DNA of 40,271 nucleotides from Pseudonocardia sp. (lineage in GTDB: Bacteria > Actinomycetota > Actinomycetes > Mycobacteriales > Pseudonocardiaceae), in assembly GCA_029263115.1 (NCBI GenBank), contig JAJCYC010000216.1, positions 1 to 40,271 of the forward strand. Direction: 5' to 3'. The position numbers were made by a program, and so were the translations under genes. This document shows, piece after piece, positions 1 to 40,271 of the stretch; positions within the stretch are counted from its first letter, which is position 1, and the number at the start of each line of letters is the position of its first letter. Under the pieces are notes generated by a model, which was not told the origin of the DNA, searched no databases, and saw only the letters and a program-made list of their open reading frames with translations.

Positions 1-268
1 CCAGGGCGGACAGTGCCATCCCGGTCTGCACCACGAACAGCATCCGGCGCTTGTCGTAGCGGTCGGCCAGCACGCCGCCCCACAGCGACAGCAACAGGGT
101 GGGCGCGAACTGCAGCGCGGTGGCCACGCCCAGCGCCACCGGGCTCGATCCGGACAGCTCCAGCACCAGCCAGTCCTGGGCGATGCGCTGCATCCAGGTG
201 CCGGTGACCGAGACCATCTGACCGCTGGCGAACAACCGGTAGTTGCGCACCCGCAACGAAGCCCACAC
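1..268 (-). CDS. MFS transporter, N-terminal part (cut by window edge)
   Basis: Major facilitator superfamily transporter, probably a drug/proton antiporter of the inner membrane. Only the first ~89 residues are present, because the gene runs off the left edge. The reverse-strand translation contains RVRNYRLFASGQMVSVTGTW, a typical TM1 start of this subfamily. It is followed by a second hydrophobic segment (VALGVATALQFAPTLLLSLW) and the loop A-D-R-Y-D-K-R-R, which matches the conserved MFS motif between TM2 and TM3. The GTG at 268-266 lies one codon after the stop of the upstream MarR gene and in the same frame, so the two genes form an operon with almost no gap. By analogy with MarR-MFS pairs, the upstream regulator probably controls this exporter. 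The substrate cannot be told. Confidence 0.85.
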   Translation of the reverse strand, partial: MWASLRVRNYRLFASGQMVSVTGTWMQRIAQDWLVLELSGSSPVALGVATALQFAPTLLLSLWGGVLADRYDKRRMLFVVQTGMALSAL

Positions 269-271
269 CGC

Positions 272-712
272 TCAGGCGCCCGCCATCCGGTCGATGATCT
301 CCGAGGCCCGGGACAGGGTCCCCCGCTCGTCCTCGGTGAGCTCGGCCAGCCGCTTGTCCAGCCAGCGTTCGCGGGCGGACGCCTCGGCGGCGAGCAGGTC
401 GGCGCCGGCCCGGGTCAGCTCGATGATCGACTGGCGGCCGTCGGTGGGGTGCTGGCGGCGGGTCACCAGGCCGGCCTCCTCCAAGGAGGCGATCACCCTG
501 GTCATCGACGGTGGCCGGACCCGTTCGCTGGTCGCCAGCTCGCCCGGGGTCATCGCGCGGCAGGCACCCAGCGTGTAGAGCGCGGACAGCTGGGTCAGCG
601 TGATCGCGTCGCTGCGCTGGGAGCGCAGCCGCCGGCTGAGCCGGACCACCGAGAGCCGCAGCCGGGCGGCCAGATCGGCGCCGGGCGCCGCGGTGAGGTC
701 GGGTTGGTCCAC
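272..712 (-). CDS. MarR-family transcriptional regulator
   Basis: Dimeric winged-helix repressor of 146 residues, the usual MarR length. Visible parts are an N-terminal helix (AARLRLSVVRLSRRLR), helix-turn-helix residues around 45-80 (LTQLSALYTL...MTPGELATSERVRPPSMTR), the recognition helix and wing (VIASLEEAGLVTRRQHPTDG, a hallmark MarR wing with the D-x-R motif), and a C-terminal dimerisation helix. The GTG start at 712 is preceded at a 6-nt distance by a TAAGCT -10 box, so the message is probably leaderless. The MFS gene starts directly behind it, so it likely represses its own operon with the exporter. The ligand is unknown. Confidence 0.93.
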   Translation of the reverse strand: MDQPDLTAAPGADLAARLRLSVVRLSRRLRSQRSDAITLTQLSALYTLGACRAMTPGELATSERVRPPSMTRVIASLEEAGLVTRRQHPTDGRQSIIELTRAGADLLAAEASARERWLDKRLAELTEDERGTLSRASEIIDRMAGA

Positions 713-726
713 CTCGTTAGCTTACC
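713..726 (-). promoter_or_regulatory. Promoter and possible operator of the MarR-MFS operon
   Basis: On the reverse strand TAAGCT (724-719, TANNNT type) is followed by AACGAG and then the GTG start, so transcription would begin at the start codon. The box lies inside a near-palindrome, GTTAGCTTAC at 716-725, which is a reasonable binding site for the MarR dimer it would autoregulate. The -10 match is seen; the operator role is inferred. Confidence 0.5.
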
Positions 727-908
727 TCAGGAGTGCCCGCCGGAGCGGAACGCGGCCAGCAGCGCGGCCCGGGCCTGGCTCCAGCTCTCCCGCGCGCCGC
801 GCCGCTTGGCGGTGTTCACCAGGATCCGGTACACCCAGGTCCGCAAGGAGGGCGGCGCTCGAACCGGTCGATGCCCTGGATCACGGCCAATCAGGTGTCC
901 TGCCCGTT
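727..908 (-). pseudogene. ECF sigma factor remnant (region 2 only)
   Basis: The reverse strand encodes parts of sigma region 2. QDT*LAVIQGIDRFERR (about 908-858) matches the family pattern QDTWLAVLRGIDRFE, with TGA where Trp is expected. After a change of frame the reading continues as SLRTWVYRILVNTAKRRGAR, then runs to a TGA at 729-727. Region 4, which binds the -35 element, is absent. One in-frame stop, one frameshift and the missing C-terminal half mean it cannot make a working sigma factor. It sits immediately upstream of the MarR promoter. The family assignment of the segment is firm; how the deletion arose is not visible. Confidence 0.75.
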
Positions 909-1106
909 CCGTGTCCGGAGATGCCCGGGGCGTGACAGCCGTGCCGCGAACCGGTTCCGCCGCTGAGGGCGGCCTGGCTCGACCAGCGAACGGGGCGTGC
1001 AGGCAGTGCCTCCCTCGGTCGCCGGCCACGTCACCAAGGACCGTCAGCACCCGACCTCATGAGTGCACAACACCGTTCTGGCGCTACTTTGCGCGCACGG
1101 GGGACG
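909..1106. other. Intergenic stretch without recognisable gene
   Basis: The stretch lies between the sigma-factor remnant and the promoter of the DUF2530 gene. I see no continuation of the sigma factor upstream of QDT and no convincing coding frame on either strand. It probably holds decayed sequence. Confidence 0.5.
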
Positions 1107-1118
1107 TAGGGTGATGGG
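1107..1118 (+). promoter_or_regulatory. -10 box of a leaderless promoter for the DUF2530 gene
   Basis: TAGGGT at 1107-1112 is followed by GATGGG and then the GTG at 1119. The 6-nt spacing puts the expected transcription start on the first base of the start codon, which supports that start choice. Confidence 0.55.
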
Positions 1119-1370
1119 GTGATCGATCCGCCGCCGCCGCCGCCCCGACTGGTCGAGCTCTCCTGGGTGGTCGGCGTCGGCACGGTGCTGTGGCTGGTGG
1201 CCGGCGCCGTGCTGCTGGTCGCGCACCTGCACTTCGGGCGGCCGCTGGACGCGTGGTTCGGTGCCTGCGGCGCGGGCGTGCTGCTCGGCGCGTTCGGCTA
1301 CGGGCTGTCCCGCTGGCAGAAGCGCGCCGCCCGGCGCGGGTCCCGGGGCGCCCAGCCCGGGCTGAGCTGA
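1119..1370 (+). CDS. DUF2530 small membrane protein
   Basis: Protein of 83 residues with two transmembrane helices (about residues 14-35 and 45-62). It starts with a proline run (PPPPPPRLVELSW) and ends with the basic tail RWQKRAARRGSRGAQPGL, which is diagnostic for the actinobacterial DUF2530 family. Function is unknown. The family is often found beside MarR/MFS genes in Pseudonocardiaceae, as here. The GTG start is supported by the -10 box 6 nt upstream and by the family's proline-rich N-terminus. Confidence 0.9.
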   Translation: MIDPPPPPPRLVELSWVVGVGTVLWLVAGAVLLVAHLHFGRPLDAWFGACGAGVLLGAFGYGLSRWQKRAARRGSRGAQPGLS

Positions 1371-1381
1371 CCGGGGCGCGC

Positions 1382-1619
1382 GTGCTCCGGCCGGTGCCCG
1401 TCGCGCAGCTACGGCGGCAACTCGGGCAGCCCGTCGGAGGCCGGGCTGCTGGCCGACGCCCGGGCCGCCGAACTGGTGCCGGCCGCGCAGAGCCGGGCGG
1501 TGGCTGAGGCCGCGCCGGGCCTGGTGCGCGCGGTGGCGGTGCCGGGGGCCCGGCACAACGACCCGGAGCTGGTCGAGGGGCCGGCCGTGGTCACCGCCGT
1601 CGCCGAGCTCGCCCGCTGA
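1382..1619 (+). pseudogene. alpha/beta hydrolase remnant with internal deletion
   Basis: A continuous frame ending with TGA at 1617-1619 joins two pieces of a Bem46/DUF1749-like alpha/beta hydrolase. SYGGNSGSPSEAGLLADARA comes from before the nucleophile elbow. The stretch around VPAAQSRAVAEAAPGLV, VPGARHND and GPAVVTAVAELAR is the C-terminal end, which carries the catalytic His. The middle with the GxSxG nucleophile is missing, and so is the N-terminus. An in-frame internal deletion is the simplest explanation. Its neighbours are intact genes. Identification rests on remembered family patterns. Confidence 0.6.
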
Positions 1620-1625
1620 ACCAGG

Positions 1626-2342
1626 TCAGAGACAGGCCTTGACACCCTCCTGTGCACCGGTGTTGAACGCCGCGATGCGCTGCCGGGCGTCGCCGTGGTC
1701 ACGCTGGTTGGTCCACGGGTAGTCGTCGGCGGCGGCGGCCAGGGTGCTGGCCAGCTCCTCGTCGTCACCGGCCTCGATGGTGACCAGACCGTCGCGCGCG
1801 GCGCCCTGCAGGCTGGCCCCGGCCAGGCAGTCGGCCTGCAGCTCCACCGAGCGTTCGGTCAGCCCGCGCCGGACCCGGGCCTGGATCGCGTGCCCCCACT
1901 CGTGCGCGATCACCAGGTAGATCCACGAGTCGCCGATCTGCCGGTAGCCGGCCGCCATCAGGTTCTCGTCCCAGGCCAGGAAGTCACGCGGGCGGCAGTA
2001 GAAGGCGTTGAACGCCACCGCCCGCTGACCCGCGCACTGCGGGCCGTTCTCGCCGTTGTAGCCGCCGACCACCCGCGGGCTGCGGTAGGCCCGGCCGAAC
2101 ATCTCCGGGAAGTGCCGCCGCCAGTACCCGTCGATCGCGGCGATGGCCGCGCGCTCGTCCTCGACCATCCCGGACGGTGGCTGCGCCGAGGTGTCGGTCT
2201 CGAGGGCGGCCGCCGCCAGCGGTGTCACCTCCGTCGCCGCGGACCCGTCCGACCCGGCCACCGGGGCCACCCAGAGCAGCCCGAGTACCAGCACCGCCGC
2301 GACCCATCGCACCGTTCTCCGCACCCGGACATTCTGGACCAC
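1626..2342 (-). CDS. Secreted neutral zinc metallopeptidase (YpfJ-like)
   Basis: Putative neutral zinc metallopeptidase of the YpfJ/peptidase-M48-like group, exported by a signal peptide (RRTVRWVAAVLVLGLLWVAP, about residues 8-27, after a basic n-region). The zinc-binding HExxH motif is AHEWGHAIQAR near residue 147. The following conserved part, ERSVELQADCLAGASL, supplies the third ligand region typical of the family. GYNGENGPQCAGQRAVAF and FNAFYCRP are also family-typical. The 238-residue length is slightly short but complete. The start is GTG at 2342; an internal GTG about five codons later is possible. The substrate is unknown. It is convergent with the hydrolase remnant and separated by 43 bp from the upstream sacsin-like gene. 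Confidence 0.88.
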   Translation of the reverse strand: MVQNVRVRRTVRWVAAVLVLGLLWVAPVAGSDGSAATEVTPLAAAALETDTSAQPPSGMVEDERAAIAAIDGYWRRHFPEMFGRAYRSPRVVGGYNGENGPQCAGQRAVAFNAFYCRPRDFLAWDENLMAAGYRQIGDSWIYLVIAHEWGHAIQARVRRGLTERSVELQADCLAGASLQGAARDGLVTIEAGDDEELASTLAAAADDYPWTNQRDHGDARQRIAAFNTGAQEGVKACL

Positions 2343-2385
2343 CGCCGGGACTCCGCAGGTGATCTTCGGCGAAATCCGCGCCGGA

Positions 2386-5300
2386 TCACTCGACGAGCCG
2401 GGCCAGCAGCGCCCGGACCGGATCGGAGGCGTGCCAGGTACCGTCGGGTTCCCGCCAGACCGGCACGGTGATCCGGGCGCGCACCGGCCGGGTCAGCTCG
2501 ACGACCAGCCCGTCGTGCAGCCATACCCGGCCCTCGGGCACCGCGACGCCGAGCGCCGCGCACGCCGCGACCACCTCGGCCAGCGCCGACCAGCGCTCCG
2601 GACGCCCGGTGTCCCGGCCCCCGGCGCCCCGGCCCCCGGTGCCCGAGGACCCGAGCACGGTTCCCCGGACGAGTTCCGAGGCCAGCGGCAGGTCGAGCAG
2701 CTCGGCGAGCGCGCCGGTCAGTTCGGGGTCGTTGGACACCCCGGACACGGTCTCCTCCGGTGGCAACGCCGGCGCCAGCCAGCCGAAGTCTAGCAACACC
2801 GCGCGGTCGGCGCCGACCACCACGCCGGCCGTCGAGCGCAGCCACCCCGGCGGGTCGAGGTCGTGCGGGTCGACCCAGCCGGAGAGCACGGCGGTGGCCA
2901 GCGCGGCGTGCACCCGCCAGGTGAGCCCGGCATCCGGCGCGCGGTCCGGGTCGGCCAGCCGGGTGAGCAGCTCCTCGGCGTCGGCCGGGCCCCGGACGTC
3001 CAGGTCGCGGCGCACGCCGGCCGCGGCCAGCACGTCGTCGGGCAGCCCGGCGAGCCGCTCCGGCACCGGATCGAACAACCCGGCCAGCCCGGTGGCCGAC
3101 GCCGTCCGCCACTGCCCCGGCCGGCGACCGGCCAGCTGTGCGTGCCGGGCCAGCCACCAGCCGGTGTAGGAGTCCTGCGCCCGCAACGCGCGCAGGCCCG
3201 CCGGGTCGGCGGCCAGCAGCGCCAGCACGGCCGGCCAGGCATCGTCGTCGACCAGGTCCAGGTCGCGCACCGCCCGCATCGGCGACGGCGGCCGGTCCAG
3301 CCCGTCCCACCAGCGGTCCTCGTCGTCCAGGTCGTGGTCCGGGCCGGCCGGGTCGTCCTCGACCAGCACCGCGAACGAGTCGAGCACGCCCACCGCGGCG
3401 AGCACCGGGCGCGGGAACGCCGCGGCGAACCCGGGGTCGAGCACCCCCAGCGGGGCGTCCGGGGCGAGTAGCGGCCGGATCGCCGCGTCGGCGAACATCA
3501 GCTCGTCGGCCCGGCGAGGCAGACCACCGGCCTCCGGCAGCGCCAGCGCGCCCAGCCAGGGCCGCACGGCCGGCCCGGCGCCGAGGGAGCGCGCGCCGCC
3601 GGGGTCGTCCCCGGGCCCGGCATCGTCTCCGGCTTTGCCGCCCAGCTCGGTGAGCAGGCCGAGCACCAGACGGGCGAGCGCGTGCGACCCGGACCGCTCG
3701 GTCACCGGGCCCGGCTCGCCGTCCTCGACCGCCTCCGACCGGCCCACCGCCGCCACCAGCGCCGGGTGATCGAGCACCTCGGCCGGGCCGGCGCCGACCG
3801 CGCCGAGTGTGCGCAGCAGCGGGTGGGCAGCGTCCGGGTGCACGATCCGGACGCCGGGCAGCGCCAACTCGGCGAGCTGCCCGGTCATCGTGGCCACCCA
3901 GCCGGGCGCACCGTCGAGCACCAGCACACCGCGCGGGCCGGTGACCGTGCGACCGTCCACCAGCGGAACCGGCAGCGCGGCCAGCTCGTCGCGCGCGCCG
4001 GGCACACCGTCGACCGCGTCCGCGAGCGCCGCGTACACCGCCCGCCACCGCGGCGGCGGCCAGCGGAGCGCGGCGAGCCGGTCGGCCAGCTCGGCCAGCC
4101 CGAGCGGGCGGGCACCCAGCGCGGTGAGGGCCGGGCGGGCCACCGGGTCGAGGTCGGCGGCGAGCAGTTCGGGGACCGCGTCGGCCACCAGGCCGGCGAG
4201 CACCGGCGGCCCGGGCAGGTCGAGCAGCCGGGCGTGGCGCGGCGCGAGCAGCACCGGCTCGAGCTCCGGGTCGGGGGCCCGCGCGCCGTCGGCGAGCGAG
4301 GTGCGTGCCGGCGCCGGCGCGTCGTCGGGACGCGCCGCCGGCAGCCAGGTGGCGTCCCGGAGGATCTCCGCCACGGCCGTGCGCAGGGCGTCGTCCAGCT
4401 CGCCGAGCGGGAACCCGGGTGCCGGCGCGAGCCCGGCCCGGTCGTACGGACGCACCGCCAGCACCAGCTCGAGGTAGGTCCCGGCGGCCGCGCGCACCAC
4501 CTCGTCGACCGCCGGGCCCGGGCGGACCCGGCGGCGTGACGGTTGCATCGGCAGGCCGGCGATCAGCCGGGCGGGCAGGCTCAGCCGCTCGTCGCTGGGG
4601 GTCGGAGCGTGCAGCACCTCCCCGGTCAGCGGGGCCGGCCGGCCCGCCGCCGACAGCGGCAACGCCCAGCACACCGTCCAGCCCGACCGCTCCTCGACCG
4701 CGCCGACCGCCCGGTCGCCACGCAGCTCACCCGTCCGCCGGACGAGCAGCCACCGGCGCTCCCCCGACCACAGGGTCACCGTGCCGTCCGGGTGGTCGAC
4801 ACGGCGGTGCTCGACACGGCGGTGCTCGACACGGCGACCGCTGTCCGGGTGCACCACCGTGACCTCGGCCAGCCAGGGCAGCGCGATCAGCAGGTCGGGC
4901 GCGGCCAGGTCGGCCGCGGCGGTCGGGTCGGACGCGGCGGTCGGATCGGTGGCTGGTCGCAGCGGGAGCCGGACCTCGGTGTCGTAGCCGGGCGGCGGGC
5001 CGGGTTCGTCGCCGGAGACCGGCCAGGGCAGCCGCAGCACCGGGGGCCGGCCGCTGCGGCGGGCCAGCTCGGCCGACGCCGCCCCGGGCAGCCGCGCGAC
5101 CTCGGCCCGGGTGTCGGCAGCCGAGAACCGCGCGCCCCCGGTGACCGAGACCAGCCGCGGCGCGTCGCTGACCCCCAGAACCGCGGCGAAGCCGACCCCG
5201 AAGCGCCCGACCGCGTCGGTGTCACGCTTGGTCGAGGCTCGCAACGAGGCCAGTGCGGCCACCCCGGCGACGTCCAGCGGCGCTCCGGTGTTGGCCACCC

Positions 5301-5541
5301 GCAGCTCGGCGCCGGCCGGTCCGGGCACCACCCTGACCAGCAGCCGCCCCGGCCGGCCGACCCGTTGCGCGGCGTCGGCCGCGTTCTGCGCGAGCTCGAC
5401 CAGCCAGCGGTCGGCGTACCCGCCGAGCAGCAGGTCCTCCTCGGCGTTGGCATCCTCGCGGAACCTGGTCGGCGAGTCCGCCCAGGCCGCCAGCACCCCG
5501 GCCCGCAGGCTCGCGGTGTCGAACGGGTCCGGCTGGGGCAC
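2386..5541 (-). CDS. Sacsin N-terminal ATPase-like domain protein
   Basis: Large protein of about 1051 residues with an N-terminal GHKL/HSP90-like ATPase domain of the sacsin type. Visible motifs are VELAQNAADAAQR (N-box, Asn for Mg-ATP), RVANTGAPLDVAGV (G1-like) and STKRDTDAVGRFGVGFAAVL (lid and G2). The remaining ~800 residues are Leu/Pro/Ala-rich and have no domain I recognise. This architecture is conserved across actinobacteria, but its role is not established; chaperone-like or DNA-repair-associated functions have been guessed. GTG at 5541 was chosen because the family begins VPQPDPFDTASLR; the open frame extends another 53 codons upstream, but that part is Arg/Pro-rich and unlike the family. 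It lies in the same orientation as the DUF3027 gene. A 15-bp triplicate repeat sits in a loop of the ATPase region. Confidence 0.88.
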   Translation of the reverse strand: MPQPDPFDTASLRAGVLAAWADSPTRFREDANAEEDLLLGGYADRWLVELAQNAADAAQRVGRPGRLLVRVVPGPAGAELRVANTGAPLDVAGVAALASLRASTKRDTDAVGRFGVGFAAVLGVSDAPRLVSVTGGARFSAADTRAEVARLPGAASAELARRSGRPPVLRLPWPVSGDEPGPPPGYDTEVRLPLRPATDPTAASDPTAAADLAAPDLLIALPWLAEVTVVHPDSGRRVEHRRVEHRRVDHPDGTVTLWSGERRWLLVRRTGELRGDRAVGAVEERSGWTVCWALPLSAAGRPAPLTGEVLHAPTPSDERLSLPARLIAGLPMQPSRRRVRPGPAVDEVVRAAAGTYLELVLAVRPYDRAGLAPAPGFPLGELDDALRTAVAEILRDATWLPAARPDDAPAPARTSLADGARAPDPELEPVLLAPRHARLLDLPGPPVLAGLVADAVPELLAADLDPVARPALTALGARPLGLAELADRLAALRWPPPRWRAVYAALADAVDGVPGARDELAALPVPLVDGRTVTGPRGVLVLDGAPGWVATMTGQLAELALPGVRIVHPDAAHPLLRTLGAVGAGPAEVLDHPALVAAVGRSEAVEDGEPGPVTERSGSHALARLVLGLLTELGGKAGDDAGPGDDPGGARSLGAGPAVRPWLGALALPEAGGLPRRADELMFADAAIRPLLAPDAPLGVLDPGFAAAFPRPVLAAVGVLDSFAVLVEDDPAGPDHDLDDEDRWWDGLDRPPSPMRAVRDLDLVDDDAWPAVLALLAADPAGLRALRAQDSYTGWWLARHAQLAGRRPGQWRTASATGLAGLFDPVPERLAGLPDDVLAAAGVRRDLDVRGPADAEELLTRLADPDRAPDAGLTWRVHAALATAVLSGWVDPHDLDPPGWLRSTAGVVVGADRAVLLDFGWLAPALPPEETVSGVSNDPELTGALAELLDLPLASELVRGTVLGSSGTGGRGAGGRDTGRPERWSALAEVVAACAALGVAVPEGRVWLHDGLVVELTRPVRARITVPVWREPDGTWHASDPVRALLARLVE
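4792..4836. repeat. Triplicate 15-bp in-frame tandem repeat
   Basis: GTGSTCGACACGGCG occurs three times head to tail at 4792, 4807 and 4822; the first unit differs at one base. On the coding strand it gives three copies of RRVxH inside the sacsin-like protein. The 15-bp unit preserves the frame, so slippage would only lengthen or shorten a surface loop. Confidence 0.9.
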
Positions 5542-5788
5542 CCGCCCATTCCCGCACACCCCACCGGAACTGGTGCTGGCGGGGCGGCGCCGGGAGGAAC
5601 CGGCGCGGGGGGCGGGGCCGCCCCGGCGTGGGCGGCGGGAGCGGGTCAGCCAGGCCGGCGCGTCACGGCGCGGCGTGTCGGCCGGCTTCGGCCGCGCCAC
5701 CGAGTCACACGATCGAGACCGGAGACGTCGACCCGCACATATGGTCGGCGTCTGTTCGTCGGGGCGACCGCCGCATCAGCCCGCCGGG

Positions 5789-6538
5789 TCAGCGCTGCTC
5801 GAGCTCCACACCGTCGTCGTAGACCACCAGCGCGACCGGAGCGACCGGACCGGGGTCGGGCTCGACGTCGGAGTGCGCCCCGCAGCCGTACTCGGCGTGC
5901 ACCACCGAGCCGTCGGCCGGCGCGAACTCGTTGGCGCACACCCCGAACGCCGCTCGCAGCACCCCGGCCAGCGGCAGGTAGAAACCGCAGCCCGCGCAGG
6001 TGCCGGGCGCCGCTCTGGCCATGTCGGCGCCGGGCCCGCGCTCACCGTCGGCCCAGCGTTCGGCGGCGTCCAGCCGGCCCGTCCGGCTGAGCACCTTGGG
6101 CCGGCCCAGGCCGACCTCGCGGCTGACCTCCTCCAGCGCCGGATCGTCAGTCGCCAGGTAGCCCGGCGCCAACCGCTCGTCGTCCGGCCGGCAGGGCAGT
6201 AGATCCCCGACCCCGAGGTCACCGGCCCGCACCCGCTCCTGCCAGGGCACCCAGGCCGGCGCCACCAGAGCGTCCGGGCCGGGGAGCAGGACCGTCTCGC
6301 TCACCGTGACCGGCTCGCCGGTGCCGGCCAGCGTGACCGCCCAGCGCCACCCCCGGTACCCGGGCTGATGCGCGGCGAAGTAATGGGTGACCGCGTGCTC
6401 GTCCTCGGCCAGGGCCTCCTCGTGCACCCCGACCGCGTCCGCGCCGGCGATCTCCACCGCGACGGCCCTGGCCAGCTCGACGGCGGCCTCGGACACCAAG
6501 GCCGACTGCCCCGGGTGCTCAGTGCTGGGAACGTCCAC
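5789..6538 (-). CDS. DUF3027 domain protein
   Basis: Protein of 249 residues of the actinobacterial DUF3027 family. The N-terminal part holds the conserved HEEALAEDEHAVTHYFAAHQ and GYRGWRWAVTLA stretches. The C-terminal part has paired cysteines, CAGCGFYLPLAG...FGVCANEFAP and YGCGAHSD, spaced like a metal-binding treble-clef or zinc ribbon. Function is unknown. The start is GTG at 6538; the open frame continues upstream but would overlap the divergent cyclotransferase gene. CACAAT lies 6 nt before this GTG and could be a weak -10 box. Only 26 bp separate the two divergent starts, so their promoters must overlap or lie inside the neighbouring genes. Confidence 0.9.
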   Translation of the reverse strand: MDVPSTEHPGQSALVSEAAVELARAVAVEIAGADAVGVHEEALAEDEHAVTHYFAAHQPGYRGWRWAVTLAGTGEPVTVSETVLLPGPDALVAPAWVPWQERVRAGDLGVGDLLPCRPDDERLAPGYLATDDPALEEVSREVGLGRPKVLSRTGRLDAAERWADGERGPGADMARAAPGTCAGCGFYLPLAGVLRAAFGVCANEFAPADGSVVHAEYGCGAHSDVEPDPGPVAPVALVVYDDGVELEQR

Positions 6539-6564
6539 CCCGTGATTGTGCCACCCTCGCCGGC

Positions 6565-7440
6565 ATGGCCCATCGGCGCGCACGGACTTCGGCGCTCATC
6601 GCGGCGCTCTGCGGACTGCTGAGCTGCTCACCCGGCGGGCAGGCCGACGGCCGAGCAGCAGCCGCACCGGCTCCGGGACCGCTGATCGAGGCCGCGGTGG
6701 CCGCCGGGTTGCGCTCCCCGACGCTCACCGTGCTGGGCGGGTTGCCGCACGACACCACCGCCTGGACCCAGGGCCTGGAGATCGCCGACGGCGTGCTCTA
6801 CGAGGGCACCGGGCGCACCGGGCGCTCACAGCTGCGCGAGCTCGACCCGGCGACCGGGCGACTGCTGCGGGCCACCGACGTCCCGGAACCGCTGTACGGC
6901 GAGGGGATCACCGTGGTTGGCCCGCGGATCTGGCAGCTGACCTGGCGGGACGGGGTGGCGCTGGACTGGGACCGGGCGACGCTGCGACCCGGGCGCCGGG
7001 CGGACTGGACCGGTGAGGGCTGGGGGCTGTGCCGGACTCCGGCCGGGTCGCTGGTGGCCAGCGACGGCGGGGACCGGCTGCGGGTGCTCGATCCCGACAC
7101 ACTGCGACAGCGGGCGAGCGTGCCGGTGCGGATCGGCGGGCAGCCGCTGCGCGGGCTCAATGAGCTGGAGTGTGTCGACGGCGCGGTGTGGGCGAACGTG
7201 TTCGAGACCGACTGGTTGGTACGCATTGAGCTCGGCGCCGACCCGGCGGCCCCCGCGAACGGCACGAACGGCACCATCGGCACGGTGAGCGCGGCGGTGC
7301 GGGCCGCCGACCTGCTGGAGCCCGGCGAACGGGCCCGGGCCAGCGTGCTCAACGGGATCGCGGCGGTGCCCGGGACCGACGAGTTCCTGGTCACCGGGAA
7401 GCTGTGGCCGACGATCTTTCGGGTGCGATTCGACGGCTGA
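6565..7440 (+). CDS. Glutaminyl-peptide cyclotransferase (lipoprotein)
   Basis: Glutamine cyclotransferase of the five-bladed beta-propeller type, which converts N-terminal Gln of proteins to pyroglutamate. The export signal ends in a lipobox (ALCGLLSC, Cys at about residue 21), so the enzyme should be anchored outside the membrane. Family motifs are PHDTTAWTQGLEI, LYEGTGRTGRSQLRELD, YGEGITVVGPRIWQLTWRDG, GEGWGLCRTP, LNELECVDGAVWANVFETDW and the terminal VLNGIAAVPGTDEFLVTGKL. The length of 291 residues is normal. The ATG at 6565 gives a basic n-region directly before the hydrophobic stretch. No clear ribosome binding site is present, so a leaderless message is likely. Confidence 0.93.
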   Translation: MAHRRARTSALIAALCGLLSCSPGGQADGRAAAAPAPGPLIEAAVAAGLRSPTLTVLGGLPHDTTAWTQGLEIADGVLYEGTGRTGRSQLRELDPATGRLLRATDVPEPLYGEGITVVGPRIWQLTWRDGVALDWDRATLRPGRRADWTGEGWGLCRTPAGSLVASDGGDRLRVLDPDTLRQRASVPVRIGGQPLRGLNELECVDGAVWANVFETDWLVRIELGADPAAPANGTNGTIGTVSAAVRAADLLEPGERARASVLNGIAAVPGTDEFLVTGKLWPTIFRVRFDG

Positions 7441-7480
7441 GTCGGCCCGTCACGCCCGACGTGCGCCCGACGCCGCCGCG

Positions 7481-9148
7481 ATGCGGAACAATGCCGGTGT
7501 GGCCAGCAACCGATCCAGGCGTCCGCGGCCGGGCCGCGCCCGCTCGGGGTTCGGCGGCCGGCGCCGCACGATGTGGGTCCCGGTGGACGAGCGTCCCGGT
7601 CGGGCCGACCGGGACACCGGAGCCGACCGGGACGGTCGGGACCGCCGTGACGAACCGGCCGGCTCCGCGTGGAGCAACCCGGCGCCCCCGCCACACACCG
7701 AGCCGCCGCGACGCACCGAGCCCCCGCCACACACCGAGCCGCCGCCACGCACCGAGCCCCCGCCACGCACCGAGCCGCCGCCACGCACCGGGCAGCCGGG
7801 GCCGCGCAAGCTGACCGTCACCCGGGTCGCGGCCTGGCGGGGCCGGCAGCTCACCGAGGAGGGCATCCGGCGGTTCCACGGCGCGGCCGGGGCCGACGGA
7901 GCCGACCGGTCCGGGCTGCGGGCGCTGACCTACGCGACGATGCTGAACTACGCCACCGACGCCGCGATCGCCGTCGCGCTGGCCAACACCCTGTTCTTCT
8001 CCGCCGCCACCGCCGAGAGCAAGTCCAAGGTGGCGCTTTACCTGCTGATCACCGTCGCCCCGTTCGCGCTGGTCGCCCCGGTGATCGGGCCGCTGCTGGA
8101 CCGGCTGCAGCGCGGGCGGCGGTGGGCGCTGGCGCTGTCGTTCGTCGGTCGGGCCGTGCTGGCGGTGGTGATGGCCGCGAACTTCGACACCTGGGCGCTC
8201 TACCCGGCGGCACTCGGGGTGATGGTGCTGTCGAAGTCCTGCACCGTGCTGCGCGCGGCGGTCACCCCCCGGGTGCTGCCGCCGACGATCACCCTGGTCA
8301 CCACCAACTCCCGGCTGACCGCCTTCGGGCTGCTGGCCGGCGGGGTGTTCGGAGCGGTCGCGGTGGGCGTGGCGCGGGTGTCCGGCTCCCCTGGCGCGCT
8401 GGTCTACACCGCCGCGCTGTGCCTGCTCGGGGCCTGGTTGTGCCTGCGCATCCCGCGGTGGGTGGAGGTCACCGCCGGTGAGGTACCGGCCTCGCTACGG
8501 GCCAGCCGGGGTTCGCGGGCCGGCCGCCGCTCGGGCCGGCGCACCAGCCAGCCGATGGGTCGGCACGTGGTGGTGTCGCTGTGGGGGTCCGGCTCGATCC
8601 GGGTGCTGACCGGTTTCCTCACCTTGTTCGTGGCGTTCGTGGTCAAGGCCCAGACCGAACAGGACCCGTCCCGGCAACTGCTGCTGCTGGGCTGCGTGGG
8701 CGCCGCGGCCGGGGTGGGCAGCTTCGTGGGCAACGCGATCGGGGCCCGCCAGCGTTTCGACCGGTCCGAGACCCTCGTGCTGGGCTGCGTCGCGACCGCG
8801 ATGGTGGCGGCCGCGGCGGTGGCGATGTTCCCCGGCATCCCGGCCGCCACCGGGTGCGCGCTGGTGGCCGCGATCGTCAGCGCGCTGTCCAAGGTCTGCC
8901 TGGACGCGGTGATCCAGCGGGACCTGCCCGAACGGTCCCGGGCCTCGGCGTTCGGACGTTCGGAGACGGTGCTGCAGCTGGCCTGGGTGTTGGGTGGCGC
9001 GATGGGGGTACTGCTGCCACCGGTCTGGTGGATCGGGTTCACCTCGGTCGCGGTGCTGGTCGGGCTGGGCCTCGCGCAGACCGCGATGATCAGCCGGGGG
9101 CGCTCGCTGCTGCCCTGGATCCGGCACCGCGAGCAGCCGGTGCTCTGA
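7481..9148 (+). CDS. MFS transporter with proline-rich repeat N-terminus
   Basis: Membrane transporter of the MFS type with about eleven to twelve hydrophobic segments between residues ~150 and 545. ATMLNYATDAAIAVALANTL begins the membrane part, and GPLLDRLQRGRRWAL is the TM2-3 loop. An N-terminal cytoplasmic extension of ~115 residues is unusual: it is Arg/Gly/Asp-rich and then carries six copies of a hexapeptide of the form PPPxTE. Homologues from related actinomycetes often sit next to DUF3027 and cold-shock genes, as here. The start is ATG at 7481, but GTG at 7499 is preceded at 6 nt by AACAAT and could be the true leaderless start. The substrate is unknown. Confidence 0.85.
   Translation: MRNNAGVASNRSRRPRPGRARSGFGGRRRTMWVPVDERPGRADRDTGADRDGRDRRDEPAGSAWSNPAPPPHTEPPRRTEPPPHTEPPPRTEPPPRTEPPPRTGQPGPRKLTVTRVAAWRGRQLTEEGIRRFHGAAGADGADRSGLRALTYATMLNYATDAAIAVALANTLFFSAATAESKSKVALYLLITVAPFALVAPVIGPLLDRLQRGRRWALALSFVGRAVLAVVMAANFDTWALYPAALGVMVLSKSCTVLRAAVTPRVLPPTITLVTTNSRLTAFGLLAGGVFGAVAVGVARVSGSPGALVYTAALCLLGAWLCLRIPRWVEVTAGEVPASLRASRGSRAGRRSGRRTSQPMGRHVVVSLWGSGSIRVLTGFLTLFVAFVVKAQTEQDPSRQLLLLGCVGAAAGVGSFVGNAIGARQRFDRSETLVLGCVATAMVAAAAVAMFPGIPAATGCALVAAIVSALSKVCLDAVIQRDLPERSRASAFGRSETVLQLAWVLGGAMGVLLPPVWWIGFTSVAVLVGLGLAQTAMISRGRSLLPWIRHREQPVL
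7685..7792. repeat. Six-unit 18-bp tandem repeat in the MFS gene
   Basis: Six consecutive 18-bp units of the form CCSCCGCSACRCACCGAG run from 7685 to 7792. Units alternate between CCCCCG and CCGCCG at the beginning. They encode PPPHTE or PPPRTE (one PPRRTE). The unit length is a multiple of three, so copy changes would keep the frame. Confidence 0.93.
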
Positions 9149-9187
9149 GGTCCCGCTACCCCTGAGCCCGCCTCAGCTCGAGCCGCC

Positions 9188-9973
9188 TCAGCCCCGGGGC
9201 ACGTCGAGCCGCAGGCCGACCCCGCGCACCGTGTGCAGGTAGCGCGGGGCCTGGGCGCTCTCCCGCAGCTTGCGGCGCAACCACGAGACGTGCACGTCGA
9301 CCGTCTTGTCCGCGGCCGAGGCCTTGCCGGCGATCGTCGTCCCGCCGGCACGAGTCGCCTTGTCGACCGGGCCGGGCTGGCGCCACACCTCGGCCAGCAG
9401 CTCGGTCTTGGTGACCACCTGCCCGACCCGCTGGGCCAGGTAGGCGAGCAGGTCGAACTCGCGCGGCGACAGCGCCAGCGGCAGTTCGTCCAGCTCGGCC
9501 CGGCGGGCGGCCAGGTCGAGGTACAACCCGCCCAGCCGCAGCATCGAGCGGGGCGGGGGCTGCGTGACGCCGCGGCGACGCAGCACCGCCCGGACCCTGG
9601 CCAGCAGGGAGTCCAGGCCGGCGGGTTGCACGACCCAGTCGTCGGCCCCGGCGTCGAGCGCGGCGACCACGCTGGGCTCGTCCGCCTCGCAGGTCGTCAC
9701 CATCACCGCCGCCCCGGCCAGGGCCGCCCGCAGCTCGGCCACCACGTGGACCGTGTCCGGCGCGGCGATCCGCCCGGCCAGCAGCACCAGGTCGGGTTGA
9801 CCCTTGGTCGCGGCGACCAGCCCGGCGTCGGCGTCCGACTCGACCGACGTGGGGTACCCCTGATCGGCGAGGTGGCGCAGCAGCCGGCCCCGTACCTCGG
9901 CATCCTGCGCGATCACCAGCACATGGGGCGCCACACGACCCAGGGCGGCTAGCGGCACCGCGGCTGACGACAC
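9188..9973 (-). CDS. OmpR-type regulator with degenerate receiver domain
   Basis: DNA-binding protein of 261 residues with a receiver-like N-terminal domain (about 15-130) and an OmpR/PhoB winged helix (about 150-258; LALSPREFDLLAYLAQRVGQ, TVDVHVSWLRRKL, YLHTVRGVGLRL). The receiver has lost its phosphorylation chemistry: the acceptor Asp position in PDLVLLAG is Ala66, the acidic pocket reads IAQDAE, and the conserved Lys is Gln (VVQPAG). It should therefore work without phosphorylation. The winged helix carries an insertion of about 20 residues (KATRAGGTTIAGKASAADK) before the recognition helix. GTG at 9973 follows a perfect GGAGG at a 7-nt distance. No kinase gene is nearby. Confidence 0.88.
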   Translation of the reverse strand: MSSAAVPLAALGRVAPHVLVIAQDAEVRGRLLRHLADQGYPTSVESDADAGLVAATKGQPDLVLLAGRIAAPDTVHVVAELRAALAGAAVMVTTCEADEPSVVAALDAGADDWVVQPAGLDSLLARVRAVLRRRGVTQPPPRSMLRLGGLYLDLAARRAELDELPLALSPREFDLLAYLAQRVGQVVTKTELLAEVWRQPGPVDKATRAGGTTIAGKASAADKTVDVHVSWLRRKLRESAQAPRYLHTVRGVGLRLDVPRG

Positions 9974-10122
9974 TGAGAAACCTCCGGGAGCAGGCGTGAC
10001 AATGCATGCTGCGTGACGCCGGTGAACGCTCCGAGAATCCTACGTGAAGTGAGCGTTGCCTTCGCTACTCATGGGTAGCATTCACCGAATCGAGCTTAAA
10101 AAGCTTGACACGGCGCGATTCG

Positions 10123-10509
10123 TCAGCCGTCCAGATCGCGGGCGACCGCACGGACCACCTCGGCCGCCAGCTTGGCGCTGCGCCGATCCGGATAGCGGCC
10201 CCGGCGCAGGTCGGGCTGGACCTTGCCCTCCAGCAACTTGATCATATCCTCGATGAGTCCGTGCAGTTCCTCGGCCGGTCGGCGCCGGGCCTCGACCACC
10301 GACGGCGGAGCATCGACCAGCCGCACCGACAACGCCTGCGGACCCCGACGGCCCTCGGCCATGCCGAACTCCACCCGCTGACCGGATTTCAGACCGTCCA
10401 CCCCCGGTGGCAGGGCTGCCTTGCGGACGTACACGTCCGCGCCCCCGTCCTGGGAAAGAAATCCGAAACCCTTCTCGGCGTCGTACCACTTGACCCTGCC
10501 GGTCGGCAC
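10123..10509 (-). CDS. cspB: Cold-shock protein with C-terminal extension (CspB-like)
   Basis: Single-stranded nucleic acid binding protein. Residues 1-65 are a cold-shock domain with both RNP motifs ([16 protein letters not shown]) and start [14 protein letters not shown]. The second half, about 63 residues ([20 protein letters not shown] and following), is the helical extension found in the actinobacterial CspB group. GTG at 10509 gives the canonical VPTGRVKWY start. A GTG three codons upstream (10518) has AGGGG about 4-9 nt before it and is an alternative. The promoter region contains a 17-bp duplication. Confidence 0.92.
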
Positions 10510-10545
10510 CCTGCTCACCCGTCCCCTGCTCAACCACACGCTCTG

Positions 10546-10579
10546 CCGTACCCACCACACCGCCGTACCCACCACACCG
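10546..10579. repeat. Perfect 17-bp tandem duplication upstream of the cold-shock gene
   Basis: CCGTACCCACCACACCG occurs twice head to tail at 10546-10562 and 10563-10579, 37 bp before the chosen start of the cold-shock gene. It may lie in the promoter or the 5' leader. Confidence 0.9.
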
Positions 10580-10625
10580 CCGAGCCCGCCAACCCGTATG
10601 CACGACGAACGCGCCCCGAGCGGCG

Positions 10626-11012
10626 TCAGGGCGCGCGTGTCCAGACTAGCCCGGCCGCCGGTGCACGCGCGCCCGCCTTACGCGTGCCGGGCGGCCGCGG
10701 CGCCCGAAGCCCCAGCAGCTCGACCGACCGCTCCCGCATCTCCACCGTGCGCACCTTGCCGGTGACAGTCATCGGGAAGTTCTCCACCACCCGCACGTAG
10801 CGCGGGATCTTGTAGCGCGCCAACTCGCCCGACGACCATTCGCGCAGGGCGTCCGAGGTCAGTGGATCGGCGCCCTCCCGCATCCGTACCCACGCGCACG
10901 ACTCCTCCCCGTAGAGCTCGTCCGGCACGCCGATGACCTGGGCGTCCAGCACGTCCGGATGGGCGTAGCGGAACTCCTCGATCTCCCCGGGGTAGATGTC
11001 CTCCCCGCGCCG
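10626..11012 (-). pseudogene. AMP-forming acyl-CoA ligase, C-terminal remnant
   Basis: The reverse strand encodes only the C-terminal domain of an ANL-superfamily acyl-CoA synthetase. GEDIYPGEIEEFRYAHPDVL is the hinge and A8-like region, PDELYGEESCAWVRMREGA follows, and YKIPRYVRVVENFPMTVTGK carries the catalytic Lys of the A10 motif. The large N-terminal adenylation domain (P-loop STSGTTGxPK, A5) is missing upstream. The reading degenerates before GEDIYP, where GGENIYP with the preceding GRxKDMI would be expected. No adenylation can be carried out without the missing part. The C-terminal tail past the A10 motif reads [19 protein letters not shown]. Confidence 0.72.
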
Positions 11013-11159
11013 TGGTTGGTCGCCTCCAGAGGGGGCTGACGCGCTCACGGTGGACTCCTCGGGGCACGTCGGCCCGGTCGGTCGGGCCGGATGGCGCCTC
11101 GGCCCGGGATGTCCCGCTATCCTTCCGCCCCGGCGACCGGCTCGCCACCGCCGCGACGC

Positions 11160-12383
11160 TCACAGCCCTCCGGTGTAGAGCAGCAGGTTCGACGTGCCAC
11201 CAGCCCCCCCGCCGACCAGCACGTCCGGCGTGGCCCGGTCGATCAGCCACTTCCGCACGGTCGCGGTCGGGGCGTCGCCGAAGCGCTGCTTGTACATCGC
11301 GGCCACCCCAGCCGCGAACGGCGCCGACATCGAGGAACCGGTGTAGGGCTCGACACCGCCACCCGGAACGGGCGCGTCGATCACCGTGCCGGGCGCGTAC
11401 AGCGACACGCAGCGGCCGGTGCTCGAGGTACCCGAGCGCCGGTCGTCGATCGTCGAGTTGGCTACCACCAGCACGTTGCGCGCCGCCCGGGGGGCCACCG
11501 TGCAGGAGTCGGCGCCGGTGTTGCCGGCCGAGGTGGCCACGAAGACACCGGCATCGGCGAGCCGCGTCACCGCGGCGCTGAGGATCGCCGACGGCTCGTT
11601 GCCGTAGCGCCAGGACAGCACTGCGACGGCCGGCTGCCGCGCGTTGCGGGTGACCCACTCCACGCCCTCGACCAGGTCGGACAGCGACCCGTCGCCCATG
11701 CAGTCGAGCACCTTCACGTCGTGCAGGACCGCCTGCTTGGCCACCCCCAGCGTGGCTCCGCCGGCGATCCCGGCGACCACGGTGCCGTGCCCACCGCAGT
11801 CCCCCCGCGGCCCGCCGGCGATGTTCACCTCGAACCGGGCCCGCCCGCCGAACTCGGGGTGGCTCAGGTCGATGCCGGTGTCCAGCACGTAGACGTGCAC
11901 CCCAGCGCCAGTGGCGTCGGTGGAGTAGCTGCGCGAGAGCGGGAGCCGCCGCTGGTCGATCCGGTCCAGGCCCCAGTTGCGCGGATCGGTCTGCCGGTTG
12001 CGCTTGCCAGCCGAGTCGTCGCCCGGCGGCTGCGCCGGCTCAGCGTCCGCCGCGGGCTCGGTCGCCGCGTCCGGCTCGGTCTCGGTGGCGCGGACGGTGC
12101 GGTCGGGCTCGACACCGAGCACCCCGGCGCGGGTGCGCAGCCGCTGCGCCTGGCCGGCGGTCAGCGGGGCGGCGAACCCGCTGACGGACTGCTCGAAGCG
12201 ACTGGTGGTGACCACCCCGAGCTCCCCGACCACCGACTCGACACTCTGCTCCGGGGCGATCCGCACCACGTAGGCGCTGGACGGCTCGACACTTGCCGGC
12301 TCGGCAGGCGCGCTCGGCGACAGGAGGAGCCCGAGACCCGCGGCGATCGCCGACAAGGGCGACCCCGACCGCACATCAATCAC
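11160..12383 (-). CDS. S8 family serine peptidase (subtilisin-like, secreted)
   Basis: Extracellular protease of about 407 residues. An N-terminal signal peptide ([19 protein letters not shown]) is followed by an I9-type inhibitor prodomain ([14 protein letters not shown] to [12 protein letters not shown]), a short acidic/proline linker, and the catalytic domain. The triad is Asp in [14 protein letters not shown], His in [13 protein letters not shown] and Ser in [13 protein letters not shown]. The oxyanion Asn is in TSAGNTGAD. The serine motif is unusual (GSSMSAPF instead of GTSMA[ST]PH). GTG at 12383 was chosen because it places the hydrophobic core early and TAGCGT lies 8 nt upstream; other in-frame starts exist, for example ATG 12449. 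The family usually degrades extracellular protein; the target is unknown. Confidence 0.87.
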
Positions 12384-12684
12384 GGAGAGCAACGCTAAGA
12401 CCCCGATTGATGCGTTGCCAATGACACAATCGTGGCCAATGGGACTCATGAGGCTAGTGTTACGAGTGTCGGCGGCCCGGGTGAGGAACGAGTGCGACGG
12501 GCAGTCCCGGGTAGTCGGTGGCGCCCCGCAGGTCGACCGTGCCCCGACGTACCCGACCGCTTCGTTGCCCTCGCTGTTCGACACGGAAGTCACCCGCGGC
12601 GCACACCAGTGGATCGTCACGTTCCGGTGATCGGCGTCTGTGCGGTGCTCGCCCGGCGCGCACCCACGGGTCAGAATGGCGGCC
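12384..12684. other. Intergenic region between divergent peptidase and winged-helix genes
   Basis: About 300 bp. It should hold both divergent promoters: TAGCGT at 12397-12392 on the reverse strand for the peptidase, and CAGAAT at 12672-12677 for the winged-helix gene. Several short frames cross it, but none resembles a protein I recognise. Confidence 0.5.
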
Positions 12685-13866
12685 GTGCGGACCTTCGACC
12701 CCGGCCAGCGGCGGACCCGGCTGGCCCGGCGGCACCGGCTCGCACCCGGGCACCGGGCGACGGACGTGGTGGCGGCCACCGACTCGGTGGTGTGCCTGCA
12801 CGCCACCGACCCGGCCACGGTCTACCTCTCGGCGTGGGCCCGGGTCCGCGGCTTCCGGCCCACCGACCTGGACACGGCCCTCTACACCGACCGGTCGCTG
12901 GTCAAGCAGCTGTGCATGCGGCGCACCCTGTTCGTGTTCGGCGCCGACCTGCTCGACGTCGTGCAGTCGGCCGCCGCCGACCGGGTGGCCGACCAGGAGC
13001 GGCGCCGGCTGATCAAGGACGTGGAGGCGGCCGGGCTGCACGCCGACGGCACCGCCTGGCTGGCCGCCGCCGGCGCGGCCACCCTCGACGCGCTCGCCGG
13101 GCTCGGCGAGGCCCACTCGGGCGAGCTCCGGGCCGCCGTCCCGCTGCTGGAGGGGGTGACCGTCGCGTCTCCGGGCAAGGCCTACGGCGGGGACAACCCG
13201 GTCGGCCCCCGGGTGTTGACCACGCTGTCCGCCGCCGGGGCGATCCTGCGTAGTACCAACCGCGGCTCCTGGAACGTGTCCCGGCCGAACTGGACCCTCA
13301 CCGAGCGCTGGCTCGGCCGGCCGGTCGAGCCACCGGCCGAGGCGACCGCCCGCGCGCAGCTGGTACGTCGCTGGCTGCGCGCGTTCGGCCCGGCCACGGT
13401 CGCCGATCTGAAGTGGTGGCTGGGCTGCACGCTCACCGCGACCCGGGCGGCGCTGGCCGAGGTCGGCGCGGCCGAGGTGGACCTGCACGGCGCTCCCGGG
13501 GTCGCGCTGGCCGACGACCTGACCGACGACCCGCCGGTCGAGCCGTGGGCCGCGCTGCTGCCCGGGCTGGACCCGACCACGATGGGCTGGCAGCAACGCG
13601 ACTGGTACCTCGGCGCGCACCGCGAGCGGCTGTTCGACCGGGCCGGCAACGCCGGCCCGACCGCCTGATGGGACGGGCGGGTCGTCGGCGGCTGGCGGCA
13701 GAGCGCGTCCGGCGAGGTGGCGCTCCAGCTGCTGGAGGACGTCGGAGCGGAGGCTCGCACGGCGCTGGAGGCCGAGGCCGAACGGCTCACCGGCTGGCTC
13801 GCCGGGCTGCGGATCTCCCCCCGTTTCCCGTCCCCGCTGTCCAAGGAGCCGGTGAGCGGGCAGTAG
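12685..13866 (+). pseudogene. Winged-helix DNA-binding (HTH_42) protein interrupted by TGA
   Basis: Member of the HTH_42 (PF06224, AlkZ/YcaQ-related) superfamily. The frame reads [19 protein letters not shown] at the start and RDWYLGAHRERLFDRAGNAG near 13650, then meets TGA at 13666-13668. Translation continues in the same frame as WDGRVVGGWRQSASGEVALQ and on to EPVSGQ with a stop at 13864-13866. Homologues have PTxWWDGRIVGGW here, so the TGA replaces one Trp codon (TGG). The downstream 65 codons keep perfect coding character, so the mutation must be recent, a sequencing error, or read through. The QxQ/QxD glycosylase motif position reads CLHATDP, so glycosylase activity is not indicated. ATG 12676 is an alternative start. 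Confidence 0.78.
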
Positions 13867-14127
13867 CGCCGGGCTCACCGACCGAGCGCGGCGAGACACT
13901 CGAGGTCGGCCGCGGCGTGCGCCATCCGCTCGATGTTCACCAGGCAGCACGACGGCGGGTGCAGGTCGGGCCGGCGTTCGCGAAATCGGTGTCGCCCGTG
14001 GTCACCGGGGTGCTGTCCTTCCAACTCGGTGACATGCTGACCAGGTGGCGGCTGACACTGGCGCTGGCGCCAGAACCCGCCGCCGCGCGCGGGTGGAACA
14101 CGCCACGTCGACCGGTGGAGGCCAGCG

Positions 14128-14970
14128 ATGACCCAGGAGACCGACCGCGCCGCCGCGGGTGACACCGGCGAGGCGGGGTTCCCGGTGCATTCGCACATCG
14201 CGCTGCGCGCCACCATCGGGGTCATCGCCGTCGCGCTCCCGCTGCTGGTCATCAGCGTCACGGCGGCCGTGGACGGGGAGGTGCTCTCCTCGATAAGTGC
14301 ATCGTTCCACCACCGGTACTCGATCAGCCTCTTCGTCGGGTCGATGTGCGCCTTCGCCGCGTTCCTGTGGGCCTACCAGTACACGCCGACCGAGAACCGC
14401 CTCGGCAACGTGGGCGCGGTACTGGCGGCCGGGGTCGCCATCTTCCCGACCCGGCCGGGAGCACAGGACGCCCCGTTCACGCTTCCCTGGTTCCTGGGCA
14501 CCGTGCACTTCGTCTGCGCGGCGACGTTCTTCCTGATCCTGTTCCGGTTCTGCCGGTACTGGTCCCGCAACGACCAGGACGCCAGCCAGGCCCGCACCTA
14601 CCGGATCTGCTCGTGGGTGATCCTCGCCGCGCTGCTGGTCGCCGGAGCCACCCAGGTGGCGGAGGCGATCTGGTTGACCTCCGGGCGGCTGGACCCGTAC
14701 TTCCTGCTCGCCGAGGTCGTGATGATCGAGGCGTTCGGAGTCTCCTGGCTGGTCCGGGGAGGCGCTCGACTGACCTGCGCCGCTCGGGCGTTGGTCGTGG
14801 TCGGCGTGCCGATCCTGCTGATCGTGTTCGTCCTCGGAGGCGGGTCGGTCGCCGACCGGGCAGCGGCCGGCGCCGTCGGGTTCCTCGCCGCCGTAGCCCT
14901 GCTCGCGGTGCTGTGGCCGGAGCGACCGGGAGCGGCCCGAAACCGCTTCGGCACCGCCCAGGCCGAGTGA
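14128..14970 (+). CDS. Polytopic membrane protein of unknown function
   Basis: Integral membrane protein of 280 residues with about seven or eight hydrophobic segments and no catalytic motif I recognise. The stretch SISASFHHRYSISLFVGSMC, followed by NVGAVLAAGVAIFPTRP and VHFVCAATFFLILF, resembles a widespread DUF998-like group of hypothetical membrane proteins that have an ISAYYH...RDVFVG motif. The ATG at 14128 is preceded by GGAGG with a 6-nt spacer. The gene is alone between the winged-helix gene and valyl-tRNA synthetase. Confidence 0.8.
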   Translation: MTQETDRAAAGDTGEAGFPVHSHIALRATIGVIAVALPLLVISVTAAVDGEVLSSISASFHHRYSISLFVGSMCAFAAFLWAYQYTPTENRLGNVGAVLAAGVAIFPTRPGAQDAPFTLPWFLGTVHFVCAATFFLILFRFCRYWSRNDQDASQARTYRICSWVILAALLVAGATQVAEAIWLTSGRLDPYFLLAEVVMIEAFGVSWLVRGGARLTCAARALVVVGVPILLIVFVLGGGSVADRAAAGAVGFLAAVALLAVLWPERPGAARNRFGTAQAE

Positions 14971-15042
14971 CCTCCCGGGCCGGTGTCCGGCGCGGCCAGG
15001 TCCGCCGCGGCACGCCGGACCCGAGCTGAGTGACCTTACCGG

Positions 15043-17682
15043 TCAGGTCCGGGCCGGGCTGTCCAGCGCCTCGGCGGCAGCCAGCCGCACGTCGTAGTCC
15101 AGCTGTGCGGCGTCGGTGGGCTCGAACCCGATCTCGCTGATGTTGCCGGCGCGGGTGAGGTCGCGGGTGATCGAGTCCAGCAGCGGCCCGAACCGGGCCG
15201 GACCGTGCACCCGCAGCACCTGCACCGGGTGCTTCATCGACCGCTTGGCGTCCGACTTCGCCTTACGCACCGCGGCGATCGCCGCGGTGGCCACCGCCAG
15301 CACCATGTCGTCAGCGGGGTCACCGGCGGAGGTCGCGGTCCCGTGCGGCGTCGCCGGGTCGGGCCACGGGCTGGTGTGCACCGTCCCGTCGTGCCACCAG
15401 GACCAGGCCTCCTCGGTGGCGAACGGCAGGAACGGGGCCAGCAGCCGCTGCAGTACCGACAGCGCCGAGCGCAGCGCCAGCCGCGCGGACTGGGTCGCCG
15501 GGTCGGAGTCGTCCCCGTAGGCGCGGTCCTTGACCAGCTCCAGGTAGTCGTCGCAGAACTGCCAGAAGAACCGCTCGGTGCGTTCCAGCGCGGTGGTGTA
15601 CTCGAAGGTCTGCAGGGCGGCGGTGGCCTGGGCGACCACGTCGTCGAGCACGGCCAGCATCGACCGGTCCAGCGCCTCGGTCACTCCTGCCCCCGGCGCC
15701 GGTTCCGGGAATCCGAGGACGAACTTGCTGGCGTTGAGCAGCTTGGTGGCCAGCCGGCGGCCGATCTTCATCTTGCCCTGGTCGAACGCGGTGTCGGTGC
15801 CCGGACGACCGCTGGCCGCCCAGTAACGCACCGCGTCCGAGCTGAACTCCTCGAGCAGCCCGACCGGGGTGACCACGTTGCCCTTGGACTTCGACATCTT
15901 CTTGCGGTCGGGGTCGAGGATCCACCCGGACAGCGTGACGTCGGTCCAGGGCAGCGAGTCGGTCTCCAGCTGCGCGCGCAGCACGGTGGAGAACAGCCAG
16001 GTGCGGATGATGTCGTGGCCCTGCGGGCGCAGGTCCATCGGGTAGGTCTCGTTGAACAGCTCCTTGTCCTCCTCCCAGCCGCAGACGATCTGCGGGGTGA
16101 GCGAGGAGGTGGCCCAGGTGTCCATCACGTCGGGATCGCCGAGGAAACCGCCGGGCGCACCGCGCTGGTCGGCGGTGTAGCCGGGCGGGGTGTCCGAGGA
16201 CGGGTCGACCGGCAGGGCGTCCTCGGCCGGGACGATCGGCCGGTCGTACACCGGGTCGCCGGAGGCGTCCAGCGGGTACCAGACCGGCACCGGCACGCCG
16301 AAGTACCGCTGCCGGCTGACCAGCCAATCACCGTTCAGCCCGCGCACCCAGTCCTCGTAGCGGGCCCGCATGTAGCTCGGGTGCCAGTTCAGCTGCTGGC
16401 CGCGTTCCAGGAGGCGGTCCTGGTGGTCGACCGAGCGGATGAACCACTGCCGGCTGGACACGATCTCCAGCGGCTTGTCGCCCTTCTCATAGAACTTCAC
16501 CGGGCGCACCGTCTTGCTCGGCTCGCCGTCCAGGTCGCCCGACTCGCGCAGCATCGCCACCACGCGTTCCTTCGCGGTGAACACGGTCGCGCCGACGATC
16601 TGCTGGTAGGCCGCGCGGCCGGATTCCGAGTCGAGACCATCGGGGGCCTGGGCCACGATCCGGCCGTCGCGCCCGATGATCGCCCGGGCCGGCAGCTTCA
16701 GCTCGCGCCACCACTGCACGTCGGTCAGGTCGCCGAAGGTGCAGCACATCGCGATGCCGGCGCCGCGGTCGGGCTCGGCGGCCGGGTGGGCCAGCACCGG
16801 CACCTCGACCCCGAACACCGGCGTGGTGACCGTGCTGCCGAACAGGTGCTGGTAGCGGGCATCGTCGGGGTGCGCGATCAGCGCCACGCAGGCCGGTAGC
16901 AGCTCGGGGCGGGTGGTCTCGATGTAGACCGGGGTGTCGCCGGCCGGCCCGTCGGCGTGGAAGGCGATCCGGTGCCAGGCACCGGCGTGCTCGCGGTCCT
17001 CCAACTCGGCCTGGGCCACGGCGGTGCGGAAGCCGACGTCCCAGAGCGTGGGGGCCTCGGCCTGGTAGGCCTGGCCGGCGTGCAGCAGCCGGACGAACGC
17101 CCGCTGCGAGACGCGCTGGGCGTGCTCACCGATCGTGGTGTAGGTCATCGACCAGTCGACCGACAGCCCCAGCCTGCGCCACACCTGCTCGAACGCCTGC
17201 TCGTCCTCGGCGGTCAGCTTCTCGCAGAGCTCGACGAAGTTGCGCCGCGACACGTCCAGCGGCTTGGCGCCCTTGGCGGGCGGCACCTCGGGGACGGGCA
17301 TGTCCGGCAGGTACGGAAGGGCCGGCTCGCAGCGCACGCCGAAGTAGTTCTGCACCCGCCGCTCGGTGGGCAGGCCGTTGTCATCCCAGCCCATCGGGTA
17401 GAAGACGTGCTTGCCGCGCATCCGCTGGAAACGGGCGACGATGTCGGTGTGGGTGTAGGAGAACACGTGCCCCACGTGCAGCGACCCGCTCACCGTCGGC
17501 GGCGGGGTGTCGATGGAGAACACGTCGGCCCGCTCGGCCGGCCGGAACCGGTAGGTGCCGTCCTGCTCCCAGCGCTGCGCCCAGACCTGGTCCAGCCCGT
17601 CCAACACCGGCCGCTGGGGGACCCGACCCGAATCGGCTGACGGCTCACCCGATGACTCACCCAACGACACTGACCCGCTCAC
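15043..17682 (-). CDS. valS: Valyl-tRNA synthetase
   Basis: Class I aminoacyl-tRNA synthetase that charges tRNA-Val with valine. Signature sequences are SGSLHVGHVFSYTHTD (HIGH motif in the Rossmann fold), the CP1 editing domain with ETTRPELLPACVALIAHPDD, DTWATSSLTPQIVCGWEED, and DPDRKKMSKSKGNVVTPVG (KMSKS loop), followed by the anticodon-binding helical domain. The 879 residues fit the type common in some actinobacteria; a C-terminal coiled coil of the E. coli type is not evident. GTG at 17682 is the first start of the frame. Essential housekeeping gene; no neighbouring translation genes are visible. Confidence 0.97.
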   Translation of the reverse strand: MSGSVSLGESSGEPSADSGRVPQRPVLDGLDQVWAQRWEQDGTYRFRPAERADVFSIDTPPPTVSGSLHVGHVFSYTHTDIVARFQRMRGKHVFYPMGWDDNGLPTERRVQNYFGVRCEPALPYLPDMPVPEVPPAKGAKPLDVSRRNFVELCEKLTAEDEQAFEQVWRRLGLSVDWSMTYTTIGEHAQRVSQRAFVRLLHAGQAYQAEAPTLWDVGFRTAVAQAELEDREHAGAWHRIAFHADGPAGDTPVYIETTRPELLPACVALIAHPDDARYQHLFGSTVTTPVFGVEVPVLAHPAAEPDRGAGIAMCCTFGDLTDVQWWRELKLPARAIIGRDGRIVAQAPDGLDSESGRAAYQQIVGATVFTAKERVVAMLRESGDLDGEPSKTVRPVKFYEKGDKPLEIVSSRQWFIRSVDHQDRLLERGQQLNWHPSYMRARYEDWVRGLNGDWLVSRQRYFGVPVPVWYPLDASGDPVYDRPIVPAEDALPVDPSSDTPPGYTADQRGAPGGFLGDPDVMDTWATSSLTPQIVCGWEEDKELFNETYPMDLRPQGHDIIRTWLFSTVLRAQLETDSLPWTDVTLSGWILDPDRKKMSKSKGNVVTPVGLLEEFSSDAVRYWAASGRPGTDTAFDQGKMKIGRRLATKLLNASKFVLGFPEPAPGAGVTEALDRSMLAVLDDVVAQATAALQTFEYTTALERTERFFWQFCDDYLELVKDRAYGDDSDPATQSARLALRSALSVLQRLLAPFLPFATEEAWSWWHDGTVHTSPWPDPATPHGTATSAGDPADDMVLAVATAAIAAVRKAKSDAKRSMKHPVQVLRVHGPARFGPLLDSITRDLTRAGNISEIGFEPTDAAQLDYDVRLAAAEALDSPART

Positions 17683-17938
17683 CCCATCTGCATGGCTGGT
17701 CCGGTCCGGGACCCGAGCGGGTCAACCGTGATCGCATGTTCCGCCTCGACCAGCGTCAGCGATTCTATTCCACCGCCGAGGCAGCCCGGTGGGCCCCCGG
17801 TGCCGGTCCGGGGCACGGCCTGGTGGAGCGGCATGAACCCGACCGGCTACCGCTCGCACGGAATCCACGGCATGCTTGCGAACGCAGTTCTGCCAGGGCA
17901 CGGACATCGAGGCAGGGCGTGCACGTTGTGGAGGTGCT

Positions 17939-19820
17939 GTGGCCGACTCCGCAGCCGAGGTGCCGACCGACGAGATGCCGTCCAGCGTGCTCCTGGCCGA
18001 GTTCCGGCCCTGATAACCCAGGACCAGCTCACCGTGACGGACCGCCAGCTGATCGTCGACCAGGCCATTCTCGCCATCGACGGGTTGTACGTGCACTACT
18101 GGCAGAAGAGGGCCATGTACGGCGTGGACCCCGTCCAGCGGCTGCGGCTACTGCGGCGCCGCACCGGAGCGCGGATATGACCGACCTCGAGTTCCACGCA
18201 ACGCTGCGCGACACCTTCGCCGATCTCCAGGACGGTCACACCTGTTACAGGCTCCCGGCCCCGTGCTGCGGCCTCGTCGCGTCCCTCGGATTCCTGCTCG
18301 AACGGTGCTGGGATGGCGCCACCCCGATCTGGGTGGCCTCGCACGTGTCCGCCGCGCTGATCGGCAAGCGTTCGCAGCTCGTGGCCGGCGCGGAGATCAC
18401 CCGGTGGAACGGGATGCCCATCGCGGTCGCCGTCGCGCACAACGCCGACCGCGAGTGGGGCAGCAACCCGCCCGCGCGGCTGGCTCGGGGCGTGGAGAGC
18501 ATGACCCAGCGCTCCCTCGTCGGGTCCGCGATCCCGGATGAGGACTGGATAGAGCTGGAGTTCACTGTCGACGGCACCAGCCACGTCGCCCGTCTCCACT
18601 GGCGGATCCCGTTTGCGGAATCGCTCTTGCTGAACCCCATGAGCGACGACGAGCCGCCCCGGCCCGTTCACTCGGAACGCGCCGCGCTACGCCGGATCGA
18701 CGAGCGCGCGAAGCTGGTCCAGGAGGTGAAGAAGGCGCTGTTCACGGCGCCGGGGCCGGCCACGGTGGAGATGACCCTGTCGCCCGATCTGCGGGCCCGG
18801 CGGATCACGACTCCGAGCGGCACCTGCGGGCATCTGCGGATCTACAACTTCGACCCGGAGGACCCCGAGGCGTTCTTCGCCGAGTACCGCCGTCTGCTCG
18901 ACGAGATGCCCGACAACGGACTGATCGTCGACATCCGGGGAAACCCCGGCGGCGATCCGCTGCTGGCCGAGCGGATGCTGCAGTGCCTCACCCCGAGACC
19001 GATCCGATCCGAGCCCGTCCAGTTCGTGAACACCGAACAGACCGCCGCGCTGTGCCGGGCGATGCCGCCGTTCTTCGGATTCGCCGACTTCGCGCCGTCG
19101 ATCGACGAGGCGCTGACCACCGGCGCACAGTACTCCCGGGCCATTCCGGCGTTCCCGGCCGCGCAGCTCAACGATGTCGGTCAGCTCTACCACGGTCCGG
19201 TCGTGCTGATCACCGATGCGCTCTGCTACAGCTCGGCCGACACCTTTGCGGCCGGGTTCCAGGACCACGAGATCGGTGTGGTGCTCGGGGTGGACGCCAA
19301 CACCGGTGCCGGCGGCGCGGATGTGTTCAGCCTCTCCCAGCTGTTGACGATGTGGCGCGGGTCCCCGATCGAACCGCTGTCCCTCGGCGCGGACGTGTCG
19401 GTGGCGTTGCGTCGCTGCCTGCGGGTCGGGCCGCACGAGGGCAAGCTACTCGAGGACCTGGGCGTCGTCCCCGATCTCACCCACCGGTCGACCAAGCGCG
19501 ACCTGCTCGAGCACAACGCCGACCTGCTCGCCTTCGCTGCGGGGCTACTGGCGAAGCAGAAGCCCCGACGGCTCGCCGTGAGCGCCTCTACCAAGGACGG
19601 CGGCCGCGAGCTGAAGGTGACGGTGCAGAATCTGACCAGCGTCGATGTCTACGTCAACGACAGGCCGGTGACCTCGACCTCGGTGGCGCCGGGCAAGAAT
19701 CGGATCATGTTGCCCACCCAGCCGGCCGACGCCCGGATCCGATTGGAGGGCTTCGACGTCGTCGACGGCATCGAGACCCTGGTGGCCGCACGCCTGCTTC
19801 GGCCGGGGCCATCCAGGTAG
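17939..19820 (+). pseudogene. S41 family peptidase with two frameshifts near the N-terminus
   Basis: Tail-specific-protease-like S41 peptidase. The start is best placed at GTG 17939, behind GGAGG (17930-17934). The protein then runs through three frames: residues ending VLLAEFRP (to 18012), then LITQDQLTVTDRQLIVDQAI to LRLLRRRTGARI (about 18013-18176), then from MTDLEFHATL (18177) to the TAG at 19818-19820. The first switch is explained by one missing C in the C-run before TGATAACC. At the second, the stop and a start overlap as ATGA. The body from 18177 on is intact: IRGNPGGDPL, and the serine site region CYSSADTFAAGFQDHE (Ser codons 19230-19235), then NTGAGGADVF. If translation restarts at 18177, a shortened protein of 547 residues would result. 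It lies divergent to valS. Confidence 0.72.
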
Positions 19821-19868
19821 CGGTACAGCGTCCGGACGGGCAGGTGCCGCGCGCGACGACACCGCCGG

Positions 19869-21263
19869 TCAGAACGGCGGCGGATCCGGATCGAGTGGCT
19901 GCGACAGCGCGGACCGGTAGTCGTGCGGTCGGCTCGAATAGCGATGACCGGTGGGCGTGACGAAGCTGACCACTCCGCCCGGGCGCTGGGTCACCGTCCA
20001 CCCGCGCGCATGGGTCTTGAGCCGGTGGTGGTGGCGGCAGCCGGCGTACAGGTTGCGCTCACCCGTGGTGCCACCTTCGGACCAGGCGACGGTGTGGTCG
20101 AGATCGGCGTCTGCCGCCGAACGGCGGCAGACGGGCGAGCGACAGTGGTGGTCGCGGGCGCGGACGTGGTTGGCGAGACCGGGGGGTGGCCGGTAGGTCT
20201 TGCGTCCGTAGTCGAGCAGGGTGCCGGACCTCGGATCGGTCAGTAGGCGCCGCCAGGTTCCCTCGGCGGCGATCTCCCGGGCCAGCCCGGCGGGGATCGG
20301 GCCGTAACCGCAGAGCTCGCCGGGCGCCTCGTCGAGGCCCATCAGCATGGTGATCGGTGCGGTGACCTGAACAGACGGTTTCCCCACCGGACTGGGCCGT
20401 CGTTGGACGACGTCAGCACCCGAGGTGGGACCTCGGTTGTGGTCGCGTTGTTCAGCGGCACAGCACTGTTCAGCGGCACAGCGTCGTCCGGTGAGCAGCT
20501 CGGTGAGCAGATCCGCCCGGCGGGCGTCCATGCCGCGCGGATCGCTCGCGCCGAGGCCACGGGCGAGCTGGCCGAGATGCTCGTAGGCGGCAACAGCATC
20601 CGGCGCGGGCAACAGCGCCCACAGGCTGGCCATTGCCTCCGGCTCGGGGTTGAGCACCACGCGCCGCTCACGGCGAGCCGCACGGTGGCGCTGCTCGGCC
20701 CCGTCCGGGTCGATCGCGATCACCGCACGGGCCAATGCGGCCCGCAGCTGGCCCTGAGTCTGCTCGGGCGCGCGAGCGAGGACTCGGTGCTGCACGGCCC
20801 GAGCCTGCTCAGCCGGTAGGTGCCGGCAGGCTTCGGTGATCGCCCGGACCTTTGCGCCGTCAATGCGACCATGCTCCCAAGCGATCATGGTCTCGGGGAG
20901 CACCGAGTCCAGCTCCACCGCGACACCGAGCCTGGCGCCGGCGGCCATGCGGGACAGCCGCAGCGCCAGCGCAACCTCGTCTGCGGCGAACTCCGAACAG
21001 CTCGAGGCCACGCTCGAGCGCTGCGCGCCCTGATCGGTGTCGGGCGGGCGGCGGCGGGCGAACTCGGCGAGCAGCCGGGCCTGCCTTGCCTGGGCCCAGG
21101 AGACCTGGCGATCGAAAGCGACGATGGCCTCGATCAGCTCGGCGTCATCCGCGACACAAGGGTTAGCCACCGCGATGTCAACTTCGAGAGCGAGCCAACC
21201 CGAGGGCCGACACCGCGACAGCGGTGCCTCCGGAGGCGCTTCGAACTCGACATCATCGAACAT
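19869..21263 (-). CDS. DUF222/13E12-type HNH endonuclease protein under LexA control
   Basis: Protein of 464 residues with an N-terminal DUF222 helical domain (about 25-320) and a C-terminal HNH nuclease-like module. The module reads ARDHHCRSPVCRRSAADADL, then DHTVAWSEGGTTGERNLYAG and CRHHHRLKTH. It has the paired Cys, the DH and the HH of the family. Such 13E12 proteins are multicopy in mycobacteria and relatives and are thought to be mobile or intron-like. The ATG at 21263 lies inside a consensus LexA box, 7 nt after a TATACT -10 box, so the message is probably leaderless and damage-inducible. The open frame extends further upstream but is not family-like there. Confidence 0.9.
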   Translation of the reverse strand: MFDDVEFEAPPEAPLSRCRPSGWLALEVDIAVANPCVADDAELIEAIVAFDRQVSWAQARQARLLAEFARRRPPDTDQGAQRSSVASSCSEFAADEVALALRLSRMAAGARLGVAVELDSVLPETMIAWEHGRIDGAKVRAITEACRHLPAEQARAVQHRVLARAPEQTQGQLRAALARAVIAIDPDGAEQRHRAARRERRVVLNPEPEAMASLWALLPAPDAVAAYEHLGQLARGLGASDPRGMDARRADLLTELLTGRRCAAEQCCAAEQRDHNRGPTSGADVVQRRPSPVGKPSVQVTAPITMLMGLDEAPGELCGYGPIPAGLAREIAAEGTWRRLLTDPRSGTLLDYGRKTYRPPPGLANHVRARDHHCRSPVCRRSAADADLDHTVAWSEGGTTGERNLYAGCRHHHRLKTHARGWTVTQRPGGVVSFVTPTGHRYSSRPHDYRSALSQPLDPDPPPF

Positions 21264-21276
21264 ACGTTCGAGTATA
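21256..21276 (-). promoter_or_regulatory. LexA (SOS) box overlapping -10 box and start codon
   Basis: TCGAAC-ATAC-GTTCGA at 21256-21271 is an exact match to the mycobacterial-type SOS box TCGAAC-N4-GTTCGA. On the coding (reverse) strand TATACT at 21276-21271 overlaps its edge, and the ATG (21263-21261) lies within the box. Bound LexA would therefore cover the promoter start region and the start codon. The motif is seen; LexA binding is inferred from the consensus. Confidence 0.85.
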
Positions 21277-21348
21277 TCAGATCCCCAGGAGCCAGACCTG
21301 CTGATAGGCCTCCGCAGATCGGCCGGCCAGCGGCGATGATCGGGGCCG

Positions 21349-21611
21349 GTGGACCGACTGGCCCGCGGCGCCGTCGAGTGGCTGCTCGCCCAGTCCGAGG
21401 TCGACAAGACCGGTCTGGCGTGGCGACCGACCGCAAGCGACGCCGAGCACGATCCAGTCAATTGGCAGCCTGATCCGGTGTCCAGAAAAGCGGGAACACT
21501 CCAACCCGGATCGGGCTGGCGCCGCTGAGCACCTCGTTCGGTGAGCTGTACACCGGGATGTCGGTGCTGGCCGGGTTGCTCGGTCAGATCGACCAGGTTG
21601 TAGACCGCTAG
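21349..21611 (+). pseudogene. Unidentified decayed coding fragment
   Basis: Two short open pieces with coding-like composition occur in different frames. GTG 21349 to TGA 21528 reads DRLARGAVEWLLAQSEVDKT and on to QPGSGWRR. An overlapping piece reads GLAPLSTSFGELYTGMSVLA and ends at TAG 21609-21611. The first resembles helical repeat proteins such as LanC-like cyclases only weakly. Both may belong to one frameshifted gene. I cannot name the family. The rest of the 21277-21676 gap shows nothing further. Confidence 0.3.
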
Positions 21612-21676
21612 GTCACGTGGCAGCCTTGGCCACCGGTCGCCGGCGATCAGATGCCGGCAGCGGAAGGAGACACTCG

Positions 21677-22336
21677 GTGACGCTCAAGATCAATGACACG
21701 GCCCCGGACTTCGAGGCCGAGACGACCGAGGGGCGGATCAAGTTCCACGACTGGATCGGCGACTCGTGGGCGGTGCTGTTCTCGCACCCCAAGGACTTCA
21801 CCCCGATCTGCACGACCGAGCTGGGCTACATGGCCAAGATCAAGCCGGAGTTCGACAAGCGCGACGTGAAGATCATCGGGCTGTCGGTGGACCCGGTGGA
21901 CCGGCACAGCGACTGGGCCGACGACATCGAGGAGACCCAGGGCCACCGGCCCAACTACCCGATGATCGGTGACACCGACTTCGCGGTGTCCAAGGCGTGG
22001 GGCATGCTGCCGGCCGACGTCAGCGGCGACGTCGCGTCCCGCACCCCGGCCGACAACGCCACGGTGCGCAACGTGTTCGTGGTCGGCCCGGACAAGAAGA
22101 TCAAGCTGATCCTGGTCTACCCGATGACCACCGGCCGCAACTTCGACGAGGTGCTGCGGGTGATCGACTCGCTGCAGCTGACCGCGAAGCACAAGGTCGC
22201 CACCCCGGTGAACTGGCAGCGCGGGGAGAACGTGGTCATCGCCGGTTCGGTGTCCAACGAGGCGGCCAAGGAGATCTGGCCGGACGGCTGGGAGTCCCCC
22301 AAGCCCTACATCCGCATCGTCCCGCAACCCCAGTAG
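21677..22336 (+). CDS. 1-Cys peroxiredoxin (Prx6/AhpC-TSA family)
   Basis: Thiol peroxidase of 220 residues that reduces hydrogen peroxide and alkyl hydroperoxides. The peroxidatic cysteine is Cys45 in FSHPKDFTPICTTE (PxxxTxxC with C-terminal TTE). It is the only cysteine in the protein, so it belongs to the 1-Cys Prx6 group, which needs an external thiol for recycling. Prx6-type C-terminal extension motifs are TPVNWQRGENVVI and KEIWPDGWESPKPYIRIVPQ. GTG at 21677 is preceded by GGAAGGAGA with a good spacing and gives the family start VTLKINDTAPDFEAET. It stands alone; the convergent TetR gene follows. Confidence 0.95.
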   Translation: MTLKINDTAPDFEAETTEGRIKFHDWIGDSWAVLFSHPKDFTPICTTELGYMAKIKPEFDKRDVKIIGLSVDPVDRHSDWADDIEETQGHRPNYPMIGDTDFAVSKAWGMLPADVSGDVASRTPADNATVRNVFVVGPDKKIKLILVYPMTTGRNFDEVLRVIDSLQLTAKHKVATPVNWQRGENVVIAGSVSNEAAKEIWPDGWESPKPYIRIVPQPQ

Positions 22337-22388
22337 CCGCGGCACCGGGCCGGTCTCCACATCGGGCACCGGCCCGGCACCCGCGGGG

Positions 22389-23000
22389 CTAGCTGGCTAC
22401 GGCTGTCGACAGGCGGGCCCGCCAACCGGTGATCTCGGCGACGAAGTCGTAGCCGTCGCGGCACAACACCGAGCGGAAACACAGCCCGATGGCGTAGGAG
22501 ACGAAGACCTCCGCCTCGCGGGCCGGGTCCAACCCCGCCCGGATGGAACCGTCGAGCTGGCCGGCGACGAAGTGCCCGGCCAGCTCGGACTGGTAGCCGG
22601 CGATCAGCGTGTCGAACCACGGTGCGAAGCCGCGCAGCGCGGCTGGGGTCTCGAAGGTCAGCACGGTCAGCGCCCGGATCACCTCGGGCTCGTGCCGGAC
22701 GGCGGTCAACAGATCGTCCAGCTGGCCGAGCACGAGCTGAAGCCCGGTACCGATCCGCTCCCGGCGGACGGCCGGCAGCAGCCGCTCGCCGAAGGTGTCG
22801 AACAGCGCCTGGAGCAGCACCTCCTTGGAGCCGTAGCGGTCGCGCACCATGTTGCGGCTGAACCCGGCGCGCAGGCCGATCTCGGCGGCGGTGGTCCGCT
22901 CGTAGCCCTGCTCGGCGAACAGCTCGATGGCGGCATCGAGCAGGCTCAGCGTCGACTCCGCGACGCGCTGCTCGTTGGTCCGTCCGGCTGATACTGGCAC
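22389..23000 (-). CDS. TetR/AcrR-family transcriptional regulator
   Basis: Repressor of 203 residues. The N-terminal helix-turn-helix is LLDAAIELFAEQGYERTTAA...IGLRAGFSRNMVRDRYGSKE, with the characteristic FAExGYxxTT and xRYxxKE features (R replaces the usual F/Y before Y). The C-terminal ligand-binding part (about 70-200) contains RHEPEVIRALTVLTFE and VSYAIGLCFRSVLCRDG. GTG at 23000 lies 6 nt after a TAATGT -10 box. Two spaced palindromes overlap the promoter, which suggests autoregulation. The ligand and any target genes beyond itself are unknown. Confidence 0.92.
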   Translation of the reverse strand: MPVSAGRTNEQRVAESTLSLLDAAIELFAEQGYERTTAAEIGLRAGFSRNMVRDRYGSKEVLLQALFDTFGERLLPAVRRERIGTGLQLVLGQLDDLLTAVRHEPEVIRALTVLTFETPAALRGFAPWFDTLIAGYQSELAGHFVAGQLDGSIRAGLDPAREAEVFVSYAIGLCFRSVLCRDGYDFVAEITGWRARLSTAVAS

Positions 23001-23006
23001 CGCCCC

Positions 23007-23050
23007 ACATTACACCTGCCTGTTTTCAGACAGATACCTGTTGGAGACAG
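23007..23050 (-). promoter_or_regulatory. Promoter with paired palindromic operators of the TetR gene
   Basis: On the reverse strand TAATGT (23012-23007) is followed after GGGGCG by the GTG start. Upstream lie CTGTTTTCAGACAG (23020-23033) and CTGTTGGAGACAG (23038-23050), both CTGT-N5/6-ACAG palindromes whose left ends are 18 bp apart. The ACAG and CTGT halves between them form another near-palindrome. This is a convincing autoregulatory site; binding is inferred. Confidence 0.6.
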
Positions 23051-23185
23051 ACAAAGTACGTATGGCCCGGCCGGACCCGTCGGGTGCGGACAGGTCGCGC
23101 GCCGGTCACGCCGCGCGCCTCGGGCCGGGCGGGGCCGACGTGGTACGTCCGGCAACGGGCGCCGCGGGCACGGCGAGGTAGCCGT

Positions 23186-23953
23186 CTACCCGTCTGTCGG
23201 GTGCCCGACCGGCACGTTGCCGCTGCGGTATCCGACACCCCAGTCGGTCAGCACCACGGCCGGGCTGTCCGGGGAACGCTCGATCTTCCGACGCAGCCGC
23301 CGGATGTGCACGTCCAGCAGCCGTGTGTCGCCGAAGTAGTCATAACCCCAGATCCGTTCCAGCAGCTCCTCGCGGGTGACGGTGCGTCCGCCGGCGCCCA
23401 GGATCTCCAGCAGCAGCCGCAGCTCGGTACGGGTCAGGTGGATCTCGGTGCCGTCCCGACGGATGACCCCCCGCTCGGGCAGCACCTCCAACCCGTCGAT
23501 CAGCAAGTACTCCCGTAGGCCGGTGGCCGCCCCTCGGCGGCGCAGCAGGGCACGGATCCGGGCCGCCAGCACGCTGGCCACCAACGGCTTGGTCACGTAG
23601 TCGTCCGCGCCGGCCTCCAGGCCTCGCACCACGTCCGCCGCGTCCGATCGGGCGGTGACCATGATGATCGGCAGTCCTCCCCGATCGCGGACGGTCCGGC
23701 ACACCTGCAGCCCGTCGATCCCGGGCAGCATCAGGTCCAGCAGCATCACCTCGACCGGCGTCCGCTCGATCAGCCTCAACGCGGTCTCCCCGGAGGCCGC
23801 GGACACCACGTCGATTCCCTCATCGGCCAGGGCCAGTGCCAGGGCCTCCCGGATGTACACGTCGTCATCGACGAGAAGCGCTGTCGTCGGCATCGGATCG
23901 ATGCCGCCGCGCCGGCCGACGCGCGGCGCGGTGCGACCGGACGGGTGGGACAT
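23186..23953 (-). CDS. OmpR/PhoB-type response regulator, copy A
   Basis: Two-component response regulator and probable activator of cassette A. The receiver domain is complete: acidic pocket LLVDDD, acceptor Asp in VMLLDLMLPGIDG, Thr in MVTARSD and Lys in YVTKPL. The winged helix ends RLLDVHIRRLRRKIERSPDS, identical in the recognition helix to the copy B regulator. It differs from copy B mainly at the edges. ATG 23953 is preceded by GAGG at 5 nt and gives a 20-residue N-terminal extension; ATG 23893 (MPTTALLVDDD) matches copy B better and is the alternative. It is transcribed away from the P1-P3 genes of cassette A. No kinase gene adjoins it. Confidence 0.93.
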   Translation of the reverse strand: MSHPSGRTAPRVGRRGGIDPMPTTALLVDDDVYIREALALALADEGIDVVSAASGETALRLIERTPVEVMLLDLMLPGIDGLQVCRTVRDRGGLPIIMVTARSDAADVVRGLEAGADDYVTKPLVASVLAARIRALLRRRGAATGLREYLLIDGLEVLPERGVIRRDGTEIHLTRTELRLLLEILGAGGRTVTREELLERIWGYDYFGDTRLLDVHIRRLRRKIERSPDSPAVVLTDWGVGYRSGNVPVGHPTDG

Positions 23954-24143
23954 GTCGACCTCATCGGCCGGTTGTCGCCTGCGCGTCACCCGACCGGTAT
24001 ACCTCTCGGCCGAGCACGAGCAGACCCCGAGGAAGGGCCCGATCCGCAACGTCGGCCGATCGTCAGGTTCGGACGCCGTCGCGGGCGGTGACGGGCGGCT
24101 GGCGTCATCCGGCCCGGGCCGGGCCGGTGCTCGGTGCCGGGTA

Positions 24144-24208
24144 GTCGCAACCTTGTCAGACGATCGTCGGAATTTGTCACCTGAGCTCGAACCCGGCGTC
24201 CTTATCGT
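24144..24208 (+). promoter_or_regulatory. Regulator box and -10 element of cassette A, P1 promoter
   Basis: Direct half-sites GTCGC (24144), GTCAG (24155) and GTCGG (24166) have an 11-bp period. The core GTCAG-ACGATC-GTCGG spans 24155-24170. A TATCGT -10 box lies at 24203-24208, exactly 48 nt from the core start. No TTGACA-like -35 is present (CCTGAG at the expected place), as for an activator-dependent promoter. The same layout recurs at three other promoters in this window. Confidence 0.75.
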
Positions 24209-24215
24209 GCTCCGC

Positions 24216-24245
24216 ATGCTCGACGACTCGTGGCTTCCCACTTGA
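24216..24245 (+). CDS. Leaderless 9-codon upstream ORF before P1 of cassette A
   Basis: ATG 24216 lies 7 nt after the -10 box and opens the short frame MLDDSWLPT, with TGA at 24243-24245. That stop overlaps the TTG start of the P1 gene by two bases. Copy B has a leaderless 18-codon frame ending in the same kind of overlap, although the peptide sequences are unrelated. The likely role is to deliver ribosomes to P1 by translational coupling rather than to make a peptide. Confidence 0.45.
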   Translation: MLDDSWLPT

Positions 24246-25705
24246 CCACCACCAGCGACCGCGCCTCGGCCGACGTGGCACCCGGGCCCGCCGATCGCTG
24301 GTTCGGGAGCCGCGAACAGCTGCGCTGGTTCGTGACGTTGTGGGTGATGGCGGCCGCGCTGCACTACACAGACAGCAACCCGAGGGCGGTCCTGCCGATC
24401 CTGGCTTTCGGGCTGCCCGCCCTGCTGTTCCCCACCAATCTCTGGGCAGTGGGGCTCTTCGTGGCGCTGGTCGCGGTCGACGGTGCCCTCGCCCTGCCCG
24501 CGCCGGCCAATCACAAGATGGTCAACCTGCTCGTCGCATTGGCCCTCACGGCCGCCGCGCTGTGTGCGGTGGCCACCCGCGACAACGGCGAGCCGTTCGT
24601 GCACCGCTGGTTGGCCGCCGCGCGCACGCCGGTCGGGTTGACGCTGCTCGTGGTCTATCTGTTCACCGTCGTCCACAAGCTCAACACCGCGTTCTTCGAT
24701 CCCGCCGTCTCCTGCGCCGGGCATCTGTTCCGACAGATGGCCGGGTTGAACGGGCTGGGCCGGCTCGAACTCAACCCCACCGCCGGGTGGGCCCTGGCGG
24801 TGGGCACGGTCGCCGTCGAAGCGGCCATCCTGGTGCTGTTGGCGGTACCACGCCTGCGTCCGTGGGGCCTGCTGGTGGGAATCAGCTTCCATGCGCTGCT
24901 CGCGCCGGCGTCGTTCTGGGATTTCGCCACCGTGGTCTTCGCGCTGTACGTCCTTCTGGTCCCGAACCGGGTGTTCGCCGAGCTGGCGCCGCGATTCCAG
25001 GTCGTCCGCCGGTGGGCGTTGGGTGCGTTCGCGGTGCACCTGATCATGAGCGCCGGAGCGAGCTACACCGGCACTGAGGTCAGCCCCTACGGCCTGACCT
25101 GGCACACTCTGCAGGTACTCACCTGGTACGCCATCGTGCTGCCCCTGATGCTGCCGCTGCTCGACGCCTGCCTGATCGACCGGCACCGCCGGGACGACCC
25201 GGCCAGCGCGTGGCCCGTCTGGCGGTGGCGTCCACTGGCCCTGCTCGTCGTGCCGCTGTTGGCGTTCGCCAACGGGGCGATGCCCTACCTGGGGCTCAAG
25301 ACCGTCTCCAGCTTCTCGATGTTCTCCAACCTGCACACCGAGCAGGGCGCCGCCAACCATCTCCTGCCCGGGCTGTCCGCGCTGCACGTGGTCGACTACC
25401 AGCGCGATGTGGTGACGGTGACCCAGGTGGATGGGCCCAGGGGCACCCTGGGTAAATCCAAGTGGCTGAGGGAACGCACTGCGGTCACCGTCCCCTGGCT
25501 GGAGCTGCGGCGGGTGGTTGGGCGCTGGAACGACGCCAGCATACACCCGGTCCGAGTGGACTACCTGCGTAACGGCACGCCCTACTCGGCGCCCGACGCC
25601 ACCAGCGACCCCGAACTCGGCCGGCCGCTGCCATGGTGGCAGCGCACCCTGCTCGCCTTCCGCGCCATCGACTCCGGCGACGGGCCCGACCACTGCCGCT
25701 GGTGA
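24242..25705 (+). CDS. HTTM-like multi-spanning membrane protein, P1 copy A
   Basis: Membrane protein of 487 residues with about ten hydrophobic segments (residues ~15-365) and a C-terminal extracytoplasmic-type domain of about 120 residues. Its core motif FTVVHKLNTAFFDPAVSCAG (Lys146) resembles the AGxxKL-x3-W segment of HTTM/vitamin-K-dependent carboxylase proteins, where the second Lys is the catalytic base. The tail begins KTVSSFSMFSNLHTEQGAAN. It is the counterpart of the gene at 29463; the motifs REQLRWF, LHYTD, FHALLAPASFWDFATVV, PYLGLKTV and FSMFSNL are shared. TTG 24242 is chosen by alignment with copy B and by overlap with the upstream ORF; GTG 24230 is in frame. Enzymatic activity is unproven. 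Confidence 0.8.
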   Translation: MTTTSDRASADVAPGPADRWFGSREQLRWFVTLWVMAAALHYTDSNPRAVLPILAFGLPALLFPTNLWAVGLFVALVAVDGALALPAPANHKMVNLLVALALTAAALCAVATRDNGEPFVHRWLAAARTPVGLTLLVVYLFTVVHKLNTAFFDPAVSCAGHLFRQMAGLNGLGRLELNPTAGWALAVGTVAVEAAILVLLAVPRLRPWGLLVGISFHALLAPASFWDFATVVFALYVLLVPNRVFAELAPRFQVVRRWALGAFAVHLIMSAGASYTGTEVSPYGLTWHTLQVLTWYAIVLPLMLPLLDACLIDRHRRDDPASAWPVWRWRPLALLVVPLLAFANGAMPYLGLKTVSSFSMFSNLHTEQGAANHLLPGLSALHVVDYQRDVVTVTQVDGPRGTLGKSKWLRERTAVTVPWLELRRVVGRWNDASIHPVRVDYLRNGTPYSAPDATSDPELGRPLPWWQRTLLAFRAIDSGDGPDHCRW

Positions 25706-25724
25706 CGCTGCGGCGGACCGAAGC

Positions 25725-25778
25725 GTCGGCCAATCGTCAGCTGACCTGGCCGTCGAGCCCTCGGCAGCGCCCTAGGGT
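25725..25778 (+). promoter_or_regulatory. Regulator box and -10 element of cassette A, P2 promoter
   Basis: GTCGG-CCAATC-GTCAG at 25725-25740 is followed 48 nt from its first base by TAGGGT (25773-25778). Six bases later comes the GTG of P2, so transcription should start at the start codon. The element starts 20 bp after the P1 stop and gives P2-P3 their own regulated promoter. Confidence 0.75.
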
Positions 25779-25784
25779 GCCCGG

Positions 25785-26294
25785 GTGACTCCAGAGCGTG
25801 CGCACGACTGGTCGGGACCGGAGCGGCTGTGGGCCGCGCTGGTCACCAGTGGGGTCCTCGCGGCGGCGCTGCTGCCGCTGCGGCAGTACCGCAGCCCCCG
25901 CGCCGAACGGGTCGATGGCTTCCCGATGTCGTACTACCCCATGTTCAGCGCGGTCCGCGAGCAGTACGGGACAGTGGCGTACGCAGTGGCCGTGCACGCC
26001 GACGGTACCCGCGATCCACTGCCGCACCATGTCCTGGGCCCAGGCGGGGTCAACCAGGTACGCAAGCAGCTGTCCCGCGCCGTCCGGCGCGGCCGCGAAG
26101 AGCGGTACGCCCAGCTGATCGCCGAGCGGGTACCCGGCAGTCCCGAGTGCGCGCACGTGGTGCGGGTGGAGATCGTCCGGGGTCGGTTCGACCTCGACGC
26201 CTGCCTGCTCACGGGGAGGGTGCACGGCGAGGAGACGCTGCTCGCGGCTGCGGCCGTGGCACGAGGCGGTGCCTCGAACGTGACGGCGGCATGA
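25785..26294 (+). CDS. Single-TM protein, P2 copy A
   Basis: Protein of 169 residues: a short N-terminal cytoplasmic part, one membrane helix (LWAALVTSGVLAAALLPL), and a soluble domain. The domain starts with the conserved motif GFPMSYYPMFSAVRE and contains VAYAVAVHADGTRDPLPHHV, NQVRKQLSRAV and VVRVEIVRGRFDLDACLL. Copy B at 31016 has the same layout and motifs. The MFS(A/N)xR part recalls FSMFSNLxTE in the P1 tail, so P2 may carry the same kind of domain as P1. No known enzymatic motif. GTG 25785 is supported by the -10 box 6 nt upstream. The ATGA overlap at its 3' end couples it to P3. Confidence 0.78.
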   Translation: MTPERAHDWSGPERLWAALVTSGVLAAALLPLRQYRSPRAERVDGFPMSYYPMFSAVREQYGTVAYAVAVHADGTRDPLPHHVLGPGGVNQVRKQLSRAVRRGREERYAQLIAERVPGSPECAHVVRVEIVRGRFDLDACLLTGRVHGEETLLAAAAVARGGASNVTAA

Positions 26295-27148
26295 GGGCGC
26301 CGGCGGCGCGGCTGGGCCTGACCCGGATCGCGGTCGGTGGATACACGATGTGGTACCTCCTCAAGCAACGACGGAAGTTCCACAAGATCGCGGCGAACGA
26401 CGCCGAGCTGTTCGCGCCGGTCGGCGCGACCCGCCTGCTGAGCCGGCCGCTGCCATCCCCGGTCGCCGCGAAGCTGGTGGATGCCACGCTGGTCAGCACC
26501 GCGCTGTTCACCGTCGGCGCTGGCCACCGGGTGGTCGGGCCGGTACACGCGGCACTGCTGAGTTGGACCCTGTCCTACCGCAACTCCTGGTCGATGGTGT
26601 TCCACAGCGAGAACACCCTGCTGTGGCACACCCTGATCCTGGGCGCCGCCCGGGCCACCGACGCCACCTCGGTCGACGCGCTGATCACCCGGCGGGCACC
26701 TGGCGGGGAACATCCGCGATACGATTGGCCGTTGCGCGCGATGCGGGGCGCGTCCTCGGCGACCTACCTGCTCTCGGGGGTGGCCAAGGTTGCCGGCCCG
26801 GCTGGGTGGCAGTGGGCCAGTGGCAGCCAGATGCGCCGCCAGGTCGCCATGGACCAGATCCGCAAGGAACGCTACGGCTCGCACCGCGGCGAGCGGGTGG
26901 CGCAGCTGCTCTACCCGCAGCGGCGGCTCTTCACCGCGTTCGCCGCGAGCGCGCTGGTGCTGGAGCTGGGCGCGCCGTTGGCGATGCTCGATCCCCGGCT
27001 CGGCCGGGTCTGGGCGGCCGCCACATACGGCATGCACTGGGGCATCCGGGCGATCATGGGCATCCGGTTCCGCTACCAGCTCAGCGGGGCCGCATTCGCG
27101 CCCTGGCTCGAGCTGGAGCGGCTGTTCACCCGGATCCGACCGCGCTGA
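26291..27148 (+). CDS. HTTM-domain membrane protein, P3 copy A
   Basis: Polytopic protein of 285 residues with about seven hydrophobic segments. The segment YLLSGVAKVAGPAGWQWASG (Lys166) aligns with the conserved AGxxKLxxxW segment of vitamin-K-dependent carboxylase and HTTM proteins, including the lysine used as catalytic base there. Other family-like parts are SWTLSYRNSWSMVFHSENTL (a motif shared with copy B) and TYGMHWGIRAIMGIRFRYQL. The ATG overlaps the P2 stop (ATGA), so the two are co-translated. HTTM proteins in bacteria mostly lack an assigned function. It ends 58 bp before the convergent histidine kinase gene. Confidence 0.82.
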   Translation: MRAPAARLGLTRIAVGGYTMWYLLKQRRKFHKIAANDAELFAPVGATRLLSRPLPSPVAAKLVDATLVSTALFTVGAGHRVVGPVHAALLSWTLSYRNSWSMVFHSENTLLWHTLILGAARATDATSVDALITRRAPGGEHPRYDWPLRAMRGASSATYLLSGVAKVAGPAGWQWASGSQMRRQVAMDQIRKERYGSHRGERVAQLLYPQRRLFTAFAASALVLELGAPLAMLDPRLGRVWAAATYGMHWGIRAIMGIRFRYQLSGAAFAPWLELERLFTRIRPR

Positions 27149-27206
27149 TCGGTGCCCGGCCGATCGGTGCCCGTGCGGCCCGTCGAGGGTTTCGTGGCGT
27201 GGGCGC

Positions 27207-28595
27207 TCACCCGCCGAGATCGCCGCGGGCCAGGGGTAGCTCCACTACGAACCGCGCGCCCGGACCGCCCGGACGGTCCTGCACCCACACCTCGCCACCG
27301 TGCCGCAACACGTGCTGCGCGACCAGCGCCAGCCCGAGGCCGCTGCCGCCGTCGCGGCCGCGGTCACCGGAGCGGTTGCCGCGAGCGAACCGCTCGAACA
27401 CCTCGCGGCGCAGCTCCGCCGGCACCCCGGGCCCGGCGTCATCGACCTCCAACCGGGCCCGGTCACCGTCGCGCAGCACGCCGACCCGGATCGCGCCACC
27501 GGCGTGCCGGGCGGCGTTGTCCAGCAGGTTCGCCACCACCCGCTCCAGTCGGCGCCGGTCGGCCAGCACGGCGGGGTGCGGCTCGGCGAGCTCCAGCGGG
27601 ATCGTGTCGTGCCGGGCGGCCAGCGTCTGGCGGACCAGCTCGGCGAAGTCGCACAGCTCGCTCTGGTCGTCGACGCTGTCGTCGCGGGAGATCTCCAGCA
27701 GGTCGGTGACCATCTGTCGAAACCGTTCCAGGTCGGCGGTGAGCAGTCGCAATGCGTGCCGGCCGGCCGGCGGGAGCAGGTCCTGGCGCCGGTTCAGCAC
27801 CTCCGAGGCGTTGATCATGGTGGTGAGCGGCGAGCGCAGCTCGTGGCTGACGTCGGCGGCGAACCTGCTGTCCCGGGCCACCCGCCGTTCGAGCGCGGCC
27901 GTGGTGCGGTTGAAGGTGACCGCGAGCGCGGCCAGGTCAGGGTCGCTGTCCTCGGGCAGCCTGGCCCGCAGGTCCCCGCCGGCCACCCGGCCGGCGGTCC
28001 GGGTCAGCTGGGTCAAGGGGCTCAGCGCCTGGCGTCCGGCCCACCACCCCAGCCCCAGACCGAGCACCACGCTGGCGCCCAGCCCGGCGATCAGCTCGGC
28101 CCGGACGAACCGCAGGGTCTGCTCCAGCTCGGTGACCGTGGTCAGCTCCAGGTAGACCACCTCGAACTCGGGCAGCGGGGTGGCCACCGCGAACATCGAC
28201 AACCCGTCGACCACGGCGCGCTTCGGCTCGGCCGGCTCGCCCGGCACAAGCAGCGATTCGTCCAGCACCCGCTGCAACTCCGCCGGCTCGACCATCCGCC
28301 CGGTCGCCGTCCACCCGCCGCCGCGGCGCAGTGCGACCGTGTCGTCCTGGTCGTGGGCCAGCTCGGCGAGCACCTGCCGGGACCCGGCGGCCGGGTTGCG
28401 CTGCAGGTAGCCGGAGAGTATCCGGACGTTGGCGGCGGCCTCCAGGGCGGCGCCGCGCCGGCGCTGGTCGAGCATGTAGTCCGAGGCCAGACTCCAGGTG
28501 AGCAGCGCGAGTAGTCCGGTGACCAGCGACGCGGCCAGCGCGAACGCCACCGCCACCCGCCAGCGCAGCGGTAGCCGACGGCGGTGCTCGGTCAT
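27207..28595 (-). CDS. Sensor histidine kinase
   Basis: Membrane-bound kinase of 462 residues. TM1 is residues 12-34, the extracytoplasmic sensor is about 35-165, and TM2 follows (LIAGLGASVVLGLGLGWWAG). A HAMP linker contains SPLTQLTRTAGRVAGGDL. The DHp helix has RFAADVSHELRSPLTTM, with the phosphorylated His. The ATPase lobe shows NLLDNAARH (N-box), DDAGPGVP (G1), FERFARG (F-box) and GSGLGLALVAQH (G2). The overall layout is MtrB-like. It starts 19 bp after the stop of the copy B regulator and is therefore its cognate kinase. It is the only kinase in the window and may also serve the copy A regulator. The signal is unknown; the sensor carries no recognisable binding fold. Confidence 0.94.
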   Translation of the reverse strand: MTEHRRRLPLRWRVAVAFALAASLVTGLLALLTWSLASDYMLDQRRRGAALEAAANVRILSGYLQRNPAAGSRQVLAELAHDQDDTVALRRGGGWTATGRMVEPAELQRVLDESLLVPGEPAEPKRAVVDGLSMFAVATPLPEFEVVYLELTTVTELEQTLRFVRAELIAGLGASVVLGLGLGWWAGRQALSPLTQLTRTAGRVAGGDLRARLPEDSDPDLAALAVTFNRTTAALERRVARDSRFAADVSHELRSPLTTMINASEVLNRRQDLLPPAGRHALRLLTADLERFRQMVTDLLEISRDDSVDDQSELCDFAELVRQTLAARHDTIPLELAEPHPAVLADRRRLERVVANLLDNAARHAGGAIRVGVLRDGDRARLEVDDAGPGVPAELRREVFERFARGNRSGDRGRDGGSGLGLALVAQHVLRHGGEVWVQDRPGGPGARFVVELPLARGDLGG

Positions 28596-28614
28596 GACGG
28601 GGTCATCGCCGGGG

Positions 28615-29298
28615 TCACGATTCGCGCAGCCGGTACCCGATGCCGCGCACGGTGAGGATCACCGTGGGCCGGTCCGGGTGCCGCTCGACCTTGCGCCGCA
28701 GCCGGCGGATGTGCACGTCGAGCAGGCGGGTGTCGCCGAAGTAGTCGTAGCCCCAGACCCGTTGCAGCAGCTCCTCCCGGGTGACGATGCGGCCCTGGGC
28801 GCCGGCGATCTCCAGGAACAGCCGCAGCTCGGTGCGGGTCAGGTGCAGGTCGACTCCGTCGCGGCGGACCACGCCGTGCTCGGGCAGCACCTCCAGACCG
28901 TCGATCCGCAGCGGCTCGGGCTGCCCGCCCACCGGGGCCCGCCGACGCAGCAGCGCCCGGATCCGGGCCGCGAGCACGCTGGCCACCAGCGGCTTGGTCA
29001 CGTAGTCGTCGGCGCCGGCCTCCAGCCCCTTGATCACGTCGGCGGCGTCCGCCCGGGCGGTGATGATGATGATCGGCAGCTCGCCGCGCTGGCGCAGGGT
29101 CTGACACACGGTCAAGCCGTCGATGCCGGGAAGCGTCAGGTCCAGCAGCACCACGTCGACCGTCGCGCTGCCGGTCAACTCCAGGGCCTGTTCGCCGGAC
29201 ACCGCCGGGACGACCTGGATGCCCTCGTCGGTCAGCGCGAGGGTGAGTGCCTCGCGGATGCCCGCGTCGTCCTCCACCAGAAGGGCGCTGGTACCCAC
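28615..29298 (-). CDS. OmpR/PhoB-type response regulator, copy B
   Basis: Response regulator of 227 residues. The receiver has LLVEDD, acceptor Asp in VVLLDLTLPGIDG, Thr in IITARAD and Lys in YVTKPL, all intact. The DNA-binding domain has TRTELRLFLEIAGAQGR, WGYDYFGDTRLLDVHIRRLR and a final TVRGIGYRLRES. Recognition helix and wing agree almost residue for residue with copy A, so both should read the same DNA sites. GTG 29298 (VGTSALLVEDD) is the preferred start because it lines up with the copy A core; upstream starts, such as TTG 29358, would overlap the regulator box. It is transcribed divergently from P1 copy B and followed by the kinase. Confidence 0.94.
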   Translation of the reverse strand: MGTSALLVEDDAGIREALTLALTDEGIQVVPAVSGEQALELTGSATVDVVLLDLTLPGIDGLTVCQTLRQRGELPIIIITARADAADVIKGLEAGADDYVTKPLVASVLAARIRALLRRRAPVGGQPEPLRIDGLEVLPEHGVVRRDGVDLHLTRTELRLFLEIAGAQGRIVTREELLQRVWGYDYFGDTRLLDVHIRRLRRKVERHPDRPTVILTVRGIGYRLRES

Positions 29299-29349
29299 CG
29301 AACCACTACTCCCTCCGCCGGCGACGTCGATGCAACGGCCGTCGCGGTT

Positions 29350-29403
29350 GTCAGACAATCGTCAGGCAATTTCAAGATCAGTGGGTCAGGTCACATTTAG
29401 TCT
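29350..29403 (+). promoter_or_regulatory. Regulator box and -10 element of cassette B, P1 promoter
   Basis: GTCAG-ACAATC-GTCAG at 29350-29365 is the most perfect copy of the element. TAGTCT (29398-29403) follows 48 nt from its first base. Further half-sites GTCAG (29385) and GTCAC (29390) lie between. It also sits 52 bp before the start of the divergent regulator gene and could control that gene too. Confidence 0.78.
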
Positions 29404-29409
29404 TCCGCC

Positions 29410-29466
29410 GTGGCCGATCACGGTACCGACCCCGCCGGGTCGACCCCGCGACCGGGACCGTCATGA
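29410..29466 (+). CDS. Leaderless 18-codon upstream ORF before P1 of cassette B
   Basis: GTG 29410 lies 6 nt after the -10 box and opens a frame of 18 codons (begins ADHGTDPAG, ends PRPGPS) whose TGA at 29464-29466 overlaps the ATG of P1 (ATGA). Copy A has the same arrangement with an unrelated 9-codon peptide. Coupling of P1 translation to a leaderless start is the probable purpose. Confidence 0.45.
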   Translation: MADHGTDPAGSTPRPGPS

Positions 29467-30938
29467 CCACGATCGCCCGCCCCGGATACGGCGGGGCCAC
29501 CGCCAGCGAACCGGCCCCGATGGTGGACGGCCGCCGGGAGCAGCTGCGCTGGTTCACCACCCTCTGGGCGATGGCCGCGGTGCTGCACTACACCGACGCC
29601 GACCCGATGGACGCGCTGCCGTTGCTGGTGGTCGCGCTCCCTGCGCTGCTGCTGCCCGCCAACCCCTGGACGCTGGGCGCGCTGCTCGCCGGTACCGGGT
29701 TCACCGCCACCCAGGCGCTGCCCTCGGCGGCCAACCACAAGGTGGTCGGCCTGCTGGTCGCGCTGTCGTTCGCGGCGGCGGCGCTGGCAGTGACGCTCGC
29801 CGGGCGGCGACACCGGCCGCCGGATGCGGAACCGGCGTGGGCGGTGCGCTGGCTGGCGGCGGCCTGGACGCCGGTCGGGCTGACGCTGCTCGTGGTGTAC
29901 CTGTACACCGTCTTCCACAAACTGAACGGCTCCTTCTTCGACCCGGAGCACTCCTGTGCCGGCGACCTGCTGCGCCAGGGGCTCGGGATGAACGGGCTGG
30001 GCCGCCCGGAGCTGCCGCCGGGCGTGGTGCTGACCGCCGCGGTGGGCACCGTCGCCGTGGAGGCGGTGATCCTGGCGCTGCTCGCGGTCCCCCGGCTGCG
30101 CTGCTGGGGGGTGCTGCTCGGGGTGGGATTCCACGCCGTGCTGGCGCCGGCGTCGTTCTGGGACTTCGCCACCGTCGTCTACGCGCTCTACGTGCTGCTG
30201 ATCCCGCCCAGGGTGTTCGCCCGGCTGGCACCCCGGTTCGCCGCCGCGCGACGTGTGTCGCTGGCGGCGTTCGCGGCGCACGTGGGGGTCAGCTTCGGGA
30301 TCCGGCTGGCCGGCGCGGAGGACCCGGCGTGGCACACCGTCCAGCTGCTGACCTGGTACGCCGCCGTCCTGCCGCTGATGATCCCGCTGGTCCGGGCCTG
30401 CCTGGCCGAACGCCCCCGGCGCGGCCGGCCGAACACCGCATGGCCCGGCTGGCGGTGGCGGCCGGCCGCCCTGCTGCTCGTCCCGCTGCTCGCGTTCCTC
30501 GTCGGCGCCACCCCCTACCTGGGTCTGAAGACGGTGGCCAACTTCTCGATGTTCAGCAACCTGCGCACCGAACAGGACTCCACCAACCACCTCCTGTCCG
30601 CAGTGGCCGCCCTGCAGATCGCGGACTACCAGCGCGAGACGGTGACCGTGGCGTCGGTCGAGCTGCCGCGGGGCTCGGGCGCCCGCAAGCCCCGCTGGGT
30701 GCGCGAGCTGCCCTACGTGGTCATCCCGTGGCAGGAGCTGCGCCGCACGGTTGCGTTGTGGCGCGAGGACGGTGTGGTCGGGGCCCGGTTGGAGTACCTG
30801 CGCGACGGGAGGTGGTACACCATCACCGACGCGGTCAGCGACCCCGCGCTGGCCGAGCCGATGCCGTGGTGGGAGCGCCACCTGCTGTCCTTCCGGGCGA
30901 TCAACTCCGGCGCCGGTGCCGACCGCTGCCGCTGGTGA
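29463..30938 (+). CDS. HTTM-like multi-spanning membrane protein, P1 copy B
   Basis: Membrane protein of 491 residues, the paralogue of the protein at 24242. It has about ten hydrophobic segments, then a soluble tail. The HTTM-like core is LYTVFHKLNGSFFDPEHSCA (Lys153). WGVLLGVGFHAVLAPASFWD continues into FATVVYALYVL. The tail starts KTVANFSMFSNLRTEQDSTN and holds ALQIADYQRETVTV. Both copies end with a short motif INSGxGxDRCRW. The ATG at 29463 overlaps the stop of the leaderless upstream ORF. The function may concern a modification or transport reaction at the membrane; this is only an inference from the HTTM relation. Confidence 0.82.
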   Translation: MTTIARPGYGGATASEPAPMVDGRREQLRWFTTLWAMAAVLHYTDADPMDALPLLVVALPALLLPANPWTLGALLAGTGFTATQALPSAANHKVVGLLVALSFAAAALAVTLAGRRHRPPDAEPAWAVRWLAAAWTPVGLTLLVVYLYTVFHKLNGSFFDPEHSCAGDLLRQGLGMNGLGRPELPPGVVLTAAVGTVAVEAVILALLAVPRLRCWGVLLGVGFHAVLAPASFWDFATVVYALYVLLIPPRVFARLAPRFAAARRVSLAAFAAHVGVSFGIRLAGAEDPAWHTVQLLTWYAAVLPLMIPLVRACLAERPRRGRPNTAWPGWRWRPAALLLVPLLAFLVGATPYLGLKTVANFSMFSNLRTEQDSTNHLLSAVAALQIADYQRETVTVASVELPRGSGARKPRWVRELPYVVIPWQELRRTVALWREDGVVGARLEYLRDGRWYTITDAVSDPALAEPMPWWERHLLSFRAINSGAGADRCRW

Positions 30939-30955
30939 GCCCGGCCTACCGCTTC

Positions 30956-31009
30956 GTCAGGCGATCGTCAGCCTACGGCCCCTGGGACACGGCGGACCGG
31001 CTCTAGCCT
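30956..31009 (+). promoter_or_regulatory. Regulator box and -10 element of cassette B, P2 promoter
   Basis: GTCAG-GCGATC-GTCAG at 30956-30971 is followed 48 nt from its first base by TAGCCT (31004-31009). Six bases later the ATG of P2 begins, so the message should be leaderless. The element starts 18 bp after the P1 stop, the same position as in copy A. Confidence 0.78.
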
Positions 31010-31015
31010 CTGGCC

Positions 31016-31594
31016 ATGGATGAGCGGGACGGGCGACCGACCACCCCCGGGTGCTGGGCGGCGCGCGAACGTGGGTCGCTCGCGCTGAAGGGCGTGTTGA
31101 TCCTCGGCGCGGTGCTCTACCCGCTCAAGGAGTACCGCCGCCCGCGGGCCAGCCGGATCGACGGGTTCCCGCTGTCGTACTACCCGATGTTCAGCAAGAA
31201 CCGCGGACCTCGCGCCCGGGTGGCCTACGCGGTCGGGATCACCGCCGATGGCACCCGCCAGCACCTGCCGCACAGAGCGGTCGGCGAAGGCGGGGAGAAC
31301 CAGGTCCGACACCAGCTCTACCGGGTCGCGGTCAAGCAGGGCCAGGCCCAGGAGTTCGCCGACTCACTGGCCGCGCGCATCGCGGACAACCCGCGTTACC
31401 CGGATCTCGTCCGGGTGGAGATCGTGCACGGCCGGTTCGACCTCGACGAGTGCATGCTCACCCGCCGGTTCCAGGGCGAGGAGACCGTGCTGGCCGTTGC
31501 CGAGCTGCCGCGTGGGTCGCTCGCCGTGCTCCTGCCGGACGCAGCTCCGGGACCTGCCCGAACAGCGGCTGATCCCGCACCGATGGCCGGGTGA
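31016..31594 (+). CDS. Single-TM protein, P2 copy B
   Basis: Protein of 192 residues, counterpart of the one at 25785. A membrane helix (LALKGVLILGAVLYPL) is followed by GFPLSYYPMFSKNRGPRARV, VAYAVGITADGTRQHLPHRA, NQVRHQLYRVAVKQG and RVEIVHGRFDLDECMLTRRF. It has a longer C-terminal tail (LPDAAPGPARTAADPAPMAG) than copy A. ATG 31016 lies 6 nt after the -10 box. P3 starts 3 nt after its stop. No enzyme motif is recognised; it may be a partner subunit of P3. Confidence 0.78.
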   Translation: MDERDGRPTTPGCWAARERGSLALKGVLILGAVLYPLKEYRRPRASRIDGFPLSYYPMFSKNRGPRARVAYAVGITADGTRQHLPHRAVGEGGENQVRHQLYRVAVKQGQAQEFADSLAARIADNPRYPDLVRVEIVHGRFDLDECMLTRRFQGEETVLAVAELPRGSLAVLLPDAAPGPARTAADPAPMAG

Positions 31595-31597
31595 CGG

Positions 31598-32488
31598 GTG
31601 TCGCTGATCGCGCGCACGCTGGGGCGGGTCTCCGGGGCGCCGCCCGAGCGGCTCGGTGTGGCCCGGTTGTTGATCGGCGGCTACACGCTGCACTACCTGG
31701 GGAAGCGTCGGAGAATGCTGCGCCAGGTCTCGCGTACCGACCCCGCCCTGTTCGCGCCGATGGGCCCGGTGCGGGCACTGTCCCGGCCAACACCGCCCCG
31801 GGTGGCCGACCTGATCAACGACGCCACCCTGGCCAGCAGCCTGCTGTTCGCCATCGGGGTGGGCCACCGGGTGGTCGGGCCGGCGCACTCCGCGCTGCTC
31901 ACCTGGACCCTGTCGTACCGCAACTCGTGGTCGAAGATCTACCACAACGACAACACGCTGGTCCTGCACACGATCATGCTGGGCGTCTCGCCGGCGGCCG
32001 ACGCGGTGGCCCTGTCATCGGTGACGAGAGCTGACCGGTGTCGCGGCCCCGCTCATCCCCGCTACAGCTGGCCGCTGCACCTGATGAACGCCACCTCCAC
32101 CGCTACCTACCTGCTGGCCGGGATCGCCAAGGTGGCCGGACCCAGCGGCTGGGCCTGGGCGGACGGCGACCAACTCCGCCGGCACATCGCGATCGACGCG
32201 GTCCGCAAGGCGGTCTACGGCAAGCCGGCCGGCCCGGCCGGGCATACGCTCTACCGGCACCGCGCACTGTTCACCGCGCTGGCGGCCGGCTCGCTCGCGG
32301 TGGAGCTGCTTGCACCGCTGGCGCTGATCGACCGCCGCCTGGGACGGTTGTGGGCGGTGTCAGCGTTCGGTATGCACTGGGGGATTCGCGCCATCATGGG
32401 CATCAAGTTCCGTTACCAGCAATCAGGGGTGTCCTTCGCTCCCTGGTTCGACCTGGAGCGGCTGCTCCGCGCGGGCGGGCGCCGGTGA
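31598..32488 (+). CDS. HTTM-domain membrane protein, P3 copy B
   Basis: Protein of 296 residues, counterpart of the one at 26291. Shared motifs are GHRVVGPxHxALLxWTLSYR, NSWSKIYHNDNTLVLHTIML, TYLLAGIAKVAGPSGWAWAD (Lys178, in the HTTM AGxxK position), FGMHWGIRAIMGIKFRYQQS and FAPWFDLERLL. About seven hydrophobic segments. The start is GTG 31598, giving MSLIARTLGRVSGAPPERL. The stop TGA overlaps the GTG of the following CNNM gene (GTGA), so the operon of copy B continues into the transporter pair, unlike copy A. Confidence 0.83.
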   Translation: MSLIARTLGRVSGAPPERLGVARLLIGGYTLHYLGKRRRMLRQVSRTDPALFAPMGPVRALSRPTPPRVADLINDATLASSLLFAIGVGHRVVGPAHSALLTWTLSYRNSWSKIYHNDNTLVLHTIMLGVSPAADAVALSSVTRADRCRGPAHPRYSWPLHLMNATSTATYLLAGIAKVAGPSGWAWADGDQLRRHIAIDAVRKAVYGKPAGPAGHTLYRHRALFTALAAGSLAVELLAPLALIDRRLGRLWAVSAFGMHWGIRAIMGIKFRYQQSGVSFAPWFDLERLLRAGGRR

Positions 32489-33843
32489 CCGGCACCGTCC
32501 TCAGCGTCCTGCTCGGCATTCTGATCGTTCTGCTCATCACCGCGCTGACCGGCTACTTCGTCGCCCAGGAGTTCGGCTACATGGCCGTGGACCGCTCGGC
32601 GCTGCGCGCCCGGGCGAACGACGGCGACACCGCCGCGCGCCGGGCGCTGGACATCACCGAGCGCACCTCGTTCATGCTGTCCGGCGCGCAGTTCGGGATC
32701 ACCGTGACCGGTCTGGTGGTCGGCTACGTCGCCGAGCCGCTGATCGGCGCGGGGATCGGTGAGCTGCTCGGCACGACCGGCGTGCCGGCCGGCGTCGGGC
32801 TGGCCGTGGGCACCGCGCTGGCGCTGCTGCTGGCCACCGCGGTGCAGATGGTGTTCGGCGAGCTGTTCCCGAAGAACCTGGCCATCGCCCGGCCGGAACC
32901 GGTGGCCCGGCGGCTGGCCCTGTCCACCGGGCTGTACCTGCGGGCGTTCGGCTGGGTGATCCGGATCTTCGACGGTGCGTCCAACCGGCTGTTGCGGGCG
33001 GTACGGATCGAGCCGGTGCACGACGTGGAGCACGCCGCCAACCCACGCGACCTGGAAGCCATCATCGACCGATCCCGGGACAGCGGTGATCTGCCCCCCG
33101 CGCTGTCCACCCTGCTCGACCGGGTGCTCGACTTCGCCGAGCGCACCGCCGGCGAGGCCATGACACCCCGGCCCCGGGTGGCCACCGTGCCCGCCGACGC
33201 GCCGCTGGCCGCGCTGGTCGACCAGATGGCCAGCGGCCACTCCCACTACCCGGTGGTCGGGGCCTCGGTGGACGAGGTCCTCGGGGTGGTCCACCTGCGC
33301 GACGTGCTCGGCGTGCCCCGAGGCGGCCGGGTGGCGCGGGAGCTGGCCCGGGAGGCGCTGTTCGTGCCGGACGCACTGCCGCTGTCCGCCGTGCTGGAGC
33401 AACTGCGCGCGGCCGGTGAGGAGCTGGCCTGCGTGCTCGACGAGTACGGCGGGCTGGCCGGGGTGATCACCATGGAGGACATCGCCGAGGAGCTGGTCGG
33501 CGAGATCACCGACGAGCACGACCCGGGCGGCCCCGACCTCGCTACCGCGCTCCGGGCCGGCGGCTGGACCGTCCCGGGTGGGATGCACGTGGACGAGGTG
33601 GAGCGGCTGATCGACCACGATCTGCCGGTCGGGCACTACAGCACCATCGGCGGGCTGGTGGTCAGCGAGCTCGGCAACCTGCCCGAACCGGGCGACACCG
33701 TCCGGCTGGTGCTGCCCGCGCCGTCCGACCTCGGCGAGCCCGGCGAGCGGGTGCTGGCGCTCACCGTGCACGCGGTGGAGCGCCGGGTGCCCGGGCGGAT
33801 CGAGCTGCGCTGGATCGACGACACCGGGCGGGTCCCGACGTGA
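32485..33843 (+). CDS. CNNM/CorC-type hemolysin family protein
   Basis: Protein of 452 residues with the full HlyC/CorC architecture: the DUF21/CNNM membrane domain (about 1-190, FVAQEFGYMAVDRSALRARA, LSGAQFGITVTGLVVGYVAE, VFGELFPKNLAIARPE), two CBS domains (AMTPRPRVATVPADAPLAAL and LDEYGGLAGVITMEDIAEEL), and the C-terminal CorC_HlyC transporter-associated domain (GGMHVDEVERLIDHDL, YSTIGGLVVSELGNLPEPGD). Members are implicated in Mg2+ or Co2+ efflux and membrane integrity. It overlaps the P3 stop by GTGA and the next gene by GTGA, so it is translationally coupled in the cassette B operon. Confidence 0.94.
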   Translation: MTGTVLSVLLGILIVLLITALTGYFVAQEFGYMAVDRSALRARANDGDTAARRALDITERTSFMLSGAQFGITVTGLVVGYVAEPLIGAGIGELLGTTGVPAGVGLAVGTALALLLATAVQMVFGELFPKNLAIARPEPVARRLALSTGLYLRAFGWVIRIFDGASNRLLRAVRIEPVHDVEHAANPRDLEAIIDRSRDSGDLPPALSTLLDRVLDFAERTAGEAMTPRPRVATVPADAPLAALVDQMASGHSHYPVVGASVDEVLGVVHLRDVLGVPRGGRVARELAREALFVPDALPLSAVLEQLRAAGEELACVLDEYGGLAGVITMEDIAEELVGEITDEHDPGGPDLATALRAGGWTVPGGMHVDEVERLIDHDLPVGHYSTIGGLVVSELGNLPEPGDTVRLVLPAPSDLGEPGERVLALTVHAVERRVPGRIELRWIDDTGRVPT

Positions 33844-34853
33844 GCCCGCTGACCGCGGCGGTGATCGGGGCCGGGTTGATCGCGCTGAGCGCGTTCTTCG
33901 TGGCCGCCGAGTTCGCGCTGGTCGCCTCCCGCCAGCACCGACTGGAAGCCGCGGCGGGCCGCAGTCGGGCGGCCCGGGCGGCACTGCGCAGCGCCCGCGA
34001 CCTGTCCATGCTGCTCGCCGGCAGCCAGCTGGGCATCACCCTGTGCACGCTGGGCCTGGGCGCGGTGGCCAAGCCGGCCGTGCACGACCTGCTGATGCCG
34101 GTGCTGCAGGGGGTGGGTCTACCCGAGGCGACCGCCGACGTGCTCGCGTTCCTGCTGGCGCTGCTGATGGTGACCTTCCTGCACCTGGTGGTCGGTGAGA
34201 TGGCGCCGAAGTCGTGGGCCATCGCGCACCCGGAGCGCTCCGCGACCCTGCTGGCGCTGCCGATGCGCGGGTTCATGGTGGCCACCCGGCCGCTGCTGGT
34301 GCTGCTCAACGGAGTGGCCAACGCCTGCCTTCGCCGGGTCGGTGTGCAGCCTGTCGACCAGGTCGCCAGCAGCCGCAACCCGGCGACCCTGCGCGAGCTG
34401 GTCGACCACTCGGCCCGGGCCGGCACGCTCGGCACCGACCGCCGCGACCAGCTGCTGACCGCGCTGGACCTCGACACTGCGGTGCTGGGCAGCCTGGTCC
34501 GACCGGGCGCCGAGATTGCCGGGGCGGACGCCGACGACGACGTCGCCCGGATCCGGCAGGTGGCCTCGGGCAGCGGGCACCTGCGGCTGGCGGTGCGCCG
34601 GGACGCGATTCCGGTCGGGGTGGTGCACGTGCGCGATACCCTGGCCGCCGATCCCCGGGCCACCGCCGGGGAGCTGATGCGCCCGGTGTCCGCGCTGCCC
34701 GCGCAACTGCCCGTCTACCAGGCGTTGAGCACGATGCGGCGCCGGCGCAGCCAGTTCGCGTTGGTCGAGGACGGCCCGCGGGTGGTCGGGCTGGTGACCA
34801 TGCAGGACCTGCTGGACCGGTTGCTACCGCACGCCGGACCGGACCCTCGCTGA
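33840..34853 (+). CDS. CNNM/CorC-type protein without CorC_HlyC domain
   Basis: Protein of 337 residues. The CNNM membrane domain (FVAAEFALVASRQHRLEAAA, LLAGSQLGITLCTLGLGAVA, VVGEMAPKSWAIAHPE) is followed by a CBS pair (ELMRPVSALPAQLPVYQALS, ALVEDGPRVVGLVTMQDLLD). The C-terminal CorC_HlyC domain of its upstream partner is absent, which is common for the second member of such actinobacterial pairs. The pair probably forms a hetero-oligomer. GTG 33840 overlaps the preceding stop. The gene ends the operon; the next gene is 79 bp away. Confidence 0.93.
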   Translation: MSPLTAAVIGAGLIALSAFFVAAEFALVASRQHRLEAAAGRSRAARAALRSARDLSMLLAGSQLGITLCTLGLGAVAKPAVHDLLMPVLQGVGLPEATADVLAFLLALLMVTFLHLVVGEMAPKSWAIAHPERSATLLALPMRGFMVATRPLLVLLNGVANACLRRVGVQPVDQVASSRNPATLRELVDHSARAGTLGTDRRDQLLTALDLDTAVLGSLVRPGAEIAGADADDDVARIRQVASGSGHLRLAVRRDAIPVGVVHVRDTLAADPRATAGELMRPVSALPAQLPVYQALSTMRRRRSQFALVEDGPRVVGLVTMQDLLDRLLPHAGPDPR

Positions 34854-34932
34854 GGAGTCCGGCCGGGCGGCGGCCACACTGGAGCACGGTCGCCAGGCGA
34901 CCGAAAGGCCTCGCACGAAAGGGACGCCCGCG

Positions 34933-35853
34933 ATGAGCATCGACGACCTCCGGTCCGGGACGCAACCCTCGTCCGGCACCGTGTCCGCCACCGGCGACGG
35001 CGGGCCCGCCGGCCTGGAGCGCACCGAGATCGGCAGCAGCCCGATCTTCACCCATGTCTGGCCGGACAGCGCCGCGCTGAACGCCGAGCTGCGCCGCCTG
35101 GTGCTCGGCCGGATGGCCACCACCCCGGGGCTGAAGAAGTCCAACTGCGGCGGCTGGCAGTCCGAGCGCGACCTGCAGCTCTGGCAGGACCCGGCGATCG
35201 ACACCCTGCTGGAGCGGATGCGCGCGATGCTGCGCACGGTGATCGCCGAGACTGTGCCCGGCGCCGGTGAGGACATCCTCGACGGCTGGGACATCGAGGC
35301 CTGGGCCAACGTCAACCAGCTCGGCGACACCGTGGCCGCCCACGACCACTCCGGCGGGGTGAACATGTGGGCGGCCATCTACTACGTCGACACCGGCGAG
35401 ACCGGCGACGCCCCGGGCAGCGGCTACACCCGGTACATGGACATGAGCGGCACCCCCCGCCCGGTCCGCGGCGACGCGCCGGTGGCGATCCGGGCGACCG
35501 GCGCCGACCGCCAGGAGAACTGCGCCGGGCCACAGCACACCGGCGACTACGACCTGCAGCTGCGGCCGGAGGCCGGGAAGATGGTGGTGTTCCCGGCCAC
35601 CCTGCCGCACTACGTGACCGCCTACACCGGCACCGACAAGCGGATCACCATCGCACTCAACCTGCGGCACACCCGGTTCGTGGTCGCCGACTACGCGACG
35701 CCGTACTCCCGGCGACGGGTGATGTGGCGCAACCACCGGGGCGCGATGCTGGTGATGTACCGGGCCAAGCGGCTGATCCGCAACGCGGTCGCGGCGGTGC
35801 TGCCGGTCGACCGGTGGCCGGGCGTGCTGCGCGACAAGCTGCTCGGCGGCTGA
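34933..35853 (+). CDS. Putative 2OG-Fe(II) oxygenase (TIGR02466-like)
   Basis: Protein of 306 residues of the TIGR02466-like group of double-stranded beta-helix oxygenases. NVNQLGDTVAAHDHSGGVNM contains the H-x-D/H iron site, and VVFPATLPHYVTAYTGTDKR the distal His and the Arg that would bind 2-oxoglutarate. ALNLRH follows. The N-terminal ~30 residues are low complexity. The family is thought to hydroxylate unknown substrates. ATG 34933 has AAAGGGA a few bases upstream. Its codon bias matches its neighbours. A hairpin terminator follows the stop. Confidence 0.87.
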   Translation: MSIDDLRSGTQPSSGTVSATGDGGPAGLERTEIGSSPIFTHVWPDSAALNAELRRLVLGRMATTPGLKKSNCGGWQSERDLQLWQDPAIDTLLERMRAMLRTVIAETVPGAGEDILDGWDIEAWANVNQLGDTVAAHDHSGGVNMWAAIYYVDTGETGDAPGSGYTRYMDMSGTPRPVRGDAPVAIRATGADRQENCAGPQHTGDYDLQLRPEAGKMVVFPATLPHYVTAYTGTDKRITIALNLRHTRFVVADYATPYSRRRVMWRNHRGAMLVMYRAKRLIRNAVAAVLPVDRWPGVLRDKLLGG

Positions 35854-35868
35854 GACCGCACGAAAGGA

Positions 35869-35903
35869 CGGACGGCGCCCGGGAGAACCCTGGACGCCGT
35901 CCG
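35869..35903 (+). terminator. Hairpin terminator after the oxygenase gene
   Basis: CGGACGGCG (35869-35877) pairs perfectly with CGCCGTCCG (35895-35903). The 17-nt loop contains a further GGG-AGAA-CCC hairpin. There is no T-tract, as usual for GC-rich actinomycetes. It lies 16 bp after the stop of the oxygenase gene. Confidence 0.7.
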
Positions 35904-36244
35904 CCGGCAGGAACGCGTTTCGAGTGACCAGCGTGCGCTGTGCGCCGCGTGTCGTAGGGTCTCGGCGGCAACTCGCGCCTGTCGCGTGCTGCCGCAGACC
36001 GTCGGCGTCGCCCGCGTCGCGGGGTGCGTGGCGTGGGTACCCGATCGTTCCTGCAAGGAACTCCACCGGGGGGATCGAGGCTTCTCCACCGCCGCGACCG
36101 AGGCCCGCCGAAGTTCCGTGGTGCCATTCATACTCCTCCAACCAGGGTTCGTGAAGGGCTCGCGGAAGAAACCCCCCGGTCGGTCGGGATCGCTGGGCCG
36201 GACGACGGTGACGCATCGACCGGACGGCGAGACACTGAACACCC
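35904..36244. other. Intergenic stretch without recognisable gene
   Basis: About 340 bp between two convergent genes (oxygenase and sulfotransferase). Open frames exist on both strands, but their translations are Arg/Ser/Pro-rich and resemble no family I know. The region shows no strong repeats. Confidence 0.5.
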
Positions 36245-37474
36245 TCAGCCGCCGCGGACGGACCGGCGGGCCTTCACCGTCAGGTACCTCCGGTGCAGCT
36301 CGCGGACCGCGGCACTGCGGCGGCCCTGCCCGAGGACCGCAGCACGCCAGCCCGTGCGAGCGGGATCGGGCCGTCGGGCGAGCACCTCGAGCAGCCCGGC
36401 GATCGCGTGCACCGCCGCGTCCAGCATCTCCTCGCTGTCGCCGTGATCCGGGTGCCGGGTATCCGCCGGAGACCGGTCCGGAACCAGGTCGTCCGGGTCA
36501 CCGACGATGCGCCAGCCCGAATCCCGGATACCGGCGACCATGCGCGCGGAATGATCGGCGACCCAATGATGATCGGAATCGGGAAGCGCCAGCGGAACCG
36601 AACCCGGCCGGCCGCCGAGAATCGATCTCGCCAGCTCGTGCTTCACGAGTACGTCGTAGTCGGGCCATCCGAGTTCGTCGGTCAGAACCATGTTCAGCCG
36701 GCGGACGAGATTGGTTTCGGCGACCCCCATCGACCGGTTGTGCGCGCTTTCCGGCGCCTCCACCGGCAGTTCCGCGTCGAGGCCGACCGTCGCGGCGAAA
36801 CGGGACCACAGCGTGGCGGCGGGTGCCGACCGGGGAGGCACGGTGACCACGCTCAGCCGGGACGGCGGCAGCGCGCGGGCCCAACGCCGCATCACCGCAG
36901 GCACGTCCTGGAACTGCCAGAAGATGCCGGCCAGCGGGTGCGCCGCCGCCTCGGGCGCGACCAGCTCGGTGGCGAACTCGGCGAAACTGAGCGTGTGCCG
37001 GTTCTTCACGTCCTCCTGCCACACCGCGGGTACCTGGCGCGCGAGGTCGCGCGCGGTACACACGACGTGCAGGTCAGCCCAGGCCAGGTCGGTGTGCACC
37101 CGGTCGACGGCGGCGTCGTCGAACTGGGTGAACAGCTCGTGGGACATCACCACCGAACCCGGCCAGGCGCGGGCCTGCTCGATGAAGCGGTGCCACGACC
37201 CGGGCACGGCGGGGTCGTCGTGATGCTGGAACGGCGTGCCGCCCACGTCGACCGCCGCCCGGAACTGCGCGTCCGAACTCAGCCCGGGGTAGAGCAGGCC
37301 GGCGGAGCGCAGCGCGGCACGGTTGTGCCACATCAGGTCCTGCAGGTAGGTGGTCCCGGTCTTGGGCACCCCGATGTGCAGGTAGATCTTCGTGCGTCCA
37401 TCGGAATTGTGCGGGACACCGATCCCGTTCTCCGGCGCCATTGTCTCGTACTGCGTCGTGTACCGCGGAGTCAT
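36245..37474 (-). CDS. Sulfotransferase-like protein
   Basis: Protein of about 409 residues with the PAPS-binding P-loop-like start KIYLHIGVPKTGTTYLQDLM, typical of sulfotransferases. LHVVCTARDLARQVPAVWQE corresponds to the 3'-phosphate-binding strand (the RDL part). WHNRAALRSAGLLYPG is seen in related actinobacterial proteins. The last ~50 residues are Arg-rich. Sulfation of a small molecule or glycolipid is likely, but the acceptor is unknown. ATG 37474 has GAGG 11-14 nt upstream; GTG 37492 and ATG 37441 are possible alternatives. It is convergent with the oxygenase gene. Confidence 0.85.
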   Translation of the reverse strand: MTPRYTTQYETMAPENGIGVPHNSDGRTKIYLHIGVPKTGTTYLQDLMWHNRAALRSAGLLYPGLSSDAQFRAAVDVGGTPFQHHDDPAVPGSWHRFIEQARAWPGSVVMSHELFTQFDDAAVDRVHTDLAWADLHVVCTARDLARQVPAVWQEDVKNRHTLSFAEFATELVAPEAAAHPLAGIFWQFQDVPAVMRRWARALPPSRLSVVTVPPRSAPAATLWSRFAATVGLDAELPVEAPESAHNRSMGVAETNLVRRLNMVLTDELGWPDYDVLVKHELARSILGGRPGSVPLALPDSDHHWVADHSARMVAGIRDSGWRIVGDPDDLVPDRSPADTRHPDHGDSEEMLDAAVHAIAGLLEVLARRPDPARTGWRAAVLGQGRRSAAVRELHRRYLTVKARRSVRGG

Positions 37475-37658
37475 GTACGGCGGAAACCTCACAGCTCATT
37501 CACAGCAATTCGAACGACCATTCCGGTGACCGCCGGACCGTAGCAGAGCGGAACCCGACCGGACGGGCGCCGGTCATCGGTCGAGGCCGGCCGGCGGTCA
37601 GCGGTCGATCCTCCGCGACGGACAGCGGTGTCGCGACACCGGTTCCGCCGGGCGCCGC

Positions 37659-39164
37659 TCAGGTGCCGCAATAGGTGACGTGCGGCGGGCAACCGGCCGG
37701 CGCCGGCGAGGCGTACACCTCGTACCCCGGGCGCTCGTCGAACGGCCGCGCCAGCACCTCCAGCAGCCGCTCGACCGGGCCCAGGTCGCCGGCGGTCGCG
37801 GCCGCCAGCGCCTCCTCGACCAGGTGGTTGCGCGGCACGTAGACCGGGTTGACCCGGTCCATCTCCGCCGCGACCGTCTCCCGGGCCGGCCGGTCCCCCG
37901 ACCCGGCCGCGCCCAGGGCCGCGCGCCACCGCTCGGCCCACCGGTCGAACGCCGCGGGGTCGCCGAACAGCGACCGGATCGGCCCGCCGCGTCCGCGCAG
38001 GTCTTCGGACAGGGCGCGAAAGAACCCGGTGAAGTCGGCCCGCTGCTCGCCCAGCAGCGTGAGTAGGTCGGTGACCAGGTCCGGGTCGGACCCGGTGTCG
38101 GTGCCGGTCAGGCCCAGCTTCGCGGCCATGCCGGCCGACCAGTGCCGCCGGTACGCGCCGGCGAAGCCGTTCACCGCGTCGGTGGCGGCCGCCACGGCGG
38201 CCTCCGGGTCGGGGTCGATCAGCGGCAGCAGGGCCTCGGCCAGCCGGGCCAGGTTCCACTGCGCGACCGGCGGCTGGTTGCCGTAGGCGTACCGGCCGTT
38301 CGCGTCGATCGAGCTGAACACCGTGCTCGGGTGGTAGCCGTCCAGAAACGCGCACGGGCCGTAGTCGATGGTCTCCCCGGAGATCGTCATGTTGTCGGTG
38401 TTCATCACCCCGTGCACGAACCCGACCAGCATCCAGCGGGCGACCAGCGCGGCCTGCGCCTCGATCACCCGACGGTAGAACTCCAGATACGGATTGGCGG
38501 CCCCGGCGGCCTCCGGGTGGTGGCGGGCGATCGCGTGGGCGGCCAGCGCGCGGAGCACCTCGGTGCCGCCGGATGCCGCGGCGATCGCCGCGGCGTACTG
38601 GAACGTGCCGACCCGCAGGTGGCTGGCCGCGACCCGGGTGAGCACCGCGCCGGGCAGCATCGTCTCCCGGGCGACCGGCTCACCGGTGGCCACCACGGCC
38701 AGCGCGCGGGTGGTCGGAATGCCGAGGGCGTGCATCGCCTCGCCCATCAGGTACTCGCGCAGCATCGGCCCGACCGCGGCCTTCCCGTCGCCACCCCGGG
38801 CGAACGGCGTGCGGCCGGAGCCCTTCAGGTGCAGGTCGCGGCGGTGGCCGCCGGTGTCGAGCACCTCGCCGAGCAGCAGCGCCCGGCCGTCGCCGAGCCG
38901 GGGCACGTAGCCGCCGAACTGGTGGCCCGCGTACGCCTGAGCGGTGGTCACCACGCCTTCCGGCACCGCGCCGACCAGCAGTCCGAGCCCCTCGGGTGCG
39001 CGCAGCGCGTCCGGCTCGACGCCCAGTTCGGCGGCCAGCGGTTCGTTGAGCAGCAGCAACCGCGGTGCCGGGAACGACGCGGCGGTCCATGGCACGGACA
39101 GGTCGGGCACATCGCGGGCGTAGGAGCCGTCGAACTCGAAGAACACGCGGGCGGCGGTGGACAC
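37659..39164 (-). CDS. selO: SelO/YdiU-family protein adenylyltransferase
   Basis: Pseudokinase-fold enzyme that transfers AMP from ATP to Ser/Thr/Tyr of proteins. The 501 residues include [40 protein letters not shown] (nucleotide-binding Lys and Arg), [20 protein letters not shown] and [20 protein letters not shown] (catalytic loop and DFG-like DYGP). The C-terminus VTYCGT carries one Cys in place of the selenocysteine region of eukaryotic SelO. The GTG at 39164 lies 6 nt after a TAGCCT -10 box and gives [20 protein letters not shown], the usual N-terminal start. SelO modifies redox proteins under oxidative stress in E. coli; here no target is visible. Confidence 0.95.
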
Positions 39165-39176
39165 GTTCCCAGGCTA
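39165..39176 (-). promoter_or_regulatory. -10 box of a leaderless selO promoter
   Basis: On the reverse strand TAGCCT (39176-39171) is followed by GGGAAC and the GTG start of selO. The spacing of 6 nt is the same as at several other promoters of this window. Confidence 0.55.
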
Positions 39177-39233
39177 CGTCGTCCGAACCCGAACCTCAGG
39201 TCGTGGCCGGGCCACGGCACAGCCCCAGCGGCG

Positions 39234-39261
39234 CGGCACAGCTGTCGTGACAGCTGTGCCG
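39234..39261. repeat. Perfect inverted repeat, 13-bp arms, 2-bp centre
   Basis: CGGCACAGCTGTC (39234-39246) and its exact complement GACAGCTGTGCCG (39249-39261) flank a GT centre. It lies 70 bp upstream of the selO start. It could be an operator for a dimeric regulator or, transcribed, a very stable hairpin. The repeat is seen; the role is open. Confidence 0.9.
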
Positions 39262-39352
39262 AGCGGCCGACTCCGTGCGGCGCCCGGCACTGCCGGCCTG
39301 GCGACGTGGTGTGGAGGCCACGACGGGTGTCCACCGCCACCGTGTTCTCGGC

Positions 39353-39374
39353 TGCGCAATTGCGTAGTTGCGCA
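39353..39374. promoter_or_regulatory. Inverted repeat TGCGCAA-N8-TTGCGCA, operator candidate
   Basis: Perfect 7-bp arms (39353-39359 and 39368-39374) surround a centre that itself extends into the 10-bp palindrome CGCAATTGCG (39355-39364). This looks like a site for a dimeric repressor, for example of the MarR or TetR type. No regulator gene is adjacent. The surrounding region 39262-39539 shows no convincing gene. Confidence 0.55.
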
Positions 39375-39539
39375 CTCACTCCCCCAGGCCGCCACACCCA
39401 CCGAACCCGCCGGGCGGCCGGGGCACTGCTTTGCGCCGCAGTCATGATCAACTGCACCTGGCGCAGTCACCGGCGAGCAGAACACAGGGCACCGGCGACC
39501 AGCACCTGCGCGGTGGTCAGCTGGCCAGGGAAATCCGGA

Positions 39540-39794
39540 TCAGCAGCCGCCCAGCGACGGTGCGAGCAGCCGCAGCAGCGACCCCAGAATCGACGGGGAG
39601 CAAGCCTGGACCGGCGGTGCGGTGACCACGGCCCGGGTACCGCCGGAGCCGCCACCGGAGAACCCGCCGGGGCCCCGCCCGATCGGCGCCCCGGCCGCGC
39701 TGCGGGGCGCCGGTGCCGCGTTCGCCGCTCCGCCGCCGGGGCGGCCCGACGCCTCGGGCGCGACCATCACACCGGTGTCGGGATCCCGGAACAC
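39540..39794 (-). pseudogene. Possible C-terminal remnant of a secreted or membrane protein
   Basis: The reverse-strand frame reads VFRDPDTGVMVAPEASGRPG, then a Gly/Ala/Pro-rich part, and VQACSPSILGSLLRLLAPSL before a TGA. It has coding-like composition but no start of its own family that I recognise. It borders directly on the ligase remnant of the opposite strand at about 39812. I read it as the tail of a gene cut by a rearrangement; it may also be a chance frame. Confidence 0.25.
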
Positions 39795-39811
39795 CGGAAA
39801 GTTGCTATACC

Positions 39812-39953
39812 CGGCGGCTGGTACCGCACCGGTGACCTCGCCTCGATGGACGCCGACGGAAACCTGCGCATCGAGGGCCGGGACGAGTTCCCGTTGACCG
39901 CGTCCGGCAAGATCCGCGAGGATGTTCTGCGCCAGTCGCGCACCACCGGATGA
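39812..39953 (+). pseudogene. AMP-forming ligase remnant with internal deletion
   Basis: The frame reads [20 protein letters not shown] then [20 protein letters not shown] and ends at TGA 39951-39953. The first part is the A7 motif (YRTGD) and the second the A10 motif with the catalytic Lys of acyl-CoA synthetases. The 60-80 residues between them (A8 and the C-terminal domain core) are missing, as if joined by an internal deletion at EGR/DEF. The large N-terminal domain is also absent. It stops 32 bp before the next gene and may once have been co-transcribed with it. Confidence 0.7.
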
Positions 39954-39985
39954 CGGCCTCGGTCCGTCAGGGAGGTAGGTCGGGA

Positions 39986-40271
39986 ATGGACGGCGTGCAC
40001 GGGGGCACCCTGGCGGCGGACGCCTTGAAGCAGGCCGGGGTCGACATCGTCTTCACCCTGTCGGGCGGCCATATCTTCCCCCTCTACGACGGCTGCGTGG
40101 CGGCCGGTATCCGGTTGGTCGACACCCGCCATGAGCAGACCGCCGGGTTCGCCGCGGAGGGGTGGGCCAAGGTCACCCGCCGGCCTGGGGTCGCCGCCCT
40201 GACCGCCGGGCCGGGCGTGACCAACGGCGTGAGTGCCATCACCAGCGCGTATTTCTGCGGGTCGCCGGTGG
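39986..40271 (+). CDS. Thiamine-diphosphate enzyme (acetolactate-synthase-like), N-terminal part
   Basis: The first 95 residues are present and the gene runs off the right edge. [20 protein letters not shown] is the start of the pyrimidine-binding domain, [20 protein letters not shown] contains the catalytic Glu that activates thiamine diphosphate, and [20 protein letters not shown] is the following conserved loop. This fits the acetolactate synthase, oxalyl-CoA decarboxylase and related group; the exact substrate cannot be told from this part. ATG 39986 follows GGAGG (39971-39975) with a 10-nt spacer. Confidence 0.88.

Follow-up and report, generated by a model that had tools for sequence, protein, structure and literature searches.

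A direct-repeat element at a fixed distance from four -10 boxes: a candidate two-component operator in a duplicated gene cassette of Pseudonocardia sp.

A stretch of 40,271 nucleotides from Pseudonocardia sp. (contig JAJCYC010000216.1, hereafter the window) carries two copies of a gene cassette together with two response regulator genes and one sensor kinase gene, and the same short direct repeat stands before four promoters. The locus raises the question whether this repeat is an operator, by which regulator it is read, and whether it joins both cassettes in one regulon. Operators and the operator-like core were located by pattern match, -10 boxes are predicted, and each box lies 48 nt from the start of its operator.

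23186–23893, - strand: RR1, OmpR/PhoB-family response regulator (longer start at 23953 possible)
24051–24066, + strand: fifth operator-like core, GTCGGCCGATCGTCAG, between RR1 and P1a
24155–24170, + strand: operator before P1a, GTCAGACGATCGTCGG
24203–24208, + strand: -10 box TATCGT before P1a
24216–24245, + strand: 9-codon ORF, start 7 nt after the -10 box, stop overlapping the TTG start of P1a (TTGA)
24242–25705, + strand: P1a, membrane protein, TTG start (GTG at 24230 as alternative)
25725–25740, + strand: operator before P2a, GTCGGCCAATCGTCAG
25773–25778, + strand: -10 box TAGGGT before P2a
25785–26294, + strand: P2a, GTG start 6 nt after the -10 box
26291–27148, + strand: P3a, HTTM-like membrane protein
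27207–28595, - strand: sensor histidine kinase (HAMP, HisKA, HATPase_c)
28618–29298, - strand: RR2, OmpR/PhoB-family response regulator
29350–29365, + strand: operator before P1b, GTCAGACAATCGTCAG
29398–29403, + strand: -10 box TAGTCT before P1b
29410–29466, + strand: 18-codon ORF, start 6 nt after the -10 box, stop overlapping the ATG start of P1b (ATGA)
29463–30938, + strand: P1b
30956–30971, + strand: operator before P2b, GTCAGGCGATCGTCAG
31004–31009, + strand: -10 box TAGCCT before P2b
31016–31594, + strand: P2b, ATG start 6 nt after the -10 box
31598–32488, + strand: P3b, HTTM-like membrane protein

A pattern scan of the window for GTCRG-N6-GTCRG returned cores at 24155, 25725, 29350 and 30956, with TANNNT starting 48 nt after the first base in 4/4 cases; the first-pass annotation had claimed exactly this arrangement, and all of its coordinates were reproduced. 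At all four promoters, 32 bp lie between the end of the core and the -10 box downstream of it, with no overlap of the two. The fifth core, at 24051, was absent from that annotation and has CTGGCG instead of TANNNT at +48; it may be an auxiliary site or serve the control of RR1. The sixth loose match in the window lies at 7456 on the - strand. All five cluster cores have the 11-bp direct-repeat period of an OmpR/PhoB-type operator, and their inner six bases read NCRATC throughout. No -35-like hexamer was found at the four promoters (best 2–3 of 6 bases at spacers of 15–19), as had also been claimed. Such a hexamer is likewise described as not characteristic of tuberculosis promoters (PMC3898074), so that the missing -35 proves nothing.

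The specificity of the element depended on how strictly it was defined. The loose core matched six times in the window against 1.56 expected, and none of 100 shuffles reached six. Across the 5.1-Mb genome it matched 215 times, against 114 for the reversed pattern, and taken alone it is therefore weak evidence. The earlier annotation had named hundreds of matches as a sign against a functional operator; this number is reached by the loose core and not by the 16-mer GTCRGNCRATCGTCRG, for which the 5.1-Mb genome contains five exact copies, every one inside the window. At one mismatch, 12 further genome sites were found, against five for the reversed 16-mer. The search for TANNNT outside the cluster covered these 12 sites and the six other GTCAG-N6-GTCAG sites of the genome, and a box at +48 was present in 0/12 and 0/6, respectively; a wide regulon in this genome was rejected on these counts despite the 215 loose matches. 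The chance that four spacers share any one common TANNNT offset among 25 was estimated as ~2e-9 by first-order simulation under local composition. The + strand of the window has TANNNT-N6/7-RTG at five places, the four promoters among them. A chance repeat was rejected on the basis of the shuffles, the confinement of the 16-mer to the window and the common offset. In a survey of 62 genomes, 126 matches were obtained in 53/62, against one for the reversed-pattern control; this control is unfair because the reversed word contains CTA, which is rare in such DNA, and weight was placed on spacing and position instead.

Both RR1 and RR2 scored above the gathering scores of Response_reg and Trans_reg_C, which places them in the OmpR/PhoB family, and the receiver retains its phospho-acceptor Asp and acidic pair, D11, D12, D54 and K103 being invariant in 12 aligned regulators including these two. 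For its two regulators the cluster has a single kinase gene, a probable cognate by its HAMP, HisKA and HATPase_c domains; it does not adjoin RR1. The nearest named model for both regulators is MtrA (NF040689; 232.3 and 233.7 bits for RR1 and RR2, below the cut-off of 300), and the scores for CseB (NF041733; 210.5 and 221.3 bits) also remained below the cut-off, here 350. A search against defence families gave no meaningful match; two weak receiver-like matches of RR2 were seen.

Relative loci were compared with the cluster. Three of them hold a cassette gene together with this regulator (L061, L057 and L059), and one operator was found at each, with TANNNT at 48, 49 and 48, respectively. The element occurs in two other species; at L061, from P. 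spinosispora, it forms an operator-P2-P3 unit. It is absent from nine Pseudonocardia cassette-gene loci without the regulator (five P2-P3, four solo P1). At the P. eucalypti locus L057, the operator precedes a frameshifted P2 remnant, and neither the intact P2-P3 pair beside the regulator nor the P1 gene has an operator with a fitting -10 box even at two mismatches. At L059 the operator faces the regulator gene and not P3. Conservation at orthologous cassettes, proposed in the first-pass annotation as a check, therefore holds at the level of the locus for all three, but not for every unit at L057 and L059.

Thirty of 42 regulator-homologue matches were examined, counting sites within 1.5 kb. 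GTCAG-N6-GTCAG was present at 18/30 loci (16/27 excluding the three cassette-linked loci), giving 21 sites in 109 kb near homologues versus 6 in the rest of the window's genome. GTCAG half-sites at spacers of 5, 7, 8, 16 and 17 gave 0, 1, 0, 0 and 0 sites near the 30 homologues; with the looser GTCRG half-site, 23 sites were counted at spacer 6, 11 at spacer 7 and 20 at spacer 4. The variant with a 9-bp period, GTCAG-N4-GTCAG, was rejected as an operator, all nine of its sites near the 30 homologues being inside the kinase reading frame. The remaining 12/30 loci had no GTCAG-N6-GTCAG within 1.5 kb, and site presence did not cluster on the regulator tree. Outside the genus, the element was found at 0/12 homologue loci, and its GTCRG version at two. 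Among the 48 GTCAG/GTCAG sites of the genus, nine have TANNNT nearby, seven of them at 48–50; 41/48 are without TANNNT at this distance, and many GTCGG/GTCGG matches in the genus lack promoter features.

The repeat is probably the operator through which the two-component system of the cluster itself acts, bound by RR1 and/or RR2 for activation, with the cassettes as one regulon. An 11-bp direct-repeat operator of the OmpR/PhoB type at about -60 to -45 had been claimed, and this is borne out by the confinement of the 16-mer to the cluster, its link to a regulator gene and the strict spacing at homologues, all of which are read directly from the DNA. Regulators of the OmpR/PhoB family are described as occupying direct repeats in the form of tandem dimers, with a strict requirement for spacing (PMC4832192). 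Phosphorylated RR1 and/or RR2 would sit on the two GTCAG half-sites, one helical turn apart, as a tandem dimer. From this position, at about -60 to -45, they would assist RNA polymerase in starting at promoters that have TANNNT as -10 box and lack a recognisable -35. With an operator copy of their own at both P1 genes and both P2-P3 units, the two cassettes would form one small regulon.

Position alone leaves the sign of control unfixed, and the same regulators might instead repress, or activate at some promoters and repress at others. A related regulator, S. coelicolor MtrA, is described as repressing bldD from direct-repeat sites (PMC5650626), and the 24051 core has no -10 box at +48. This reading is nevertheless rather unlikely, since a core that lies 32 bp clear of the -10 box, and does so equally in four promoters that lack a -35-like hexamer, suits activation better. 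It is still less probable that the operator is real and read by another OmpR-family regulator, such as MtrA or another paralogue. Much of the recognition helix is common to related regulators, both within the subfamily and in the case of MtrA, and MtrA is the named model most similar to RR1 and RR2; yet throughout the genus the sites are found beside RR1/RR2 and their homologues, and cassette genes that lack these regulators have no such site.

Activation of both cassettes by the cluster's own regulators also has to be weighed against separate control, in which each regulator serves only its own cassette, or the kinase-less RR1 is inactive, and the matching operators were inherited. This is possible but doubtful. 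RR1 stands without a kinase gene beside it, and the two regulators are 75% identical and may therefore differ in binding; the near-identical recognition helices, named in the first-pass annotation for its reading that both regulators bind the sites and control both cassettes, lend sharing weak support, because the same helix is also present in homologues that have no GTCAG-N6-GTCAG within 1.5 kb. Against separate control, the four promoter cores are identical at 12–14/16 positions and no closer within a cassette than between cassettes; against an inactive RR1, its receiver Asp residues are kept. That the repeats are functionless, as leftovers of the duplication or by chance, is very improbable. 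The cluster is indeed a duplicated cassette (identity between copies: P1 59%, P2 54%, P3 57%, RR 75%), but the upstream 100 nt of the compared promoters are identical at only 22–41/100 positions and the 32-nt spacers between core and -10 box at 7–14/32. With spacers so unrelated, duplication does not explain the shared element, and the leftover was rejected by this comparison; moreover, neither kind of promoter, P1 or P2, is a copy of the other, and two other species carry the element too.

The type of gene control is already known, and the cluster is a clean example of it. The PhoP box of M. tuberculosis is described as a direct repeat of the 7-bp TCACAGC with a 4-bp spacer (PMC4832192); it shares with the cluster sites two head-to-tail half-sites, the 11-bp period and an actinobacterial OmpR/PhoB-family regulator, whereas the predicted cluster sites have GTCAG and belong to a local regulon of one cluster. 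Two short direct repeats for an OmpR-family regulator are also described for MtrA (PMC5650626), but its sites are loosely conserved there, and RR1 and RR2 score below its cut-off. MprA of C. glutamicum is likewise an actinobacterial two-component regulator of envelope genes with sites just upstream of promoters; its motif TKTTAAGAAM is different and is not reported in that account as a GTCAG direct repeat (PMC12113857). SARP activators such as AfsR have an OmpR-type DNA-binding domain and recognise 11-bp direct repeats whose distance to the -10 box is likewise fixed, but their 3' repeat is placed 8 bp from it (PMC10936776), against 32 bp for the second half-site in the cluster, and RR1 and RR2, unlike them, carry a receiver domain. 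Among the results listed by literature searches, Pseudonocardia included, a response-regulator operator built as a GTCAG direct repeat did not appear. For a subfamily of response regulators in Pseudonocardia the element is a precise, testable candidate operator, and two paralogous regulators with near-identical sites lend themselves to asking whether regulators, once duplicated, share their targets or divide them.

ATG or GTG follows each of the four -10 boxes by 6–7 nt, which suggests leaderless P2 mRNAs and leaderless short ORFs overlapping the P1 starts. The rule described for leaderless genes, which places TANNNT some 12 bp ahead of the start codon (PMC3160421), agrees with P2a and P2b (12 nt from the first T) and with the short ORFs before P1a (13 nt) and P1b (12 nt). 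P1 would be translated after its short ORF, by coupling at the overlap. Mycobacterial leaderless transcripts are described with RTG at the transcript start, here a predicted one, and coupled small ORFs with RTGA-type overlap with the next gene and an unconserved peptide, as in the cluster (PMC4633059). Unlike that system, the P1a overlap is TTGA, the short ORF at L061 starts 12 nt after the -10 box, and the cluster case is predicted from sequence.

The model of P3b (pLDDT 78) matched vitamin K gamma-carboxylase (GGCX) entries at ranks 1–15 of a PDB search, all with probability 1.00 (TM by query length 0.59–0.68, 15–18% identity); by this comparison, P3 is folded like the membrane part of GGCX. 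With E values up to 10 admitted, HTTM was listed for 7/9 P3 members (best E 6.5e-5), and P3b scored 14.6 bits, below the gathering score of 27.7. The P1 model was too weak for a fold assignment, its best matches also being GGCX (E 0.03, TM 0.33). P2b alone as query found no relative in the genome contigs, a plasmid search with P3b found none, and a literature search found no paper that connects HTTM with gamma-carboxylase in bacteria. One kinase, two duplicated regulators and an operator before every unit might tentatively be read as a circuit in which a signal switches on both gamma-carboxylase-like copies; if true, an external signal would turn on a bacterial relative of vitamin K carboxylase, both copies at once. 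The predicted operator links this control to the P2-P3 families, and since P3 has a GGCX-like fold and P2-P3 pairs are present in several phyla, the inducing signal could open a way into their function.

The cluster lies on contig C216, one of 377 contigs in a 5.1-Mb draft genome, and is ordered RR1 (minus strand), P1a, P2a, P3a (plus), the sensor histidine kinase (minus), RR2 (minus), P1b, P2b, P3b (plus) and two CNNM/CBS genes. RR1 and RR2 are response regulators of the OmpR/PhoB family; P1 to P3 are the genes of a membrane-protein cassette present in two copies, a and b. Identity between the copies was 59% for P1, 54% for P2 and 57% for P3, and 75% between the regulators. A single kinase gene stands against two regulator genes. 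The two CNNM/CBS transporter-like genes (32485-34850) directly follow P3b and may belong to the same transcription unit.

Four cores of the putative operator, GTCRG-N6-GTCRG, are followed in the window by TANNNT, the predicted -10 box, starting 48 nt on from the first operator base; the positions assigned to them in the first-pass annotation were exact. A fifth core (24051-24066) was found between RR1 and P1a; the 24155 core follows 104 bp downstream. It has no TANNNT at +48, and this fifth core may serve as an accessory site or in the control of RR1. The middle six bases read NCRATC in all five cluster cores. The resulting 16-mer matched the genome exactly five times, each time in the window; the loose core had 215 matches genome-wide. 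Among the sites checked elsewhere in this genome, TANNNT at +48 was found at none of the 12 one-mismatch 16-mers and at none of the six other GTCAG pairs. Two operator-like words on contig C222 (32290 and 32338), with one mismatch each, similar flanks and no TANNNT at +48, are themselves 48 nt apart and form an apparent internal repeat.

Descent of the four operators from duplicated promoters, as a mere relic, was ruled out: the cores agree pairwise at 12-14 of 16 positions, compared with 7-14 of 32 in the spacers and 22-41 of 100 upstream. At local base composition, the chance of any common TANNNT offset among 25 in four such spacers is about 2e-9.

The distribution of the operator was analyzed around homologues of the regulators in the genus (42 matches, 30 loci examined). 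GTCAG-N6-GTCAG occurred at 21 sites in 18 of the 30 loci, and control spacers of 5, 7, 8, 16 and 17 gave 0, 1, 0, 0 and 0 sites; spacer 4 gave nine, all within kinase reading frames. With the looser GTCRG the contrast was far less marked: spacer 6 gave 23 sites, and spacers 4, 5, 7 and 8 gave 20, 3, 11 and 6. Exclusion of the three cassette-linked loci left 16 of 27 loci with a GTCAG-N6-GTCAG site, two of them in genomes that are nearly identical. Elsewhere in the window's genome there are six such sites in 5.1 Mb. Regulators with a site did not group together on their tree, where presence of the site took 8 changes (66 of 500 shuffles gave as few). At homologue loci outside the genus the GTCAG form was found in 0 of 12 and the GTCRG form in 2 of 12. 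Ten proteins encoded near regulator-linked sites in other species are putative regulator targets. Their families include NosD/beta-helix, seen twice, SPW repeat and GDSL lipase; no family was assigned to four of them. On this comparison, the predicted operator is an element of a regulator subfamily.

Three loci in two other species combine a cassette gene with a regulator of the same clade (support 97/91). In P. spinosispora (L061), the operator, with one mismatch to the 16-mer and TANNNT at +48, is placed between a divergent regulator-kinase pair and P2-P3. In P. eucalypti, L057 (from 13402) carries an exact 16-mer with TANNNT at +49 and ATG 6 nt later, preceding a frameshifted P2 remnant about 5 kb from the regulator; by eye, a CNNM-like frame follows. 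The L059 operator (two mismatches, TANNNT at +48) faces the regulator gene. The intact P2-P3 of L057 adjoining the regulator has no upstream GTCRG-N6-GTCRG, even at two mismatches; the L057 P1 and regulator genes have only weak matches, with two mismatches or one, and no TANNNT-N6/7-RTG, and L059 P3 only two-mismatch matches lacking TANNNT. Thus, some units near the regulator lack an operator. The P2 remnant and, in L059 (6632-6964), a kinase match of reduced length next to the regulator are signs of decay of the system in P. eucalypti.

Where such a regulator was missing from the examined stretch, GTCAG-N6-GTCAG was absent from all five P2-P3 and all four solo P1 loci of the genus; two of each are from the window's genome, and two P2-P3 contigs are short. 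These two pairs, the further solo P1 genes on C319 and C132 and the further P2-P3 loci on C226 and C340, had no operator in the stretches examined. The GTCAG pair was also absent from 10 of 10 solo P1 loci in genus g27, and P3 relatives in other taxa gave one match among 68, without a -10 box. By comparison of loci, the putative operator is regulator-linked.

The 48-nt spacing is more restricted than the operator itself. GTCRGNNRATCGTCRG matched 126 times in 53 of the 62 genomes of the genus; 119 matches were read, leaving out five, one repeat from a near-identical genome and one site of the window's genome, and downstream sequence sufficed at 117. At 48 GTCAG/GTCAG sites, nine TANNNT hexamers were present between +16 and +129, seven of them at 48-50, a range picked after the data had been seen: two window sites, L057, L061, L170, L253 and L292. 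TANNNT at 48-50 was lacking from the remaining 41. No TANNNT offset recurred within any of the other three half-site classes, to which window sites 24155 and 25725 and L268 (TANNNT at 49) belong.

Start codons lie close behind the -10 boxes. TANNNT is followed after 6 nt by GTG in P2a and by ATG in P2b; short reading frames intervene before P1:

24216-24245, 9-codon ORF before P1a, ATG 7 nt after TANNNT
29410-29466, 18-codon ORF before P1b, GTG 6 nt after TANNNT

Their stops overlap the P1 starts (TTGA for P1a, ATGA for P1b); P1a could alternatively start at GTG 24230. A 19-codon ORF before P2 of L061 likewise ends in ATGA, but its start lies 12 nt after the -10 box. The three peptides are unrelated. 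These ORFs, read from sequence, resemble the coupled small ORFs of mycobacteria (PMC4633059) and also termination-reinitiation (PMC6728339).

With TANNNT taken as the -10 box, the operator would lie at about -60 to -45. Tandem dimers of OmpR/PhoB-family regulators bind direct repeats with strict spacing (PMC4832192). No -35 element is visible at the four window promoters, and a visible -35 is usually absent from TANNNT promoters of M. tuberculosis (PMC3898074). The simplest reading is that the regulator would activate from just upstream of the polymerase. Helix DTRLLDVHIRRLRRK is common to RR1 and RR2; since homologues without a nearby site keep it too, sharing of operators by both regulators would rest mainly on the near-identical operators and the single kinase. 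The first-pass proposal that both regulators bind these sites and control both cassettes stood as to a regulator-linked operator, while binding, activation and cross-control stay predictions. That the predicted operator is real and of a known kind is well supported.

P1, P2 and P3 had no Pfam match at E 0.001. At a permissive limit, HTTM was among the matches for seven of nine P3 members, and the P3 model matched structures of vitamin K gamma-carboxylase (GGCX), in its membrane part, at ranks 1-16; the P1 model matched GGCX too, yet too weakly to count. As modelled, P3 (P3a 26291-27148; P3b 31598-32488) is HTTM-like, and would resemble the GGCX membrane part in fold. By record titles, P2-P3 pairs are spread over Actinobacteria, Chloroflexi, Acidobacteria and Bacteroidetes, among others. 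In these scattered phyla (L073-L146), P2-P3 forms a two-gene unit, mostly without this regulator nearby, and in Aquimarina and relatives the P3 reading frame of the unit is longer.
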